Positions 1 through 64,000 of a stretch of 64,000 nt of DNA are shown in pieces (the stretch's first letter is position 1; the number at the start of each line of letters is the position of its first letter). The translations under genes were made by a program, and so were the position numbers. Origin of the DNA: Pseudomonas sp. R4-35-07 (GTDB lineage: Bacteria > Pseudomonadota > Gammaproteobacteria > Pseudomonadales > Pseudomonadaceae); assembly GCF_003852235.1 (NCBI RefSeq), contig NZ_CP027732.1:4278001-4342000 (forward strand). Reading direction: 5' to 3'. The notes beneath the pieces are model-generated. The model did no database searches. It was not told where the DNA came from and was given only the letters and a program-made list of their open reading frames with translations.

Positions 1-1
1 C

Positions 2-679
2 ATTGCTCAACAGGCACGCAACGTGGCTTCGCCGGGCACCGAGATTGTCGGGCTCACGCCCTACTTCGGCGCCGAGTCGGTGGAGGGCAACTTTGAAAGC
101 TACCTGGCCGCCATCGCGGTAATGGATCGCGTAATGGCCTACGACCAGCCATTCGATGCGGTGATCCAGGCCGGCTACGGCGAGCATGGCCGCGAAGGCC
201 TGCAGGAATTGCTCAACGTGCCGGTGGTGGATATCACCGAGGCCGCAGCCAGCATGGCGATGTTCCTGGGCCACGCCTACTCGGTGGTGACCACCCTGGA
301 CCGCACAGTGCCGTTGATCGAAGACCGGCTGAAACTCGCCGGCCTGTACCAGCGCTGCGCCTCAGTGCGCGCCAGCGGCATGGCGGTGCTGGAGCTGGAA
401 GCAGACCCACTGGCCGCCATGCAAGCCATCGTGCGCCAGGCGGAACTGGCCATCCTTGAGGACAAGGCAGAAGTAATCTGCCTGGGATGCGGCGGCATGG
501 CCGGGCTGGACGAGCAGATTCGCCAGCGCACCGGGGTGCCGGTGGTGGATGGGGTGACGGCGGCGGTGACTATCGCTGAGTCGCTGGTGCGGTTGGGGTT
601 GTCGACGTCGAAGATCAGGACCTATGCCACGCCGAGGCCGAAGAAAGTCATAGGTTGGCCCGGCAAGTTCGGCCACTGA
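2..679 (+). CDS. Asp/Glu (hydantoin) racemase family protein, 5' end outside window
   Basis: The reading frame is open from base 2 and runs to a TGA at 677-679, so the gene starts upstream of the window. A GTG at base 23 is in frame but lies inside the conserved N-terminal part (preceded by IAQQARN), so I do not take it as the start. The two catalytic cysteine regions of the Asp/Glu/hydantoin racemase fold are recognisable: the first near AGYGEHG (where many members have Cys; here the motif reads IQAGYGEHG, so the first Cys appears replaced) and the second in ICLGCGGMAG. Such enzymes racemise 5-substituted hydantoins, aspartate or allantoin-type substrates without cofactor. Family assignment is fairly safe; substrate is not known. 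Confidence 0.8.
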   Translation: MAQQARNVASPGTEIVGLTPYFGAESVEGNFESYLAAIAVMDRVMAYDQPFDAVIQAGYGEHGREGLQELLNVPVVDITEAAASMAMFLGHAYSVVTTLDRTVPLIEDRLKLAGLYQRCASVRASGMAVLELEADPLAAMQAIVRQAELAILEDKAEVICLGCGGMAGLDEQIRQRTGVPVVDGVTAAVTIAESLVRLGLSTSKIRTYATPRPKKVIGWPGKFGH

Positions 680-684
680 AGATC

Positions 685-780
685 AACTGTGGGAGGGGGC
701 TTGCTCCCGATGCGGCGGATCAGCCAATGAATATGTTGGCTGACACACCGCAATCGGGGGCAAGCCCCCTCCCACAGTTG
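685..780. repeat. REPIN (inverted REP doublet)
   Basis: Two REP arms face each other, starting CAACTGTGGGAGGGGGCTTG and ending with its exact reverse complement, with about 55 bp between. The same arm recurs at 2596, 53637 and 61569. It sits between two convergent genes. Such doublets are non-autonomous elements mobilised by RAYT transposases in fluorescens-group pseudomonads (family knowledge); no RAYT gene is in this window. Confidence 0.9.
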
Positions 781-789
781 GAATTCTGT

Positions 790-1719
790 TTACTTTGCGA
801 CCGCACTGAATCTGCGGCTCAATTGCTGCTCGACAAACTGCTCGATCACAAAATCCACAAACGCCCGGGTCTTGCCCGGCAGTAGTTTGTGCTCGGCGTA
901 GTAGATGGAGATATTGCCGTCGTCCACATACCAGTCCGGCAACACCCGCACCACCGCGCCGCTGTCGAGGAACGGCACAGCCATCGGCATGCTGACCAAC
1001 GCAATGCCCAGCCCTTGGGCGCTGGCGCAGCAGGCGGCTTCCGAATCGCTCATGGTCATTGCGGGTTTGAGCACCAGGGGGCTGTGCTCGCGCTCGCGGT
1101 GGGTCAGTTGCCATGAGCGCACCCTGCCGGTTTGCGGTGAGCGGATCAAGATGCCATGGCAGCGCGATAAATCCTCGGGCGTACGCACCGCAGGGCGTTG
1201 CGCCAGGTAAGCCGGTGAAGCCACCAGCACCCGGTGCGCCGGCGTCAACTTGCGCGCCACCACGCCTTGAGGCAGTTCGAAGCCACCGCCAATCGCGGCG
1301 TCAAAGCCCTGGCCGATCAAGTCGACCTGGCGGTTATCGAAATGCCAATCCGGGCTGATAGCCGGGAAACGTCGCATGAACTCACCCAGCAACGGCACCA
1401 CATACCGATTGCCAAATACGGTGCCCATGCTGACCTTCAGCGTACCCACCGGCCGCCCTTCGGCGCTGGCCAGGTTGGCCACGGCGTTTTGAATCGTGGT
1501 GAGGCTGCCGCTGACCTCGTCGAGGAACAGCTTGCCGGCTTCGGTCAAGGTCAGGCGGCGGGTGCTGCGCTGAAACAGCCTGACGCCCAGGCGCGCTTCC
1601 AGCTTGGCCACGCTTTTGCCGACCGCTGCCGGCGTCAGGCTCAGGTGCCGCGCAGCCTCCGCGAAGCTGCCGCCTTCGGCGCTGCGCACAAAGCATTCGA
1701 TACTGCCAAAGCTTTCCAT
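790..1719 (-). CDS. LysR-family transcriptional regulator
   Basis: A 309-residue protein of normal LysR length. The N-terminal winged helix is clear (residues 1-60: FAEAARHLSLTPAAVGKSVA, then LGVRLFQRSTRRLTLTEAG), followed by a periplasmic-binding-like effector domain (from about residue 90, PVGTLKVSMG). The gene is divergent from the SDR gene at 1826, with 106 bp between the two starts, the usual layout for a LysR protein that controls its neighbour; regulation of that SDR is therefore inferred. The C-terminus (VEQQLSRRFSAVAK) faces the REPIN. Effector unknown. Confidence 0.92.
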   Translation of the reverse strand: MESFGSIECFVRSAEGGSFAEAARHLSLTPAAVGKSVAKLEARLGVRLFQRSTRRLTLTEAGKLFLDEVSGSLTTIQNAVANLASAEGRPVGTLKVSMGTVFGNRYVVPLLGEFMRRFPAISPDWHFDNRQVDLIGQGFDAAIGGGFELPQGVVARKLTPAHRVLVASPAYLAQRPAVRTPEDLSRCHGILIRSPQTGRVRSWQLTHREREHSPLVLKPAMTMSDSEAACCASAQGLGIALVSMPMAVPFLDSGAVVRVLPDWYVDDGNISIYYAEHKLLPGKTRAFVDFVIEQFVEQQLSRRFSAVAK

Positions 1720-1825
1720 ATCGCCCCACTCTAAACTTTTGGTTTACACAGACTATAGCAATCACGCTCTACCGGTACCGGCGAGGGAGGTCGATACTCG
1801 GCTCATCAACTACTTGGAGATCGAC

Positions 1826-2572
1826 ATGACCCCATCTACCCTCACTGACAAAGTCGCCTTGGTTCAAGGCGGTTCCCGCGGCATCGGCGCAGCCATCGTC
1901 AAGCGCCTCGCCGCGCAAGGCGCCGCCGTTGCCTTTACCTACATCAACTCGGCCGCCAAGGCTGAAGCCTTGCAGAACAGCGTGATCAGCGCAGGCGGCA
2001 AAGCCCTGGCGATCCAGGCCGACAGCGCCGATGCCACGGCGATTCGCAACGCAGTCAACGTCACAGTCGACACCTTCGGGCGCCTGGATATTTTGGTGAA
2101 CAATGCAGGAGTGCTGACCATCGCGCCGCTGGAAGCGTTCAAGCTGGAAGACTTCGATCAGACCCTGGCAATCAACGTGCGCAGCGTCTTTATCGCCACT
2201 CAGGAGGCCGCCAAGCACATGGGCGAAGGCGGCCGGGTGATCAATATCGGCAGCACCAATGCCGAGCGCATGCCGTTTGGCGGTGGTGGTCCGTACGCGA
2301 TGAGCAAGGCGGCGTTGGTCGGTTTGACCAAAGGCCTGGCGCGCGACCTGGGGCCACGAGGTATCACCATCAATAACGTGCAGCCAGGGCCGGTGGATAC
2401 CGACATGAATCCGGCGAACAGTGATTTTGCCGAGAGCTTGATTGGGCTGATGGCGGTGGGTCGGTATGGGCATGTGGAGGAAATTGCCAGCTTCGTCGCG
2501 TACCTTGCCGGGCCGGAAGCCGGGTACATCACAGGCGCCAGCTTGACCATCGACGGTGGTTTCAGCGCCTGA
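1826..2572 (+). CDS. SDR family oxidoreductase (3-oxoacyl-ACP reductase-like)
   Basis: The ATG at 1826 is chosen because GGAGA (1816-1820) stands 5 bp upstream and the protein then begins at the Rossmann fold; the longer open frame from 1604 overlaps the divergent LysR gene. 248 residues, the classical SDR size. Cofactor motif VQGGSRGIG near residue 12 (the first Thr of the usual TGxxxGxG is Gln-Gly here), NNAG near residue 90, and catalytic PYAMSK (YxxxK). Ends ITGASLTIDGGFSA, as in FabG-like enzymes. Probably NAD(P)H-dependent reduction of a small carbonyl; the substrate cannot be read. Likely controlled by the divergent LysR protein. Confidence 0.92.
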   Translation: MTPSTLTDKVALVQGGSRGIGAAIVKRLAAQGAAVAFTYINSAAKAEALQNSVISAGGKALAIQADSADATAIRNAVNVTVDTFGRLDILVNNAGVLTIAPLEAFKLEDFDQTLAINVRSVFIATQEAAKHMGEGGRVINIGSTNAERMPFGGGGPYAMSKAALVGLTKGLARDLGPRGITINNVQPGPVDTDMNPANSDFAESLIGLMAVGRYGHVEEIASFVAYLAGPEAGYITGASLTIDGGFSA

Positions 2573-2595
2573 GATTTAGCAACACGGCACAACCC

Positions 2596-2686
2596 ATGTG
2601 GGAGGGGGCTTGCCCCCGATTGAGGTGGATCAGCTATTGATAAGTTGGCTGATACACCGCTATCGGGAGCAAGCCCCCTCCCACAT
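2596..2686. repeat. REPIN (inverted REP doublet)
   Basis: Opens ATGTGGGAGGGGGCTTGCCC and closes with the matching reverse arm ending CCCTCCCACAT. It lies in the gap between the SDR gene and the convergent HAD gene, so it may also act as a bidirectional transcript end. Confidence 0.9.
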
Positions 2687-2700
2687 TTTTCCGGGTTGAA

Positions 2701-3390
2701 TCAAGTCATAGGCGGCAGGCCGTAGGCGGCCAGGTCGAAATCGGCAAGTTTGCGGATGATCTGGTCGGCATGCTCATATTTGCTGTCGGCCATGGCCTCA
2801 TCGGGCACGGCGATGGCGGTCATGTGCGCCGCTTTCGCCGCCGTCACGCCGAACGGCGAGTCCTCGAAGACCAGGCAATCCTCGGGCGCCACACCCAGGC
2901 GGCGCGCGGCAGTGAGAAAGATGTCCGGCGCAGGCTTGGCGGCACCGACTTCCGGGTCGTCGGCGGTCACGATGGTGTCGAACAGGCCAAACCACTCGCG
3001 GTGCAAGGTGGTCTTGTGGCCGAACGAGTTGCGCGACGAACTGGTGCCCACCGCAATCGGGATGTTATGCGCCTTCAAATGCCGCACCAACGCCTCGGCA
3101 CCGGGCATGCCCAGGGCTTTGGGGAAACGCTCGCTCATCAGCGGTTCACGAATCTGCAGAAACTCAGCCGGCGTGATCGGCAAGTCCAGCGCCTTGACCA
3201 CATAGTCCGCCAAATCCTGGGCACCGCGGCCAATGATGTGCTGCTTGATGCTCCAGTCATAGGTGCGGCCATAGCGTTCGGCGATGATCTGCGTGACTTC
3301 GGTGTAGATGCCTTCGGTGTCCAGCAACAACCCGTCCATATCGAAAATCACAGCCTTGATCGGGACAGCGGTATGCGGTGCGTTCATCAC
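2701..3390 (-). CDS. HAD-superfamily hydrolase (GS1/pseudouridine-phosphatase-like, beta-PGM type)
   Basis: 229 residues with the HAD signature: motif I VIFDMDGLLLDTEG (nucleophile Asp near residue 17, acid Asp at +2), motif II VGTSSS, motif III Lys in GAAKPAPD, and motif IV VFEDSPFG. The helical cap between motifs I and II (TYDWSIKQHIIGRGAQD) is the type found in beta-phosphoglucomutase and GS1/HDHD1-like phosphatases. It probably removes phosphate from a sugar or nucleoside phosphate in the cytoplasm. Two adjacent Met codons open the frame; either could be the start. Stands alone, convergent with the upstream SDR gene. Confidence 0.9.
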   Translation of the reverse strand: MMNAPHTAVPIKAVIFDMDGLLLDTEGIYTEVTQIIAERYGRTYDWSIKQHIIGRGAQDLADYVVKALDLPITPAEFLQIREPLMSERFPKALGMPGAEALVRHLKAHNIPIAVGTSSSRNSFGHKTTLHREWFGLFDTIVTADDPEVGAAKPAPDIFLTAARRLGVAPEDCLVFEDSPFGVTAAKAAHMTAIAVPDEAMADSKYEHADQIIRKLADFDLAAYGLPPMT

Positions 3391-3613
3391 AACAGAACCC
3401 TGGAGGAAGGACTAAAAGGATTCAGCACAATAACGGCCCTGGTTGCTTGCAGGCAACCTTCCTGAAGCCTGGATCGGGTATTCATACCAGGCAACAGTTT
3501 TATCGACCGGCGCGCGCGGCGCACGTCTAGGGTTTGTGTGTGGCAGCGATCAGCCTTTCACCAAGGCCCGAAAATACACCTTGCAAACCTTATAAAAGAC
3601 TTATTAACCTCCA

Positions 3614-3925
3614 ATGAATTCGATTCACTGGACCCGTAAATCCGTCAAACAGCTGCTTCGGTTGCATACCTATCATCAGCAACAGGTACGCGATGCGGTG
3701 TCGGCGCTTGAGCGCATGCCCGACGCAGTCAATGTCAAGAAGCTGGTTAATTACCCCCACGGCTATCGGCTTCGGGTAGGTCATTACCGCGTAGTGTTCG
3801 ACTGGGACGGGGACATCCATGTGGTCAGCATTCAAGAGGTCAAGAAACGTGACGAGCGAACCTACTGCCGTACAGATCATCCACAATACCGAGGGCAAGC
3901 CAGCCTTCGTGGTGATTCCCTATGA
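3614..3925 (+). CDS. RelE/ParE-family toxin
   Basis: 103 residues. The core has the RelE-like pattern: basic N-terminal helix (WTRKSVKQLL), LPDAVNVKKLVNYPHGYRLRVGHYRVVFDW-type strand region and the end VVSIQEVKKRDERTY. RelE-type toxins cleave mRNA on the ribosome; this is family knowledge. The gene comes first and its antitoxin second, the HigBA-like order. The last ~25 residues (from CRTDHPQ) are read in an overlap of 77 bp with the antitoxin and look unlike the family, so the functional toxin may simply tolerate a tail. Confidence 0.85.
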   Translation: MNSIHWTRKSVKQLLRLHTYHQQQVRDAVSALERMPDAVNVKKLVNYPHGYRLRVGHYRVVFDWDGDIHVVSIQEVKKRDERTYCRTDHPQYRGQASLRGDSL

Positions 3926-4175
3926 ACACTATGTGGCCCAGCAAAACGACCCGAATCTTATTCCTCATGCTGTCGTCAGTCGCTTGGTGGATGGAGCTAC
4001 GCCTATACGTGCCTGGCGCGAGCACCTGAACCTCACCCAGGAAGAAGTCGCCAAGCGACTGGGCATTTCACAATCTGCATTTGCCCAGCAAGAAGCGGTA
4101 AACAAACCGCGTCGGACCACGCGGGAAAAGATTGCCAAGGCATTTGGTATAAACGCCTGTCAACTTGAGCTATGA
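3849..4175 (+). CDS. Xre-family antitoxin (helix-turn-helix)
   Basis: A GTG at 3849 (GTG ACG AGC GAA) is preferred over an upstream ATG at 3819 because the protein then starts at the conserved antitoxin N-terminus; it lies inside the toxin gene, giving translational coupling. 108 residues. The N-terminal half (AVQIIHNTEGKPAFVVIPYE) resembles the Phd/YefM-type dimer region; the C-terminal half has a helix-turn-helix (LTQEEVAKRLGISQSAFAQQ). It should bind and neutralise the toxin at 3614 and repress the pair. The toxin/antitoxin call is based on order, size and domains. Confidence 0.85.
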   Translation: MTSEPTAVQIIHNTEGKPAFVVIPYEHYVAQQNDPNLIPHAVVSRLVDGATPIRAWREHLNLTQEEVAKRLGISQSAFAQQEAVNKPRRTTREKIAKAFGINACQLEL

Positions 4176-4275
4176 CCTCGTGCTGTACATGCACCTGATC
4201 CGACGTTATCGACAGCGTTGAGACAGCTGCACTGGTGAAGAATCAGGCTCCCTCTGCCCCCTCGTAGACGCCGCC

Positions 4276-4854
4276 ATGTCCGAAGCTTTCGAAGTCCCCA
4301 GCCCCCACGAAAAGCACCTCGAACACACCACCGAACATGCCCACGGCCGTGGCGACACCTTCGCCAGCCGTATCGCGGTGATGACCGCGATCATGGCCAC
4401 CGTTGGCGCCATGCTCAGCTACCAGGCCGGCTCCAGCGAAAGCGAGGCGGCGATGGACAAAAACAACGCCGCGATCATCAAGACCGAAGCCGCCAACCAA
4501 TGGAATTACTATCAGGCCAAATCCAGCCGCCAGAACCTGGCGGAACTGGCCACACATATTCCCGGCGTGGATGCCGCCCACTACAACGACGAAATCCAGC
4601 GCTATAAAAGCCAGAAGGAAGAGGTGCGCAAACAGGCCGAGAAGCTTGAAGCCACCTCCCTGGAATGGGACCGCAAATCCGAAGAAGCGCTGCACCAGCA
4701 CCATCGTTGGGCCCAGGCGATGACGGCGATTCAGATCGCGATCTCACTGGCGGCGATCACCTTGCTCACGCGCAAGGAATGGCTCAAGCGCATGGCGTAT
4801 TCGGCCGGCGGTGTGGCCGTGGTGCTGGGTAGCCTGGCATGGCTGCATCTCTGA
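4276..4854 (+). CDS. DUF4337 family membrane protein
   Basis: 192 residues. A His/Glu-rich N-terminus (EKHLEHTTEHAHGRGD) leads into a first membrane segment (IAVMTAIMATVGAMLSY), then a long charged helical stretch (residues ~50-140) and two C-terminal hydrophobic segments (AMTAIQIAISLAAITLL and YSAGGVAVVLGSLAWL). This matches DUF4337. Function is unknown; it probably sits in the inner membrane with the helical part exposed. It stands alone with no evident operon partner. Confidence 0.85.
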   Translation: MSEAFEVPSPHEKHLEHTTEHAHGRGDTFASRIAVMTAIMATVGAMLSYQAGSSESEAAMDKNNAAIIKTEAANQWNYYQAKSSRQNLAELATHIPGVDAAHYNDEIQRYKSQKEEVRKQAEKLEATSLEWDRKSEEALHQHHRWAQAMTAIQIAISLAAITLLTRKEWLKRMAYSAGGVAVVLGSLAWLHL

Positions 4855-4867
4855 CCGAGCGCGAGCA

Positions 4868-4886
4868 AATGTGGGAGGGGGCCTGA
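4868..4886. repeat. single REP half-site
   Basis: The sequence AATGTGGGAGGGGGCCTGAC matches one arm of the REPINs in this window but no opposing arm follows. A decayed or solitary REP sequence. Confidence 0.6.
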
Positions 4887-4998
4887 CTGCCGCCACATAA
4901 AATGAAACCTTGGCGCGCTGATTTCAATCCGCCCTCTGAGCGATTAAAGTATCGCGCCTCGAGAATTGAATCTCGAGATTCAGCCCATGGAGTTACGC

Positions 4999-5334
4999 GT
5001 GAAGTACATCAGTAAAGTAGTTGCAGCAGCCGTTCTTGGTTTCACCCTGGCAGGTTGCACCGGCACCGCCATGAAAACCCAGCAATACGACGCCAGCCAA
5101 TACACCGTGCTCGGCCACAGCGAAGCCAGCGCCACCGGCATCATGCTGCTGGGTATTATCCCGATCGGCCAGAACAGCCGCTTCGTCCGCGCCCAGGATG
5201 CAGCCATCAAGGCCAAAGGCGGCGACGCGATGATCAACACCCAAGTGCAGGAAAAATGGTTCTGGGCCTGGGTACTGAACGGCTACACCACCAAAATTTC
5301 CGGTGATGTGGTCAAGTTGAAAACCGCGCAATAA
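4999..5334 (+). CDS. Small lipoprotein
   Basis: The GTG at 4999 is chosen: ATGGAG (4987-4992) acts as a Shine-Dalgarno site 6 bp upstream and the product then begins MKYISKVV, a normal lipoprotein signal. 111 residues. Lipobox LAGC near residue 20, so it should be lipid-anchored and, lacking Asp at +2, likely sorted to the outer membrane. The mature part has a short Gly/Ile stretch (GIMLLGIIPIG) and the phrase AAIKAKGGDAMINTQVQ, found in small TRL-like/curli-related lipoproteins. No function can be assigned. Confidence 0.8.
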   Translation: MKYISKVVAAAVLGFTLAGCTGTAMKTQQYDASQYTVLGHSEASATGIMLLGIIPIGQNSRFVRAQDAAIKAKGGDAMINTQVQEKWFWAWVLNGYTTKISGDVVKLKTAQ

Positions 5335-5398
5335 GTAAGTTGCCGGGCGCCGAGCCTGGCAAGCGACGTTTCATGGGCCTGACTTCAGGGGATGGCCC

Positions 5399-5509
5399 AT
5401 GAACCTCAGTAGTATTTACGTAATCGTGGCTGTCCTATTACTTAACAGTACTGGCCTGCTAAGTTGCGTGCTTGATCAAGTTGAAAACGCGGATACACCG
5501 ATAGTCTAA
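5399..5509 (+). CDS. Possible 36-residue small lipoprotein-like peptide
   Basis: A short frame ATG 5399 to TAA 5507-5509, preceded by AGGGGA with good spacing. The product starts MNLSSIYVIVAVLLL and has a lipobox-like LLSC at about residue 24, leaving a 13-residue tail. Its stop overlaps by a few bases the end of the convergent gene at 5506. Signal-like hydrophobicity and the RBS are visible; conservation cannot be judged. Confidence 0.35.
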   Translation: MNLSSIYVIVAVLLLNSTGLLSCVLDQVENADTPIV

Positions 5510-5805
5510 GGTTCACATTCTTCCGTTATCACACGCCCCCTTATGTGCCCTTCAATTGTCAGCTTCCACTCACGATGACTGGCGGGCATGCATCGAAAGC
5601 AGGGGCGATAGCCTGCCAATCGTGCGGTCTGTTCATCGATAAAAAACACACGATCCTTCACATACCCGCCTTTACTCAATGCCCGCAGTGCAGCCGGGCA
5701 GTCCAGGTGCCCGTAGATCTTGCTTCCTTTATGCCCGCCAAACTGGCCCGGCTTGGAACTGAGGGCAGGCTTGCCGTGGGAATCCATGACTTTCCAACGC
5801 CTCAT
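5506..5805 (-). CDS. Stand-alone Ada-type metal-binding domain protein
   Basis: 99 residues. The central part (IYGHLDCPAALRALSKGGYV, then GYRPCFRCMP) resembles the zinc-binding domain at the N-terminus of Ada, with a Cys after Asp and a terminal CxxC. It is the last gene of a probable operon (2OG oxygenase, Ada, this gene), 39 bp after ada. It may bind zinc and either sense or accept a methyl group, or only be structural. Interesting because the adjacent Ada has lost most of its own ligands. Confidence 0.8.
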   Translation of the reverse strand: MRRWKVMDSHGKPALSSKPGQFGGHKGSKIYGHLDCPAALRALSKGGYVKDRVFFIDEQTARLAGYRPCFRCMPASHREWKLTIEGHIRGRVITEECEP

Positions 5806-5844
5806 TACGCACCCTCCCCCCGTCCAGTCCCTATCCGGTGCAGT

Positions 5845-6948
5845 TCATCCGACAACGTGTGCAGCGTGCATGCTTTTCTCGCGCTCGATCAACTTGCGCT
5901 TACGCTCCACCCCCCAACGGTAGCCAGACAAGGATCCATCACTGCGCACCACGCGATGGCATGGAATCGCCACTGCGAGTTTATTGGCCCCGCATGCGTT
6001 AGCCACTGCGCGGGTGGCACTGGGCATACCTATCCGCGCGGCGACCTGGGCGTATGTCTCGGTCGTTCCTGCAGGAATATCCCTCAGCGCCTGCCAAACC
6101 CGTTCCTGAAATACGGTGCCACGGATGTCCAACGGCAGCGCAAAACCGGTGCCCGGCGATTCGACAAAGCCGACGACAGTGGCCACCAGCGCCTCGAACT
6201 CGGCGTCGCCGCCAATCAGGTTGGCGTTGGGGAACTGGTCCTGAAAGCTCTCCACCAGCACATTAGGGTCATCGCCCAATAAAATCGCGCAAATGCCGCG
6301 CGCGCTTCTGGCCACCAGGATCGAGCCCAGCGCGCTTTCGCCCAGTGCGAATTTGATATCCACATTGGCCCCCCCTGCGCGGTACTCGGTGGGTTTCATG
6401 CCGAGGATATTTTGTGATGCCTCATAGAATCGGCTATTGGAGTTATAGCCCGCCTCATAAAGAGCGTCGGTGATGGTGCCACTGAGCGAAAGCTGGTCTC
6501 TGACGCGCGAACGCAATGAAGCGACGCTGTAGGCTTTAGGCGTGAGGCCTGTAAGTTTCTTGAAGACTCGATGGAAGTGGAAGCTGCTCATGCCCACCTG
6601 TTCGGCCAGATCACCCAGGTTGGGAACCACGTCCGATGCATCGATAAGCCGGCAGGCTTCGGCAACAGCCGCCGCATGCTTCTGGGCGACGGCCGCCGGG
6701 TTGCTGCTGTCGCGCTTGGAGGGGCGAAACCCGGCCCTTTCGGCTTCAGCTGCGGTGTCGAAAAACACGATATTTTCTGGCCGAGGAAGCTTGGTCGGAC
6801 TGAAGGGTTTGCAGTAAACCCCGGTGGTCAGCACGCCGTAGACGAAATCGAGGTCTGCATCAGCCTGGCGGTTGACGAGAATATTCCAGCGCGGATCGTC
6901 CTCGGCCCTCAGCACGGGCTGGGTGGTTTGGTCTTTAACGCATTCCAT
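5845..6948 (-). CDS. ada: Ada-like regulator / O6-methylguanine-DNA methyltransferase with degenerate N-terminal Zn site
   Basis: 367 residues with the full Ada order: N-terminal Ada domain (residues ~20-85), AraC-type helix-turn-helix (~100-190, LGDLAEQVGMSSFHFHRVF) and C-terminal MGMT domain. The MGMT acceptor motif IPCHRV is intact (Cys330), followed by SGYRWG. In the N-terminal domain only the first of the four zinc cysteines remains: GVYCKPFS gives Cys46 and Ser50, and GFRPSKRD gives Ser77 and Asp80 where E. coli Ada has FCRPSC and PCKRC. Methylphosphotriester sensing by Cys38-type chemistry is thus doubtful. Transcribed after the 2OG oxygenase with a 99-bp gap. Confidence 0.93.
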   Translation of the reverse strand: MECVKDQTTQPVLRAEDDPRWNILVNRQADADLDFVYGVLTTGVYCKPFSPTKLPRPENIVFFDTAAEAERAGFRPSKRDSSNPAAVAQKHAAAVAEACRLIDASDVVPNLGDLAEQVGMSSFHFHRVFKKLTGLTPKAYSVASLRSRVRDQLSLSGTITDALYEAGYNSNSRFYEASQNILGMKPTEYRAGGANVDIKFALGESALGSILVARSARGICAILLGDDPNVLVESFQDQFPNANLIGGDAEFEALVATVVGFVESPGTGFALPLDIRGTVFQERVWQALRDIPAGTTETYAQVAARIGMPSATRAVANACGANKLAVAIPCHRVVRSDGSLSGYRWGVERKRKLIEREKSMHAAHVVG

Positions 6949-7047
6949 GGCAATGCCCCCATCTTCGCAATTTGCACAAGCCTATCGCTATTGAACCGCG
7001 TTAAAACTCCGAGTCTTGCTTTCATATTCGAACGTCTGGCCGTTCCA

Positions 7048-7815
7048 TCACTGCGCATCATGGAATATTACGCCAAGGGTAAACCGCTCCCCCGCTCTGA
7101 CCTCGCTCACGCCGTGGCGCGTAAATACGGAGTAGAAGCCTCTCGCCCCCTTCACGGGCCTGCGGTTGACGGCAAAAATCACTGCATCGCCCTTGCGCAG
7201 CGGCACTACGTTGACCCTGGACTGCATTCGTGGCCGCTGTTCGGTAAGCACGAATTCGCCGCCGCTAAAGTCGTCATTGGGCTCAGACAGGAGGATAGCC
7301 ATCTGCACGGGAAACAGAATGTCTCCATACAGGTCGCGGTGCAGGCAATTGTAGTCTCCTGCACCGTAGCGCAGCAGCAGTGGGGTGGGGCGCTCTTGCC
7401 GGGCGTCATGACACTGGCTTAGAAAGTCTTCGTGGCGTTCGGGATAGGGAGGTTCGAGGCCAAGTTTAGTGTTCCAATAGTTGGCCAGTGGGACCATCTG
7501 CGGGTAAACACAGGATCTCAATGTGGCGATAATCGACGGCAGCGGGTAGGCAAAATATTTATATTGGCCTGAACCGAAGCCGTGCCTGCTCATATTGATA
7601 CACGACCTGAAAATGTCCGGCTCGCAGTAGCTATCGATAAGACGCTGGCAGACGTCTGGGTCGAGCAGGTTCTCGATGACGGTAAAGCCGCTGGCGTTTA
7701 CGCGATGCAGATGCTCACTCCAGTTTTCGCAAGCGAGCCTTGTTTCCAATGCCGTGTCGACCATTGCCATTCCCTTGTGGATTGCATGATTGTCAACATA
7801 CCGCAGGCAATCCAT
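7048..7815 (-). CDS. 2OG-Fe(II) oxygenase
   Basis: 255 residues. The iron/2-oxoglutarate site is visible: HRD at residues 159-161 (CLHRDLYG), a distal His near 234 (FTRHGVSE) and Arg244 (ERFTLGVIF). GDILFPVQMAILLSEPNDDF and SGGEFVLTEQ belong to the double-stranded beta helix. The start at 7815 has GGAGG five bases upstream; an internal ATG at 7764 with AAGGG is also possible. It lies upstream of ada on the same strand, where alkB-like oxygenases often sit, so an oxidative repair or RNA/DNA demethylation role is inferred. Confidence 0.87.
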   Translation of the reverse strand: MDCLRYVDNHAIHKGMAMVDTALETRLACENWSEHLHRVNASGFTVIENLLDPDVCQRLIDSYCEPDIFRSCINMSRHGFGSGQYKYFAYPLPSIIATLRSCVYPQMVPLANYWNTKLGLEPPYPERHEDFLSQCHDARQERPTPLLLRYGAGDYNCLHRDLYGDILFPVQMAILLSEPNDDFSGGEFVLTEQRPRMQSRVNVVPLRKGDAVIFAVNRRPVKGARGFYSVFTRHGVSEVRAGERFTLGVIFHDAQ

Positions 7816-7955
7816 GGGAGCCTCCGGTTTGTTGCTATCAAATTAATCCAGTGAACCGGCATGGGTTTCTTGGAGGCTGCAACTATCGCGAACGACCTGA
7901 CGACAAGGACACCGCTCCAAAATCCGATTGAGGGAACAAAAACCATAGAATGCAA

Positions 7956-7979
7956 AAAGGCCCCATTTATGGGGCCTTT
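7956..7979 (-). terminator. Terminator left of attL (native tRNA-Ser terminator copy)
   Basis: Hairpin GGCCCC-ATTTAT-GGGGCC with A-run on its left, so a T-run on the minus strand. Before the island came in it would have terminated the tRNA-Ser gene; the tRNA is now 37 kb away with a second terminator. Confidence 0.8.
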
Positions 7980-7986
7980 AGATATC

Positions 7987-8004
7987 AATATGGCGGTGAA
8001 GGAG
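7987..8004. repeat. attL: 18-bp direct repeat of tRNA-Ser 3' end
   Basis: AATATGGCGGTGAAGGAG occurs here and at 44835-44852, where it forms the 3' end of tRNA-Ser(GGA) plus a few downstream bases. The similarity extends leftward through the terminator hairpins to CCAAAATCCGA (about 7917 here, about 44753 on the right). This is the island's left junction. Confidence 0.9.
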
Positions 8005-8124
8005 TCCGCCAAATCATAATCCACCAAAAACTCAATAAATCCTACAAGCCTTTATAATACGGCACTTATAAGCCTATCATCGTCTCAAGACGTCCACCAA
8101 CATTCGTCACCTTCCTAGCCTTTG

Positions 8125-8148
8125 TGGGGGAACAAATGGGGGAACAAA
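8125..8148. promoter_or_regulatory. Tandem integrase arm-type site candidate, left
   Basis: Two perfect tandem copies of TGGGGGAACAAA lie 20 bp before the integrase start. The same pair occurs inside the right end at 44764-44787. Repeats beside P4-type integrases at both ends suggest integrase arm sites; this is inference. They could also overlap the integrase promoter. Confidence 0.6.
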
Positions 8149-8167
8149 ACAGATATAGGATATTCCC

Positions 8168-9427
8168 ATGGGAAAGCTGACCGCTAAGCAAATTGAAAAT
8201 CTGACTACCCCAGGCACCTACGAGGACGGAGATGGTCTACGCCTCCTGATCAAGCCCAATGGGAAGAAGTATTGGGTACTGCGCTTTCAGCTCTCCGGAA
8301 AGCGGAGGGAGATGGGGCTAGGCACCTATCCCGCAATCGGTCTTAAGGAAGCTCGGCAAAACAGTAGTGATAAGCGCCGCTTACTGCGCGATGGTATTGA
8401 CCCCTTACAGGCTCGTGACGATGAACGAGCGGCACAGGTGACCGCTGAGCTGCAACGTAAAAACAAAGCCATCACGTTCCGGGACGTGTCAGCCGATTAC
8501 GTAGAGGCTCATCGTGCTGGCTGGAAAAACGTCAAACACGCTCAGCAATGGACGAACACACTGGCTACTTACGCCGCGCCCGTCATCGGCGAACTCGCCA
8601 CCAACCAGATCACCACCGAGCACATCCTCGATATTCTAAAGCCCATCTGGGGCAGCAAAGCCGAAACAGCAAGCCGGGTTCGTAACAGGATCGAACTAGT
8701 CCTCGATGCCGCCAAAGCACGTGGACTGCGAGACGGTGAAAACCCAGCACGCTGGCGTGGACACCTAGACAAGCTGTTACCACCGAGCTCCAAGGCTAAA
8801 CGTACCCAAAACCACCCGGCATTGCCTTACTCGGAGTTGGCTCGTTTCATACCGGCACTTGATAGTGTCGAAGGACAATCCGCCTACGCACTCAAAATGA
8901 CGATCCTCACTGCCTGCCGAACCAGCGAGGTTCTTGAAGCCGACTGGAGTGAGGTTGATTTGAAAGCCAAGCTATGGACGATTCCAGCGGTGCGAATGAA
9001 AGCGGGGAAAATTCATACCGTGCCGTTATCTGATGCGCTTATCGCACTGCTCGAAGATCTCCCACGAATCAAAGGTAGCTCGTTGCTGTTTCCAGGGGCT
9101 CGTAAAGGTCGCCCCATTAGCAATATGGCCATGTTAATGACTTTGCGTCGCATGGACCAAAAGGACCTGGATGATGGTGGCAAGGGCTGGCGCAATAGCA
9201 ATGACAAAGTCATTACTGCTCATGGGTTTCGCAGCACATTCAGGGACTGGGCTGCTGAATGTACACCCCATGCACGCGAAGTCTGCGAGATGGCTTTGGC
9301 TCACGTTGTCGCCAGCGGTGCTGAGGCGGCCTATTGGCGAAGTGACTTATTGGAAAAACGCCGTGTATTGATGGCTGATTGGGCCGACTTTGTGACACGC
9401 AATGTAAATGGGTCTGCCATTCTTTAG
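8168..9427 (+). CDS. P4-type tyrosine integrase
   Basis: 419 residues, the usual length. DUF4102-type N-terminal domain (KLTAKQIENL, GLRLLIKPNGKKYW, MGLGTYPAIGLKEAR), core-binding domain (~100-190) and catalytic domain with the complete set: Arg251 (TACRTSEV), His352-x-x-Arg355 (HGFRST), His379 and Tyr389 (AAYWRSD). AGGA sits 8 bp before the ATG. It should recombine the 18-bp att site in tRNA-Ser(GGA), integrating or excising the island. All key residues are present, so it looks active. Confidence 0.97.
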   Translation: MGKLTAKQIENLTTPGTYEDGDGLRLLIKPNGKKYWVLRFQLSGKRREMGLGTYPAIGLKEARQNSSDKRRLLRDGIDPLQARDDERAAQVTAELQRKNKAITFRDVSADYVEAHRAGWKNVKHAQQWTNTLATYAAPVIGELATNQITTEHILDILKPIWGSKAETASRVRNRIELVLDAAKARGLRDGENPARWRGHLDKLLPPSSKAKRTQNHPALPYSELARFIPALDSVEGQSAYALKMTILTACRTSEVLEADWSEVDLKAKLWTIPAVRMKAGKIHTVPLSDALIALLEDLPRIKGSSLLFPGARKGRPISNMAMLMTLRRMDQKDLDDGGKGWRNSNDKVITAHGFRSTFRDWAAECTPHAREVCEMALAHVVASGAEAAYWRSDLLEKRRVLMADWADFVTRNVNGSAIL

Positions 9428-9477
9428 TAACCATGGCGCTGAAGCGGATGGTTCACGAAAGCCGTCAATACCCTCAA

Positions 9478-9716
9478 TGGCCAGCACCATTCTCAACGAG
9501 CATGGTTGGGAGTGGGAGCCTGAGTTGATCGAGGTGGCGCTCGCCCACGTCGATAAAGACGAGGAACGCAGCGCCTGTAACCGAGCAGACCACATCGAGC
9601 GCAGACGTCCGATGAAGGCCTGGTGGAGCGACCACATTCAGGAAGCTGCTACCGGCAACCTTTCTGTATCAGCTATCAGGGAAAATCGAGACAAAAAAGT
9701 CGTTTCGATACGATGA
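9478..9716 (+). pseudogene. Remnant of a second P4-type integrase (C-terminal end)
   Basis: The frame reads MASTILNEHGWEWEPELIEV, then ALAHVDKDEERSACNRADHI and RRRPMKAWW, which is the C-terminal end of a different P4-type integrase. The catalytic Tyr (usually AxYNRAD) is Cys here, and everything upstream including the HxxR motif is missing. It records an earlier integrase or recombination between islands at this tRNA site. Confidence 0.75.
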
Positions 9717-9741
9717 TTCCAGGCGACTTCCGACATAGAGC

Positions 9742-9784
9742 TGCGGCTGGCCAGAGGCAGCAGTCGGCCAGAAGCGGCCATTCT
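9742..9784. repeat. Island junction repeat copy 1
   Basis: Contains CTGGCCAGAGGCAGCAG and CGGCCAGAAGCGGCCA, matching (in reverse) the TGGCCGCTTCTGGCCG-type arm found at 16394, 19709, 26506, 28914 and 35493. It sits between the integrase remnant and the AAA ATPase gene. The rest of 9717-9932 shows no gene. Confidence 0.65.
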
Positions 9785-9932
9785 CCTCGAAATCGGCGGC
9801 ATCTCGATCTACGCTAAACAAGGCAGTAATGCCGTCGTATCTATTAAGTCGCGATCGGCAACAATTCATTTTTTTGCGCCAGCGAACTTGATAAACGCTC
9901 TAACCATCGATGTTATTTAGTGCCTGGACTAA

Positions 9933-10679
9933 CTAAAAATCATGCTTTTCATCAAATAGCTTGCTCATAAAGCTTTCAGGGCTAGCAAAGTAACTTTTCA
10001 TAATTAGGTAGTTTTCAGTTTCTGAATATTCCTTCTCTTCCAATCCACTATTGGTAAACTCCCAAATTCTGGCGCCCGGGTAAGCAATTAAAATTGGTGA
10101 GTGAGTTGCAATTATGAACTGCGAATTTTGTTTTGCGAGTTCCGCTATACGTACCAGCAGAGATAATTGGCGTTGGGGAGATAGCGCAGATTCAGGCTCG
10201 TCTAGTAAATACAATCCGTTTCCTCCGAACCGATGTAAAATCAGATCCATAAAAGCCTCCCCATGAGACCTCGTATGAAGATCGTTCCCCCCGTATGAGT
10301 CCTTAATAGCTGGCCCGCCAGGTCCGCAATCCAACTTATTCATCTCTGTAATTACATTATAAAAACTTTCTGCGCGATAAAAATAGCCATCTCGAGGTCG
10401 CTTTGCGGTGCGTGACAAGCGCAATGCCTTGGACAGTAGGGATTTTTCATCGCTGGAAGAAAACTTGAAATTCTTACTGCCTCCCTCATGATTAAAGCCA
10501 CATGAAACTGCAATAGCCTCTAAGAGGGTTGACTTACCGCTACCGTTTTCTCCAACGAAAAAATTTATCACGGGGTGAAGCTCGATTTTGCTAATTGATT
10601 GAATTGAAGGCAAATAGAAGGGGAAATTATTCTCTTCTCTATAGTTCTCTAAGATTTCAATTCTCTTAATGTAAGGCAT
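9933..10679 (-). CDS. Stand-alone AAA family ATPase (ABC/SMC-like)
   Basis: 248 residues. Walker A GENGSGKS at 43-50 (Lys49), signature-like SHGEAFMDLIL near 138-148, Walker B LYLLDEPESALS (Asp160, Glu161) and an H-loop ATHSP with His193. The region between Walker A and the signature is short, so there is no long coiled coil. Small ATPases of this shape occur alone or beside effectors in defence islands, but no partner nuclease is adjacent here. AT-richer than the neighbouring genes. Biochemical role: ATP binding and hydrolysis; physiological role unknown. Confidence 0.9.
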   Translation of the reverse strand: MPYIKRIEILENYREENNFPFYLPSIQSISKIELHPVINFFVGENGSGKSTLLEAIAVSCGFNHEGGSKNFKFSSSDEKSLLSKALRLSRTAKRPRDGYFYRAESFYNVITEMNKLDCGPGGPAIKDSYGGNDLHTRSHGEAFMDLILHRFGGNGLYLLDEPESALSPQRQLSLLVRIAELAKQNSQFIIATHSPILIAYPGARIWEFTNSGLEEKEYSETENYLIMKSYFASPESFMSKLFDEKHDF

Positions 10680-11003
10680 TAACTTCCTAGCTGTAGTTAT
10701 CTTATTTAATGGTTATAGTTATATGTATGATAGTTAAGGTAATTATAAATGGTCTTTCTGTGGTTTGACTCTTTTTTATAAGCACTAGATATGTCTGACA
10801 TAAAAGTAAACCATTCTTGGCTCGCGCCGCAGTTGCGCCGCTGTTTCGGTCAAACTCCTAATCTCCAATTTATCGTCTATTGACTGCGTTTGCTCAACGG
10901 TCTCCGTATATTTTATTCAATTTCAGATTGTGGTTCTTATTGCAGAGTTCGGCTTTAGCGATCCAATGATTGATGCTCCAGTTTTACGCTGCGTTCGGGG
11001 AAA
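10680..11003. other. AT-rich intergenic stretch without gene
   Basis: No supported reading frame. Composition shifts from AT-rich beside the ATPase gene to richer in GC towards the GMC gene at 11004, which suggests a module boundary. A copy of the junction repeat was not seen here. Confidence 0.5.
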
Positions 11004-12647
11004 TTATCGAGTCAGGTGGGCACCAATCCGTTCGGCTAGCATGATAGTAGTAAGATTTGTCGCCACCGATGGGATATCCGGGATGATAGAGGCATCCACA
11101 ACACGCAGTGCCGCTATACCTCGCACCGCGCCCCAATTGTTGACTACGGCGGCCTTGTCACCGTCCGCGCCCATCGGCACGCTCGACGTGGGGTGCTGAT
11201 AGCCGGCGACATTGTTTACGATGTTTTGTCGCAAAGCCTTGCCTTCAAGTACGCTGCTACCCGGTGTCATTTCATGGTCAACCAAGTCAGCAAACGGTGC
11301 ACTGCGGCCAATCTTGCGAGACAGTTCTACAGCTTCGACCATGCGATCCAAGTCATTTTCCTGTTCAAAAAAGTTGTACCGGATGTTCGGCGCAACTCGG
11401 GGGTCACGGCTGGTCAAGCGTACGCTACCGTTGGATTTAGGTAATGTGACGGCGCATGCCAGCACTATCGCACCGCCGGTAGGGCTTGCCTTTGGGTCGA
11501 TCAGGTGTGTACCGGAGATATGTAAGTCCAGATCGTCCGGTGCGGCGTGTTGCGAACGAGTCCAGGCGATGGCGCCGCCGGCTGGGGTCATAGCAATTGC
11601 GGAGGTCTTCAGCGCGTAGACGTTGAAGAAAAACGGATGTTCTTGCAACCGTTCACCTACCGGTAGATCAGCGACGGTGGCGATTCCCATCTCGCGAAGA
11701 TGGCCTTGTGGGCCGATACCGGAGCGTAGCAGGATAGCGGGGCTGCCTATGGCACCGGCCGACAAGATCACTTCGCCGGCTGGAACTATCTCGCCGGCTA
11801 CTAGCAATACACCTATGGCGCGTTCTCGTTCTATCAGGACGCGGTCGGCTTCAGCGTGGCCGCGGATAGTGAGGTTGGCGCGAGCCCGCACGTCTGCACT
11901 TAGGTAAGCCATGCCGGTATTGATTCGGGTGCCGTTGATGACATTCAACGGGTAGGGACCTACGCCGTGCTGGCGCGCGCCGTTGAAGTCATCCACGAGC
12001 GGCAGTCCAACTGACTCGGCAGCCGCCACGAAAGCACGCATTGAGATAGTATTCTGCGCAGCAGTGCGCTGACGCACTGGAAATGGGCCGGTACGTCCAT
12101 GCCATGCATCTTCGCCAGTGGGCGTGTTTTCCATCGCTCGGTAGGCGGACAGCACTTCCGGCCAAGCCCAACCTTCGATTCCGCGTCCGGCCCAGCGCGC
12201 AAAGTCGGCAGGACGCGCACGCATCGCCACAGCAGCATTGACCGCGGAGCTACCACCGATCACTCGGCCGCGTGGGATGGCTATGTCGTGACCTATCCGA
12301 GCTGAGTCGTCACTATGGTAATGCCAGTCGTATTCGGGAGAGGCGGCAACTAGGTCGGCGTTCGTCAGCACTGCTGGATACCGATCGGGCGCAAAGTCGG
12401 GACCTGCGTCGAGCAGCAGCACACTGCGCAGCGGGTCGGCACTGAGACGTGCTGCAAGGACGGCACCGGCAGATCCACCACCGACGATCACCACGTCAAA
12501 CTGCTTGCCAGTCCGAGTGGTCTCTTTAGTTTTACTGGAGCTGCGCGTTGCACCAGAGGCAAACGTAGCAGCGCCTGCCGTCATTGCAACCAGCACTGCC
12601 TGTGCTCCCAAAGCTATCGCGCCGCGTCGTGTGATTGTCAAAGTCAT
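11004..12647 (-). CDS. GMC-family FAD oxidoreductase with twin-arginine signal
   Basis: The ATG at 12647 is chosen because the product then begins MTLTITRRGAIALGAQ, a twin-arginine signal peptide (Arg7-Arg8) with a hydrophobic core ending near ATFASGA. 547 residues. FAD motif DVVIVGGGSAGAVLAARL (Gly56-61), GMC signatures RGRVIGGSSAVNAAV and GAIGSPAILLRSGIG, and C-terminal catalytic region YQHPTSSVPMG with NLTTIMLAERI. It probably oxidises an alcohol or aldehyde in the periplasm after Tat export. Preceded by a LysR gene on the same strand (255-bp gap). Confidence 0.93.
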   Translation of the reverse strand: MTLTITRRGAIALGAQAVLVAMTAGAATFASGATRSSSKTKETTRTGKQFDVVIVGGGSAGAVLAARLSADPLRSVLLLDAGPDFAPDRYPAVLTNADLVAASPEYDWHYHSDDSARIGHDIAIPRGRVIGGSSAVNAAVAMRARPADFARWAGRGIEGWAWPEVLSAYRAMENTPTGEDAWHGRTGPFPVRQRTAAQNTISMRAFVAAAESVGLPLVDDFNGARQHGVGPYPLNVINGTRINTGMAYLSADVRARANLTIRGHAEADRVLIERERAIGVLLVAGEIVPAGEVILSAGAIGSPAILLRSGIGPQGHLREMGIATVADLPVGERLQEHPFFFNVYALKTSAIAMTPAGGAIAWTRSQHAAPDDLDLHISGTHLIDPKASPTGGAIVLACAVTLPKSNGSVRLTSRDPRVAPNIRYNFFEQENDLDRMVEAVELSRKIGRSAPFADLVDHEMTPGSSVLEGKALRQNIVNNVAGYQHPTSSVPMGADGDKAAVVNNWGAVRGIAALRVVDASIIPDIPSVATNLTTIMLAERIGAHLTR

Positions 12648-12902
12648 AGATTCCAGATCAGGTATCGTTTGTGCCGTCGAGGATGAGAGGCAAGAAACCA
12701 TGGTAGGAATGCGTACCTGACCCAGCAAGACGGGGTTTCTGGAATCTGTGTCCGGTGGTATGGACGTCGAGAACTCCCCTATCTTCGGCGCCTACCCGCT
12801 CGGTAGTGCCGCCGTAGTTGCTGTATTCGGTAAAAAAATGTGCTGTATTCATGGAGAAGCCGCTGCAACGATTTGCCCAGCGTATTAAGGATGGCTTTAC
12901 AG

Positions 12903-13829
12903 CTAGAGGATCTTGGGAAACTCCGAAGCCAAGTGATCCAAGAAAACACGTACTGACGGCAGCAATCCTTTGCGGGAAGGTACCAGTGCAGTGATCCTGG
13001 CATCGCCAGCTATCCATTCGGGCAGAACTCGATGAAGCTCACCACGCGCAACGGCCGCCCGCGCGATGTAACTCGGCAGGGCCACAATCCCAAGCCCGCT
13101 GATAGCTGCATGTTGCAGGCTGAGCATGTCTTCGCTTTGCAGCCGCGGCATGATGGGCACAGCAATTTCTTCGATCGATAGAGTGACATGGCGCAACCGC
13201 CAGTTCATGGGGGCATTAGCTCGCGCAAAGAAAATCGAGGCGTGGCTGCTTAGCTCCGCTGGCGTGGCCGGTGCGCCATGTTCGGCCAGATAGCTTGATC
13301 CGGCGAACAGAAACCAGGGAGCGACCCCGAGCATGCGCTGGACAAGATCGGAGTCCGGCAATGGAGCCTCATGCGCCCGGATGGCGACGTCGTAATTTTC
13401 GCCAACAATATCGATGGTTCGATCGGCCGCATGAGCGACCATATTGATCTTGGGATAGACACGAAGGAAGTCAGCGATCATGCCCGCCATGGCGAAATTC
13501 ATGGTCGCGACTCCAGCGGTACACCGGATGGTCCCGACGGGTTCCAACAACCGCTGACGCACTGACATTTCTGCCATCTCCGCTTCTCGCAGCGCGGCCA
13601 GCGCGTGCTGGTAGAACTCTTCTCCTGCCTCGGTCATACCGAAGCGACGCGACGTTCGGCTGAGCAAACGCACACCTAATTCGCCCTCCAATTGTTGCAT
13701 GCGGTGGCTAAGCGTTGACTTGGGCATACCGGTACTTGCAACTGCGGCAGTAAACCCACCGCGATCGACCACATTGACAAAAATAAACAGATCGTTCAGG
13801 TCCAGCCGATTCACGTATGGCCCAATCAT
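12903..13829 (-). CDS. LysR-family transcriptional regulator
   Basis: The frame is open from a TTG at 13862; I choose the ATG at 13829 but neither has a clear ribosome site, and the conserved LysR start is at LDLNDLFIFV a few residues on. Winged helix: FTAAVASTGMPKSTLSHRMQ and LGVRLLSRTSRRFGMTEAG. It is of the DNA-binding type near residue 1-60 with an effector domain after about residue 90 (GTIRCTAGVATM). It is divergent from the two SDR genes and upstream of the GMC gene, so it likely regulates this redox cassette. Confidence 0.9.
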   Translation of the reverse strand: MIGPYVNRLDLNDLFIFVNVVDRGGFTAAVASTGMPKSTLSHRMQQLEGELGVRLLSRTSRRFGMTEAGEEFYQHALAALREAEMAEMSVRQRLLEPVGTIRCTAGVATMNFAMAGMIADFLRVYPKINMVAHAADRTIDIVGENYDVAIRAHEAPLPDSDLVQRMLGVAPWFLFAGSSYLAEHGAPATPAELSSHASIFFARANAPMNWRLRHVTLSIEEIAVPIMPRLQSEDMLSLQHAAISGLGIVALPSYIARAAVARGELHRVLPEWIAGDARITALVPSRKGLLPSVRVFLDHLASEFPKIL

Positions 13830-14011
13830 AGGAAGGCAATTTTTAATCTTGAAGATTTCCAAGGGTACCGTCTAGAACTATGTGGTTATTTGGCAATGTT
13901 TCGCTGGGAATGAGCGTCCAATGAGCGGGAAGTTGAATCTGGACAAACCGGCTTGTTGGGGGGAGGCCCAATACCTAACATCCGGTGAATAGCCAAACCC
14001 CGGAGCAGAGA

Positions 14012-14869
14012 ATGAAATCAATAAATGGCAAAGTCGTCCTCGTTACTGGTGCCTCATCGGGATTGGGGCGCGAGTTAGTGCATCAACTGCTGGAAAAAGG
14101 TGCGCTAGTCGCAGCCACCTTTCGCAAGCAAGAAGAAGTGGATTTCTATAACGGTAAACATGCTGCGCAGGGCATGGGCGTTTTGGTAGACGTGACAGAC
14201 GATGTGGCGGTCAAAACGGGTGTGGCCCAGGTGCTGGATCACTTTGGCCGTATCGACATTGTCGCCAACTGTGCGGGTGCTGGCACAGTGGGTGCAGTTG
14301 AAGAAATGACGGATCGAGAAGCGCGGCGTGTATTCGATCTGAATTTCTTTGGCGGCCTGAACATCATTCGCGCTGTAACCCCTGCGATGCGCAAGCAGCG
14401 CAGCGGGCACATCATTCAATTCTCTGCAATCGGTGGCTTCATTGGCTACCCGGGCATGGGCGTGTACTCGGCCGCGAAGGGCGCTACTGACATCCTGGGG
14501 GAAGCACTGGCAGGTGAACTTGCACCCTTTAACATCGCCACGACTGTGTTGACCATCGGTGTATTCGAGACCCAATTTGCGGGTCGCTCACTGGCTTACG
14601 TCGAGCAAAAAATCGATGACTATGAAGGCACACCCGTCGGTAAGTTCCGTGTAGCTATAGGTGGTCTGCAAGGTAAGCAGCCGAATGTTCCAGGAAAAGG
14701 GGCGTTGGCGATTATCAACCTGATGGAGTCGGATCATCCACCCGTACACGCGGCCTTGGGTGCCGATGCGATGGGCGGAATGCGTGCAAAAATGGCCAAA
14801 GTCGAGCAGGAACTTGTCCAGTGGCAGGGCAACGCAACCTCTACAGAACGCAGCATCAACGGAATCTGA
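14012..14869 (+). CDS. SDR family oxidoreductase
   Basis: The ATG at 14012 has GGAGCAGAGA just upstream and begins the protein at the Rossmann strand (MKSINGKVVLVTGASSGLG); a GTG at 13985 is in frame but has no such site. 285 residues. Cofactor motif TGASSGLG near 11-18, NCAGAG near 88, catalytic YSAAK near 150. Longer than classical SDRs at the C-terminus (GGMRAKMAKVEQELVQWQ). The family includes many uncharacterised reductases acting on aromatic or aliphatic carbonyls. First gene of a run with the SDR at 14872 and the FMN reductase at 15738. Confidence 0.92.
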   Translation: MKSINGKVVLVTGASSGLGRELVHQLLEKGALVAATFRKQEEVDFYNGKHAAQGMGVLVDVTDDVAVKTGVAQVLDHFGRIDIVANCAGAGTVGAVEEMTDREARRVFDLNFFGGLNIIRAVTPAMRKQRSGHIIQFSAIGGFIGYPGMGVYSAAKGATDILGEALAGELAPFNIATTVLTIGVFETQFAGRSLAYVEQKIDDYEGTPVGKFRVAIGGLQGKQPNVPGKGALAIINLMESDHPPVHAALGADAMGGMRAKMAKVEQELVQWQGNATSTERSINGI

Positions 14870-14871
14870 TC

Positions 14872-15615
14872 ATGCGAATGACCAACAAAGTTGTACTGAT
14901 TACCGGCGCATCGCGCGGGCTCGGATTATCACTGGCACGTCGTTTTGCCAGAGAGGGGGCTTCCGTTGCGTTGACGTACAACACTGACGCTGCCGCAGCC
15001 GACCGAAATGTCGAGGCGCTCGTTGCTGAGGGCGCTCAAGCAATGGCCATCGGGGGAGACATCAGCGACCCGGACGCTGTCAAAGCCATATTCGCAGCAG
15101 TGCTGGCTCGATTTGGGCGCATCGATATTGTCGTGGCCAATGCTGGGCGGGAGCTTATCGACACACCGATCACGGAAATCGATAACGCGATGTTCGAGGC
15201 TGTCACCAAAACCAATGTGTTTGGCACCTTCTATACGCTTCGCGAAAGTGCGCGCCATGTTACCGATGGTGGACGCATCATCGTGATTTCGTCCACTACG
15301 ACGATCGTACCGAACGCAGGCTTCACCGCGTATGCCGGAAGCAAAGCCGCCGGCCGGCTTTACGTTGAATGTCTCGCGCAGGAAATGGGCAAGCGTAACG
15401 TCACGGTGAACGGTGTGGTACCGGGGCCGCTACGTGACGCCGGTGTCATCGCTAACCTTCAGGAAAATGACTATCAGGCATTGGCACAGTTGTCGCCATT
15501 TGCGCGCTTGGGCTCTGTCTCCGATGTCGAAGGCGCCGTGCTTTTCCTGGCAAGTGACGATGCAGCTTGGATTTCCGGTCATCACCTGGTTGTCAACGGC
15601 GCCGCCAAAGTATAG
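14872..15615 (+). CDS. SDR family oxidoreductase (FabG-like)
   Basis: ATG at 14872, two bases after the stop of the previous gene, so the two are translated from one transcript. 247 residues. Cofactor motif VVLITGASRGLG near residue 12, NAGREL near 86, catalytic YAGSK near 152 and an end HHLVVNGAAKV resembling FabG-like enzymes. The longer in-frame start at 14821 lies inside the upstream gene. Likely NAD(P)-dependent carbonyl reductase; substrate unknown. With its neighbours it forms a small redox operon. Confidence 0.93.
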   Translation: MRMTNKVVLITGASRGLGLSLARRFAREGASVALTYNTDAAAADRNVEALVAEGAQAMAIGGDISDPDAVKAIFAAVLARFGRIDIVVANAGRELIDTPITEIDNAMFEAVTKTNVFGTFYTLRESARHVTDGGRIIVISSTTTIVPNAGFTAYAGSKAAGRLYVECLAQEMGKRNVTVNGVVPGPLRDAGVIANLQENDYQALAQLSPFARLGSVSDVEGAVLFLASDDAAWISGHHLVVNGAAKV

Positions 15616-15737
15616 GGCAGACCCGCATGACCAGGCGGTGGGGCAGTCCTCATCGTTCGGCCACCGTTCGACGTCCGTTTTTTTGTTCTTTTCAAATTGA
15701 TTACCCCCTTTAAAGCCACTTAAATCAAGGTCCCATC

Positions 15738-16319
15738 ATGTCGCCTAAAAAGATTGCCGTCATTGTCGGCAGCCTGCGCAAAGAGTCGTTGAACCGCCTA
15801 TTTGCTCAAGAAGTAATCGCGCTTGCGCCACCGAGCCTTTTATTAGAAATAGTCGAGATCAATGAACTGAATCTGTTTAACCAAGACTTGGAAGAAAACG
15901 GTAAGAGTGCCCCTGAAGCCTGGACTCGTTTTCGCCAAAATATGGCGTCGAAAGATGGAGTACTGTTTTTCACTCCCGAATACAACAGGTCAGTTCCTGG
16001 TGTATTGAAGAACGCCATTGATATTGGTTCTCGCCCTTACGGCGAGTCTGTGTGGGCAGGCAAACCTGCAGCTATCGTAAGCGTATCGCCCGGTGCCAGC
16101 GGCGGCTTCGGTGCTAACCATCATTTACGTCAGTCTATGGTATTTCTGGACATGCCACTTTTGCAGCAGCCGGAAGCGTATATCGGTGGGGCGACAAGGC
16201 TACTGGGGCCAGGCGGAAATTTGAATGACGACGGAACTACTCAGTTCTTGAAAAAATTCATTGACGCCTTTGCTGCATGGGTCGAAATCAATACCGCCAA
16301 GTCAACGGGTTTAATCTAG
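15738..16319 (+). CDS. NADPH-dependent FMN reductase (ChrR-like)
   Basis: 193 residues. Flavodoxin-like fold with the FMN phosphate loop IVGSLRKESLNRLF near residue 10-22 and the family motif FTPEYNRSVPGVLKNAIDIGSRP around 75-97. These enzymes use NADPH to reduce FMN, quinones, chromate or azo compounds in the cytoplasm. It follows the second SDR by 122 bp on the same strand and probably belongs to the same cassette, perhaps supplying quinone or flavin reduction. A ribosome site is not strong (AAGGTCCC before the ATG). Confidence 0.93.
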   Translation: MSPKKIAVIVGSLRKESLNRLFAQEVIALAPPSLLLEIVEINELNLFNQDLEENGKSAPEAWTRFRQNMASKDGVLFFTPEYNRSVPGVLKNAIDIGSRPYGESVWAGKPAAIVSVSPGASGGFGANHHLRQSMVFLDMPLLQQPEAYIGGATRLLGPGGNLNDDGTTQFLKKFIDAFAAWVEINTAKSTGLI

Positions 16320-16393
16320 GGCGCTAGAAACTCTCTGCTTTGGCTGATCTAAGGCGTTGTATGAGTCGTCTCAGGTTTCACGTACGGCCTTAG

Positions 16394-16455
16394 TGTCCGC
16401 TAATGGCCGTTTTCTGCCTGTCGCAATCGGCTGCAATCGGCCAGAAGCGGTCGCT
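16394..16455. repeat. Island junction repeat copy 2
   Basis: Starts TGTCCGCTAATGGCCG and ends CGGCCAGAAGCGGTCGC with TTTTCTGCCTGTCGCAATC between: an imperfect inverted repeat. It separates the redox cassette from the beta-flower/ATPase pair. Confidence 0.75.
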
Positions 16456-16504
16456 CAGACTTGGACTGTCAAGTGAACGAAGTGAGTTGCAATTAAGCAC
16501 ACTA

Positions 16505-16819
16505 TTAGGCTGCCGCAAACTCATCTAACGCATCCACCCAGCCTGCTTTTCCAGCCTTACCGGCTCGATTTGCTTTACGCGCTGGAGTGGCAGGTGTTGC
16601 GGGAGTTGCCCTGGATGCTTTTGTTGCTGGCGTAGCCGTAGAGGTGCGCCGGAGTATGTAGTTCTCGCTCACAACCTCCCCCAAAAAACGCCCATTAGCA
16701 CCCCAAACACGCCCATCGTCTGTAACCCACCCTAAATACCTCGATGCTGCATTGAATAGGCGACCAGAACTATTAAAGAATCCAAAATACTCACCGTTCC
16801 ACCTGTAAACCGGAGTCAT
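16505..16819 (-). CDS. Small beta-flower-type protein with Ala/Thr/Lys-rich tail
   Basis: 104 residues. The first ~60 residues consist of short repeats of the shape x-G-x-h-F/W-x-x-x-G-R (YRWNGEYFGFFNSSGRLFN, then YLGWVTDDGRVWGANGRFLG), the pattern of the 4-fold beta-flower domain. The rest is low complexity (TPATKASRATPATPATPARK and similar). It follows the RloC-like ATPase gene on the same strand with about 135 bp between, so the two may be cotranscribed. The function of beta-flower proteins is not settled; a ligand-binding or accessory role is guesswork. Confidence 0.65.
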   Translation of the reverse strand: MTPVYRWNGEYFGFFNSSGRLFNAASRYLGWVTDDGRVWGANGRFLGEVVSENYILRRTSTATPATKASRATPATPATPARKANRAGKAGKAGWVDALDEFAAA

Positions 16820-16954
16820 ATAACACCCTCATTTATCTAGCGATTAGCTATCGAGCGGGCTCAAGTTAGTCGTTGAATCGAGGCAGAGCACGATTGAAAA
16901 AATCGTTCAAACATCGTCCACCATGATTATGTGGCGTACTAGGACCCGATACTG

Positions 16955-19564
16955 TTAGACCTCAATTGGTTTAACGCGAAACTTATTGACGTTATCAGCC
17001 AACCTTTGAATAGACTCAATATCATTTTTTATTTCGTCCAAGTTAGCCACAGGCATCTCCTTGTTAGGGGCTTGGAAATGCGCCTCAGTGATTCGATGAC
17101 CTTTCTTCCAGAGCGCAACGATGTCATCAGCGTCCTGCTTTCGTAGACCAGTGATTTTATGAAGATTCCCTACACCAACCATATCACTAAACCGCGTCAC
17201 AATACCATTTAACACTACATCTTCGACAACTCGCTCAACAGTGGAGCGAATATCGCTGTATAACAGTCGAACATCTCTAACTAAATCCTCACCAGGATAA
17301 ATAGGCCAAGGCTCCATTTTTTTCGCTCGATCCCCCAGCTGCTTTACCCGTTCTTTATAACCAGTTTTATCCCAAGGTAGTCCTTGTTTGACTACTCCAG
17401 CTGCTTCGCCGACCCATTCTAAGTAATGGACAAGATGGGGAATTTGCTTTTCCTCATTAAGAGTATCGATAAGTTCGCTTAGGAAAGAGATGTCATGGGT
17501 CAAGACTATAACTTGGCGGTTAGCCGCTTCCTCCACGAGACGTTTTGCCACGAGGCGTCGCCTTACATGATCTAACGAGGAAACAGGGTCATCAAATATG
17601 ATCCCCCCTCGATGCTCTGATAGTTTAAGCTCAGCCAAGAATGCACCTAGTGATACAGCACGCTGCTCACCCTCACTCAGTACGTGCTCAATTTTCTTTG
17701 CCGCTGGAAGATCTAACAGCAGAGTAAACTTTACAGTCCCACGATCGACTCGTTCTTTTAGCTTCGTCTTAATGTGCCCAATGCCGAGCTTTGTAAACTC
17801 TTCATCAAGTGCTTTTCGTAACGAGTCGGTGATAATTTTCCCTGCAATTTCCTTAGACTTCGCAGACAAAACCCTAGGATTCAAATCGGCCTTACAGGTT
17901 TCGAGTTTAGCTCGATAAATTACCCTATCGTGCAGCGCTAAGATTGCTTCTGTTAGAGGCACAAGCAGCCGCCTAGCTTTAAGCTCAACCAGTTCTTCAG
18001 ATAGCTTCTTTAACTTTTCTGGATCTGAAGCTCTTTTATATACTCGCCCTTTCCAAATTTTACTGGCAGCAAATTGCCTCAATTCAGCCACTGGACTTTT
18101 AGCCAGCTTTGGAACCACTTCCCATTCTAAGGATTTTGCGGCCTCAAGCATCCATACTTTGTATGCATCTAGCTGTTTCTGATACAACTCTAAATTTCCT
18201 ACTAGATTCGCTGACGCACCCTCCAACTCTACAGCCAATGCTTGATTAAGCCCAAAGTCAAAACTTGAACGATCTATCTGATCTAAAATTTTTTCTAATG
18301 CAGCTTTTTTTTCAGATGCTACCTTGGTGGCATTTTCGCTAATGAAATTATTGAAGCGCTGCATTCTACCGATTACAGACTTAGCCGGTTGTTGGCAGAG
18401 TACACATGCAGCTCCCTCACCTTCGCTTGGAAAGTCATGCCCAACATAAGCAACTTCAATTGAATATTTTTTCGCAGCTAGGAACAACTCTTTCCAAATG
18501 GTCTCCCCCGTACCGGGCAACAGCTCATCCTCAGCCCTAAGCAGTAGTGCAGCCGCGTCAACTCCCGCCTTGGCATCGGCTGACTCCTTGGCGAAACGCT
18601 GCAATTTTTCCAATGCTTTTTGAGTAGTGAATTTCTCTTTTTCCTTGATTGTTTTCGCCAAACTTTTGATATGGGATGCAGAAGTTTTCAGGCTTTGAAA
18701 CTTGAGTATCGGGTCTGGCTCAGCAATTGCTAGTTCCAGCTCACCAAGCCGCTCAACCTCCTCCGACGACAGTGTTCCCAATCGAGATATTTCATCTCGG
18801 TTGGTGTCCTCGCCAAATCCCTGAAAAAGCTTGCCCACAGCACTTTTTTTATCGAAGCCTGAAAGAATATCAAGTGACACTTCGACACTATTGAGTTCTT
18901 CGTTCAAGAGCGCTAGCACTTCTGGTACAACTTTACCCGCGAGAGCTTCCACAACATCTAAGCCGCGAGGTAGATAAGCCGCATCGCCTTCGAGGAGGTA
19001 GGCGTTGGCGCAAAATGAGTCAAAGACGCTGACGTAGGACAGCTCGGGAGGTGCTACTGAGCCACTGGTCCAATGGAAACTCTTTACGTCCCCATTCAGG
19101 CACGCCGTAAACGTCGCCCTAGGCTTTCCACCTGGTACTCCAGCCTTGGTCACATCGCCAAGAATATCCCCTCCCCTATCACGCGCTCGACAAGCATGCT
19201 TCAGAACTCGCGCATACCCTGACTTTCCTGCGCCATTGCCTCCATAAATCACCGTGACTCCCTTCTCCGAGAATGGGAGCGTTTGTCCCGGCATGATTCT
19301 GTTGACGTTTTGCAAATTGCTCATCGAATGAAGCGTAACGCTGAATGCGGCTTCGCCGCCTGCGGGAATATGGTCAGCGCTCAAAGGCACCGCTTTTAGC
19401 CCTCCAGGGATTTCAATGCCTTTATCATGCTTCAGTAATGCATACAGGTCCCTGAAGTCCTGCAAATCCAATTGCTGGTTTAGCAAGAGTCGACGCGCGG
19501 CGTCTCTCAGCCACAGTGATAGATCCTTCTCAGACCAGAGCAATACATCATTGAGTATCGACAT
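16955..19564 (-). CDS. RloC-like AAA ATPase with zinc-hook motif (candidate anticodon nuclease)
   Basis: The start at 19564 (MSILNDVLLWSEKDL) is preferred, with GGAAGTG five bases upstream; a longer frame goes to 19645. 869 residues. Walker A GGNGAGKS at 108-115, long helical segments, a CVLC motif at 387-390 as in zinc-hook coiled coils, and Walker B IIFDDPVSSLDH near 654-665, the AAA_13 arrangement. In the C-terminal domain, Arg773-x3-Glu777 (RSTVE) is spaced like the Arg-Glu pair of PrrC/RloC tRNA nucleases, with His802, His823 and His829 as possible third residues. The nuclease assignment is inference; the ATPase call is firm. Confidence 0.8.
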   Translation of the reverse strand: MSILNDVLLWSEKDLSLWLRDAARRLLLNQQLDLQDFRDLYALLKHDKGIEIPGGLKAVPLSADHIPAGGEAAFSVTLHSMSNLQNVNRIMPGQTLPFSEKGVTVIYGGNGAGKSGYARVLKHACRARDRGGDILGDVTKAGVPGGKPRATFTACLNGDVKSFHWTSGSVAPPELSYVSVFDSFCANAYLLEGDAAYLPRGLDVVEALAGKVVPEVLALLNEELNSVEVSLDILSGFDKKSAVGKLFQGFGEDTNRDEISRLGTLSSEEVERLGELELAIAEPDPILKFQSLKTSASHIKSLAKTIKEKEKFTTQKALEKLQRFAKESADAKAGVDAAALLLRAEDELLPGTGETIWKELFLAAKKYSIEVAYVGHDFPSEGEGAACVLCQQPAKSVIGRMQRFNNFISENATKVASEKKAALEKILDQIDRSSFDFGLNQALAVELEGASANLVGNLELYQKQLDAYKVWMLEAAKSLEWEVVPKLAKSPVAELRQFAASKIWKGRVYKRASDPEKLKKLSEELVELKARRLLVPLTEAILALHDRVIYRAKLETCKADLNPRVLSAKSKEIAGKIITDSLRKALDEEFTKLGIGHIKTKLKERVDRGTVKFTLLLDLPAAKKIEHVLSEGEQRAVSLGAFLAELKLSEHRGGIIFDDPVSSLDHVRRRLVAKRLVEEAANRQVIVLTHDISFLSELIDTLNEEKQIPHLVHYLEWVGEAAGVVKQGLPWDKTGYKERVKQLGDRAKKMEPWPIYPGEDLVRDVRLLYSDIRSTVERVVEDVVLNGIVTRFSDMVGVGNLHKITGLRKQDADDIVALWKKGHRITEAHFQAPNKEMPVANLDEIKNDIESIQRLADNVNKFRVKPIEV

Positions 19565-19708
19565 TTTCACTTCCATGGACGGATAAGCAAGGAGGCAGCT
19601 AGGTAGCAAATAGATACTAGCGGAATTTAGCCTCTGCACCGTCATTTTGAAAAATTGCTATGACACCCTGAATGTAGCCTCTCATGCGTAGATATTTGAG
19701 ATTCTCCG

Positions 19709-19759
19709 TGTCCGCTTTTGGCCGTTTTTTGCCTGTCGCCAGCGACCGCTTATGACCAA
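19709..19759. repeat. Island junction repeat copy 3
   Basis: Begins TGTCCGCTTTTGGCCG, followed by TTTTTTGCCTGTCGCCAG, and ends CGACCGCTTATGACC. It lies upstream of the RloC-like gene. No supported gene in the rest of 19646-20039; a 67-codon frame over the repeat is not credible. Confidence 0.75.
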
Positions 19760-20039
19760 GGCAGGCATACAAATTTGCAAACGGATGCAGCGCTCGAAAC
19801 AGAGCAATATCTTCCCTTCAGCACAAAGCCCACGTCTATTCGCTAAGCGAAAGGGCACTGATTTGACGTAGAAGTACGACTTCAAAAGGGCATCTGCGTT
19901 TTTACATAGCCTGGGCCGACTTCTGCTGATAACTCATCGCTACGCTGAGTCGTTTACTACCGTACCGGACGCATATTCGATTCTAAAAATTCTCAAACAC
20001 ACATAACAGCTTTGACATCCCACCATGGAGCTTCGAACC

Positions 20040-20369
20040 ATGTCATTGCAATGCCCTCGCTGTAACTCACCCAAAATCGCGTCCTTCCACCAAGCCATGA
20101 AAATTGCAGCTGCCCTCGGTACGGTCGGCGGCGCAGCACGCGGCGTCAGTGCAGCACTGGCTGGCGGTCAGGCGGGTGCCACCGTCGGCGCAGTCGCCGG
20201 CCCGTTCGGCGTCACTCTCGGAGCCGTTTCTGGTGCCATCCTCGGCGGGCTTGTTGGCGGCGCTGGCGGCTGTGCATTAGGCGCTCAACTTGGCGACAAA
20301 ATTGACCGCCATGTACTCGCTCACAACCTCTGCCTGATCTGCGGGCATCGGTTCAATCTGCCTGCTTAA
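20040..20369 (+). CDS. Small zinc-ribbon protein with glycine-zipper membrane segment
   Basis: The ATG at 20040 begins MSLQCPRCNSPKI; a longer frame from 20025 adds five residues. 109 residues. CPRC near the N-terminus and CLICGH near the C-terminus could make one zinc ribbon from the two ends, with between them a Gly/Ala-rich stretch (ALGTVGGAARGVSAALAGGQ and on to GGLVGGAGGCALGAQLG) like glycine-zipper membrane proteins. Small proteins of this make-up often accompany DUF932 genes on plasmids and islands. Function unknown. Confidence 0.75.
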   Translation: MSLQCPRCNSPKIASFHQAMKIAAALGTVGGAARGVSAALAGGQAGATVGAVAGPFGVTLGAVSGAILGGLVGGAGGCALGAQLGDKIDRHVLAHNLCLICGHRFNLPA

Positions 20370-20460
20370 ACCGTTTCCCACTTCTCTCTTTTAGTACGTC
20401 CGGACTGTGCCGCGCGATGCGTGGCATTTATGCCGGCTTGCACCCTAAGGAATCGTAATC

Positions 20461-21429
20461 ATGGCTCATCAAGTCGAACAAATGGCTTACGTTGGCGCAA
20501 CCCCGTGGCATGGCCTCGGCCGTCAACTGACACAGAAACAGCCGATAGAAGTCTGGCAGCGTGAAGCCGGTATGGACTGGCAGATCCAGGAAAGCCCGGT
20601 TCACTTCAAGGCCGACGCTATCGGCCATATGGGCAGTATTCATTCATTCCCAGAGCAAAAGGTGCTGTACCGTTCCGACACCAAGGCACCGCTGTCGGTG
20701 GTTTCCAACCGCTATCAAATTGTCCAACCGCGTGAGGTGATGGAGTTTTACCGTGACCTGACTGAAGTGTCCGGCTATGAGCTGGAAACCGCTGGAGTGC
20801 TCAAAGGCGGTCGTAAGTTCTGGGCATTAGCAAGAACCGGGCAAAACGCCACCTTGAAGGGCAACGATCAGGTTAATGGCTACTTGTTGCTGGCGACCTC
20901 GTGTGACGGCACCCTCGCGACCACAGCCACGCCGACCACCGTTCGCGTGGTTTGCAACAACACGTTGAGCATTGCCTTGGATGGTATTCCCCATGCAATC
21001 AAGGTCCCACATAACACGCGATTCAATCCTCAGTCGGTGAAAAAGCAACTCGGTATTGCCGTCTCGCAATGGGACGAATTCATGTACCGGATGCGCGTGC
21101 TCTCCGAACGCAAAGTTCAGTGGCCTGAGGCGATGAGCTTCTTTATGGAGGTGCTATGTGAGACCCACGCCCATGATCCCATTCCCGACGTACTACCCAA
21201 CAAACGAGCGCTGGAGAAGGTGCAAAACCTATACGAAGGCAAAGGTCGCGGATCGGTCATGGAGTCTGCTCGCGGCACCGCATGGGGCCTGCTAAACGCA
21301 GTAACTGAGTATGTCGATCACGAGCGTCGTGCCAGGAGTTCAGAATACCGGATGGACTCAGCTTGGTTCGGGCAGGGAGCGCAAATCAAGCAACGCGCAC
21401 TCGACTCGGCTCTTCGACTAGTTGCCTAA
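20461..21429 (+). CDS. DUF932 phage/plasmid-related protein
   Basis: 322 residues, typical for DUF932. Start MAHQVEQMAYVGATPWHGLG, the family hallmark; then PLSVVSNRYQIVQPREVMEF, GRKFWALARTG and the conserved VRVVCNNTLSIAL. Ends RALDSALRLVA. DUF932 proteins are common on plasmids, phages and integrative elements; their function is unknown. The gene lies after the zinc-ribbon gene on the same strand (91-bp gap) and is followed by a strong terminator. Confidence 0.92.
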   Translation: MAHQVEQMAYVGATPWHGLGRQLTQKQPIEVWQREAGMDWQIQESPVHFKADAIGHMGSIHSFPEQKVLYRSDTKAPLSVVSNRYQIVQPREVMEFYRDLTEVSGYELETAGVLKGGRKFWALARTGQNATLKGNDQVNGYLLLATSCDGTLATTATPTTVRVVCNNTLSIALDGIPHAIKVPHNTRFNPQSVKKQLGIAVSQWDEFMYRMRVLSERKVQWPEAMSFFMEVLCETHAHDPIPDVLPNKRALEKVQNLYEGKGRGSVMESARGTAWGLLNAVTEYVDHERRARSSEYRMDSAWFGQGAQIKQRALDSALRLVA

Positions 21430-21446
21430 AATTGTTTTCGACCAAC

Positions 21447-21477
21447 ATGCCTGAGCGATCACCGCTCAGGCATTTTT
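21447..21477 (+). terminator. Rho-independent terminator of the DUF932 gene
   Basis: Ten-base arms ATGCCTGAGC and GCTCAGGCAT around a 7-base loop, followed by TTTTT. Confidence 0.88.
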
Positions 21478-21496
21478 CCGCCTGAAGGAAAACACG

Positions 21497-21688
21497 ATGA
21501 ATTTCATACGCTTTGTCGGTCTGCTTTTCATGTTTTTCGGCATTCTGGCCAGCTGCCTGTTGGCAGTAGCGCTAGCTGTTCTAATGGCTCGCTCTTGGCC
21601 AATCTTGATTGCAGTGCTGCTGGCGGGTTTGTTATTCGAGTTGATCACGACAGAAGCCGGGGTCGAAGTATCTTTGACCCCATGCTGA
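21497..21688 (+). CDS. Small two-segment membrane protein
   Basis: 63 residues, preceded by GAAGGAAAA. Two hydrophobic stretches: FVGLLFMFFGILASCLLAVA and PILIAVLLAGLLFELI, with a short cytoplasmic-like Arg/Ser link between (MARSWP). Nothing else can be said; it lies after the DUF932 terminator, so it may have its own promoter. No family recognised. Confidence 0.5.
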   Translation: MNFIRFVGLLFMFFGILASCLLAVALAVLMARSWPILIAVLLAGLLFELITTEAGVEVSLTPC

Positions 21689-21717
21689 AGGTAGGCCCAT
21701 GGCGCATTGCTGAGCCG

Positions 21718-22026
21718 CTATTGAGATTCCAGCAGCTCGTCCAGGTATCGCATTAGCTGCACGCGCTCATCTGCATCCAGCTTACTAAACTTGATAAGCA
21801 GCTCAGCTTCGTCATCTTCGACCGCGTAAAAATACGCCGCAGGAACACTGAGCACCTCGCTCAGCCGCTCGACCAAATCCGGGGCAGGAACCCGCTTCCC
21901 CAACTCGTATCGGTTCATACGGGTGCTTGCAGACATCTCGTCTAAGCCGGCATCAAGTCCTAGTCGTTCTTGCGACAACCCCGCCCTAATACGCGCCTGC
22001 TTTATCCGCTTTGCCAGTACTGACAT
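21718..22026 (-). CDS. Xre-family (Cro/cI-like) repressor
   Basis: ATG at 22026 (MSVLAKRIKQARIRAG) chosen over 22053 because it begins the helix-turn-helix directly. 102 residues. HTH: AGLSQERLGLDAGLDEMSAS, then TRMNRYELGKRVPAPDLVERL. C-terminal helical tail for dimerisation. It faces away from the secreted-protein gene at 22148, and a 9-bp perfect inverted repeat (22076-22098) lies between, so it most likely represses itself and that gene. Confidence 0.9.
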   Translation of the reverse strand: MSVLAKRIKQARIRAGLSQERLGLDAGLDEMSASTRMNRYELGKRVPAPDLVERLSEVLSVPAAYFYAVEDDEAELLIKFSKLDADERVQLMRYLDELLESQ

Positions 22027-22075
22027 GCACACACCCAATTTCCAAAGGGGCATCGTGCATGCGCAGCTTTTTCCA

Positions 22076-22098
22076 AATACTACCGTTTTGGTAGTATT
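22076..22098. promoter_or_regulatory. Probable operator of the Xre repressor
   Basis: AATACTACC and GGTAGTATT, perfect 9-bp arms around GTTTT, placed midway between two divergent genes (50 bp from either start). The position and symmetry fit a Cro/cI-type operator overlapping both promoters. Confidence 0.75.
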
Positions 22099-22147
22099 CG
22101 AATATCATACGAACTCAATCCAACCACCGACAAAACCGAGCGCTCAG

Positions 22148-22804
22148 ATGAAAGTCAAAATCTCGCTGATCAATACAATGCTTTTTGCCGCTTTACAGGC
22201 AGGTGTGTCCCTGACAGCTGCCGCCGACCCGAACGTACGTGTATGCGATACGACCCCCACCCCCATGCCCATCCTTGCGATCAAGCACATCGACTGCTCT
22301 ATCCCCAACTCTCCGTCTTCAGTAAATAGGGCCTACGTCGATCAAAACGGCAACAAAACTTTGCAACGTGTTGATGGAAGGCGAATCGTCAACTGCGACA
22401 GCGCAGGGACCTGCGCGCACCGTGGTGAATTCATGGGCAATGCTCCTGAAGGGATCTACGGGATCACAACCGGATGGTATCTGGGCACAGATACGGCGGG
22501 AGCGGTCGTGGCTTACAAGGAAGGTACCGGTCCTGGCTACGGTGGAAATCGTTACGAACCACAAGCAACGAAAAAACCATCGTCAAGCCCGGTAGACGTA
22601 AGCAAACTTGACGTTGTATGCATGGCAACAGCGGTTTTTAACTGTTCGATCAATGGGCAAGATATAGAAGATCAGGATTTACCTAAATATCTTCCGTTGG
22701 TGGATAAAAAGGATGTAAAGAAACAAGGTGGAAACTGCGACTCAGTACCACTTTGCTATGACAACAACATGATGCTCTTGGGCCTGAACAAAGATTTATT
22801 TTAA
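22148..22804 (+). CDS. Secreted Cys-containing protein of unknown function
   Basis: ATG at 22148; upstream in-frame codons run into the repressor gene region. 218 residues. Signal peptide MKVKISLINTMLFAALQAGV ending about ADP (residue 27). The mature protein has about eight Cys (for example CDTTPT, IDCSIP, VNCDSAGTCAHRG, VVCMATAVFNCS, NCDSVPLCYD), which suggests disulfides in the periplasm or outside. The middle reads GITTGWYLGTDTAGAVVAYK. No family recognised. Divergent from the Xre repressor and followed by the glycine-zipper gene (33-bp gap). Confidence 0.75.
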   Translation: MKVKISLINTMLFAALQAGVSLTAAADPNVRVCDTTPTPMPILAIKHIDCSIPNSPSSVNRAYVDQNGNKTLQRVDGRRIVNCDSAGTCAHRGEFMGNAPEGIYGITTGWYLGTDTAGAVVAYKEGTGPGYGGNRYEPQATKKPSSSPVDVSKLDVVCMATAVFNCSINGQDIEDQDLPKYLPLVDKKDVKKQGGNCDSVPLCYDNNMMLLGLNKDLF

Positions 22805-22837
22805 ATCCCGTTAATATCACTAGCAACTGGAACCAAT

Positions 22838-23170
22838 ATGGACATCAGTGTTTATTCAGCCAGCGAAATATCCAATGAGGACATTTCCTCAATGATCTCA
22901 GAAAAAAAGTCTTTCAAAATAAAAGAAATCGAATCTGATTTTTTTGGTGACACGGTAGAAACCTTAGAAAAGCTAATTGAATCTCAAGGATTCACATGCC
23001 GAGTATATACCGCAGGACGCATAGCAGCCCTTGGAGTCGGTGCACTTACTATCGTTGGAGGAGTAGCAGCCGGAATTACAATTGCAGCTCACAACATTGC
23101 AACCTACAATCCAGACTACGAAATAGCTAAATTTTATCCGACAACGCTCGCCGTCACCTACAAAAAATAG
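22838..23170 (+). CDS. Glycine-zipper protein of unknown function
   Basis: 110 residues. Acidic N-terminal half (EISNEDISSMISEKKSF, EIESDFFGDTVETLEKLIES) then a hydrophobic Gly-rich segment (IAALGVGALTIVGGVAAGIT) and a tail NPDYEIAKFYPTTLAVTYKK. It reads as a membrane-active or membrane-anchored protein. It follows the secreted Cys-containing gene, probably in one transcript, behind the Xre operator. I do not recognise a family with known function. Confidence 0.7.
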   Translation: MDISVYSASEISNEDISSMISEKKSFKIKEIESDFFGDTVETLEKLIESQGFTCRVYTAGRIAALGVGALTIVGGVAAGITIAAHNIATYNPDYEIAKFYPTTLAVTYKK

Positions 23171-23198
23171 AAACTCTACGAACATAAATCAAACTTAC

Positions 23199-23227
23199 GC
23201 CTTCCTTAGCAAAACTGAGGAAGGCAT
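23199..23227. terminator. Hairpin after glycine-zipper gene
   Basis: GCCTTCCTTAG and CTGAGGAAGGC pair with one G-T wobble around a 7-base loop. No T-run follows directly, though TTTTATTTTT appears about 15 bases on. A possible transcript end. Confidence 0.45.
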
Positions 23228-23382
23228 AAGGCTCCAGAGTTTTATTTTTGAGTAACAGCTAATCATGACTACACTCGTGCATCTTCTAATTCACTTCAAA
23301 TAACTGACAAAATACTTATCAGCCACCATTATTTCGACAATCTCGCATAACTCTTCCCTCCATAGTTATCAAAGCAAAGAGG

Positions 23383-23578
23383 TATCAGCCGCTTACCGTG
23401 TGATTTATGGCATCTGGGACGATTCGGCCACGATGACCTTCAACCGTAACTTCAACGCCTAAAACTGTCGCGCTTCCAGTAAGCCCGATAGCGGCACCTT
23501 CAATCTGTTATCCAGCGCCGATACGCTAAGACAGGCCGCTACATCAGCAACAGATAACTTTTTTTCGTTCACTTAATG
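23383..23578 (+). pseudogene. Possible degraded coding fragment
   Basis: One frame reads EVSAAYRVIYGIWDDSATM, TFNRNFNA, stop, then NCRASSKPDSGTFNLLSS and on to a second stop. It has a protein-like look with one internal TAA and no start or ribosome site. No family recognised. It lies in the 580-bp space between the glycine-zipper and HEPN genes, which otherwise shows no gene. Confidence 0.3.
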
Positions 23579-23750
23579 ACAACTTGTATCTCGAACTATT
23601 CGGGGCAACGCGGTTGCTCATGGCACATCCTAACGGGACTCATTTTAAGGCTTAAAGGTGTCTACGAAACTAGAAGCGATTTATTCGACGATCGCAGTCA
23701 GTTTGCGGGATAAATCCAACGCATGGCGTAAAGTTGAACTTCAAGACTTT

Positions 23751-24800
23751 CTACACGGAAAAATCATCTGACAACACGCCAGACATTTGCTCTTCAATTT
23801 TCAGTCCGTACCAACCGTTCTCCACTAGAGCTTGTAGTGACAATACAACTAAATTGAAGCCGAATTGCGATACTTCAAGAAGCTTCTTGAAATCCTCATT
23901 TAAGCTTTGATCCATGATTTCATTTTTCATAGGATGGTGCACTCTGTACCCGCCGTGTACAAAAGAACTTCGGCAGTCGTACATTTCACGCAAGTGCTTC
24001 TTTAACATCCTTTTGCCCTGAGCATCTAGCTTTAAGAGTGTTGAGATCCGCTCAACTAGATTAGTGAATCCTTCTCCTACCTTTGTACCATAAATGGCCT
24101 CTAATGCATGAAATGCCCAAATAACCCAAACGACATCTGCGTCTGCGCCACAGCAAATATGCAAAACTGAAAAAATTGCTTTTTCTACGCCAGACTCGGC
24201 TCTTTGCCTGACCCCCATATTGAGTTTCTTATACCAACAAACAACCGATGACAAAGGTAATATTCTAGGCGCGAAGAGCGAGTCCCCTGCCAACAAGTTT
24301 CTAAACCCTGACTCAAAACAATCTGCTGAAAGTCGTAACTCAGTAATTAGCCCTCTTCCCGAATCGATACGTATACCAAGAAAATCGCATACACCTGGGC
24401 GAGCAATGTTTAGGATAAAAAAAATATCGTACAGGAACTGCTCAACAAAATGGCTTACATACCACTGTTGCCGACCGAGCTCCTCATCACTCTCCAAAGT
24501 TACCTTCACCACAAATTCCAACTCTGGAAACAAGGCAAACTCTATTTGCTCTATGGATAACGTGTGACTTAGCTCCGCAACGTTGAGCGATTCAATATTG
24601 ATTTTGTACGCCTCTACAAAAGGAAAAAAATCGCACTCAACAATAACTTTTACGTCGCCATGCATATAGTGCCAAGGCCCAATTACGCTGATGGCTTGCA
24701 TCAATAATTCCATATCTCCAGACTTAATCTCCTCCCGACGCTCACCACCATCTAAACGCCCCCATCCCCTCCTGCGAACCGTCACCAATGAAACCGTCAT
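23751..24800 (-). CDS. HEPN (Apea-like) domain protein
   Basis: 349 residues; the ATG at 24800 has a GAGGGGGGGG tract upstream. The C-terminal third has the HEPN RNase-type motif R-x4-H in CRSSFVHGG (about residues 276-283), preceded by FHALEAIYGTKVGEGFTNLV, as in Apea-like HEPN proteins. The N-terminal part (residues 1-200) shows no known domain. HEPN proteins are often RNases in toxin or antiviral systems, so a suicidal RNase role is possible but unproven. AT-rich, no partner on the same strand within 300 bp. Confidence 0.72.
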   Translation of the reverse strand: MTVSLVTVRRRGWGRLDGGERREEIKSGDMELLMQAISVIGPWHYMHGDVKVIVECDFFPFVEAYKINIESLNVAELSHTLSIEQIEFALFPELEFVVKVTLESDEELGRQQWYVSHFVEQFLYDIFFILNIARPGVCDFLGIRIDSGRGLITELRLSADCFESGFRNLLAGDSLFAPRILPLSSVVCWYKKLNMGVRQRAESGVEKAIFSVLHICCGADADVVWVIWAFHALEAIYGTKVGEGFTNLVERISTLLKLDAQGKRMLKKHLREMYDCRSSFVHGGYRVHHPMKNEIMDQSLNEDFKKLLEVSQFGFNLVVLSLQALVENGWYGLKIEEQMSGVLSDDFSV

Positions 24801-25110
24801 ATTACCCCCCCCTCACGCCAGTTATTATTTAGAGGATATAGCATCAGCTCCTGGGGTATCAATCGTGCGAGTGAGTGCGTAACTGCGAGGGAGCGGTTCA
24901 AGAAACGGATCAAATCCGATTTAGACGCATCGATACGCATGATGAAGTTCGGTGCCGAAGCTGGAGATATATCCTCATAGCGGTCCTACTCTGGCACGCT
25001 ACAGAATCTCGACCGAGTAATCCTGGGTTTGGGAAAGGCCTTTTCCTTCTTCAGCAATGGCCAGTGGATAAAGAGTTTGGATGACTACATCACAACGAAA
25101 TCTGGTGAGA
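24801..25110. other. Intergenic stretch without gene
   Basis: No convincing reading frame on either strand, no copy of the junction repeat. The 69-codon frame at 24875 has no ribosome site. Confidence 0.4.
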
Positions 25111-25419
25111 TTACCTCTTCACTATGTGCTCATAAACTAGTTCATAGAGCTTCTGCGCTAAGGATTCGTCGTAGGCGATTCTAAAGCCGGTGACTGCCAT
25201 CCCCTGGCTGCTCCAAACACCACCGTCTGATGTATCGGTGTAGATCCACCAGATGGAATGACCTCTCACGACAGCAAACCAATTCGAATAGCCAGAAGGA
25301 AGACTTTCTTGCAATAAGGGTGTTGCCTGACTCTCCTTTGCCTCTGCCCAGGTGCGCCACCTACTGACCTTCTCACCAACCTGAGCTATGTGCTTTTGAA
25401 TACTGCTGCGCGTGTGCAT
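25111..25419 (-). CDS. Hypothetical protein
   Basis: 102 residues. Trp-rich middle (SNWFAVVRGHSIWWIYTDTS) with alternating hydrophobic strands, ending in a charged helix (SLAQKLYELVYEHIVKR). GAGGAAATGGTCTG precedes the ATG with wide spacing. It is 78 bp after the GIY-YIG gene on the same strand and may be cotranscribed. No family recognised. Confidence 0.55.
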   Translation of the reverse strand: MHTRSSIQKHIAQVGEKVSRWRTWAEAKESQATPLLQESLPSGYSNWFAVVRGHSIWWIYTDTSDGGVWSSQGMAVTGFRIAYDESLAQKLYELVYEHIVKR

Positions 25420-25497
25420 CAGACCATTTCCTCACGTTGTTCAAACATTCAGATTGAGGTTCTAGATACAAGATCGAGTGACCTCCAATTGACTCCA

Positions 25498-26475
25498 CTA
25501 CCGGCACCGGGCTTTCGATAAGGCTGCCATTACATTTTCGATCGCACGCTTGCTATGGTGATCGTCTGATGATGGGGTCAAAAAAAGGCCGTGGGGAAAA
25601 ATCGCGCTGATCCATTCTTCAGGAATGCGTTGGAGCTTATTGAACCATTCGAATTCATCACGGAAAACCTCATAGATAACTTCATCCGTTTCAGAGACTG
25701 AATCGTCACGCAAGTGGGCACGGGGCAATTCGACTTTGGAGATGGTTCCCTCCGCCCAGGTCATTTGGCTGAAGCTACTCATTATCGAACCGCCACCACG
25801 TGGGTAATCGTAATGCGTTGATAGTGGCTTCAGTCCCCACAATAAATCGCCTGACGGCACTGGTACTGTTTCGGCAATCACTAGGTACGATCCCATGCTT
25901 GTATCGCAGATTCCGACGATGTTGCCGTTCTGTTTTTGGCGCTCCAGTTCTTGGGCTATCTTCGGATGAACTACCTTCAGGCTGGCTCGGAGGCCTTCCA
26001 GCTGCGAGTGTCGGAACGCAATGAGTTCCGACACTCGCTCGTTACGACGTGCCTCCTTTTCCTTTTTAAATTTCTCGCGAGCAATACCAGCTTGTGAACG
26101 CTGAATCGGCCTCTCGAGCAACGCGACTAGCTCCCCTCCACTGATCGTTACGTGTGGATGCAGGTCCTGGTTGTCTTTCAAATATTGCAGCAAACGCGGT
26201 AAGCAACTGGTACTGAACCATTCGCTTGCGCCATCTGCGCTTCCTCCACTTGCGACCACCTCGATTGGGTCAACGCTAGCGAGGCGGAAGGTACGGTGTA
26301 AGATTTTTTCTAAGGTATAGGCATCGGTTTCAGATGCTAGGCGAAGGCCAAGTGACTGATGAAAATCAATCAACTCCCACCGAAAACTCCGCGCTCTAGC
26401 GAGGATTTTGTTCGCTTTGCCAATCTTGAACCTAGGGTGTTTTAGGTCTCGCAGAATGTAAACGTGGGACGTCAA
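25498..26475 (-). CDS. GIY-YIG-type (T5orf172/MUG113-like) nuclease domain protein
   Basis: The start is placed at a TTG (26475) with GAGGA seven bases upstream; the longer ATG frame to 26598 runs through a copy of the island repeat, so its first 41 codons are unlikely to be real. 325 residues. The first ~100 residues have VYILRDLKHPRFKIGKA, then ASETDAYTLEKILHRTF and EWFSTSCL, the layout of T5orf172/MUG113 GIY-YIG domains. The remaining part is unassigned, with a charged helix (AREKFKKEKEARRNERVSEL). It lies 171 bp after the SEC-C gene and probably belongs with it. Confidence 0.75.
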   Translation of the reverse strand: MTSHVYILRDLKHPRFKIGKANKILARARSFRWELIDFHQSLGLRLASETDAYTLEKILHRTFRLASVDPIEVVASGGSADGASEWFSTSCLPRLLQYLKDNQDLHPHVTISGGELVALLERPIQRSQAGIAREKFKKEKEARRNERVSELIAFRHSQLEGLRASLKVVHPKIAQELERQKQNGNIVGICDTSMGSYLVIAETVPVPSGDLLWGLKPLSTHYDYPRGGGSIMSSFSQMTWAEGTISKVELPRAHLRDDSVSETDEVIYEVFRDEFEWFNKLQRIPEEWISAIFPHGLFLTPSSDDHHSKRAIENVMAALSKARCR

Positions 26476-26505
26476 ATGCTGATCCTCAAGACTATATTTT
26501 TCACC

Positions 26506-26524
26506 GTCCGCTTTTGGCCGAATA
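26506..26524. repeat. Island junction repeat copy 4 (half)
   Basis: GTCCGCTTTTGGCCGAATAG: one arm only. It sits between the SEC-C gene stop and the GIY-YIG gene's TTG start. Confidence 0.65.
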
Positions 26525-26645
26525 GCTGTTATTTTACAACGATTGCTCAATCCGCAGAGTGTCGAGGCCAATTGAAACAACAGGCCGACGAGCCGCAAGG
26601 ATGAGGTGTCTCGGCTCGTCTAGGTTCAAGCAGCATCAAATAGCG

Positions 26646-28799
26646 TTACGGCATGCAACACTTTTTGTATTTTTTACCGCTTCGGCAGGAGCAAGGGTCG
26701 TTGCGTCCCACTTTCTGGCCATGGCTTTGGCGAATGAGGGACGACAACGATGATATTGGTGCTGGGGCCTGGGCATCCCTAGTCAGCTCGTTCATCTGCT
26801 CAGATTCGGTCCATGTGGAATTAAGACTCACGCCGAACTGAATGTCGCAATCTCCACCGACGGCCAAGCCGAACCACGTATCTGATCGCAGGATGTACTT
26901 ACGCTTGTGGCAATGGAACTGCAGCCGGCGCAAGGCTGCCGCCGAGGGGACTACATTAGAGTGGAAGCAAATGCCGGCCCTTCCTTGCTCGGCTCCGATT
27001 GTAAAATCGTGCCCCTGCCCATCCTTTCGCGTCATGCGAGTTATGGCCTCAAGGCCCCGATGGATATTAAAAGCGGCGTCCTCATTCATGGCCAGAAGCT
27101 GAAATCCGAGTTCGAGCGTTGCTGGATTGGCCTCAGCTTCAATCTGGGAAATCACCTGCTCATACCTCGTACCAGCTAATCTGGTCAGTATGCCTTCGGG
27201 AGTGCGCTGGCCCGGATGCCCCTCCCGCCGGACAGTCATGGCGGTGTCGAGATCGATCGAATATGAGTCATCAATCATCACGTGATTGATTTCGTCATCG
27301 AGCCACATATTTCGTTTCAAGTGAAACCCCAAAGCCGTCAGCTCGTGACTGAGATTCAGCTTACCCACCGCGGCGATTCGAAGGCGGATGTAGCTAAGGA
27401 ACCTAAGCGGTGACGTGAGCATCTCAGCGAGGGCGTCCAAGAGGAAGACATCCATCACGAAAGGCGCTTTAACAACCTCGGTCGTCTGATACGACAGGTA
27501 TTGGCTGGATTGGAATGCCAATGCCGGGTAGTGCTCGGAAACGATGTTGAAGAGGTAAATTTCTTTCACGGGATGAGGTAGCTTTACTTCCCTGCCTTGG
27601 TCGTCCTCCAGCCGATACCCACCCTCAACAATAATGCTCGCACACTCCCATCCTTGCTCGTACGACTGCTGAATTGCCGCGGCGAAGTCTGACTTGAGTT
27701 GACCATCATTGCCTTTCCGGGCCTCAAGGGTCAGTTTTTTTGACTTCGCCTGAACAATGATCAACCGATCGCCGAAAACGACCAGCACGTCGGCCTCACC
27801 AGCAATGTCCTTGCCTTTAAACAAATTTACGTTGGTATGGACATTGCCTTCACCAAAGACTGCGGCAAGCCGCCGAGCTGCGAACTGCTCCGCAAATGCG
27901 CCGCGATTTGCCATGGCTTTCGGTCGGTACGGCTTGTCGGCCCACATCCAGAAAAATGGCGATTCGTAGAGAGCCTCGTAGATGGCGTAATGCTGGAAGA
28001 GCAACACCGTACCGCGACCGGTCAGCAGTAGCGGCGTGGCCGCGACGGCATTGAAATCGCCAATGGTCTGAAATTGCAGATTGTCACCAGTCAGCGTCAA
28101 AGCGCGGAATACGGCCTCGACAATGGCTACATCCAGTCCGCTTAAATCCGAGACAAGCTTCGCCGAATACTCAAATGCTGCGAGCAACATGTGAGGCTCA
28201 ACCTCTGGCGTATTGGAGCCGGTGAAGGCGGCGCATGACCTCTCGTCCATAAGGGCGCACATGGCGTGTGCAACCACCTGTGCCTGGCCGATGGAAAAGC
28301 CCATTTTCTCAACGAGCCAGTGGTCATCTTCACCGTACTTCGCGGGAAGAAAATCACGGTACTGGAAACTGTAGGCGGACTCGGTCCCATAAAAAATCGG
28401 CTCTCGCATGGACATGCCGTCCCAGGCTGCTCCCGTGTTGCTCCCGCTCATGGCCTGATCTTTCAGGGCTGACATCATCGGTCGGGAAAGAGCTTGGTGT
28501 AGCTCCAACATGAGTGTATCGGTGCGGGCTACCAATTCGCCCAAGACCTCTACAGTGGGCACGCTCATGTCCAGATCCTGACGAACCATCAACCCGAGCA
28601 GAGTTGTGATTTCAGTCCTTAATAAGCGGTCATTGCTAAAAAGCGGAGCAATGTCATCCGGATTCAACTCGTCGTTGTACATGACTAGGTTGTCCCGATG
28701 ACATATGAAAGCAATACCATGGACATAGCCTGGAGAGGCTGTCAGCTCAACAAGATCAGCAAGAACCTCAGTTTCGGATCGACCTATTAGTGTCGGCAT
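26646..28799 (-). CDS. Nuclease-like protein with C-terminal SEC-C zinc motif
   Basis: The ATG at 28799 is chosen: GGGAGGAACGCCGC precedes it. 717 residues. Near the middle, GEADVLVVFGDRLIIVQAKS gives Asp337 and Gln350-Ala-Lys352, the D...(Q/E)xK pattern of PD-(D/E)xK/NERD-type nucleases. The last residues, VGRNDPCSCRSGKKYKKCC, are a SEC-C zinc motif. The rest (residues 1-300 and 400-690) is helical and unassigned. SEC-C proteins with nuclease-like parts occur in defence islands. Predicted DNA or RNA nuclease; target unknown. Confidence 0.75.
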   Translation of the reverse strand: MPTLIGRSETEVLADLVELTASPGYVHGIAFICHRDNLVMYNDELNPDDIAPLFSNDRLLRTEITTLLGLMVRQDLDMSVPTVEVLGELVARTDTLMLELHQALSRPMMSALKDQAMSGSNTGAAWDGMSMREPIFYGTESAYSFQYRDFLPAKYGEDDHWLVEKMGFSIGQAQVVAHAMCALMDERSCAAFTGSNTPEVEPHMLLAAFEYSAKLVSDLSGLDVAIVEAVFRALTLTGDNLQFQTIGDFNAVAATPLLLTGRGTVLLFQHYAIYEALYESPFFWMWADKPYRPKAMANRGAFAEQFAARRLAAVFGEGNVHTNVNLFKGKDIAGEADVLVVFGDRLIIVQAKSKKLTLEARKGNDGQLKSDFAAAIQQSYEQGWECASIIVEGGYRLEDDQGREVKLPHPVKEIYLFNIVSEHYPALAFQSSQYLSYQTTEVVKAPFVMDVFLLDALAEMLTSPLRFLSYIRLRIAAVGKLNLSHELTALGFHLKRNMWLDDEINHVMIDDSYSIDLDTAMTVRREGHPGQRTPEGILTRLAGTRYEQVISQIEAEANPATLELGFQLLAMNEDAAFNIHRGLEAITRMTRKDGQGHDFTIGAEQGRAGICFHSNVVPSAAALRRLQFHCHKRKYILRSDTWFGLAVGGDCDIQFGVSLNSTWTESEQMNELTRDAQAPAPISSLSSLIRQSHGQKVGRNDPCSCRSGKKYKKCCMP

Positions 28800-28913
28800 G
28801 CGGCGTTCCTCCCAGAGATACATCAGTCAAAGATGCGCAAGTATCTTGGACTACTGTGAATCTAGCGTAGGTGCCAAGAATGAAGAGGACGGATTTATTT
28901 TCTCCACTCCAAA

Positions 28914-28971
28914 TGTCCGCTTTTGGCCGGTGCTGTCCGTCGTAAGGGGGGCAATCGACCAAAAGAGGCTA
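28914..28971. repeat. Island junction repeat copy 5
   Basis: Begins TGTCCGCTTTTGGCCG and ends CGACCAAAAGAGGC, with CTGTCCGTCGTAAGG between: the most complete copy. It marks the boundary between the SEC-C module and the STAND operon. Confidence 0.75.
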
Positions 28972-29470
28972 TTCGATCGTGTTACGAATCTTGGGACGAT
29001 TCAACACGAATGCTCTAGGCATTACAGGCGCCCTAATGCGACTAAGACAGTTATAAGCCTAAACTTATGTCCCGCATATCCTTATTCATCAGCCGAGCCC
29101 CTGCCCTATGCCGCCGATCGCATAAGGCAGAAAACGACCCGAGCTTGCCTAAATAGCGGAAAGGCAAAGTGATGTAACAGAACTGTCGGGGAGACTTGAG
29201 GTGTAGTTGAGTCAGTCGGTACGTCATTTACCATCGGCATTACGGCGTTGGCAGAGTGGGCTGCTGATCCTTTGTGGGATGGGACAATGGTGGGGGCGGC
29301 AATGAATTGCAGCTACAGTTGCGCGGGAGTCTGCCGGAAGCCTATGTGCGCATCACGCGCGACAAGCTTTCCAGTCGTGACCAATAATTTTCGCATCGTC
29401 GTGTTCAACCGCATCGCGGATTTCGCGGCGCGTGCCGACGCTGTTTTCGCGTCGAAAAGGACGGCAAACG
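28972..29470. other. Leader region of the STAND operon; possible gene fragment
   Basis: No confident gene. One frame just before 29390 reads NELQLQLRGSLPEAYVRITR then DKLSSRDQ and a stop, with no start, and may be the tail of a lost gene. GC content rises sharply towards 29400, where the operon begins. The promoter of the STAND gene should lie here; I see no clear consensus. Confidence 0.35.
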
Positions 29471-32400
29471 ATGACTGAGAACATCAAGAGCACGGCAATC
29501 ACCTCTGCCGGCTACATCTATCAGAACCGGCAGGGGCTGCGGGTGTTGTGCGACTGGCTGGATGCGCCGAGTCGCTACGCGAAGGTCAAGTTCGAGTGTG
29601 ACGTTGAGGCGGAAGCACCAAAGGGTTTGGACGACATCGTGGTCGAGCGCTCGGACGGACTGCAAGACCTTAAGCAGGTCAAGTTCACGCCAAACCCTGA
29701 TGCACATCCGCTGTCCTGGGATTGGCTGCTTGAGAAATCCGGCAAGACGGAGCGGTCCCGGTCAATGCTGAAGAAGTGGTTTGACGCGTACAGGTCGCTG
29801 GACCTAGCACGTATCGGTGATCTCTCCCTGTTGACCAACCGGCGGCCTGATGCTGAGATCGAAGCCTGCCTGGCCGGTAGCAAGATTGATTTCGCCAAGG
29901 TCCCTGACCCGAGGCGCGCGGCGCTCATCGCCGAACTCGGCGGCGAGGCGGATTGTGAGGACTTTCTCGGTCGACTACAGATCACGCACAGCGACAAGGG
30001 CTACGAGACGCTCGAGCACGAGGTTGACGCGCGGCTGCGTGCGCATGGCACGCCGGAGGGCATCGCCGTCCTCAAAAACGTCGCTCTGAACTGGGCGACG
30101 CAGAAGTACTCTCCACCGCCGTCCGGCTGGATCACGTTGCCAGACCTTCGCGCGATCCTGCAGGCGACACCGCCGGCACCTCTCCCGGAAGACTTTGCGG
30201 TCCCCAAGGGCTATGAGGTGCCCGATGCAGAATTCCACGGCGCTTTCGTCAAGGATGCTCTGCGGTCAGGCGGCAAGGCGATCGTTCTGACCGGTCCGCC
30301 TGGTCGCGGCAAGAGCACCTACCTCAGCGCGCTGTGCGACATATTCGCCGACAAAGACATTCCGACGGTCCGCCACCACTACTTCCTGTCCACGACGGAG
30401 CGCGGTCGGGATCGCTTACACAGCTACGTCGTCGAAGAGTCGATCCAATCGCAGATCGAGCGATTCCATCCCGACGTCCTCCGCCCGCCCGGTGGCCTGC
30501 GCGCGCAGTTGGACGCCACTGCGGCGCACTACAAAGCGCTCGACAAGCCCTTCGTACTGATTTTGGATGGTCTCGACCACGTCTGGCGCACCAACGGGGA
30601 GGACAAACAGCCGCTAGAGGACTTGTTTGCCCAGTTGGTGCCGTGTGCTGAGAACTTGGTACTGCTCGTGGGTACACAGCCGGTGGACGACGCACAACTT
30701 CCGGCAGACTTGTTGATCGCTGCGCCGAAGGCAAGTTGGAAGACGCTGCCCGCCATGTCCGGCGACGCCGTCCTTTCGTACTTGCGTCAGGCGGTGCACG
30801 CCGGTCGGTTGAGCACGGGGTTTGGGCCTGCGGAGCCTAATGAGAAGGACGTTCACGCAGAGCCTGAGGCGGCTGAAACGACCGAGGTTGCCGCAGCGCA
30901 CGAGGCTGTTGCTGAGGAAGAGTTGCAGAGCGCCGCGGCCGCGCTCCGCGCCAGGACCAACGGTCACCCACTGCACGTCATCTACGCGACCTCTGCACTT
31001 GTGCTTGCCGGTGGCAAGGTCACGCGATGGGACGTCGAGCAACTCACCGGAGATCTGAGTCAGGGCGTGAAGTTCTACTACGGGTCGCTGTGGGAGCGGG
31101 TTTCACCCAGCCTAAAGGATGCGCTGCGACTGGTTTGCGCCTTCCCGTTCTTCTGGCCACGGACTGCATTCGGCGAGATCGCGACCGCGATGAGGCTGGC
31201 GGCACCCGAGATCGAAAAGGTGGAACATCTGCTTCATTCGTCGGCCGCCGGTTTGAAGGTCTTCCACGAGAGCCTGGCGGTGTACGTGCGGTCGACCGAT
31301 GGCTACGCCGATCGCATCGCTGCACTGAGGCCGGAGGTTGCGCGCTGGCTGGAGACGTTGGCTCCCAACGCTTTGCGGGTGAACTGGCTCTGGACGGTCC
31401 AGGCGCAGCTTGGCGATCCAAGCCATCTGATCGCGGGCTTGACCCGAGACTGGGTGCTGCTGCGACTGGAAGAGGGCTATCCGCAGTCGCTGTTTGACAC
31501 ATTGATCACCGACGCCGTGGCTGCCGCGCTGGACCGGGCTGAGTTCGCACAAGCCTATCGCCTCCAGCACTTGAAGGCCCGCATGGTTGAGGGCAGCCAG
31601 TACCAAATGCAGGACGAGGACATGGCCCAGCTGGTTTCTTACACATGGACGCTGGCGTCGGACGATTGGGTTATCCGAGAGGCCGTTGCCTCCAGGCACG
31701 AGACGGATATCAAACTTGTGGCGGCGCTGGGGCTAGCGCTGCGAGCGCGCGGAGACCATATCGTGGCCGAGACCTGTGGCGAGGAGACGCTGCGACGCTT
31801 CCGGGGCGCGAGTCGCTTCTCGAGAGAGTACTCCACGGGCAACGGCTTGGATGCTTTCAGGTTCCTGGCGGGTGCTTTTGCGCGCCTAGGCGCGGTAGGG
31901 GTCACGCCGGAGGGGCTCAAGCAGTTCGTGACACGTGCTAACCCAGAGGGCTGGTTACCGCGCGTACGGCTGATGGCCGCGGAGGGGCAACTGGACGAGT
32001 TGATGTCGCTTGCAGCGTCGCTCGGCGATAGCCGGCGTAAGTGCGTTGTCAGCGATGCCTGCCTCCGGGCCGCGGCTCAGGTCAATGTAAGCATCGTCGA
32101 ACGCGGTGACTTCAAAGCACTCGCCAGAACGCCCTTTGTAGCAGCCATCGAGGCGGCCCACGTGCATGCCGTGACGACCTTAAACGCTTCAATCCCGATC
32201 GACTGGCAGGGACTCAACTACCGTGAGCGCAAGCAGGACCTTGCGAAGCTGGTGCACCACTGGTTCTTCAGCGCTGTGCACTTGAGCATGTGCATGTCCG
32301 CGGAAGGGCAGACCGAGTTCAGCTTTGCACGCGCACCGGTATATGCCGACCGAGAGAATGTCACTGACTTCCTGAACGTGCTCTCGGGCGTCGCCGGCCA

Positions 32401-33964
32401 AGTGGCTCATCACTGGTGGCGGGGGGATTTCGTAGACTTTCACGCGGTCTTTGAGCTATTAGACCCGGTGGAGTTTAGGCATTTCCGACAGAGCTACGAC
32501 TGGCAATCTGCAGCAGAGGATTTTCGGGCTGCCCTGCACCAGGTTGCCTGCGACGTCCGTCTGGGCAGCATTCTGTTGGGCCATGCCGTCGAGGCTAATC
32601 TCACCGAGGCGACGCTCGCTGCCGCAGAGTCGTTCAAGTGGTTCGACGCGGCGTCTTTCCGCGAGCAGTACGCCGGAGGGCTGCTGACGAAGATGTCTGA
32701 TGAGGCCGCTGCGAAATTCGTGCTCTCCCAGCGCGAGCAGTTCGATGCTGAGGTGCGGCAGGAGACCAGCGTGCATCTGCAAACGCCGCTGCAGTTGTGC
32801 GGAATTTCGGTGGCCCATGGTTTGGAAACAACGGCGCGCGAACTTTGCCGACAGACCTGGGAGCTTGCGACAGGCTTCTCGCATCGTAAAGATCCGACGC
32901 TGAACAAGACCCTCGACGCGATCGGTTTCTTGGTCGAAGCTGCGCCGAAAAATGCACGTCGACTGTTAGCGCAGGTCGCCTCTCAAGTCCACTCCGTGCT
33001 GGACTACACGGACGGCAGTGGCACCCGACACGCGCTGACTGCGGCGGACGCGCTGCTGGCCAAGCTGGCTCCCGCCGCATTGGTGGCCAAGTACGAGGAG
33101 CATGTCGACGCCGGGCAGTGGTCTCAGGCTGAGAACAGCCTGAGTGTGTACGTCGAGCAGGGAGTGAAGGCCGGCTGGCCGCTTGATGCGCTAATGCGCA
33201 CGGGCCTGCCCCCGGAAGTTAGGGATGTGCTGCAGCGTCTAGTCAAGGAAGGAGTCGAGGGTGCCGCCGAGCGACTGGGGTTACTCAACGCTCACGGAGG
33301 GTGGGACATCGGCGTGCTGAGTCGCGAGGAGCACGCGAACTCAAACACGGATCGAAAGCCCTTCGATGGTGACGTCTCAACCTTCGAGCCCGAGCAGCTA
33401 ATGGCCTTGCTCGATCGCTTATCGGGTGGCGGCTACGACGACGAGGCGGCGCTTCTGGCTTGGTATCAGTACTGGGAAGGCCAGGGACAGGGGAAGCGGA
33501 TTCTCCATGCACTGGATGACTCGCTTTTGTCCGACCGAGGTCGAGGCCGTGATCTGCTCCACCTGTCTGGCCATGCCTTTCACACCCGACGTAGGCAGAG
33601 CGGTCTGAAGGCTGCTTGGAAGTACCTCGTCAGCGCGCAGATCTACAGCGGCGCCTGGATCGGCTATATGGAGCGCGAAGAGAAGACGCTCGCGCGGCTC
33701 GACCTCGTGGCCCAGTACTACCTGAAATATTGCGATGACTTCGTAACCAAGACAGCCTATGCCATGTTCGGCGAACCGGAGCGGCCGCGATTGGCGCCGG
33801 GTGAGGCAATGGTCTATTTCTACGTGAAGCAGGGACGCATAGATGCGGCGGTTGAGTTCGCTCAGGTTATGGTCGACTGTGTGCTTGAAGACACCCGAAC
33901 CCTCCCGCTAGCTAACCCGCGTTGGGGAACAGAACTGGTTGCTGCGGACGCGCGGGAGGAGTGA
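29471..33964 (+). CDS. Cap4-type nuclease / STAND NTPase fusion (Avs-like antiviral protein)
   Basis: The ATG at 29471 is chosen (AAGGA upstream, and the protein starts directly at its first domain); an ATG at 29432 is also open. 1,497 residues. Residues 1-~200: ITSAGYIYQNRQGLRVL, then LDDIVVERSDG (Asp54, Asp55) and LKQVKF (Gln69-x-Lys71), a PD-(D/E)xK nuclease of the Cap4/DUF4297 type. Residues ~265-600: NTPase with Walker A GPPGRGKST (275-283) and Walker B FVLILDGLDHVW (361-372). The rest is a long helical repeat-like sensor region. Architecture as in Avs proteins, which detect phage proteins and then cut DNA. Target unknown. GC-rich compared with its neighbours. Confidence 0.82.
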   Translation: MTENIKSTAITSAGYIYQNRQGLRVLCDWLDAPSRYAKVKFECDVEAEAPKGLDDIVVERSDGLQDLKQVKFTPNPDAHPLSWDWLLEKSGKTERSRSMLKKWFDAYRSLDLARIGDLSLLTNRRPDAEIEACLAGSKIDFAKVPDPRRAALIAELGGEADCEDFLGRLQITHSDKGYETLEHEVDARLRAHGTPEGIAVLKNVALNWATQKYSPPPSGWITLPDLRAILQATPPAPLPEDFAVPKGYEVPDAEFHGAFVKDALRSGGKAIVLTGPPGRGKSTYLSALCDIFADKDIPTVRHHYFLSTTERGRDRLHSYVVEESIQSQIERFHPDVLRPPGGLRAQLDATAAHYKALDKPFVLILDGLDHVWRTNGEDKQPLEDLFAQLVPCAENLVLLVGTQPVDDAQLPADLLIAAPKASWKTLPAMSGDAVLSYLRQAVHAGRLSTGFGPAEPNEKDVHAEPEAAETTEVAAAHEAVAEEELQSAAAALRARTNGHPLHVIYATSALVLAGGKVTRWDVEQLTGDLSQGVKFYYGSLWERVSPSLKDALRLVCAFPFFWPRTAFGEIATAMRLAAPEIEKVEHLLHSSAAGLKVFHESLAVYVRSTDGYADRIAALRPEVARWLETLAPNALRVNWLWTVQAQLGDPSHLIAGLTRDWVLLRLEEGYPQSLFDTLITDAVAAALDRAEFAQAYRLQHLKARMVEGSQYQMQDEDMAQLVSYTWTLASDDWVIREAVASRHETDIKLVAALGLALRARGDHIVAETCGEETLRRFRGASRFSREYSTGNGLDAFRFLAGAFARLGAVGVTPEGLKQFVTRANPEGWLPRVRLMAAEGQLDELMSLAASLGDSRRKCVVSDACLRAAAQVNVSIVERGDFKALARTPFVAAIEAAHVHAVTTLNASIPIDWQGLNYRERKQDLAKLVHHWFFSAVHLSMCMSAEGQTEFSFARAPVYADRENVTDFLNVLSGVAGQVAHHWWRGDFVDFHAVFELLDPVEFRHFRQSYDWQSAAEDFRAALHQVACDVRLGSILLGHAVEANLTEATLAAAESFKWFDAASFREQYAGGLLTKMSDEAAAKFVLSQREQFDAEVRQETSVHLQTPLQLCGISVAHGLETTARELCRQTWELATGFSHRKDPTLNKTLDAIGFLVEAAPKNARRLLAQVASQVHSVLDYTDGSGTRHALTAADALLAKLAPAALVAKYEEHVDAGQWSQAENSLSVYVEQGVKAGWPLDALMRTGLPPEVRDVLQRLVKEGVEGAAERLGLLNAHGGWDIGVLSREEHANSNTDRKPFDGDVSTFEPEQLMALLDRLSGGGYDDEAALLAWYQYWEGQGQGKRILHALDDSLLSDRGRGRDLLHLSGHAFHTRRRQSGLKAAWKYLVSAQIYSGAWIGYMEREEKTLARLDLVAQYYLKYCDDFVTKTAYAMFGEPERPRLAPGEAMVYFYVKQGRIDAAVEFAQVMVDCVLEDTRTLPLANPRWGTELVAADAREE

Positions 33965-35406
33965 TGGACGAGCTTCGAATTCTCATCTCTCGCCTAGGAT
34001 GGCCGACGCCATCCTGCCGATGGTGGACATTGCAGGAGTTGGCAAAACTGTTGAGCGACCCTGCGACGACGACAGAGACCGAGTCAGCGCTGCTGAAGCT
34101 GCTGCATTCGCGCAAGCTCGAGGCGGAAGTCGTCGAGGCACTCTGCATCTTCTGGATGGCTGCAAGTGAGTACGGCTACGTTCCCAATCCCGATTTGCCG
34201 AACCGCACGCCGAAACCGTCACTCCTATCCAACCTGCTCCTCGAGGCTCTCGGCTTCGAGGAGCAGGCGCTAGATACCGACCTCAAAGCGGCGCCAAAGC
34301 ACTTCGAGATTCCCAGTGACTTCGAAGGTGTGCAGGGGGTGGACCTGGCCAGGATGTTCCGGACCACGCTGAGCAGGCTGGAGCTTCGAACAAAACTCCC
34401 GCTTATTCGCCAGATGGCGTTCGAGTGGACTGAAAACCAGGCGGCCTATCCCGAGGCTTCCCTGCAGGGCGACTTCGGGCACTTTGCGCGGCCGCTGGGG
34501 AAAGGCTTCGTAGGCACATACTCCGCCCGGGCCGCCCTTCGTGCGATCTCCGCCTACTTGCGCACCTTGGCGGTAGCGGAACGGTTGTGGGGGCTGCCCT
34601 CTGGGGTTGTGCGCCATTACGCACTAAAGGCGCTGCCAATTCATCCTACGCTGGCTGCGCTGAGGCCTTCACGCCCGGCATGGGTGCCGGTCCGGGAGGA
34701 CTTCAACGGGAGCGCGAACGCGATCGAGGGAATCATGCGAGAAGTCGTCCTTCGCGTCGCGGCCGAGCGCCCCGGCGATGAGCTGATCGCGCTCAGCACT
34801 CCCGTCGAGATGACGATGGGACGCTGCGTGGAAGTATCGCTTGTGCGATGGCTGCAGTTCGGCAACAGTGAAGTGGCTGACCAGGATCTTGCTTCACATA
34901 TTGACTCCTTCTGGCGCGACATGCCAATGCTGCCAAGCGTGCCCACAGCGCCGCTCGACGAGATGACTTGGTTGGGGGCAATACCTATCGATCAGTTACT
35001 GGACGTCCCGTCTGCATCGTTGCCTTTGGCCGGACGGATGGACTATGGCCGCATGGGATACCTGCAGCTGAACCTCTATCCATCTCGACTGTTCGTGCCG
35101 ACGCTCCTAAGGACTGCTCAAGCAGAGGTACGTCGAGTGGGCACCACGCTTGAGGTCCTTGTCGATGAACAGGTAGTGGCGGACTACGCTCATTGGAATA
35201 CGGGCTGGGGGCCAGTGCGTCCGGGGTCGCTGAATGGAGCCTGCGGTGCGGCCTTAGTTTCTCGCGGAACGAGCTACCGCGAGTTACCGGCCGCCGAAGG
35301 GCAGGTGGTTCGATCGTTCTATCTCTGGCAAGTGCGCCTGCTTCACCGGAGCAACTCGTACAACGCGTTCGACGAGACCCTAAAGAGTGGCGTCTTCTTC
35401 CTTTAG
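33964..35406 (+). CDS. Unrecognised partner of the STAND NTPase
   Basis: The ATG at 33964 overlaps the stop of the NTPase gene by one base (TGATG) and follows GGAGGAG, so the two are translationally coupled. 480 residues. N-terminal part is helical (LQELAKLLSD, ALLKLLHSRKLEAEVVEAL), the C-terminal part strand-rich with Gly/Trp (YAHWNTGWGPVRPGSLNGAC). No signal peptide, no membrane segment and no catalytic motif I can name. As Avs systems are usually single genes, a tightly coupled partner suggests a cofactor, inhibitor or target adaptor. Confidence 0.85.
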   Translation: MDELRILISRLGWPTPSCRWWTLQELAKLLSDPATTTETESALLKLLHSRKLEAEVVEALCIFWMAASEYGYVPNPDLPNRTPKPSLLSNLLLEALGFEEQALDTDLKAAPKHFEIPSDFEGVQGVDLARMFRTTLSRLELRTKLPLIRQMAFEWTENQAAYPEASLQGDFGHFARPLGKGFVGTYSARAALRAISAYLRTLAVAERLWGLPSGVVRHYALKALPIHPTLAALRPSRPAWVPVREDFNGSANAIEGIMREVVLRVAAERPGDELIALSTPVEMTMGRCVEVSLVRWLQFGNSEVADQDLASHIDSFWRDMPMLPSVPTAPLDEMTWLGAIPIDQLLDVPSASLPLAGRMDYGRMGYLQLNLYPSRLFVPTLLRTAQAEVRRVGTTLEVLVDEQVVADYAHWNTGWGPVRPGSLNGACGAALVSRGTSYRELPAAEGQVVRSFYLWQVRLLHRSNSYNAFDETLKSGVFFL

Positions 35407-35492
35407 CCAGCTGTCGTTTCTGGGTTCAGGGGAGCAACGAGTGTTATAACGAAAAGCGAAATACCGACTCGAACTGCTTCGCGGACGGCTGA

Positions 35493-35563
35493 TTCGGCCG
35501 ATTGTTGACTGTCACAAAGGGCTGATAACGACCCAAAACGATCGGTGGCTAGAAGCGGCAATT
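35493..35563. repeat. Island junction repeat copy 6 (diverged)
   Basis: TTCGGCCGATTGTTGACTGTC at the left and GGCTAGAAGCGGCAATTG at the right, with the same layout as the other copies but more changes. It closes the STAND operon module on its right. Confidence 0.5.
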
Positions 35564-35731
35564 GGCTTTGGTCATGGACATATGCGAACTCGGGATCTAT
35601 TAAAGCTAACGGGTACTAGCTTATACGATTTCGATGGCCGCCAATGTCTACCGCGTCTCCAATGGCAGTCAGGAGCACCGATTTACGCTAGACCTCATTA
35701 CCAACTAACACCCGGGTTCAACGGAGGCACA

Positions 35732-36316
35732 TTGGCTCGCATCGCTTCTCTTGGTTGGGGCTCCCTGATTTGGGAGCCAAAGAAATTTCCGATTCAGGGG
35801 CAGTGGATTGAGGATGGACCACTGATACCAGCTGAATTCGCCAGGCAATCGCAAGATGGTCGAATTACGCTTGTGCTAGTCGAAACCGGACGGCTGGTTC
35901 CCTCCCTGTGGGCAGTAATGGACTCAGTGGATCTCGCTTCTGCCGTTGAGGCTTTACGCAGCCGCGAAAACATTCCGGGGAAAAATGTAGAAAAGCACGT
36001 TTGCAGATGGTCTGCCGGCCAGCCATCTCCGAGGCTGATTCCAGATTTATCCGAATGGGCTAACACTCACGACGTGGCCCACGTGGTCTGGACCGGCCTA
36101 CCCCCCAAATTCAACGGTGCAGAAATCACACCGTCTGCTGAGCAGGTCGTGGAGTACTTGGTAAAGCTCACCGGCGAACAGCGCGAGAAAGCCGAGCGGT
36201 ATGTTCGCCTTGCTCCGCGGCAGATTGATACCCACTACCGGCGCTGCATTGAATCGTCGCTTCACTGGCATGCCTTGGGCGGCGATTCAGGCCGATCCAA
36301 TCCATCATCGGAGTGA
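35732..36316 (+). CDS. Gamma-glutamylcyclotransferase-like protein
   Basis: The TTG at 35732 is preferred: GGAGG stands 4 bp upstream and the product then starts LARIASLGWGSLIWEP, the point where members of this family begin. An ATG at 35582 in the same frame has no ribosome site. 194 residues. LGWGSLIW resembles the YGSL substrate loop of GGCT-like folds; then IPAEFARQSQDGRITLVLVE, and AVEALRSRENIPGKN. Possible cleavage of gamma-glutamyl amine bonds, but the catalytic Glu cannot be pinned. It is alone between two module boundaries. Confidence 0.7.
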   Translation: MARIASLGWGSLIWEPKKFPIQGQWIEDGPLIPAEFARQSQDGRITLVLVETGRLVPSLWAVMDSVDLASAVEALRSRENIPGKNVEKHVCRWSAGQPSPRLIPDLSEWANTHDVAHVVWTGLPPKFNGAEITPSAEQVVEYLVKLTGEQREKAERYVRLAPRQIDTHYRRCIESSLHWHALGGDSGRSNPSSE

Positions 36317-36360
36317 GATATTGGTGTGAGATCTCGTGATAGGCAGCTTTCGACCGAGGC

Positions 36361-36510
36361 TGTGTAAAAACGTTTTCGAGCGCGACGGGGATTAAAAACC
36401 GGATTGGTAATCGCGCATTTGCGTGATATCTACATCTGCTGACGTGCCGATAAATGTCAGATTTAACGTAGACGCGCGAACTTCAATTTTGGCGAAGCGT
36501 TTTTACAAAC
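36361..36510. repeat. Possible small inverted-repeat element (MITE or IS remnant)
   Basis: TGTGTAAAAACGTTTTC at the left and GAAGCGTTTTTACAAAC at the right form imperfect terminal inverted repeats (about 13 matching bases) around 120 bp with no gene. It lies just before the end of the ParB/recombinase module. Target-site duplication is not evident. Confidence 0.35.
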
Positions 36511-36563
36511 TCTGGACCCGTTGCAGCCGTTCGAGGCGTCTACGAAAGCAGGGGCGATTCAAT

Positions 36564-37445
36564 TCACTTGTCCAGCGATACCGTTACCACAATGTTTTCG
36601 AACTCAATTAGCAATTCAGGCTGATTTTTGGTGAGGAAACGGATGACCGCCTCATTGTCCAGCAACTTAGCAAGATAGCCCTTGGCTAGCACGAGATTTA
36701 GCACGTCTTGACCGTACGATTGCTCAACCAGCTTGAACTGTCCTTGCAGATTTCCCATTTCACGCTCCATTTTAGCCATCTGCTCGGGAGTGGCACCACC
36801 AAGCTTGCGGGGTTTAGCATCGCCCATTAGTAGGTTGCTTGGTGTGGCGGCCATCAAAGCCTGAGCGTAGGGAACGGTAATATTGTTGATGGCCACCATC
36901 AGCTCCACGCATTCTACCTGTCGGGTCGGTTTGAGTTTGCGCAACACCGCACCAATTTCAGCGGAGAAGTGCTGATCTTTAAGCAACTCGGCCGCTTCAA
37001 CGCATACGCCATCAAGAAGATTCATCTTTTTGATGATGTGACTGATGTCGACGCTCAACGCTTTGGCCAGCCTGGCCGGTGCCACGCCGCGCTCGACCGC
37101 ACGCCGGATCATGAAGTGCTCTTGAATGGTGGAAAGGCGATTGATCCGGTTGTTATAGGTGTAGGTTTCATCGTCCGTAGCGACCAGACATGGCGCATCA
37201 GTGAAACCCAATTGCTTGAGCGCCAATAAACGGATGTGCCCATCCAGCAACGTATACCGCCCAGATTGATTGTCGACCTTGCTGACCGTCAGCGGCTCGA
37301 TTAGCCCGACAGCATCAATTGACGACTGAATCTGTTTGAATTTTTTACTACCGAGGAGCCCTTCAGGAACTTTCCGCGAGGGCAGGATCAGATCCAACGA
37401 AACTGATAGTGGTTCCGGAATAAAGCCAAGGGGCAACTGGCTCAT
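36564..37445 (-). CDS. ParB-like protein with RepB-type C-terminal domain
   Basis: 293 residues. ParB N-terminal-like fold: LILPSRKVPEGLLGSKKFKQ, then VGLIEPLTV and YTLLDGHIRLLALKQLG, followed by a helix-turn-helix region (VAPARLAKALSVDISHIIKK). The C-terminal part is of the plasmid RepB type. Its start overlaps the stop of the upstream parB by 4 bp (ATGA). No ParA is present, so normal partition is unlikely; ParB-like proteins may here bind DNA to assist the recombinase. Third gene of a tight operon. Confidence 0.85.
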   Translation of the reverse strand: MSQLPLGFIPEPLSVSLDLILPSRKVPEGLLGSKKFKQIQSSIDAVGLIEPLTVSKVDNQSGRYTLLDGHIRLLALKQLGFTDAPCLVATDDETYTYNNRINRLSTIQEHFMIRRAVERGVAPARLAKALSVDISHIIKKMNLLDGVCVEAAELLKDQHFSAEIGAVLRKLKPTRQVECVELMVAINNITVPYAQALMAATPSNLLMGDAKPRKLGGATPEQMAKMEREMGNLQGQFKLVEQSYGQDVLNLVLAKGYLAKLLDNEAVIRFLTKNQPELLIEFENIVVTVSLDK

Positions 37446-38341
37446 GTCGTATGGGCTCCAGCCCAGACCCGCTCGGCGACGTATTTCGGCAGCGTATCCA
37501 ATCCTTCAGCACGCAGCAGGTTGGTGAAGTTTTCATCGGACAGCAACTGGCGCAAGGCCTCGATCACAAAGAGCAACCGCTGTTGCGCGAACTCAGCCTT
37601 TTTGACCATCAGTTTTTGTCGCTCGACCTCTTTCTGATAGCTGCGGATAAGGCTGGATGAGGTGAGCACACCCGCCTTACGCGGTGTGCCACGAGCAATG
37701 GATCGCCCCAGTGACCGGCGGCGCTCTATGACCCGACGTGCGTGGATTAGTTGCTTGCCACGCAACTTCCCCGATTCGTAAGCATCTTGCAGAGCAGTCT
37801 GTACTTCCGTATCACTGCCTGCTCCCGCGATAGCGAGAGCGGCATTCAGCGGAATACGCCCGCTTTCAACGGCAACCAACAGGCGCTCCTCACCACTTTT
37901 GAGTAACTGAAGAATGCCGTAGACATAGTCGACGCTAAGGCCGGTTTTCTGGGCAATGGTCTTTTTGTCATAGCCTTGCTCACGTAACTGCTCGATACCT
38001 GCCAGCAACTCAAGAGGACGGCATTGGCGGCGTGCAATATTCTCCGCCAGACTCATAAGAAAGGCGTCCTCGTCGCTGACACTCACCACCATAGCCGGAA
38101 TACTGCTTTCACCCAACGTCTTGTAGGCTTTGAGCCGTCCCTCACCGCAAATCAGCAGGTAGCGCTCTGATCCGTCTGCATCGGGTCGAGGTGTCACCGT
38201 GATCGGCTTCTTAAGACCTATGTTTTTGATGTTGCCGACGATTTCGTCGAACACCCGTCCGTTTCGCTCTCGCGTATTCAGTATCTCGATGCATTCGAGC
38301 GGGATCATTTTCAGTTCGCTGGAAAGATGCTCCTTACTCAT
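37442..38341 (-). CDS. ParB/RepB/Spo0J family protein
   Basis: 299 residues. ParB N-terminal motif: GLKKPITVTPR, YLLICGEGRLKAYKTLGESS and the box SLAENIARRQCRPLELLAGI, followed by a helix-turn-helix (YDKKTIAQKTGLSVDYVYGIL). The C-terminus is basic and coiled (KEVERQKLMVKKAEFAQQRL). Starts within the recombinase stop codon (ATGA overlap) and overlaps the next parB by 4 bp, so the three proteins are made together. ParB proteins bind DNA and may use CTP; the purpose on a chromosomal island without ParA is unclear. Confidence 0.88.
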   Translation of the reverse strand: MSKEHLSSELKMIPLECIEILNTRERNGRVFDEIVGNIKNIGLKKPITVTPRPDADGSERYLLICGEGRLKAYKTLGESSIPAMVVSVSDEDAFLMSLAENIARRQCRPLELLAGIEQLREQGYDKKTIAQKTGLSVDYVYGILQLLKSGEERLLVAVESGRIPLNAALAIAGAGSDTEVQTALQDAYESGKLRGKQLIHARRVIERRRSLGRSIARGTPRKAGVLTSSSLIRSYQKEVERQKLMVKKAEFAQQRLLFVIEALRQLLSDENFTNLLRAEGLDTLPKYVAERVWAGAHTT

Positions 38342-39903
38342 GCCGCCCTCCTGATACGTGCGCGCGCTGCCATGCCGTAGAGATAATCCAGACTGTCGAA
38401 GCGATAACTCTCAAATTCAATGCTGTTGTGATCGGCGAGGTTGAAACCCTGCTGGCCGAAGTCCAACCGTGGCAGCAGGTAATAGTCGAGCGGCGCCTGA
38501 TTGGCTTCGTCCAGACGGACGGCGACCGTGATGTCTGGGGCCAGGCTAGTGTCGAAGCGAACCTTCCACCGCCTGCGTCCGCTGTCCAGCGACTGGCATC
38601 GTGACAGGACCAGCGAGATGCTGAACTCCCGATTGACCGTCATTAGGTCAGTGGCGGGATCGCGCTCGATCAACCCACCGATATCAGAAATCACATGTTC
38701 GGTCTGACTGACAATTTCCGGATGCAACCGTCGCAAAAAACGATTGATCTCGAGGAAGCGATAGTCTCGATCCGGCGTGAATCCTACGACCTGGTAGGCA
38801 CTGATCAAACTACCAAAACGGTGGATATAGGCCGAGGCCGACGGCATCCCCTCCGTCTCGTCGATGATAAGGCCCGAAAGGAAGCCGCGATGCTGGTATA
38901 GGTTGCGCAGTTTCTCGATCAGTTCTTCATTGCTGAACCGATGCGCCCGGGCGCGCAGGATACCTTGGGCGGTATAGAACGCCTCCGGTGATACGATGGC
39001 CTCGAATGCACCTTCCTTCTTGATCCACATGTCCGGCTGGTTACTGACCCGGTGTTTTTTGAGCTTGAAGGAAATCCGGTTGTAGACATTATTACCGATG
39101 TATTTTTCATTGCTCAGCACCTCACGCACAGTGGCCCGTGTCCAGTGCCGATCCAGATCGGTGTGAATCCCACGGCTGTTGAGGCGGGAGGCGATTTCAG
39201 ATTCGGGTAAACCTTCATCGATGAACCAGTGATAGATTTGGTTCACCACCTGTACTTCGGCTTGAGGCCCGGGCATCAAAATCACACGGTCGGTTTGCAG
39301 ACTCTTGTGCTCGCCCCGCGCCAGCTCGCTTTTGATTGAACCCGCCTGATCGATCAGGACACGCCGCAGGCCGTATCCCGCACTTCCCCCCTGGCGATAG
39401 CCCAGCTCAATCAATCGGCACTGGCCCGCGAACACCTTGGCCGACAGTTCCCGGCTGTACTCACCCGCCATCGCACGCTTGACGCCTTTGACAATGGTCG
39501 AGCCTGGAGAACCGTCGTTTTCAAACTGCTCGGCACAGTAGGCAAGCTGAATGCCCGCACGGCGGCAGATGTACTCGTAATAGGCGCTTTCATCAGCATC
39601 CTGAAATCGCCCCCAGCGACTGACGTCATAGACCAGAATGATCTGGAAGTCCGCCGTCCCAGACTCTACGTCCTTGATCAACTGCTGCAAGGACTGTCGG
39701 CCATCTATGCGCAGCCCGCTTTTACCTTGGTCGGCATAGGTACGGACGATCTGCATGCCGTGCCGCTCGGCGTACTCGCGAATCTTGTCTGACTGATTTT
39801 CGGTCGAGTACTGCTGGTGCTCAGTCGACATCCTGACGTATTCGGCGGCACGTAATGCTACCGGCTGATCCGACATATCTGGTGAAGACTCATCTGATTG
39901 CAT
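38338..39903 (-). CDS. Large serine recombinase (resolvase/invertase family)
   Basis: Start uncertain: ATG 39903 (MQSDESSPDMSDQ) is used, the frame is open to a GTG at 40002. About 521 residues. Catalytic domain: YVRMSTEHQQYSTENQ with Ser26, YADQGKSGLRIDGRQSLQQL and LVYDVSRWGRFQDADE. Then the Recombinase domain (GYGLRRVLIDQ, SEIASRLNSRGIHTDLDRHW, VREVLSNEKYIGNNVYNR). This is the plan of large serine recombinases that move phages and cassettes. It heads the recombinase-parB-parB operon. It may mobilise this module or be a remnant of a separate element inserted in the island. Confidence 0.9.
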   Translation of the reverse strand: MQSDESSPDMSDQPVALRAAEYVRMSTEHQQYSTENQSDKIREYAERHGMQIVRTYADQGKSGLRIDGRQSLQQLIKDVESGTADFQIILVYDVSRWGRFQDADESAYYEYICRRAGIQLAYCAEQFENDGSPGSTIVKGVKRAMAGEYSRELSAKVFAGQCRLIELGYRQGGSAGYGLRRVLIDQAGSIKSELARGEHKSLQTDRVILMPGPQAEVQVVNQIYHWFIDEGLPESEIASRLNSRGIHTDLDRHWTRATVREVLSNEKYIGNNVYNRISFKLKKHRVSNQPDMWIKKEGAFEAIVSPEAFYTAQGILRARAHRFSNEELIEKLRNLYQHRGFLSGLIIDETEGMPSASAYIHRFGSLISAYQVVGFTPDRDYRFLEINRFLRRLHPEIVSQTEHVISDIGGLIERDPATDLMTVNREFSISLVLSRCQSLDSGRRRWKVRFDTSLAPDITVAVRLDEANQAPLDYYLLPRLDFGQQGFNLADHNSIEFESYRFDSLDYLYGMAARARIRRAA

Positions 39904-40081
39904 AGGACCCAACCGCTCGCCGTTATTGGTGTGCTTGCTCTCGGGTCTTCCTTTCACATCTTCGCACGGGCCTCGTCCAGAGAAAAACCAACCAAAGCGC
40001 ACGTCGTTGAGATTGCTGCCACGCAGGATGATCGAGAACTCATTTGGGTTCGTAATTAACGCCTAACCAGCGGAATGACCA

Positions 40082-40540
40082 TCACGTCCTATCTTTGCAC
40101 CCGTCCTTTTTGCACGGGCAACCGATGCACAATGGCGTGATCTCGACGATCAACGCCTCGCAGCAGACCGCCTCACCGCTGGGAACTAGCTCAATCCGAT
40201 AGAGCCCAGGTCGCAGCACCATCACCTGTGACACGTCCATCTTTGCAAGATCGGCTTCCTGCTGCAGATCGTGCTTGGATCGCTGGCGTGATTTGTTTCG
40301 CTTGACGTATTCGGGGTGAGCGTCCCGATAATTACGCCAATATTCCGGATGGCGATCCAGCCACGCACGCTGATTGCGGCTCTGGTTATCCCGATAATCA
40401 GGATCGCTTTGCATCTTGTCACGTTGCCAGCGCTGGCGTCGTACTCGCTGACAGGCTGGTAGCGAACAGTAGGTTTGGTTGGGTACTTGGGGACGTTTTT
40501 CAAACGACAAGCCACAGCAAGCGCAGATATTGTTGGACAT
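40082..40540 (-). CDS. Cys-rich zinc-ribbon-like protein
   Basis: The ATG at 40540 follows GGAGA by 7 bases. 152 residues. An N-terminal CxxC...C pair (ICACCGLSFE, YCSLPACQRVRRQRW), a basic middle (HPEYWRNYRDAHPEYVKRNK) and a Cys-rich tail (IGCPCKKDGCKDRT). This fits a small zinc-binding nucleic acid-binding protein. It is just upstream of the recombinase operon on the same strand, and a pair of CATATGAA repeats lies before its start. It may be part of that module. Confidence 0.7.
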   Translation of the reverse strand: MSNNICACCGLSFEKRPQVPNQTYCSLPACQRVRRQRWQRDKMQSDPDYRDNQSRNQRAWLDRHPEYWRNYRDAHPEYVKRNKSRQRSKHDLQQEADLAKMDVSQVMVLRPGLYRIELVPSGEAVCCEALIVEITPLCIGCPCKKDGCKDRT

Positions 40541-40548
40541 CAACGTTC

Positions 40549-40571
40549 TCCATATGAAAACTCATATGAAG
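40549..40571. promoter_or_regulatory. Twin CATATGAA repeats before zinc-ribbon gene
   Basis: CCATATGAAAACTCATATGA: the 8-mer CATATGAA occurs twice, 13 bp apart. They sit just upstream of the ribosome site and could be a regulator site. Weak evidence. Confidence 0.3.
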
Positions 40572-40683
40572 ACTACAACCCAAAAATAATAGGTTCCGTT
40601 TCGACGTATGGCATTGCCTAGCGAGCACTGGGACAGCAGTAAGGTGTTTGCTGCAATTCACATAGAAACTTCCGACATCAAGT

Positions 40684-41676
40684 TCACAGTCGAGGGGTAG
40701 CTATCTGCCCTATCCGCAAGCATCGAGCGCCGACAGGCTTCAGCCGCAACTGCTGATCGTCCTTGACCAGGTAGCGCATCGCATAGTGGACATGACTGCG
40801 GACCTTCAGGGCACTACGAAGGATCATGCCTATACCCAGTCTGTCGTCGTCTTTGTACTTTTCCTTTTCGTGGTTACAGCTGTTGAAGTAGCCCTGCCCC
40901 CGAGTAATATCTTTCCACAGCTCACCAATTTGCTCAGCCTTGTAAACATCTCCGCGCACTTCATTGCCGTTGAAGAAGAAGGCCGCATGGAGGTGATAGC
41001 CACGATCAACGCCCTGCTCTACCACACAGATATAGCCAATGAGGTGGTCGAAAATCGGGTTACGCTCACGCTCAGCAATAAACCGGTCTAGATCGCCGAA
41101 TACTTGTTCGACACGCTGCCTAGCCTGAACCTTCTGGTAGTAATACAGATTGACCCTAATGATCAGAGTCCGCGAGTAGCGATCAATCATAGCGTCGGAG
41201 TATTCACAGACCCGGTCCGCTTGCTGCCCGGCCAGATAACGACGGTCCCCTTTCTCACGGCGATACCATTGTTCACGAGTCAACTGACGGATCCGGATGA
41301 CAAGAACGTTCATACTGCGATGATGGTCGAGGTAGATCGTACCCTCCTCATTCAAGCAGACAGGACCTGTAGGGCTCCGCTCCAGACCAATATCTTGACA
41401 GGCGTCCTGGAACGCTTGCAGGTGTTCGCTGTAACGGTATTTGCAGCGATCATCGAACAAGTCAATCATTTGCTGGACGCACTTGAAGTACTTGGAGAGC
41501 CTGGTCGGCTCAATCTGCTTATGACCTGAGCGTGTACCTGACAGCCGGAATGCTGGCGTGTCGTGTTGTTCGATGGCCTTAACGAGCCGCTCAATCTGGA
41601 TGGCAATATCGGATTGCGAGAGAGGGGGGTGGGCATTGCTATTGGTCATGGTTGTGTACCTGGTGGTTGTTCCCAT
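40684..41676 (-). CDS. Inovirus-type Gp2 / YagK-YfjJ domain replication protein
   Basis: 330 residues. C-terminal half matches YagK/YfjJ and inovirus Gp2: LIIRVNLYYYQKVQARQRVE, then FDHLIGYICVVEQGVDRGYH and LHAAFFFNGNEV, ending MRYLVKDDQQLRLKPVGAR. The HLHAAFFF segment resembles the HUH-like motif of replication initiators. Such proteins occur in P4-like satellites and islands and are thought to start replication. Start at 41676; an ATG ten codons on is also possible. It follows alpA on the minus strand, separated by a 355-bp region with the large hairpin. Confidence 0.82.
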   Translation of the reverse strand: MGTTTRYTTMTNSNAHPPLSQSDIAIQIERLVKAIEQHDTPAFRLSGTRSGHKQIEPTRLSKYFKCVQQMIDLFDDRCKYRYSEHLQAFQDACQDIGLERSPTGPVCLNEEGTIYLDHHRSMNVLVIRIRQLTREQWYRREKGDRRYLAGQQADRVCEYSDAMIDRYSRTLIIRVNLYYYQKVQARQRVEQVFGDLDRFIAERERNPIFDHLIGYICVVEQGVDRGYHLHAAFFFNGNEVRGDVYKAEQIGELWKDITRGQGYFNSCNHEKEKYKDDDRLGIGMILRSALKVRSHVHYAMRYLVKDDQQLRLKPVGARCLRIGQIATPRL

Positions 41677-41779
41677 ACCAGATACCGTCCATGCACTTTT
41701 TAACCGGTGAGCTATTCCTAGGAAGCCGTGATCACTGGGCCAAAGGTTGATTGCTTTCTGTTCGGTTGCTTACTGATGT

Positions 41780-41835
41780 CTGTTTATTGATTATCTGGAA
41801 GCTATCTATTATCTATATCTATATAACTAGATACA
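41780..41835. repeat. AT-rich TCTAT-repeat tract
   Basis: Repeats of the form ATCTAT: GCTATCTATTATCTATATC then TATATAACTAGATAC. The stretch lies upstream of the Gp2 gene and might be a DNA-unwinding or replication-origin region. Repeats are short and not perfect. Confidence 0.35.
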
Positions 41836-41957
41836 GCTCTGTACTTGGTGCTCATGCCCGCTCCAGATGAACCAATCGGCAAACTATTGCCAAGCCAAGC
41901 AGGAGATAGACCAAAAGGCCATATGTGGGAGTTAGCTGAGAACCGCCTGCTCACCAT

Positions 41958-42008
41958 CCGGCATAAACGCCATGACTGGCTCGCTGCCAGTCATGGCGTT
42001 TATGCCGG
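41958..42008. other. Perfect 23-bp inverted repeat (cruciform/hairpin)
   Basis: Left arm 41958-41980 starts CCGGCATAAACGCC; right arm 41986-42008 ends GGCGTTTATGCCGG; loop TCGCT. All 23 pairs match and further pairing with a bulge is possible outside. No T-run follows on either strand, so it is not a standard terminator. It lies 23 bp from the end of alpA and upstream of the Gp2-like replication gene. Confidence 0.92.
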
Positions 42009-42030
42009 TATGGCAACTCTTTCACGCAAC

Positions 42031-42219
42031 TCATTCGGCCAGGTCGCGCGCCTCAATCCTGGCCAAAATCCAATCGTGTATCTCACCTTCAACCCAACCA
42101 ACGCTGCGCTCTCCCAGCGAAACAGGCTTAGGGAAGGCTCCGTCTGCGATGTACTTATAGATGGTAGACCGACCCAGACCAGTTGAGTCGATGACGTCTT
42201 TCAGGCGAATGATCCTCAT
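42031..42219 (-). CDS. alpA: AlpA-family regulator
   Basis: 62 residues, MRIIRLKDVIDSTGLGRSTI then YKYIADGAFPKPVSLGERSV and GWVEGEIHDWILARI, the complete AlpA winged-helix (MerR-like) pattern. In P4-like elements AlpA activates integrase or works as an excision factor. It lies between the large unrecognised gene (42317) and the hairpin, on the same strand as the Gp2-like gene. Size and sequence make the family safe. Confidence 0.93.
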   Translation of the reverse strand: MRIIRLKDVIDSTGLGRSTIYKYIADGAFPKPVSLGERSVGWVEGEIHDWILARIEARDLAE

Positions 42220-42316
42220 GAACGGGACTCCTCTGTTCGTTCAGAGGATTGGCAGGACGGGTAAAAAACTACGGTTAGCCTCCGTACAGTTTTTGCCAGC
42301 CCCCGGCCCCAGCACC

Positions 42317-43690
42317 TCAAACAGACAATTCACCTTCTGGCGGAGTCAGTAAGCCATACAAATATTGCTCTGCATTAGAAACCGTCTCCAAGCTACTAAA
42401 AACCTGCACTTTCACCTGATTACCAAGCCCAAACTCCACAACATGCAATTTTCCCGCGCACACTACGTCATCCGGAGGTAACGCCAGAACGGCTCGCGAA
42501 GGATAGAACCGATCATTGCGCGACTTATACGCAACCTCTCGCATAGGGAGAAGCACGTAATCCAATTCCTCGAAATCCATGCCATCGATCAATGCCGATT
42601 TGCCCTGAAACCAGCCACCTCTAACACCTCTCGCCACGTTTCCAGCTTGGTCACACAAATAGGTGGCAAGCCGTTGGGAGTCCTCCGCATCAGGAGCGCC
42701 AAGCAAATCGAGCTTGATCAACTGAGCCAGCTCTGCCTCACCCTCACCCTCACCCTCACCAAGCACACTCCAATGATGAGAAAGCAGGTATCCCGCATAC
42801 AAATCAAGCCTTCCCCTCATGAAAGGGGCCAGCCCTTGCTCGTGGCTATCTTTAAAAAACTTACGAACTTCGCCAGTCAATTGGCTACGCAACTCCCGGC
42901 CTGACTTGAAGATGCCATCTACTACGTCAACATCGTTGTCCTCAGTCGGCACGCGATCAACCGACACCAATAAAATCGGCAAGCGCTGCCCACAATTTAA
43001 CTCTAGATGGTGCAGATTGAGGTAGTAAACGCTTTTGGTCTTTTTGAAGATGACTGATCCTGTTGCACCCGGTGTGTATGCCCGGATCAAACCACTATCG
43101 AGCAAGGTCCGAATTCGGTTCTTCAAACGCTCCTGACTTAGCCCAGTTAACCGCGAGAGCTCTGCACGACCTAAATCCCGCACAACACCAAATCGATCAG
43201 CGCGGCATAACAGCACTGCAAGCAGCAAACGATTTACGACACTCAGTCGGCCCTGCTTCCGGCTTGCTCGGACATGAGCAAGGGGGGCGCCTTCGAGCGG
43301 CCCCTTTTGCTGCATGGCAACATCTGACAACTGAAGCGCCTTGCTCTCATGCTTTAAAAGGTGATGGATTACTCTGGCATGGACCACCTTAGACACGTCA
43401 TTCAGACCAACCTGCTCAACGTCGCCTGGCGCCAACTCATATTGTCTTTTGGGGCGCCCTTGCCCGCTCACCAAGTCCCGACGAATCAGGACCTTAGCAG
43501 CGGTCAACGAATTCATTGCTGCGCCCATCTGGCTATCTGAAATTCCAAATCGCCCTGCTAGCTCTTTAACACCCGAGCAAATGGGCCCTGCAACCAAACC
43601 GCACTCAACCAAGCGTACCAATACATACTTTGCTTCAGGACTGATCCCTTTCGCCTTACTGAGCAGCACTGAAAGCAGCATCTCGCTCAC
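42317..43690 (-). CDS. Hypothetical winged-helix-type island protein
   Basis: 457 residues; GTG start at 43690 with AGGAA six bases before. Two helix-turn-helix-like regions: VKELAGRFGISDSQMGAAMN (30-60) and LGRAELSRLTGLSQERLKNR (170-200), each followed by a KVLIRRDL/GLIRAYTP strand as in winged helices. GEGEGEGEAE near residue 310 is coded by four tandem CTCACC hexamers (42737-42760). Probably a DNA-binding replication or control protein of the satellite-like core. No named family recognised. Confidence 0.75.
   Translation of the reverse strand: MSEMLLSVLLSKAKGISPEAKYVLVRLVECGLVAGPICSGVKELAGRFGISDSQMGAAMNSLTAAKVLIRRDLVSGQGRPKRQYELAPGDVEQVGLNDVSKVVHARVIHHLLKHESKALQLSDVAMQQKGPLEGAPLAHVRASRKQGRLSVVNRLLLAVLLCRADRFGVVRDLGRAELSRLTGLSQERLKNRIRTLLDSGLIRAYTPGATGSVIFKKTKSVYYLNLHHLELNCGQRLPILLVSVDRVPTEDNDVDVVDGIFKSGRELRSQLTGEVRKFFKDSHEQGLAPFMRGRLDLYAGYLLSHHWSVLGEGEGEGEAELAQLIKLDLLGAPDAEDSQRLATYLCDQAGNVARGVRGGWFQGKSALIDGMDFEELDYVLLPMREVAYKSRNDRFYPSRAVLALPPDDVVCAGKLHVVEFGLGNQVKVQVFSSLETVSNAEQYLYGLLTPPEGELSV
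42737..42760. repeat. CTCACC hexamer, four tandem copies
   Basis: In-frame repeat coding alternating Glu and Gly; slippage would change length by two residues without a frameshift. Confidence 0.8.
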
Positions 43691-43765
43691 ATTAATTTCC
43701 TAATTTTGTTAAGCCACATCCATATTTTGGCACAGAAAATACACCCTGTTTTAATAAACACTGAT

Positions 43766-43797
43766 TACTAAGTAATTATTGAGTATTACACTTAGTA
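43766..43797. promoter_or_regulatory. Inverted repeat in divergent promoter region
   Basis: TACTAAGT at 43766 and ACTTAGTA ending at 43797, with a smaller palindrome ATTACTAAGTAAT within. It lies between the divergent genes at 43690 and 43852 and could be an operator. Confidence 0.5.
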
Positions 43798-43851
43798 TCT
43801 CAGCCAAGGTACAGTGAGATAAATCTAGGTAAAAATACTATGGAGAGCACG

Positions 43852-44493
43852 ATGGCAGGCAGTGACTGGCTCAATATGAAGGAGATAGATCAGTTGAAAT
43901 GGGCTACGAAGCACCTTCGTACCAAGGGAGAGACACACGAAGGCGCGCCCATCTCAGCCACCAATTTCGATGCCTGGCTAAGTCAAGAAAGGACAAAAGA
44001 CTCTGCGCTCTTACTGAGAATGAAGCTGGCCTGGACCCAGGCTCAGCGAAGAAAAGCGGACAAGAACGCAAAGAAAAAAGCCTGCAGTTTCGTGCTCTCA
44101 GAACAGGCGAAGCAAAAACTGAACAAGCTGGCGAAGCAGAACAAAAGCAGCATTACCAATTTTCTTGAGAGCCTACTCTCTGATGAGTACGAGCAGGCCA
44201 CCCAACAGAAAAAGGTTGCCAAGAATGCCGCCAAGAGGGCCGCAGACAAGGAGCAGCAACTAAAAAAGAAGCTAGGTTCCCTGTACTCAGCACTCCAGGA
44301 ATGCATCAAAGAACTCACTCAACGCACCGTCATGATGGGGGAAGCAAACCTATCAATCGACAGCCTCTCGGAGGAGCAAAGAAGCGTAAGCGCCGAGCTT
44401 TACACGGAAACATTAAAAAAGCTGACGGATAAAAGCCTGATGAGCCTCATCGATGAACAACTCTCTCGCAGCATGGAAAGAGCTCCGACCTAG
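43852..44493 (+). CDS. Basic coiled-coil protein of unknown function
   Basis: The ATG at 43852 has GGAG seven bases upstream; an ATG at 43840 is inside that site. 213 residues. Lys/Ala-rich (AQRRKADKNAKKKACSFVL, KKVAKNAAKRAADKEQQLKK), with a ribbon-helix-helix-like patch FVLSEQAKQKLNKLAKQNKS followed by a coiled coil (QQLKKKLGSLYSALQECIKE). Suggests a DNA-binding dimer. Divergent from the winged-helix gene, near the island's right end. Function unknown. Confidence 0.75.
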   Translation: MAGSDWLNMKEIDQLKWATKHLRTKGETHEGAPISATNFDAWLSQERTKDSALLLRMKLAWTQAQRRKADKNAKKKACSFVLSEQAKQKLNKLAKQNKSSITNFLESLLSDEYEQATQQKKVAKNAAKRAADKEQQLKKKLGSLYSALQECIKELTQRTVMMGEANLSIDSLSEEQRSVSAELYTETLKKLTDKSLMSLIDEQLSRSMERAPT

Positions 44494-44763
44494 CCGAGAC
44501 CCATTCAGTGATAGCTACGCCAATGCGCACCAGCACAACAAGTGCAGCGCTTTCAGTCATTGCGACGAGACACCATGGGAAAATCTAACGGGCAACGCAA
44601 TCTAGATTCACTCGACAGTGAACACTTTTCGCATGTTCATAGGGCTGAAATCATTAGAGATTAGCTCAACGAGCTGCACACAGACACCAGCGTTGATTGC
44701 TAATACGAGAAAGCGCCCCATCGAGAGTCACCTGGCGGCGAGGCTAACTTTCCAAAATCCGAA

Positions 44764-44787
44764 TGGGGGAACAGATGGGGGAACAAA
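44764..44787. promoter_or_regulatory. Tandem integrase arm-type site candidate, right
   Basis: TGGGGGAACAGA and TGGGGGAACAAA in tandem, matching the pair beside the integrase (8125-8148) with one difference. Lies 70 bp inside attR. Confidence 0.6.
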
Positions 44788-44800
44788 AACAGTTATGCAC

Positions 44801-44826
44801 AAAAAAGCCCCGCTAAACGGGGCCTT
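44801..44826 (-). terminator. Terminator of tRNA-Ser (island-supplied)
   Basis: GCCCCG-CTAAA-CGGGGC with an A-run on the left, hence T-run on the minus strand just after the tRNA 3' end. It differs in loop from the copy at 7956, so it came with the island. Confidence 0.85.
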
Positions 44827-44834
44827 CAGGTATA

Positions 44835-44852
44835 AATATGGCGGTGAAGGAG
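44835..44852. repeat. attR: 18-bp direct repeat within tRNA-Ser 3' end
   Basis: AATATGGCGGTGAAGGAG, identical to attL at 7987-8004. It completes the acceptor stem and CCA of the tRNA so the gene stays functional after integration. Confidence 0.9.
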
Positions 44853-44928
44853 AGATTCGAACTCTCGATACAATTTCTTGTATACACACTTTCCAGGCGT
44901 GCTCCTTAAGCCACTCGGACACTTCACC
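44839..44928 (-). tRNA. tRNA-Ser (anticodon GGA)
   Basis: On the minus strand it begins GGTGAAGTGTCCGAGTGG and ends TCTCCTTCACCGCCA with an encoded CCA. The anticodon loop reads CTGGAAA (GGA), a long variable arm follows (GTGTGTATACAAGAAATTGTA region) and the T arm has GTTCGAATC. The acceptor stem GGTGAAG pairs with CTTCACC. Ninety bases, as expected for a class II Ser tRNA. Its 3' end is the island's integration site. Confidence 0.97.
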
Positions 44929-45246
44929 GTATCTCGTCAAACCAGTTCAGTCTGTCGAGGCGCGCTAATGTAGTCGAAAGCCTTTCTGATGGCAAAGGTT
45001 TTTTTCAGAATTTTCATGCGGTTAGACGGGTATGCCGAACAGCATCTATGTATGGGGGTGATTGTGCCAATCTCGGGCATGGCTCGGGATGGTCTACGCT
45101 GGCTATGGTGCCCTGCCCCAGGCGCTCTGCTGTCGGGTGTGGAGCGAAAGCCTGACTGGGCAGTCAGTCACGGCGCTTTACCCGCGCGGGCGTGGTGGGT
45201 AACGTCTGCTGCATCTTCTATAACAAGTCCTACAAGGAACCGCGTC

Positions 45247-45939
45247 ATGAGTGAGTTGATTGCCTACCACCTCGAAGACGGTATCGCGACCCTGACCCTG
45301 AGCAACGGCAAGGTGAATGCCATTTCTCCCGCCGTGGTCAGTGCGTTCAATGCGGCGCTGGACCAGGCGGAGAAGGATCGGGCGGTGGTGGTGATTACAG
45401 GCACGCCGGGGATTCTGTCGGGAGGTTATGATTTGAAGGTGATGACGGCCGGCCCTAAAGAGGCCATCGGCCTGGTCACGTCGGGCTCGACGCTGGCGCG
45501 TCGGCTGTTGGCGCATCCGTTCCCGGTGATTGTGGCGTGCCCTGGGCATGCGGTGGCCAAGGGTGCGTTCCTGCTGCTGTCGGCGGATTACCGGATCGGT
45601 GTGGAAGGCCCGTTCAGCATTGGCCTGAATGAAGTGGCGATTGGCATGACCATGCACCACGCCGGTATCGAGCTGGCGCGGGATCGTCTGCGCAAGTCGG
45701 CGTTTCATCGGTCGGTGATCAATGCCGAGATGTTTGACCCGCAAGGCGCTCTGCAAGCGGGCTTCCTCGACAAGGTGGTAGCGCCGGAAGAATTGCACGC
45801 GGCGGCACTGGAAGCGGCGCGGCAGTTGAAGAAGATCAATATGAACGCGCACAAACACACTAAGTTGAAAGTGCGCAAGGCACTGCTGGATGCGTTGGAT
45901 GATGCAATCATCCAGGACCAAGGCCATAACCTGATTTAA
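45247..45939 (+). CDS. Crotonase/enoyl-CoA hydratase family protein
   Basis: ATG 45247 with AAGGA upstream; the open frame further left (from 44989) crosses promoter DNA. 230 residues. Crotonase features: LTLSNGKVNAISPAVVSAFN, the oxyanion loop GILSGGYDLKVM near 60-70 and AVAKGAFLLLSADYRIG near 105. A Glu in LNEVAIGM stands where hydratases carry a catalytic Glu. Acts on a CoA thioester, as hydratase or isomerase; substrate unknown. Single gene with its own terminator. Confidence 0.92.
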   Translation: MSELIAYHLEDGIATLTLSNGKVNAISPAVVSAFNAALDQAEKDRAVVVITGTPGILSGGYDLKVMTAGPKEAIGLVTSGSTLARRLLAHPFPVIVACPGHAVAKGAFLLLSADYRIGVEGPFSIGLNEVAIGMTMHHAGIELARDRLRKSAFHRSVINAEMFDPQGALQAGFLDKVVAPEELHAAALEAARQLKKINMNAHKHTKLKVRKALLDALDDAIIQDQGHNLI

Positions 45940-45961
45940 CGTCCCACACTTGCTGTACCGA

Positions 45962-45987
45962 AGCCCGACCTTGAGTCGGGCTTTTTC
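45962..45987 (+). terminator. Terminator after crotonase gene
   Basis: AGCCCGAC-CTTGA-GTCGGGCT followed by TTTTC. Confidence 0.92.
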
Positions 45988-46152
45988 TTACAATCCATAC
46001 CGAAATAACCCGGGCCGCTCTAGACAAGTGTTATCGGCGCACGTTGAAACATGCGCTTAAACATCGCCTATCTCCTACCTCTGCTGGGGCAATTGCCGAA
46101 TACAGTGCACATCCGTACACTGCGCCACCTTTTGTCCCGGTGAGCCGCGTCG

Positions 46153-46875
46153 ATGCTTTTTCTGTTACGTATGTTGTTGATGGGCCTGCACTTTATAGTC
46201 GCCGGTGTACTGGGCGTGCTATTGGGGATCTGCCGGCCGTTCAATCCGGACAATAGCCGTCTGTGCGCACGCCTTTACGCGCTGCCAGCGATGTGGATCC
46301 TGCGCCTGAACGTGATAGCCGATGTCGACTCCCTGCGTAACAAGCCCGGCACTTGCGTGGTGATCGCCAACCACCAGTCCAACTATGATCTGTTTGTGCT
46401 CGGCACCGTGGTGCCCCACCGCACGGTATGCATCGCCAAAAAGAGCCTGAAATGGGTGCCGTTGTTCGGCCAGTTGTTCTGGCTGGCCGGCAATGTGTTG
46501 ATCGACCGCGGCAATGCGCACAAGGCGCGCCGGGCCATGCTCACCGTTACTCGCACCTTGCAACACGAAGACACGTCTATCTGGGTGTTTCCAGAAGGCA
46601 CGCGCAACCTGGGCAAAGGTTTGTTGCCGTTCAAAAAAGGCGCGTTCCACATGGCGATCGCGGCCGGTGTGCCGATCGTGCAGGTGTGTGTCAGTAACTA
46701 CGTTACGCATATGCGCCTTAACCGCTGGAACGGTGGGGATGTGCTCATACGCTCGTTGGCGCCGATTCCTACTACCGGAATGACCGCGGATGACGTTCCG
46801 GCGTTGATGCAAGCGTGTCAGGCGCAGATGGATGCGTGCATTGCGCAGATGGATCGTGAGCTGCAAAGCGCTTGA
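46153..46875 (+). CDS. 1-acyl-sn-glycerol-3-phosphate acyltransferase (PlsC-like)
   Basis: 240 residues. Two N-terminal hydrophobic segments (MLFLLRMLLMGLHFIVAGVL, then ALPAMWILRLNVIA), the HX4D catalytic motif NHQSNYD near 76, and the substrate motif FPEGTRN near 148. These enzymes add the second acyl chain to lysophosphatidic acid at the inner membrane. Followed by a CorA-like gene on the same strand but 150 bp away, so it may be separately transcribed. Confidence 0.92.
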   Translation: MLFLLRMLLMGLHFIVAGVLGVLLGICRPFNPDNSRLCARLYALPAMWILRLNVIADVDSLRNKPGTCVVIANHQSNYDLFVLGTVVPHRTVCIAKKSLKWVPLFGQLFWLAGNVLIDRGNAHKARRAMLTVTRTLQHEDTSIWVFPEGTRNLGKGLLPFKKGAFHMAIAAGVPIVQVCVSNYVTHMRLNRWNGGDVLIRSLAPIPTTGMTADDVPALMQACQAQMDACIAQMDRELQSA

Positions 46876-47025
46876 ACGCCTGCGGCGTGGTCTGAGGAGC
46901 GCGCAGGGCGACGCGGGGCGTCACGGGGGCATTCCCACGCAGAGCGTGGGAACGATCACTCTACGGAACGCCATTCAGGCTAAGCTGCCCAACATTTGTC
47001 CTCTTGATAAGAAGTGATCAGCACT

Positions 47026-47997
47026 ATGGGTAGAGTCGTTGCGGCCGCCGTCTACAGCGCCGGAAAGAAAGTCACTGATATTACCCTCGACGAAGGCGCG
47101 GCCTGGGCCGCCAAACCCGGCCACTTTGTGTGGATCGGCCTGGAAGAGCCCAGTGCTCAGGAGCTGAACAACCTGCAACGCCAGTTCAACCTGCACGAAC
47201 TGGCCATCGAAGACGCCATGGAAAAGCACAGTCGCCCGAAGCTGGAAACCTTCGGCGACGCGCTGTTTATCGTCACCTATTCACCGGTGCGCGAGAACGG
47301 CAAGCTGGAGTTTATCGAAACCCATATCTTCGCCGGCAATGGCTACATCATCACCGCCCGTAATGGACACTCAGCGTCCTACGGTTTTGTACGCCAGCGC
47401 TGTGAGGCGCGTCCGTTGTTGCTGGAGCATGGCGAAGATTTCGTACTCTATGCCTTGCTGGATTTCGTCACCGAAAACTACCAGCCAGTCAGCGAGGCGA
47501 TCCACGCCGAGATCGATGAACTGGAGCGCAACGTGCTGTGCAGCTCCCTGAGCGAGCGCGACATCCAGAACCTTCACGGCCTGCGCCGCGACGTGCTGCG
47601 GCTCAAGCGCTATGTGGCGCCGATGGTGGAGATCAGCCAGGAACTGCAGAAGCTGAGCTTCCCGTTTATCGACAAGAACATGCGCCCATACTTCCGTGAT
47701 GTGCAGATCCACGTCACGCGGCAGATGGAAGACCTGACGACCCTGCGCGATATCGCTAGCCAGACCATTGAGATCGGCGTGTTACTGGAGGCCTCGCGCC
47801 AGAGCGTGGTGCAGCGCAAGTTCGCCGCTTGGGCGGCGATCCTCGCGTTCCCCACAGCGGTCGCGGGGATTTATGGGATGAATTTCCAGAACATGCCCGA
47901 GCTGCAATGGCACTACGGTTATTTTGCAGTGCTCGGGTTGATTGCGGTGGGATGCGTCAGCCTGTGGGCAAGCTTCAAGCGTTCGGGCTGGCTTTAG
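47026..47997 (+). CDS. CorA-like Mg2+/Co2+ transporter
   Basis: ATG 47026 (MGRVVAAAVYS) chosen; a GTG four codons upstream is also in frame. 323 residues. Large N-terminal cytosolic domain, then two C-terminal membrane helices with the selectivity signature YGMNFQNMPEL between them (after AAWAAILAFPTAVAGI). Should form a pentameric channel for divalent cations. The stop overlaps the end of the convergent amidotransferase gene by 23 bp. Confidence 0.94.
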   Translation: MGRVVAAAVYSAGKKVTDITLDEGAAWAAKPGHFVWIGLEEPSAQELNNLQRQFNLHELAIEDAMEKHSRPKLETFGDALFIVTYSPVRENGKLEFIETHIFAGNGYIITARNGHSASYGFVRQRCEARPLLLEHGEDFVLYALLDFVTENYQPVSEAIHAEIDELERNVLCSSLSERDIQNLHGLRRDVLRLKRYVAPMVEISQELQKLSFPFIDKNMRPYFRDVQIHVTRQMEDLTTLRDIASQTIEIGVLLEASRQSVVQRKFAAWAAILAFPTAVAGIYGMNFQNMPELQWHYGYFAVLGLIAVGCVSLWASFKRSGWL

Positions 47998-48706
47998 GTG
48001 TGTGCGCCACAAAGCGCATCATCCATTCCGCCACGGTCGCGCCGTGGTGGTCACGCTCCAGGCTGGCCACGCCGTTGGTATAGACCTTTTCGCCCAGGGT
48101 TGTCTGAAGAATCTCAAGCAGTTCGCGGGAATAGTCGTGAACAAATTCCGGGTGGCCCTGGAAGCACAACACCTGGTCACCAATGTGATATGCCGCGATG
48201 GGGCAAAACTCGCTCGAGGCAATGACCGTGGCATTTTCCGGCAGAGTCGTGACCTGGTCCTGGTGGCTGATCAATAGCGTCAGTTCCGGCACTTGCGGGC
48301 TCATCCAGGGTGCCTTGGCATCGAGGGTGTAGTCGTGAATGCCCATGCCCCAGCCTTGGCTGGCGCGTTCGGTCTTGCCGCCGAGCAGCAACGCAAGCAG
48401 TTGGTGGCCGAAGCAGATACCCAATAACTTGTCGCCGCGCTCGTAGCGCTGGAGCACGTAGGTCTTGAGGGTCTGGATCCACGGGTCGGTGCCGAACGAG
48501 TCGGCCTTACTGCCGGTGATCAGGTACGCGTCAAAGGCTTCGTCATCCGGCGGGTATTCACCCTGCACCACGTTGTAAACCACAAACTCGGCGGCGATCG
48601 GCTGCTTGGCAAACAGGCGCTTGAACATCTGCCCGTAACCTTGGTACTGATCGATCAGGCCTGGACGCAGGATATCGGTTTCCAGGATGCAGACGCGTAG
48701 CGACAT
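47975..48706 (-). CDS. Class I glutamine amidotransferase-like protein
   Basis: 243 residues. Nucleophile elbow LLGICFGHQLLALLLGG near residue 95 with catalytic Cys, and the His/Glu region CFQGHPEFVHDY near 190: a complete GATase1 triad. N-terminus LETDILRPGLIDQYQGYGQM resembles stand-alone amidotransferases related to the GMP-synthase type. Partner synthetase not encoded next to it. Hydrolyses Gln to supply ammonia; acceptor unknown. Convergent with corA. Confidence 0.9.
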   Translation of the reverse strand: MSLRVCILETDILRPGLIDQYQGYGQMFKRLFAKQPIAAEFVVYNVVQGEYPPDDEAFDAYLITGSKADSFGTDPWIQTLKTYVLQRYERGDKLLGICFGHQLLALLLGGKTERASQGWGMGIHDYTLDAKAPWMSPQVPELTLLISHQDQVTTLPENATVIASSEFCPIAAYHIGDQVLCFQGHPEFVHDYSRELLEILQTTLGEKVYTNGVASLERDHHGATVAEWMMRFVAHTPKASPNA

Positions 48707-48794
48707 AAAAAATACCTGACACGGCGATGGGAATATTGAACACCCCAGAGCGTGCCTTGAAACACCTGTTCAAAGCAAGCCCTCCACCGCCTGA

Positions 48795-50942
48795 TCAGCG
48801 GAACGTTTCACCCTGTGCGGCCTTCTCCAGAAGCAGCGCTGGCGGCGCAAACCGTTCGCCATACGTGTCGGCCAGATAGCGCGCCCGGGCAATGAAGTCG
48901 TTCAGGCCGTACTGGTTGATGAACTGCAACGCGCCGCCACTCCAGGCGGCAAAGCCAATGCCGAAGATCGAACCGATATTGGCGTCGGCCGTGGACATCA
49001 ACACGCCCTCCTCCACGCAACGCACGGTTTCGATGGCTTGGATAAACAGCAAGCGGTCGCGCACGTCCTGGGGCGAAATCTGTTTACCGGGCTGTTCGAA
49101 CCGCGCCTTGAGTTCTGGCCACAGGTGCTTCCGGGCGCCTGCTGGATAGTCATAAAAACCGCCACCGGCGGCCTTGCCCGTGCGCTTGTATTCGTTGACC
49201 AGCAGGTCGATCACCGCCGTCGCCGGGTGGGCCTTCGGCACCTCGCCTTGGGCTTGCAGGTCCTTGGCGGTTTGTTGGCGGATATGGCTCATGAGGCTCA
49301 GGGATACTTCATCCGATACCGCCAGTGGCCCGACCGGCATACCGGCCTTGCGCGCTTCGGTCTCGATCATCGGCGCGGCCACACCTTCGCCGAGCATGGC
49401 GATGCCTTCGTTGGTGAATGTGGCGAACACCCGCGAGGTGAAGAAGCCACGGCTGTCGTTGACCACAATCGGGGTTTTCTTGATTTGCAGTACGAAATCA
49501 AAACCCCGCGCCAGGGTTTCGTCGCTGGTGTGAGCGCCCTTGATGATCTCCACCAGGGGCATCTTGTCCACAGGGCTGAAGAAATGCAGGCCGATGAATT
49601 TGCCTGGGTCCGGCACCGCAGTCGCCAAACCGCTGATGGGCAAGGTCGAGGTATTGGAAGCGATCACCGCGTCGGCCCCGACCACGCGTTGCGCGGCGGA
49701 CGCTACCCTGGCCTTGAGTTCGCGGTCTTCGAACACCGCTTCGATCACCAGGTCACAGCCGGCCAAGTCGGCGTCATCCTGTGTAGGGCAAATCCGCGCC
49801 AAGGTGGCTTCGCGCTGCTCGGCGGTCAATTGCTCACGGCTGACGTTCTTGTCGAGCAACGCGGCCGAATGGGCCTTGCCCTTTTCGGCCGCCGCGAGGG
49901 TGACGTCCTTGAGCACCACGTCGATCCCTGCACAGGCGCTGGCATACGCAATGCCCGCCCCCATCATGCCGGCGCCGAGTACACCGAGCTTGCGCGTCAC
50001 AAAAGGCGCAAAGCCCTGTGGTCGCGAACGGCCGGCGTTGATTTCATTGAGCTGAAACCAGAACGTGCCGATCATGTTTTTCGCCACCTGCCCGGTCACC
50101 AGCTCGGTGAAATAGCGGGTTTCGATCAAGTGCGCAGTGTCGAAATCCACTTGGGCGCCTTCCACGGCAGCGCAGAGGATTTTCTCCGGCGCCGGGAAAC
50201 AGCCCTGGGTCTTGCTGCGCAGAATCGACGGTGCGATGGCGAGCATCTGCGCAACTTTCGGGTTCGACGGCGTGCCCCCAGGAATCTGATAGCCCTTGTT
50301 GTCCCACGGCTGCCGGGCCTCGGGATGGGCGAGAATCCAGGCGCGGGATTTGGCCAGCAGCTCATCGCGGTCTGCCGCCATTTCATCGATCAGACCCGCC
50401 TGCAATGCCTGCGCCGGCCGCACTTTCTTGCCTTCCAGCAGATACGGCAGGGCTTTTTCCAGGCCCAGCAGGCGCACCATGCGCACCACCCCGCCGCCGC
50501 CCGGCAACAGGCCCAGGGTGACTTCAGGCAAGCCGAGCTGCACAGAGTTGTCGTCCAGCGCGATCCGGTGATGGCAGGCCAGGCAAATCTCCCAGCCACC
50601 GCCAAGGGCCGCACCGTTGATCGCGGCCACCACCGGTTTGCCAAGAGTTTCCAGGCTGCGCAGTTGCGCCTTGAGCACGCCGACGTCGTCATAGAAGTGC
50701 TTGGCGTGGGCGGTGTCGACCTGGATCAGCTCATTGAGGTCACCACCGGCAAAAAACGTCTTCTTGGCCGAGGTAATGATCACCCCGGCCAGGTCGGCCT
50801 TTTCCGCCTCCAGGCGTGCAACGGTGGCCGCCATGGCCGCACGGTACGCGGCGTTCATGGTGTTGGCGCTTTGGCCGGGCATGTCGAGGGTCAACACCAC
50901 GATCTGGTCCTGGCCTTTTTCGTAACGAATGGCGTCGGTCAT
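48795..50942 (-). CDS. FadB/FadJ-like bifunctional enoyl-CoA hydratase/3-hydroxyacyl-CoA dehydrogenase
   Basis: ATG 50942 (MTDAIRYEKGQDQ) follows the thiolase stop by 17 bp; a longer frame overlaps that gene. 715 residues. N-terminal crotonase domain (AINGAALGGGWEICLACHHR, GLPEVTLGLLPGGGG) and, from about residue 310, an NAD-binding domain (KLGVLGAGMMGAGIAYASAC), with DLVIEAVFEDRELK and VIASNTSTLPIS; then the C-terminal HAD domains. Carries out the middle two steps of beta-oxidation with the upstream thiolase. A large open frame on the opposite strand is only its shadow. Confidence 0.95.
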   Translation of the reverse strand: MTDAIRYEKGQDQIVVLTLDMPGQSANTMNAAYRAAMAATVARLEAEKADLAGVIITSAKKTFFAGGDLNELIQVDTAHAKHFYDDVGVLKAQLRSLETLGKPVVAAINGAALGGGWEICLACHHRIALDDNSVQLGLPEVTLGLLPGGGGVVRMVRLLGLEKALPYLLEGKKVRPAQALQAGLIDEMAADRDELLAKSRAWILAHPEARQPWDNKGYQIPGGTPSNPKVAQMLAIAPSILRSKTQGCFPAPEKILCAAVEGAQVDFDTAHLIETRYFTELVTGQVAKNMIGTFWFQLNEINAGRSRPQGFAPFVTRKLGVLGAGMMGAGIAYASACAGIDVVLKDVTLAAAEKGKAHSAALLDKNVSREQLTAEQREATLARICPTQDDADLAGCDLVIEAVFEDRELKARVASAAQRVVGADAVIASNTSTLPISGLATAVPDPGKFIGLHFFSPVDKMPLVEIIKGAHTSDETLARGFDFVLQIKKTPIVVNDSRGFFTSRVFATFTNEGIAMLGEGVAAPMIETEARKAGMPVGPLAVSDEVSLSLMSHIRQQTAKDLQAQGEVPKAHPATAVIDLLVNEYKRTGKAAGGGFYDYPAGARKHLWPELKARFEQPGKQISPQDVRDRLLFIQAIETVRCVEEGVLMSTADANIGSIFGIGFAAWSGGALQFINQYGLNDFIARARYLADTYGERFAPPALLLEKAAQGETFR

Positions 50943-50959
50943 GACAGTTTCCCTAAGGC

Positions 50960-52165
50960 TCAGAGGCGTTCGATGATAGTGGCGATGCCCATGCCACCGC
51001 CGACACATAGGGTGGCCAGGCCGTAGCGCTGCTGACGCACTTCCAGCTCATCGAGCAAGGTGCCGAGGATCGCGCAGCCGGTGGCGCCCAGCGGGTGGCC
51101 CAGAGCGATGGAGCCGCCATTGACATTGACTCGGGCGGCGTCGATGCCCATGTCCTTGATGAATTTGAGCACGACCGAAGCGAACGCCTCATTGACCTCG
51201 AACAGGTCGATGTCCTCGACGCGCAGGCCGGCCTTGGCCAACGCCTTGCGCGTGGCCGGAGCAGGACCGGTGAGCATGATGGTGGGATCGGTGCTGGTCA
51301 CCGCCGTGGCAACAACCCGCGCGCGCGGCTGCAAGCCGAGCTCGCGCCCTTTGGCCTCGGAGCCAATCAACATCAAGGCAGCGCCGTCGACAATCCCGGA
51401 GCTGTTGCCGGGCGTGTGCACATGCTGGATGCGTTCCACTTGGCTGTAGACCCGCAACGCGGTGGCGTCGAAGCCCATCTGGCCGATCATTTCGAAACTC
51501 GGCTTGAGCTTGCCGAGGCCTTCGAGGGTGGAGTCGCCACGAATAAATTCGTCATGGTCCAGCAACACAATGCCGTTCTGGTCCTGCACCGCGATCAGCG
51601 ACTTGTTGAAGGATCCGTCTGCTCGTGCCCTGGCGGCTTTCTGCTGGGACTGTAGGGCAAAGGTGTCCACGTCCTGGCGGGTGAAGCCTTCCAGGGTAGC
51701 GATCAGGTCGGCCCCAATGCCCTGAGGCGTGAAGTGGCTGTGCAGGTTGGTTTGCGGGTCGAGAACCCAGGCGCCCCCGTCGCTGCCCATTGGCACGCGG
51801 GACATGGACTCGACGCCGCCGACCACCACCAGGTCTTCAAAGCCGGAACGCACTTTCATCGCCCCGAGGTTGACGGCCTCCAGGCCCGAGGCGCAGAAGC
51901 GGTTGACCTGCACGCCGGCAACGCTGATATCCCAGTCCGCTACCAGCGCGGCGGTCTTGGCGATATCGGCGCCCTGGTCGCCCACCGGAGTGACGCACCC
52001 AAGCACGATGTCATCCACCTGGCGGGTGTCGAGGTCGCTGCGTTGCGCCAGCGCCCTGAGCAAACCGGCGACCAGGTTGACCGGCTTGACGCTGTACAGG
52101 GCACCGTCAACCTTGCCTTTGCCTCGGGGCGTGCGTATCGCATCAAAGATCAAAGCTTGGGTCAT
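50960..52165 (-). CDS. Acetyl-CoA C-acyltransferase (thiolase)
   Basis: 401 residues. Nucleophile region [15 protein letters not shown] (Cys near 89), [14 protein letters not shown] near 345 with the catalytic His, and [10 protein letters not shown] near the C-terminus with the second Cys. Cleaves 3-ketoacyl-CoA into acetyl-CoA and a shortened acyl-CoA, or condenses acetyl-CoA. First gene of the operon with the FadB-like gene, a beta-oxidation unit. About 390 bp upstream of it show no other gene. Confidence 0.95.
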
Positions 52166-52554
52166 GATGGCCTCGAACCACAGTGGGTGTAGGCCCCTAC
52201 CTTAAGCCCGATTGACACGGTTTCAATGACGGATGCGCTCATTGCTTTTGACCCCCTCGCTCGGACGAACGGTAGGCAGCTACGGGAAACTCCGGGTTAA
52301 TCGTTTTAGCTGTCTAGCCTCGGGGTTGGCGCCAAGATGGCACTACGCCTCATGCCGTTTTAAGCGGATAAAGTGCTTAGCTGATATGAAATGGATCTAT
52401 GCGCCGAAGAACGACGGCTCTAAGGTTGAATCTGTAAGAAGCTGCTGCCGGGTTTTGCTGGAGCGGTTGTAAGAAAAGTTTCACGCCAGGTCGCGATACT
52501 GGATTAACCGGTACGCATTTGACGTTCAGGAATAACAACAAAAGGCAGTCAGCC
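52166..52554. other. Promoter region without gene
   Basis: Contains no supported reading frame. It must hold the promoter of the thiolase operon (minus strand) and of the small peptide gene at 52555 (plus strand). No palindrome or known operator stands out. Confidence 0.4.
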
Positions 52555-52650
52555 ATGTTCAAACATTCGAAAGTACGTCAGGCGGGACTTATTCTGTTCG
52601 CCACCACACTGATTCTGATCTTGCCCAATTTAACCAAGGTTATCGGGTGA
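52555..52650 (+). CDS. 31-residue single-pass membrane peptide
   Basis: ATG 52555 to TGA 52648-52650, with AAAGG about ten bases upstream. Sequence begins MFKHSKVRQAGLILFATTLI and ends LPNLTKVIG: a basic N-terminus followed by one hydrophobic helix. Positive-inside topology suggests a small inner-membrane peptide. It would be missed by a length cut-off. No family known to me. Confidence 0.55.
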   Translation: MFKHSKVRQAGLILFATTLILILPNLTKVIG

Positions 52651-52811
52651 CGACTCGACCTAATTATTCCGTGCGCACACAGTATCGGGATTACAGCGTT
52701 TGGCAGCACCTGCCGGGGCATTGCGTATAGCCGTCCTGTTGCAGGGGCTGTCTTTTTGCGCGCAGATTTGCGCTATCGTAATTCTCCCGTCACCTCGAAA
52801 CGGCCTGCCCC

Positions 52812-53618
52812 TTGAAATCGATTCTCGCCTTGTTCGCGCTGTTGCTGACCCTGCCCGCTTCGGCGGCGCAACTGACCATTGAACTGGACCACGCCAGCAA
52901 GACTTGGCAGACGGCGGAGCTACTCAAGCACCCGGATGCGCGGACGGTGCAGATCGTCGATGACGTTTCCTACAAGCGCACCATGACCTACCGGGCCGTG
53001 CCCTTGGCGAGTCTCCTACCGGGCCTGAAACCTGCGAGCCATGTGCAAGCAGTGGCCCTCGACGGTTTTGCCGCCGAACTCGCCGTCGCGCCACTGTTGG
53101 AAAACACCGGCGCTCGCGCCTGGCTGGCGGTGGAAGACCCGGCCCATCCATGGCCTGCGCTGGGAGATGGCAAACCGAGCGCGGGGCCGTTCTACCTGGT
53201 GTGGACCAACCCGCAGGCCGGGCATATCAGCCCGGAACAGTGGCCGTTCCAGCTCTCCGGTATCAAGCAACTGGAGACGGTCGCTGAGCGTTTTCCGACG
53301 CTGCTGCCCGACCCGCAACTGGCGGCCAACGATCCGATCAACCAAGGCTTCGCGGTGTTCCAGAAGAACTGTCTGGCTTGCCATCGCCTCAACGGCGGCG
53401 GCGATGCCCAAGTGGGCCCTGACTTGAACATTCCCTACAGCCCCACCGAGTATTTCAGCGGTGATTTTCTCAAGCGCTACATCCGTGACCCGCAAAGCAT
53501 GAGGCACTGGCCGCAGGCGAAAATGCCGGCGTTTGCTGCCGGTGTGCTACCGGACCATGAGTTGGATTTGCTGGTGGGATATTTGCAGCATATGACGGGG
53601 CGCAAACAGCAGCCTTGA
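52812..53618 (+). CDS. Exported c-type cytochrome
   Basis: Starts with TTG at 52812 (KSILALFALLLTLPASA follows), a signal peptide cut near ASA-A. 268 residues. The N-terminal half (LTIELDHASKTWQTAELLKH, TYRAVPLASLLPGL) resembles molybdopterin-type oxidoreductase domains. A single haem site CLACH lies near residue 195 and a Met ligand candidate in AKMPAF. Periplasmic electron carrier; partner not encoded next to it. Confidence 0.88.
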   Translation: MKSILALFALLLTLPASAAQLTIELDHASKTWQTAELLKHPDARTVQIVDDVSYKRTMTYRAVPLASLLPGLKPASHVQAVALDGFAAELAVAPLLENTGARAWLAVEDPAHPWPALGDGKPSAGPFYLVWTNPQAGHISPEQWPFQLSGIKQLETVAERFPTLLPDPQLAANDPINQGFAVFQKNCLACHRLNGGGDAQVGPDLNIPYSPTEYFSGDFLKRYIRDPQSMRHWPQAKMPAFAAGVLPDHELDLLVGYLQHMTGRKQQP

Positions 53619-53636
53619 GGCTCGCGCAGATCAAAA

Positions 53637-53723
53637 GTGGGAGGGGGCTTGCTCCCGATAGCAGTGTGTCAGTCAGCTTATCGGTAACTGACACACCGCT
53701 ATCGGGAGCAAGCCCCCTCCCAC
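53637..53723. repeat. REPIN (inverted REP doublet)
   Basis: Arms GTGGGAGGGGGCTTGCTCCC and its reverse GGGAGCAAGCCCCCTCCCAC, with AGCTTATCGGTAACTGACAC between. Confidence 0.92.
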
Positions 53724-53833
53724 ATTTTGCATTGAGTACAGTCAGTCGGCCCGGCGCACGGCCATGCCGCATTGCAAAACCTCCTGAAACAACACAGCCT
53801 GCCTTCCACACTGGGTGTGGGTTGTAGTTAATA

Positions 53834-54637
53834 TTATTGCTGCTGCACGGAAACCACCGGGGTCGGCGCGACAAACACCTTGGCATGCATCTGCTCGTGC
53901 CCACCCCCACGGCGCATGCCCCGCACCGGGCAGGCGTCCAGGTAGTCCAGGCCCACGGCGAGTTTCAGGTGCCGCTCCGGCCGGGCCAATTGGTTGGTCA
54001 CGTCAAAACTGTACCAGGCGTTATCCAGCCAGGCTTCGGCCCAGGCATGGCTCGCCAGGTGCGTGCTGTCTTCGGTGTACAGATACCCTGATACGTATCG
54101 CGCCGGAATCCCCAGGCTGCGCGCACAGGCCAGGAACGCATGGGTATGGTCCTGGCACACGCCCGCGCGGCCGGCGAAGGCCTCGGCAGCGCAGGTGTCG
54201 ACGTCCGTGGCGCCCGGCGTGTAGGCCATCGATTGGTTCAGCGCATGCATCAGGTCGATCAGCGCGGTGCGGTCGCGCCGCTGGTGGCAGTGCTGCTGGG
54301 CAAACCCGCGCAGGGCTTCGTCGGGCTCGGTCAGGCGCGTGCCGCGCAGGAACGGAAAGGCCGACTGGCTCTCGTGTTCAGCCTCACTCAATTCATCGAT
54401 ATCCACCTGGCCACGGGCGCCGATGATGATGGCGTCGTGAGGTTCGTCCAGGGTCAGCACATGCAGGATGTTGCCGAATGGGTCCACTTGCGCGCGTACG
54501 GGGCGCGGCAGATCGAGCTGCCAGCTCAATACACGCTGACGCTCGCTGTCGTGGGGCGTCAGGCGCAGATATTGGATGCTGGCCCGCACCTGGTCTTCGT
54601 AGTGGTAGGTGGTTTCGTGGCTGATGGAGAGTCTCAT
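53834..54637 (-). CDS. Transglutaminase-like cysteine protease family protein
   Basis: 267 residues. Catalytic Cys in GRAGVCQDHTHAFLACARSL near 165, His in LASHAWAEAWLDNAWYSFD near 200 and the following Asp: the transglutaminase triad. N-terminal bacterial transglutaminase-like domain (ISHETTYHYEDQVRASIQYL). Stands third in the operon ATP-grasp, alpha-E, transglutaminase, overlapping the alpha-E gene by 4 bp. Often found together in proteobacteria; the product of this set is thought to be a peptide-like or amide modification but is not established. Confidence 0.92.
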   Translation of the reverse strand: MRLSISHETTYHYEDQVRASIQYLRLTPHDSERQRVLSWQLDLPRPVRAQVDPFGNILHVLTLDEPHDAIIIGARGQVDIDELSEAEHESQSAFPFLRGTRLTEPDEALRGFAQQHCHQRRDRTALIDLMHALNQSMAYTPGATDVDTCAAEAFAGRAGVCQDHTHAFLACARSLGIPARYVSGYLYTEDSTHLASHAWAEAWLDNAWYSFDVTNQLARPERHLKLAVGLDYLDACPVRGMRRGGGHEQMHAKVFVAPTPVVSVQQQ

Positions 54638-55584
54638 GCCGCCTCCAGGTAGGAGCTGTAGATGGCGTCGCCCAACTGGCGGACCAAGGGGATAAAGTCG
54701 GTCAGCCAGGCGTGCAGGCCTTCCTCGAGGATTTCATCGATGGCGGTAAAGCGCAGGCGCGCGTCCATCTCGGCAGCCAGGCGCTGGGCCGGGCGACCGT
54801 TGAGGCCCGGCAGGCTGGCGAGGATCTGGTCGATCTCTTCGCTGCAGGCCCGTAGCGAGCGCGGAACATCAGCGCGCAGCAGCAACAGTTCGGCGACTTG
54901 CCGGGCGCCCGGCGCATCCCGATAGATCTCGGTGTAGGCCTCGAACGACGACAATGCCCGCAGCAACGCACTCCATTGATAGTAGGCGTGGGCCGTGCCA
55001 TCGCTGACCGTTGCAGCCTGGTCGCCGGCCATTTCGTAACGCGCGTCCAGCAGGCGCAGGGTGTTGTCGGCGCGCTCGATGAAGGTGCCCAGGCGGATAA
55101 AGCGAAACGCATCGTTACGCATAATGGTGCCGTAGGTGGCGCCGCGGAACAGGTGCGAGCGCTCCTTGACCCATTCGCAAAACCGGCTCATGCCGTAGCG
55201 GCTCAAGCCTTGTTGGGCGATATCGCGAATATCCAGCCAGGTAGCGTTGATGTTTTCCCACATGTCGGCGGTAATTCGCCCACGTACTGCATGGGCGCTG
55301 GCCCGTGCGGCGCCAAGACAGCTGTAGATGCTGGCCGGGTTGGCAGCGTCCAGGGCGAAAAAGTGCAGCAGGCGTTCGGCATGCAGTTCACCGTGGCGCT
55401 CGTGGTAGTCCTCCAGGGTGCCGGTGATCAACAGCGGCATGGCCAATTCGTGCAGGCCGTCGCCGCGCCCGTCCTGAGGCATCAGCGACAGCGAATAACT
55501 GACATCGAGCATGCGCGCGAGGTTTTCCGCGCGCTCCAGGTAGCGCGACATCCAATACAAATCCGAGGCAGTTCTACTCAACAT
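54634..55584 (-). CDS. Alpha-E domain protein
   Basis: 316 residues, starts MLSRTASDLYWMSRYLERAE, the alpha-E hallmark, all-helical throughout with repeated Arg/Glu (FIRLGTFIERADNTLRLLDA). Second gene of the three-gene operon; ends with a 4-bp overlap with the transglutaminase gene and starts 3 bp after the ATP-grasp gene. Structural or adaptor role for the neighbouring enzymes is inferred from this fixed linkage. Confidence 0.92.
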   Translation of the reverse strand: MLSRTASDLYWMSRYLERAENLARMLDVSYSLSLMPQDGRGDGLHELAMPLLITGTLEDYHERHGELHAERLLHFFALDAANPASIYSCLGAARASAHAVRGRITADMWENINATWLDIRDIAQQGLSRYGMSRFCEWVKERSHLFRGATYGTIMRNDAFRFIRLGTFIERADNTLRLLDARYEMAGDQAATVSDGTAHAYYQWSALLRALSSFEAYTEIYRDAPGARQVAELLLLRADVPRSLRACSEEIDQILASLPGLNGRPAQRLAAEMDARLRFTAIDEILEEGLHAWLTDFIPLVRQLGDAIYSSYLEAA

Positions 55585-55587
55585 GTG

Positions 55588-56997
55588 TCAATCCTCGACC
55601 ACCCAGGTGTCTTTGGTGCCGCCGCCCTGGGACGAGTTGACCACCAGCGAACCTTCGCGCAGCGCCACCCGGGTCAGGCCACCGGGCACCACGCGGGTTT
55701 CCTTGCCCGACAGCACGAACGGGCGCAGGTCGATATGCCGTGGGGCGATGCCGTTTTCGACGAACGTCGGGCAGGTGGACAAACACAGGGTTGGCTGGGC
55801 GATGTAGGCGTGGGGCTTGGCCTTGATGCGTGCGCGGAAGGCTTCGATTTCCGCCGCCGTGGACGCCGGGCCCACCAGCATGCCGTAGCCGCCGGAGCCT
55901 TGGGTTTCCTTGACCACCAACTCGGGCAGGTTGGCCAATACGTGGGACAATTCATCGGGCTTACGGCATTGAAACGTCGGAACGTTCTGCAGGATCGGTT
56001 CTTCATCCAGGTAAAACCGGATCATCTCGGTAACGAATGGGTACACAGACTTGTCATCCGCCACCCCGGTGCCGATGGCATTGGCCAGCACCACGTTGCC
56101 CGAGCGGTAGGCGGCAAGCAGGCCCGGTACGCCGAGCATCGACGCCGGATTGAAAGCCAGCGGGTCGAGAAACGCGTCGTCGAGACGGCGATAAATCACG
56201 TCCACCGCTTTGGGCCCGTCGGTGGTGCGCATGAACACGCGGTCATCACGCACGAACAAGTCGGCGCCTTCCACCAACTCCACGCCCATTTCCCGGGCGA
56301 GGAAGGCATGTTCAAAGAACGCACTGTTGAAACGCCCAGGGGTCAGCACTACCACGCTGGGGTTATCCAGGGGGCTGGAACTCTTCAGGGTGTCGAGCAA
56401 CAGGTTGGGGTAATGGTCAATCGGCGCGATACGCTGGGCCGCGAACAGCTCGGGGAACAAGCGCATCATCATCTTGCGGTCTTCAAGCATGTAGCTGACG
56501 CCGCTCGGCGTACGCAAGTTGTCCTCCAGCACGTAGTAAGTGCCGTCGCCATCGCGTACGAGGTCTACCCCGGAAACGTGGGAATACAGGTCACGGTGCA
56601 GGTCCAGGCCCTGCATTGCCAACTGGTATTGCTCGTTGGCCAGTACCTGTTCGGCGGGGATGATCCCGGCCTTGATGATGCGTTGTTCGTGGTAAAGGTC
56701 GGCGAGGAACATGTTCAACGCCTTGACCCGCTGGATACAGCCGCGCTCGACCATTTGCCATTCGCTCGCCGGGATGCTGCGGGGGATGGTGTCGAAGGGG
56801 ATCAAGCGCTCCGTCCCTTGCTCGTCGCCATACAGCGTGAAGGTGATCCCGGCACGGTGGAACAGCAAGTCGGCCTCGCGTCGACGCTGGGCCAGCAGTT
56901 CGGCAGGGGTGTCGGCCAGCCAACGGGCGAACTCGCGATAATGGGGACGAACCTGCCCTGCCCCATCGTACATTTCATCGTAATAAGTGCGGATCAT
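55588..56997 (-). CDS. Circularly permuted ATP-grasp type 2 protein
   Basis: ATG 56997 chosen: AAGGAG is six bases upstream and the product starts MIRTYYDEMYDGAGQVRPHY; the longer frame to 57270 lacks such a site. 469 residues. Typical segments: YYVLEDNLRTPSGVSYMLED, LPELVVKETQGSGGYGMLVG and RVVPGGLTRVALREGSLVVN. ATP-grasp enzymes join a carboxylate to an amine through acyl phosphate. First gene of the operon. The 741-codon frame on the other strand is an antisense shadow. Confidence 0.93.
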   Translation of the reverse strand: MIRTYYDEMYDGAGQVRPHYREFARWLADTPAELLAQRRREADLLFHRAGITFTLYGDEQGTERLIPFDTIPRSIPASEWQMVERGCIQRVKALNMFLADLYHEQRIIKAGIIPAEQVLANEQYQLAMQGLDLHRDLYSHVSGVDLVRDGDGTYYVLEDNLRTPSGVSYMLEDRKMMMRLFPELFAAQRIAPIDHYPNLLLDTLKSSSPLDNPSVVVLTPGRFNSAFFEHAFLAREMGVELVEGADLFVRDDRVFMRTTDGPKAVDVIYRRLDDAFLDPLAFNPASMLGVPGLLAAYRSGNVVLANAIGTGVADDKSVYPFVTEMIRFYLDEEPILQNVPTFQCRKPDELSHVLANLPELVVKETQGSGGYGMLVGPASTAAEIEAFRARIKAKPHAYIAQPTLCLSTCPTFVENGIAPRHIDLRPFVLSGKETRVVPGGLTRVALREGSLVVNSSQGGGTKDTWVVED

Positions 56998-57317
56998 GCC
57001 GTACTCCTTGTCACCCGGACGACAGACCCTTCGCAAGGCCCGTGCCAGCGGCATAAACACTTTAAAATCAAAGGATTGGATAAACTCCGAATTCCCCTCG
57101 CACCGTCCTGGTGCGTGGAATGACCGCAGCCCCGCTACACGCCTCATCGTAATGCGGCGTTGGCCTATCAACAGCATAGTCAGCGTTGATTTCATTGCCC
57201 GCGCGCTTGTGCGGATAATCGCGTCCATCAGCTGAACAGGACATGTCCTACAGCTAAACCCTTTGCACAACCAGTAACGTGCCGGCTCGTGTGATCGGCT
57301 CCTCGATCTTCCCCTTC

Positions 57318-57344
57318 AGCCACCCTTTCGGGTGGCTTTTTTTT
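57318..57344 (+). terminator. Orphan rho-independent terminator
   Basis: AGCCACCC-TTTC-GGGTGGCT followed by eight T on the plus strand. Both neighbouring protein genes are on the minus strand, so this ends an unannotated plus-strand transcript, perhaps a small RNA starting after 57200. Confidence 0.8.
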
Positions 57345-57441
57345 GCGTGCAGGAAAGTGCAAATTCCGAACATTTTTACCGAGCCCAAACAAAATCGGCC
57401 GACCCAAAAGGTCAGCCGATACGCTGTGTTGCTCATAAACG

Positions 57442-57783
57442 CTACATCGGTAACCCACGTACCTCCTGCTTGACGCCCCAGCCTTCGATAATTCCGCCCA
57501 ACGGCTCCACCACTGCCTCAAAGTCCTGCTCGAAGTCTCCTATGCCGTCGTACGTTGCAGACATGATTTTGCTCAGTTCCAGGTACCAGGCACCGTCGTC
57601 GCGGGCGCTGACCTGGGCGTTCAGGGATTCTCCGCGAAATCGACCCGCAGCCCTGCGCGCCCGTTCTTCATCCGGGAAAATCGCGTAGAACTCGATGGGG
57701 TGAAAACGTGAAAAGTCAAAGCCGCCTTCTTTCATGCGGCGCAGAACGTTGGTGCTGATGTCTTCTTGATAGGCTGTGCTCAT
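57442..57783 (-). CDS. RraB-like (regulator of RNase E activity) family protein
   Basis: 113 residues. STAYQEDISTNVLRRMKEGG, then FSRFHPIEFYAIFPDEERAR and AWYLELSKIMSATYDGIGDF match the RraB fold (a small protein that binds RNase E and inhibits it in E. coli). The family assignment is good, direct RNase E control in this organism is inference. Monocistronic. Confidence 0.85.
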   Translation of the reverse strand: MSTAYQEDISTNVLRRMKEGGFDFSRFHPIEFYAIFPDEERARRAAGRFRGESLNAQVSARDDGAWYLELSKIMSATYDGIGDFEQDFEAVVEPLGGIIEGWGVKQEVRGLPM

Positions 57784-57996
57784 GAAACGTCCTCCTCAGA
57801 CTGATGGATAGACTTTCCGTGCTTCCTGAAACCCGCGCGCTGCTGGCGCGGGCACCACGGCAATAACGACACCGCAGGAAAACAAGCATGTAGCTGACAA
57901 GACCAGACCTTAGCGATTCATTCGCTGATCTCGATTGCAGAGTAACGCGAAGCTATCACCTCTACCAGAGGTGCATGAATCGCTTACAGGGAATAT

Positions 57997-58233
57997 TCAG
58001 GCGCAGGGTTCGACCTTGAGGTCTTTGATACCGTTTTGATCGTGCAAGCTCTTGACCGTGGGATCAGGGACACGATCGGCAAGATCGTTGAGGTCCAACT
58101 TTTCCAATACCGGCGACACACGCACGCGCACCAGCTGTGCAGCTTCTTCCAGCGTCGGCTCATGATCGCAGTCAAACTGCTCGACTACCGGCTCGCCACG
58201 GTCATTGATGAAAGAAATGTTCCACTTCGGCAT
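57997..58233 (-). CDS. Small conserved-looking hypothetical protein
   Basis: ATG 58233 with GAGGAGG seven bases upstream; the longer ATG at 58269 has no site. 78 residues, MPKWNISFINDRGEPVVEQF at the start, then EPTLEEAAQLVRVRVSPVLE. Soluble, acidic. No family recognised. Confidence 0.65.
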   Translation of the reverse strand: MPKWNISFINDRGEPVVEQFDCDHEPTLEEAAQLVRVRVSPVLEKLDLNDLADRVPDPTVKSLHDQNGIKDLKVEPCA

Positions 58234-58336
58234 CGGTGCCTCCTCGATAAAACCCATGTGTGGGTTCACATCTATCTGGACCTTGAGGCTTCACCAAACG
58301 TTCCACTCAAGGCAGGAGGCACCGGATCAGGCGCGT

Positions 58337-58942
58337 TTACTTCTCGGCGTGTTCCTTCAGCGCTTTGAGCGTGTTGAACGGTGCGTCCACCACGAACTTG
58401 TTGGCCAACCACGACGGCACGCTGCCGCCTGGCTCGGTGTGCACCTGGTAGGTCACTTCGGTCTCGTTGGCGCCTTTGGGCACCAGCTTCCAGAAACCTT
58501 CCACCTGGGCGACCCGGACATAGCCTTTTTCTTCAGGCTTGTACGTCGGCACCCCTTGCAACGTGCGTGTAACGCTACCGTCAGCGGCCTTGGTGGTGGT
58601 GACATGGATATACGAGTCGCGATCCGTCACAGGGAACGGTGCCTTGAACTGGGTGTAGGTCCAGGCCTCATCGTCTTTCTTGTCGACCAGTTTCTGGGAT
58701 TTGCACTCATGGATCCACGCGCAAGCGCCAGCGACATCTTCCTGCAGGGCCTGGATCTTCGCCACGGGCGCCTTGATCAGAGCCACACCGCGATACGCCT
58801 TGTACTTGGAGCCGGCGACTTCGCTCAGGGACACCTTGATGCCGTCCTCATTCTTGGCGTCTTGCCAATCCTCAGCCTGGGCAGCGCCCGCAAACATCAT
58901 CGTAAAACCGCACACCACAGCCATTCGTTTCAGCGAACCCAT
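58337..58942 (-). CDS. Exported START-domain protein
   Basis: ATG 58942 with AAGGA nine bases upstream gives a signal peptide (MGSLKRMAVVCGFTMMFAGA, cut before EDWQ). 201 residues. START/Bet v1-like part: SKYKAYRGVALIKAPVAKIQ, FPVTDRDSYIHVTTTKAADG and VEGFWKLVPKGANETEVTYQ. START folds bind lipids in a cavity; a periplasmic lipid-binding role is likely but not shown. Confidence 0.85.
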   Translation of the reverse strand: MGSLKRMAVVCGFTMMFAGAAQAEDWQDAKNEDGIKVSLSEVAGSKYKAYRGVALIKAPVAKIQALQEDVAGACAWIHECKSQKLVDKKDDEAWTYTQFKAPFPVTDRDSYIHVTTTKAADGSVTRTLQGVPTYKPEEKGYVRVAQVEGFWKLVPKGANETEVTYQVHTEPGGSVPSWLANKFVVDAPFNTLKALKEHAEK

Positions 58943-58983
58943 CGTTGTATTCCTTGTTGTTGAAGTTCCGATAGTAAAGCCCA

Positions 58984-59238
58984 TCAAGCCGCCGTCATCT
59001 GCTCCCACCAACCGATCAGACGGATCGCGTCGGCCTGGTCGTTGCCGCAGACCTCGATATCTGCCTTGAAATCACTGCACACCGCTGGCCGCTCCGGTTG
59101 GCCGAACAGTTGGCATAGCTGTTCGACCGACAAGTGCAGGCAGCGTTCGCCCGCAGGTTTGCCATGGGGCATTCCCGGTAGGGGCGAACTGATGGAGGGG
59201 GCGATGCAGCAAGCGCCACAGCCTTCACGGCATTTCAT
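58984..59238 (-). CDS. YkgJ-family cysteine cluster protein
   Basis: ATG 59238 chosen (MKCREGCGACCIAPSIS); a second ATG two codons upstream is also possible. 84 residues. The Cys pattern CREGCGACC at the start with ERCLHL and PAVCSDF fits the YkgJ/CxxCxxCC family, which binds zinc or an Fe-S cluster. Its end nearly touches the START gene downstream (42 bp apart), so they may form a short operon. Function unknown. Confidence 0.88.
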   Translation of the reverse strand: MKCREGCGACCIAPSISSPLPGMPHGKPAGERCLHLSVEQLCQLFGQPERPAVCSDFKADIEVCGNDQADAIRLIGWWEQMTAA

Positions 59239-59398
59239 GACCAACAGGTCCTCGACGACTCAATGAGATGGCCGGGCTAGAGTACGCCCTTAAACAGCCG
59301 TTTTAAAATGGTCCAACAGGGGTTTTTCGTACAAAACAGAAGTGACCGACCAGTCTACGACCGGTGGTCAGTGGCGCGGGTCACTGATGCTCGGGGGG

Positions 59399-59875
59399 TT
59401 ATTGCTTGAATTCAAAATCCAACGCGGCACCTTCCACGTCACGTCGTTCTTCGTTGCGCAACTGCAGCTTCATCTCGTTGCTGAGCAAGCGGCCGTTGAT
59501 CTGGAACGCGCTGTTGTCGGACGGTTTCTCGCTAAATAAAGGCGGCAATAACGGCACGCTCTTGGGTTTGGGCATGGTGCCGACGGGCTGCAGCAGCCTG
59601 ACCATGTCCGAAGGCAGGGACAGGTCCAACTGTGCCGGTGGCAGCTTGGTCTGGGCGACTTCGTGGGCGGACTTGGACTTGCTCGCAATCGGTGCGCGCT
59701 TCTTTACCTTGGCGGTTTTTTTCTTCGCCTGCGCTGCCGGCTTTTTCGCAGCGGTCTTCTGTTCGGCGCTTGCAGCAGGCTTGGTGTCCGTCACAGGCGC
59801 GGCCGCCAGCGCAGTGCCGACGTTGCATAGACTTATCAAGCCAACCATCCAGACAGCGCGAAAAATAGAGGTCAT
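59399..59875 (-). CDS. Exported Ala/Lys-rich protein
   Basis: ATG 59875 gives a signal peptide (MTSIFRAVWMVGLISLCNVG, cut near ALA-A). 158 residues. A long Ala/Lys-rich linker (KPAASAEQKTAAKKPAAQAK and on) then a folded-looking part (QLDLSLPSDMVRLLQPVGTM) and an acidic end (RRDVEGAALDFEFKQ). Probably periplasmic. Not a known enzyme. Confidence 0.75.
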   Translation of the reverse strand: MTSIFRAVWMVGLISLCNVGTALAAAPVTDTKPAASAEQKTAAKKPAAQAKKKTAKVKKRAPIASKSKSAHEVAQTKLPPAQLDLSLPSDMVRLLQPVGTMPKPKSVPLLPPLFSEKPSDNSAFQINGRLLSNEMKLQLRNEERRDVEGAALDFEFKQ

Positions 59876-59969
59876 ATCGCCAACAGCATTAACGGCAGAA
59901 GGCCATATGCTCGCTTGTTGTGCGTGGCATGACAAGCACGGAGATCAATGTTGTCCCCCTTTATGCCCC

Positions 59970-61409
59970 TCAAAGGCCCGCCGCCGTCTCCTGGCATAAC
60001 TGGCTGGCAAGCATCCCCAGGGTCATCAGCGCACGCTCTGCCTCGCGGTTCCACGGGGTGCCGCAATTGAGACGGATACAGTGGTTGAACTGTTCCGTAT
60101 TACTGAAGATCAGCCCCGGCGCGATACTGATGCCCTGTTGCAGGGCACGCACATGCAGTTCCTGGGTATTGACCCGTCCGGGCAAACTGACCCACAAAAT
60201 GAAGCCGCCGGTCGGACGGGTCATCTGGGTGCCTTCGGGGAAATATTGCTGCACCGCCAGCTGGAAAGCGCTGAGGTTCTTGCGGTATTCCTGGCGGATG
60301 TAACGCAGGTGCCGGTCGTAACCGCCGTTCTCCAGGTACGCCGCAACGCCCATCTGTGTGACGCTGCACGCGGAGTGGGTGCTGAACATCTGCAAACGCT
60401 GGATTTCCTGCTGGTACTTACCGGCAATCATCCAGCCGATGCGCACGCCGGGGGATAAAGTCTTGGAAAAACTCGAGCAATAGATGACCCGGTCAAGACG
60501 GTCATAGGCTTTCAAAGCCTTGGTACGGCCCAGTTCGAACATCAGCTCGCCGTAGATATCATCCTCGACAATTTGAATATCGAAATCCGAGGCCAGGCGC
60601 AGCAACTGTTTCTGCCGCTCTTCGGGCATCGTGCCGCCCAAGGGGTTGCTCAGGCGCGTGGTCAATACCAGCGCCTTGATCGACCACTGGTTGGCGGCCA
60701 ATTGCAGGGCCTCCAGGCTCATGCCGGTGGCCGGGTCGCTGGGAATCTCGATGACCTTGAGGCCGAGCAGGTCGGCCAGTTGCAGCAAGCCGTAGTAGGT
60801 CGGTGACTCAGCGGCGATCAGGTCGCCGGGGCGCGTCAGCACGCGCAGCGACATTTGCAACGCGTCGACGCAGCCGTGGGTAATCACCACTTCGGACGGG
60901 TCCACCACCACGCCGGCATCGCGCATGCGAATCGCCACCTGGCGGCGCAGCGGTTCGAAACCGGGGCTGAACATGTAACTGAATGCACGCGGGCTCTGGA
61001 AGCGCGTGACCTTGGCCAACTGCTGGTGCAACGCCCGTACCGGCAGGTAATCCACGCTCGGCACCGCCGCGCCCAAGGGGAATACGCCTTCACGGCGCGA
61101 CTCGACCAGCACTTGCTGGATGATGCTGCTGCGGGTGACCAACCCTGGGCGTTCAACCCGCGCGATGTCCGGCGTTGGCGCCGTGAGTGCCGGCGTCTGG
61201 TGCACGTAATAGCCCGACTGCGGCCGCGCCCGGATCAGCCCCTGGTCTTCCAGGTTGGCGTAGGCCTGCAGCACCGTGGCATGGCTCACGTTGAGCTGGG
61301 AGCTCATCTTGCGCACCGAAGGCACGCGCTCCCCCGGCTGATAAACACCACGCCGAATATCCTCAGCCAGTTGCTGGGCGATACGTTGGTAGAGCAACAG
61401 ATTGGTCAT
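59970..61409 (-). CDS. MocR-type GntR regulator with aminotransferase-like domain
   Basis: 479 residues. GntR winged helix (1-75: VYQPGERVPSVRKMSSQLNV then SHATVLQAYANLEDQGLIRA) fused to a type I aminotransferase fold. PLP lysine in YCSSFSKTLSPGVRIGW near 315, and EDDIYGELMFE upstream. MocR proteins bind PLP or an external aldimine as effector; gene target not determined. Stands alone, with 160 bp to the REPIN. Confidence 0.95.
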   Translation of the reverse strand: MTNLLLYQRIAQQLAEDIRRGVYQPGERVPSVRKMSSQLNVSHATVLQAYANLEDQGLIRARPQSGYYVHQTPALTAPTPDIARVERPGLVTRSSIIQQVLVESRREGVFPLGAAVPSVDYLPVRALHQQLAKVTRFQSPRAFSYMFSPGFEPLRRQVAIRMRDAGVVVDPSEVVITHGCVDALQMSLRVLTRPGDLIAAESPTYYGLLQLADLLGLKVIEIPSDPATGMSLEALQLAANQWSIKALVLTTRLSNPLGGTMPEERQKQLLRLASDFDIQIVEDDIYGELMFELGRTKALKAYDRLDRVIYCSSFSKTLSPGVRIGWMIAGKYQQEIQRLQMFSTHSACSVTQMGVAAYLENGGYDRHLRYIRQEYRKNLSAFQLAVQQYFPEGTQMTRPTGGFILWVSLPGRVNTQELHVRALQQGISIAPGLIFSNTEQFNHCIRLNCGTPWNREAERALMTLGMLASQLCQETAAGL

Positions 61410-61568
61410 GACGCAGCACTCGATTTCACGGGTATTTTATTTTTGTGTGAAACATACCGGCACAGTTTAGAAGTGTACGGGGACAGTTGCCACAATAGTC
61501 GAGCGCGGGCGGGAGTGACAGAAAAAACTGTAGGGGTCGTGAATAGAATTTTCAGGTGTATACAGAAA

Positions 61569-61664
61569 AAAATGTGGGAGGGGGCTTGCTCCCGATAGCG
61601 GTGGTTCAGTCAACACTCAGTGACTGACACTCTGCCATCGGGAGCAAGCCCCCTCCCACATTTT
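61569..61664. repeat. REPIN (inverted REP doublet)
   Basis: AAAATGTGGGAGGGGGCTTG at the left and its reverse complement at the right (ending CCCACATTTT). Confidence 0.92.
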
Positions 61665-61679
61665 GAGTTGCGCCAGACT

Positions 61680-62492
61680 TCAGCGAGCGGCGCCGAGTTG
61701 GCCTTTTTCGTCGGAGAACACAATTTCCACGCGGCGGTTCTGCGCGCGGCCACGTTCGGACGCATTGGCCTCCACGGGGTATTTGTCGCCATACCCTTCA
61801 ACCTGAATGCGTTTTTCGTCGATGCCCAGGTCAATCAGCACGTCTGCCACCGATTGCGCGCGGTCATGGGACAGGGTCAGGTTGTCGTGCTCGCCCCCGG
61901 TGTTGTCGGTGTAGCCCTCGATGCGCACCTTGCGCCTGGGGTTCAGTTGCAGGAACTGCACGATCTTCAACACCGTGCGGTTGGCCGAGTTCTGCAGCTC
62001 GGCTTCGCCGGTATCGAACAGTACGTCGCCCAGGGTCATCACCAGGCCACGGTCGGTCTGGGTGGTCAGGCTGGCGATTTGCTGTTCCACCCACTTGCCC
62101 TGCTGTTGCACGCTGGCCAGCTTGCTCTCACGCAAGGCCAGTTGCAGGCGTTGACGCTCCAACTCGAGTTTGGCCAGGCGCTCGGCGTTAAGCCCTTGCT
62201 CGGTATGTTCTCGGGCAATGGCACTGTAGCGTTGGCTCAGGTAGGCGTAATGCACCACGTCGGCGCCGCTGCCCCAGTAGCTGGACAGGCGATCGGCACG
62301 CGCCAGGGACTCACCGGCGCGGATCACATCCTTGGGCGCGAAACGCAATACATTGGCGTCTTCCTTGACCCGCTGAAAGTCACTGCTGGCCTGTTGCAGT
62401 GCCTGCTCGCCAGTGGGCTGGCTGGCGCAACCGCCCAACGCTACGCTGCTCAGCAGCAATACAGCGCTCAAACCACGCATCGTCGGGCTCAT
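61680..62492 (-). CDS. OmpA-family lipoprotein with DUF4398 domain
   Basis: 270 residues. Lipoprotein signal MSPTMRGLSAVLLLSSVALG followed by Cys (GGC). Residues ~25-140: helical DUF4398-like part. C-terminal OmpA peptidoglycan-binding domain: FDTGEAELQNSANRTVLKIV, RIEGYTDNTGGEHDN, LSHDRAQSVADVLIDLGI and GRAQNRRVEIVF. Anchors the outer membrane to the cell wall. Overlaps the upstream DUF4398 gene by 4 bp. Confidence 0.93.
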   Translation of the reverse strand: MSPTMRGLSAVLLLSSVALGGCASQPTGEQALQQASSDFQRVKEDANVLRFAPKDVIRAGESLARADRLSSYWGSGADVVHYAYLSQRYSAIAREHTEQGLNAERLAKLELERQRLQLALRESKLASVQQQGKWVEQQIASLTTQTDRGLVMTLGDVLFDTGEAELQNSANRTVLKIVQFLQLNPRRKVRIEGYTDNTGGEHDNLTLSHDRAQSVADVLIDLGIDEKRIQVEGYGDKYPVEANASERGRAQNRRVEIVFSDEKGQLGAAR

Positions 62493-62851
62493 TGGGCTTC
62501 TCCCAGCTGCAACTGCTTGCGCAGGCGGGCGATGCGGGTGTTGACCACGTTTAATTGCTCCTGGCTCTTGCCGGTCAGCACCTTGGCCTCGGCCAGGCGC
62601 GCATCCAGCTCAGCCTGTTCGGCCCGCATACGCGCGTGTTTGTAGGACTGGTCGGCCATGTCGGCCTTGGCTCTGGCAAATTTGTCTTCGGCTTGTTTCA
62701 GCTCGGTCGATTCATCGGCATTGGCACCGACCGCTGTGGCTTGTTCCAGGGCTTGCCGGGTCAGGCGCATTTGTTCGGTCGGCGCAGGATCGGTGGCGCA
62801 TCCCGCCAGAGCGACAACGGCAAGGGCCGCGAAAAGAGGTCGAAGAGTCAC
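62489..62851 (-). CDS. DUF4398 lipoprotein
   Basis: 120 residues. Signal with lipobox VVALAGCAT near residue 18. Helical Ala/Glu/Gln-rich region (DESTELKQAEDKFARAKADM, HARMRAEQAELDARLAEAKV), the DUF4398 pattern. Its stop overlaps the start of the OmpA-family gene (ATGA). Envelope protein, function not known. Confidence 0.9.
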   Translation of the reverse strand: MTLRPLFAALAVVALAGCATDPAPTEQMRLTRQALEQATAVGANADESTELKQAEDKFARAKADMADQSYKHARMRAEQAELDARLAEAKVLTGKSQEQLNVVNTRIARLRKQLQLGEAQ

Positions 62852-62860
62852 TGAAAATCC

Positions 62861-63673
62861 CTACTTTGTTGGGGTGCCGACGGGTTGTTGCAATTGCGCC
62901 TTCCAGCGCTCGAGATTGCGCTGCAACGCGGTTTCCGCCACACCGGACGCGGGCAATTCTGTCATCTTTTTGGCCAGCTGTCCGCGCAGCCACGGATCAT
63001 TGCAGGCGGAATTGTGGGAAATCGCCAGGTACAGGCCAGGCTGGTCGATCGGAATGTCGCGCGCCACCAGGTCATCGCTCATGCCCAGGGTCTGGGCCAT
63101 GGCCATGCCGGAATAGCGGCTGGCGAGCACATAGTCCACCTCTCCCAGCAACAGTTTCTGGAATGCCGGCGTCAGGCCAGGCAGACGCTGCAGGGTCAAT
63201 TGCTGGCTGGCAACGGTTTCGAACCCCGCACTCAAGCGCGCGCGCTCCGATACGGCCCCCTTGTGGCCCTGCAAGTCGGCAGCGATGCTATAGACCAAAG
63301 ACGAGTCCTTGCGCGTCCAGACCAGGTAATCGATCTGCATCAAGGCCGGGTGTATGTAGTCGAGGGTTTGCAACTCGCCGAGGTTCAACGGCGCATCGGC
63401 GAGCATATCCATGCGTCCACTGCGCACTTCATCCAGAGCCAGGGAGCGTTTGCCGCCGTAAAGCAGGTCGATTTTCAGGCCGAGGTCTGTGGCCACCTGT
63501 TGCAGCACATCGGCGGTGGCGCCGATCAGGTGGGTCGGGTCCTGCGGGTCGCGCCACAGCAACGGCGGTGCATCCGGGCTGCCGGTGATCACCAGGCGCT
63601 CGCATTTGCCCGCCGCCAGCGACAACGTCGGCAGCAGCACAAGACCCAGCAAGATCAAAGGACGCAATTGCAT
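62861..63673 (-). CDS. Periplasmic substrate-binding-like protein
   Basis: ATG 63673 gives a signal peptide (MQLRPLILLGLVLLPTLSLA); the longer frame to 63712 lacks one. 270 residues. Type 2 periplasmic binding fold: LVITGSPDAPPLLWRDPQDP, IGATADVLQQVATDLGLKID and DEVRSGRMDMLADAPLNLGE. No transporter next to it, so it may act as a sensor or stand-alone binding protein. Upstream of the DUF4398 genes on the same strand. Confidence 0.88.
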   Translation of the reverse strand: MQLRPLILLGLVLLPTLSLAAGKCERLVITGSPDAPPLLWRDPQDPTHLIGATADVLQQVATDLGLKIDLLYGGKRSLALDEVRSGRMDMLADAPLNLGELQTLDYIHPALMQIDYLVWTRKDSSLVYSIAADLQGHKGAVSERARLSAGFETVASQQLTLQRLPGLTPAFQKLLLGEVDYVLASRYSGMAMAQTLGMSDDLVARDIPIDQPGLYLAISHNSACNDPWLRGQLAKKMTELPASGVAETALQRNLERWKAQLQQPVGTPTK

Positions 63674-63702
63674 GGCGAGGTGCTCCCACACGTCAAAAAA
63701 AA

Positions 63703-63725
63703 ACCCGGTCACAAGACCGGGCTCT
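63703..63725 (-). terminator. Terminator of etfA
   Basis: On the minus strand CCCGGTC-TTGT-GACCGGG then nine T. About 20 bp after the etfA stop. Confidence 0.92.
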
Positions 63726-63745
63726 TTATAAGTGAAGCGACTGGA

Positions 63746-64000
63746 TTAGACCAGCTTCTCCAACTCGGGGATGGCTTCGAACAAGTCCGCCACCAGGCCG
63801 TAATCAGCTACCTGGAAGATCGGTGCTTCTTCGTCCTTGTTGATCGCAACGATCACCTTGGAGTCTTTCATACCGGCCAAATGCTGGATCGCGCCGGAGA
63901 TACCGACGGCGATGTACAGCTGTGGCGCCACGATCTTGCCGGTCTGGCCGACCTGCATGTCGTTGGGTACGAAACCTGCGTCGACGGCCGCGCGCGAGGC
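63746..64000 (-). CDS. etfA: Electron transfer flavoprotein subunit alpha, 3' end only
   Basis: The frame is open to the window edge, so the start lies beyond 64000. It reads [20 protein letters not shown] then [20 protein letters not shown] and [20 protein letters not shown], the C-terminal FAD-binding part of ETF-alpha, ending [11 protein letters not shown] passes electrons from acyl-CoA dehydrogenases to ETF-quinone oxidoreductase. etfB is expected upstream. Confidence 0.96.

Follow-up and report, generated by a model that had tools for sequence, protein, structure and literature searches.

Two overlapping genes on a genomic island of Pseudomonas raise the question of whether the second is a new component that has been added to a large immune protein or a part of that protein itself. 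An earlier note on the window, which is the whole 64,000-nucleotide stretch of DNA analyzed, had described a protein of about 1,500 residues with nuclease motifs and a STAND-type NTPase, coupled through TGATG to a 480-residue gene, and had proposed that the unrecognized partner is an added component (a sensor adaptor, a regulator or a second effector). We assign a probability of roughly three in four to a different reading, in which both genes together specify a single bipartite immune receptor of the bacterial NLR-like (NACHT/STAND) kind, whose C-terminal and probably sensing region would be a separate, translationally coupled subunit. The features used are listed in Table 1.

Table 1. Features of the gene pair and of its island, in positions of the window.
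Feature	Position	Strand	Basis
Gene 1, 1,497-aa protein: Cap4-like nuclease region, NACHT (STAND) NTPase, long C-terminal arm	29471..33964	+	ORF (start ATG 29471, stop TGA ending 33964), profile matches, alignment
N-terminal nuclease-like region, residues 1-190	29471..30040	+	PADLOC LmuA match; invariant residues
Nuclease motif D54/D55	29630-29635	+	invariant in 30/30 aligned
Nuclease motif Q69-x-K71	29675-29683	+	invariant in 30/30 aligned
NACHT NTPase domain, residues 271-443	30281..30799	+	Pfam PF05729, E 1.1e-9
Walker A, residues 275-282	30293-30316	+	invariant residues (30-sequence alignment)
Walker B, residues 361-369	30551-30577	+	invariant residues (30-sequence alignment)
FHES, winged-helix-region motif, residues 598-601	31262..31273	+	F598 H599 E600 S601 invariant
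GGAGG, ribosome-binding-site-like sequence for gene 2, within gene 1	33955..33959	+	anti-SD pairing
TGATG stop/start overlap	33962..33966	+	sequence
Gene 2, 480-aa putative detached C-terminal region of receptor	33964..35406	+	ORF (ATG at 33964, end 35406); colinear with C-terminus of single-chain relatives
Island imperfect 44-bp end repeat, left copy	7961..8004	.	repeat comparison
Island tyrosine integrase	8168..9427	+	Pfam integrase domains
PDC-S06-type candidate defence gene, about 10 kb from the pair	16958-19645		PDC-S06, 567 bits
Island end repeat, right copy, at 3' end of tRNA-Ser	44809..44852	.	repeat comparison
tRNA-Ser	44839-44928	-	hosts right end repeat at 3' end

The plan described for the first gene was borne out by profile searches and by an alignment of 30 sequences. 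Pfam NACHT (PF05729) matched at 38.8 bits, above its cut-off of 26.7, and no variation was seen at Asp54, Asp55, Gln69, Lys71, Walker A (G275-S282) or Walker B (D366 and D369), so that the predicted protein has the central NACHT domain with intact Walker motifs that marks bNACHT and NLR-related proteins. FHES further downstream, in the winged-helix region, is presumably a STAND motif. The N-terminal region is predicted to be of effector type and nuclease-like from model matches near 1e-8, namely PADLOC LmuA at residues 4-188 (E 1.3e-8) and a CBASS endonuclease model at residues 37-129 (E 2.9e-8); Pfam Cap4_nuclease stayed below threshold in the window protein (E 0.26) and was above its cut-off in one member of the wider family (P0249, 28.6 vs 26.2 bits). 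After the NTPase region the first chain runs on for about 880 residues, and the last ~480 residues of the chain of this family are encoded by a separate gene in the window. Searches of PDB with sequence and profile matched no STAND structure.

The partner was indeed unrecognized, as no Pfam, PADLOC or NCBIfam family matched it at E up to 1; in public records its relatives are often labelled "multidrug DMT transporter permease". Its origin is indicated by long relatives of the NTPase. The protein searches, each of which scored about 8,000 candidates sharing most words, listed the best 120 of 287, 295 and 126 matches. Among the best 120 of the 295 NTPase matches, 21 of 119 relatives are 1,951-1,972 aa long, and every one of these ends in a copy of gene 2, colinear over 478-480 residues with an identity of 52-81%; a further comparison of gene 2 with a single-chain C-terminus gave 78%. 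Distant single chains with a gene 2-like C-terminus were also found at four loci (L013, L025, L027 and L029). With only the tail of one distant single-chain protein as the query, 111 of the 120 matches listed (best 120 of 126) were at least 1,880 aa long, and the other nine were colinear pieces truncated at the N-terminus, one of them shortened at the C-terminus as well; in none of these 120 was the C-terminal region seen with another effector. The single-chain form is, judging from the matches listed, widespread among distant relatives; because only proteins of about 1,070-3,400 aa, and hence no stand-alone tails, could be listed, this search is uninformative on the frequency of the split form among them. 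The close single-gene forms are known from protein sequences alone, and DNA of such a form was not found in 95 relatives or in 398 genus, 398 family, 369 class and 398 phylum genomes.

By homology, gene 2 is the receptor's own detached tail and not a new partner. The idea of an added component was not upheld, since gene 2 is the equivalent of the receptor's own final ~480 residues. A self-sufficient receptor with a separate component beside it would fit the distinct start and ribosome-binding-like sequence of gene 2, its somewhat faster evolution (dN/dS of 0.19-0.26, against 0.12-0.15 for gene 1, in two comparisons), and 7 of 23 plasmid records in which part of gene 1 (7-48%) was matched without gene 2. 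However, the presence of gene 2 as a colinear C-terminus in all 21 long relatives largely refutes this reading. The distant single chains and the tail-search matches, none of which showed gene 2 linked to another NTPase or effector, also speak against it, and we consider it quite improbable. The sole match lacking an NTPase, a 643-aa ORF of Piscirickettsia (L037), lies among transposases with no NTPase adjoining and was read as a remnant. The expectation that the pair is conserved beyond this genome held: gene 2 is found in all 15 plasmid records in which 74% or more of the NTPase is matched, and it lies directly downstream in 14 and is rearranged and not adjacent in CP052288. Over nine loci, taken descriptively, protein identity to the window pair varies in parallel for gene 1 and gene 2. 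In a Moraxella record (L038), a 732-aa ATP-binding gene is directly followed by a transposase gene, and no gene 2 match is present.

The junction bears on two other readings. TGATG was found at 14 of the 18 split junctions read in DNA and ATGA at three (E. coli L022 and the distant loci L026 and L028), and loci with as little as about 27-30% identity still have this stop/start overlap. At all 17 settled junctions the frame of gene 2 is -1, L042 being the unsettled eighteenth. That the split is decay or a sequencing artefact, with one gene frameshifted in the window genome, might be suspected from the different reading frames of the two forms and from the frequency of broken or remnant copies in Pseudomonas (G254 broken; G162, G318 and G233 remnants; gene 1 interrupted in P. 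kitaguniensis L001, the closest genome with a species name). It is nevertheless extremely unlikely, given that 98 of the 119 tree rows have the short form (called by length, with an adjacent partner seen at fetched loci only), that 17 of the 18 loci keep the overlap, and that both halves are under purifying selection. Programmed -1 frameshifting, by which a single chain of ~1,970 aa would be the working product, accords with the constant frame of gene 2 and with GGGAAAA located 9 nt ahead of the start, in phase by eye, at a Klebsiella plasmid locus (L011). Against it, 10 of the 11 junctions searched, including that of the window, have no X_XXY_YYZ heptamer within 60 nt, and in 8 of 11 loci no more than 6.2% of the ATGs in the stretch concerned have anti-SD pairing as good as that before the gene 2 start, the pairing being unremarkable in the other three. 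In the window, the GGAGG duplex reaches -10.3 kcal/mol, and a fraction of 0.006 of 944 ATGs are as good or better. Frameshifting was therefore rejected as a general rule, L011 being one exception, and as an account of the pair it has little likelihood.

The reading of the pair as one split receptor is supported directly by homology, colinearity with single-chain relatives, intact motifs, the overlapping junction and purifying selection. The setting on an island with an integrase, end repeats at tRNA-Ser and a PDC-S06 candidate defence gene also speaks for it, as does the plan given for bNACHT proteins (PMC12169576). Gene 1 would provide a Cap4-like PD-(D/E)xK nuclease effector, a NACHT NTPase switch and ~900 residues of the C-terminal arm, and gene 2, probably produced by termination-reinitiation at TGATG, would add the final ~480 residues of this arm as a subunit of its own. 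Most likely, both chains come together without a covalent link to give a counterpart of the ~1,970-residue single-chain receptor seen in relatives. The C-terminal arm may then detect a phage component, upon which the NTPase would oligomerize and switch on the nuclease, and the predicted degradation of DNA would abort the infection. A target other than phages, i.e., plasmids or other mobile DNA, or a service to the carrier element, is suggested by the occurrence of the pair and its relatives on islands and plasmids, and by searches in which phage records held no copy of the pair and none of 335 pattern matches in viral contigs was confirmed as one. This we regard as unlikely, because the nuclease-NACHT and Avs proteins tested act on phages, according to the available parts of two reports (PMC12169576, PMC12931631).

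Parsimony on a tree of 170 rows, which left out the nine of 120 tail matches shorter than 1,880 aa and kept one in three of the other 111, gave at least 10 switches between the forms, or four should the six cases based on single rows be errors. Of the eight re-fusions inferred, six are each based on a single row; the single-gene clades include one of 11 rows and one of four rows. P0149 (1,259 aa) was left out of both trees. It seems that the receptor was split and re-fused again and again at the same boundary. It is also conceivable, but improbable, that the junction acts as a frame switch, where a change of one or two bases before a kept TGATG toggles between one and two chains, and that lineages went back and forth at this same point because the activation threshold depends on whether the sensing arm is covalently attached, or because co-resident receptors can exchange a free arm subunit.

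Cap4-type Avs proteins join a nuclease to a STAND NTPase, a combination shared by gene 1 with them and with Avs3. No Avs2-Avs5 model, among which those for Avs3 and Avs4 are presumably contained in the searched libraries and those of NCBIfam for Avs2 and Avs5 were seen by name, matched the window pair at E up to 1 (PADLOC, NCBIfam) or, at 0.01, the 30 close and 24 wider relatives (PADLOC) or the latter 24 (NCBIfam), and no PDB Avs chain matched; membership in Avs2-Avs5 was rejected. The best-matching curated STAND model is Avs1b, which covers only the NTPase core and the following region. With PADLOC it matched the window protein (E 7e-4), 30 of 30 close members (best 8e-14) and 6 of 24 wider members; with NCBIfam it matched 18 of the 24, P0249 reaching 24.8 bits, far below the cut-off of 1,500 bits, and was not listed for the window protein at E 1. 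Since Avs1b is under its curated cut-off and Avs1a and Avs1c were not matched among 12 window proteins scanned with PADLOC, membership in Avs1 was rejected too; NCBI calls Avs1b a protease, whereas the effector region of the window protein is nuclease-like. The nuclease-like region is homologous to the Lamassu LmuA and CBASS Cap4 effectors, but the match is confined to that region. An LmuB-like gene does not adjoin the pair, and CBASS Cap4 membership was rejected, as Pfam found no SAVED domain in gene 1 and no cyclase (CD-NTase) is present among 10 island proteins scanned.

In published descriptions, available in part, bNACHT proteins have an N-terminal effector, a central NACHT and C-terminal sensing, and in clade 6 (bNACHT25 and bNACHT32) the effector is a PD-(D/E)xK nuclease (PMC12169576). 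Clade 6 is alike in this whole plan and is described there as one protein, whereas the C-terminal end in the window is a second coupled gene, a distinction made by description and not by sequence, so that the pair may overlap with a published clade. A cap4 domain is reported for Avs3, and D40/Q53/K55 for the two-component defence DUF4297-HerA, in the available part of PMC11291478; the latter spacing is near that of D54-55/Q69/K71 in gene 1, but nuclease and ATPase are separate chains there, while both are in chain 1 here and the split is in the C-terminal arm. NACHT and PD-(D/E)xK systems have been validated by DefensePredictor (PMC13092281), and the pair may have a counterpart among them. That the pair is an undescribed variant is still plausible: PADLOC and NCBIfam have no model for the partner and none covering the whole NTPase, and no paper on this split receptor was found in the literature searched, which left most subscription journals outside and does not amount to a claim that it is unpublished.

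The pair is GC-richer (0.619 for gene 1 and 0.608 for gene 2) than the rest of the island (0.509 and 0.525), as the earlier note had stated, yet resembles the host flanks (0.588 and 0.603 within the window). The separate acquisition deduced there is weak, because the GC of the pair is like that of the chromosome outside the island. The PDC-S06-type protein of the same island also matches LmuB weakly (E 4.5e-9).

What looked like an unknown partner gene can now be assigned to a large receptor family as a definite part of its protein, and the system would escape searches in which each gene is handled as a family of its own. The apparent repeated cutting and rejoining at one boundary suggests that two modules of the C-terminal arm are likely to meet there. 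Natural pairs of split and single-chain forms provide a test of how a signal passes from the sensing arm to the nuclease in bacterial NLR-like receptors, and, if the frame switch were true, this would be an NLR-type receptor split in nature, whose sensing subunit can be tuned or shared.

The nuclease/NACHT NTPase gene (gene 1) and the partner gene directly downstream (gene 2) are as an earlier note described them in coordinates, TGATG junction, nuclease and Walker motifs and unmatched partner. A NACHT domain was detected in gene 1 above the Pfam cut-off, and the first ~190 residues resemble LmuA and CBASS endonuclease models in a profile search (E about 1e-8); the Pfam Cap4 model alone gave no significant match (E 0.26). 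All 30 aligned relatives share Asp54, Asp55, Gln69, Lys71, Walker A and the acidic residues of Walker B without exception. Searches of Pfam, PADLOC and NCBIfam (E up to 1) and of PHROGs (up to 0.1) gave no match for gene 2. Its relatives are often named "multidrug DMT transporter permease" in public records, a name for which we found no supporting evidence.

Features of the gene pair and of the surrounding island in the window
Feature	Position	Strand	Remarks
Left imperfect 44-bp island repeat	7961-8004		
Island integrase	8168-9427		
AbiEii/AriA-like AAA ATPase	9936-10679	-	248 aa; 41% GC stretch, island's integrase end
PADLOC candidate defence family PDC-S06	16958-19645	-	896 aa; 567 bits; LmuB weakly, E 4.5e-9
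NERD/SEC-C protein	26649-28823	-	adjoins the pair
Gene 1	29471-33964	+	1,497 aa
GGAGG before gene 2 start	33955-33959	+	
TGATG	33962-33966	+	one base common to gene 1 stop and gene 2 start
Gene 2	33964-35406	+	480 aa
Right imperfect 44-bp island repeat	44809-44852		at tRNA-Ser 3' end

Among the best 119 of the 295 relatives found with the gene 1 protein (the window protein itself not counted), 21 measure 1,951-1,972 aa, each of them carrying gene 2 as its own C-terminus, colinear over 478-480 residues with 52-81% identity (78% in the alignment with the relative P0143). Because the long relatives end in a colinear copy of gene 2, it is, judging from these alignments, a large receptor's tail encoded as a separate gene, and this replaces the earlier reading of gene 2 as an added sensor adaptor, regulator or second effector. 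A second search started from the C-terminal region alone of L025, a single-chain protein of 1,941 aa that is distantly related, and its length rule, under which only proteins of about 1,070-3,400 aa could be listed, makes it blind to the frequency of split forms there. In the best 120 of its 126 matches, 111 are at least 1,880 aa, and the single-chain form is, by these lengths, widespread among distant relatives. The remaining nine are colinear pieces starting 131-576 residues into the reference, none of them with a different effector. By our own count, precomputed annotation assigns Pfam Cap4_nuclease to 21 of these 120 matches, and one relative, P0249, exceeds its cut-off (28.6 vs 26.2 bits).

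The stop/start junction was compared in 18 split loci, with one (L042) not settled and the counts resting on the other 17. TGATG is found in 14 of the 18 (the window, L001, L008, L014, L019, L002, L020, L003, L009, L010, L011, L039, L040 and L041) and ATGA in three (E. coli L022 and the distant L026 and L028), and at each of these 17 gene 2 is read in the -1 frame; these loci are partly non-independent, L001 being nearly identical to the window and L039, L040 and L010 similar at the junction. Anti-SD pairing before the window gene 2 start is strong, at -10.3 kcal/mol, and a fraction of 0.006 of 944 ATGs is equally good; in 8 of 11 loci the pairing is equalled by at most 6.2% of ATGs in their own stretch, and in L010, L011 and L022 by 14-19%. 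A slippery heptamer is present in one of the 11 junctions and absent at that of the window, and termination-reinitiation appears likelier at the pair junction. At that sole case, the Klebsiella plasmid L011, GGGAAAA is found 9 nt upstream of the second start and is in phase as judged by eye, and some frameshifted product is possible there.

In a collection of 72,556 plasmid records, gene 1 was matched in 23 and gene 2 in 16. All 15 records with at least 74% of gene 1 matched also match gene 2, which in 14 follows immediately downstream in the same orientation, as a second gene or inside one long gene; in the remaining record, CP052288, the pieces are apart. The 16th gene 2 record, from Piscirickettsia, has only 17% of gene 1; in seven others gene 1 is matched over 7-48% and gene 2 not at all. 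Gene 2 relatives occur in 4/95 relatives' genomes, 7/398 genus, 3/398 phylum and 4/369 class genomes, these four counts including the window's own genome, and in 5/398 genomes from the family of genome G673; the genome sets overlap and fragments are among the matches. Partial matches were found by DNA search in 11 of 5,426 E. coli genomes, one of them read as L022; there was no match in 50,697 phage records and no confirmed match in viral contigs. Broken or remnant copies are present in Pseudomonas (G254, G162, G318, G233 and L001). In L001 (3470-8001; Pseudomonas kitaguniensis MAFF 212408) an interruption of the NTPase gene falls between about residues 733 and 750, the partner being intact, and reflects either error or decay. 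Protein identities of the two genes to the window pair covary over nine loci (Spearman 0.98, descriptive only, as these have one reference and history in common). dN/dS is below 0.27 for gene 1, gene 2 and all segments and higher in gene 2 than in gene 1; the comparison with L030 has a dS close to 1.

On a first tree, built from 119 rows of which 98 are short (assigned by length) and 21 long, at least seven changes between forms are required, and seven are also forced by well-supported branches alone. The short proteins end close to the point where the long ones carry on, the neighbouring partner gene being observed only at fetched loci and not for every short row. A second tree, enlarged to 170 rows by 14 loci and by 37 distant full-length proteins out of the 111, needs 10 changes, a count that extra rows cannot reduce on the given tree. 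If the ancestor is taken to be a single chain and the root is placed on L029, the changes comprise two splits, one at the base of a 127-row clade containing the window pair and the other in L026/L028, plus eight re-fusions. Two of the re-fusions belong to clades of 11 and 4 rows (support 99 and 96); the other six are each confined to one row. A split ancestor likewise gives 10 changes, and the tree does not fix the ancestral form because its distant rows come from a search unable to list stand-alone tails; four changes are left if the six single-row cases are all assembly errors. Across the junction, nine of the 21 long chains read Leu-Met and two Met-Met, five have Met after another residue and five lack Met; the first two classes, taken from protein letters, would be as expected from in-frame read-through of TGATG.

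The island that holds the pair has imperfect 44-bp repeats at both ends. The GC of the pair (0.619 and 0.608) is richer than that of the rest of the island (0.509 and 0.525), as the earlier note held, yet ordinary for the chromosomal flanks (0.588 and 0.603). NERD/SEC-C homologues are also found near the pair in the Azonexus plasmid L008 (14559-16859) and in L001, and this protein may be a recurrent neighbour. In Halomonas L003 (84-3587) and E. coli L022 (945-4727), a homologous 1,167-1,260-aa gene with no Pfam match lies directly upstream of the NTPase, with an 8-nt overlap or a 4-nt gap, possibly as a three-gene form; the E. coli C-terminus has a VTVECK stretch resembling a PD-(D/E)xK nuclease by eye. 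Three consecutive tyrosine recombinase genes adjoin the receptor in the Cupriavidus plasmid L010 (10242-14930), as do one such gene and two hypothetical genes in the Serratia plasmid L013 (1-3556), and these recombinases are possible mobilising neighbours.

Of the curated STAND models, Avs1b matches the family best, but its score falls far short of the curated cut-off and its match is confined to the NTPase core and the adjoining region. Avs2-5 models matched neither the window pair nor the relatives scanned, and PDB sequence searches gave no STAND relative. In the window's own genome the NCBIfam Avs2 and Avs5 models found nothing, the latter carrying no weight since it matched no control genome either. 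According to the available part of PMC12931631, what the nuclease-type Avs1-Avs4 detect is the terminase, the portal or some other protein of the phage. Published bNACHT clades and DefensePredictor systems are known to us by description only and may overlap; we read the family as a variation on a known type, namely a NACHT nuclease receptor divided at one constant position. Following the bNACHT plan of N-terminal effector, central NACHT switch and C-terminal sensing (available part of PMC12169576), the two chains would assemble into one receptor, whose C-terminal arm, on meeting a putative trigger, would release the predicted nuclease, and the resulting DNA destruction would lead to abortive infection.
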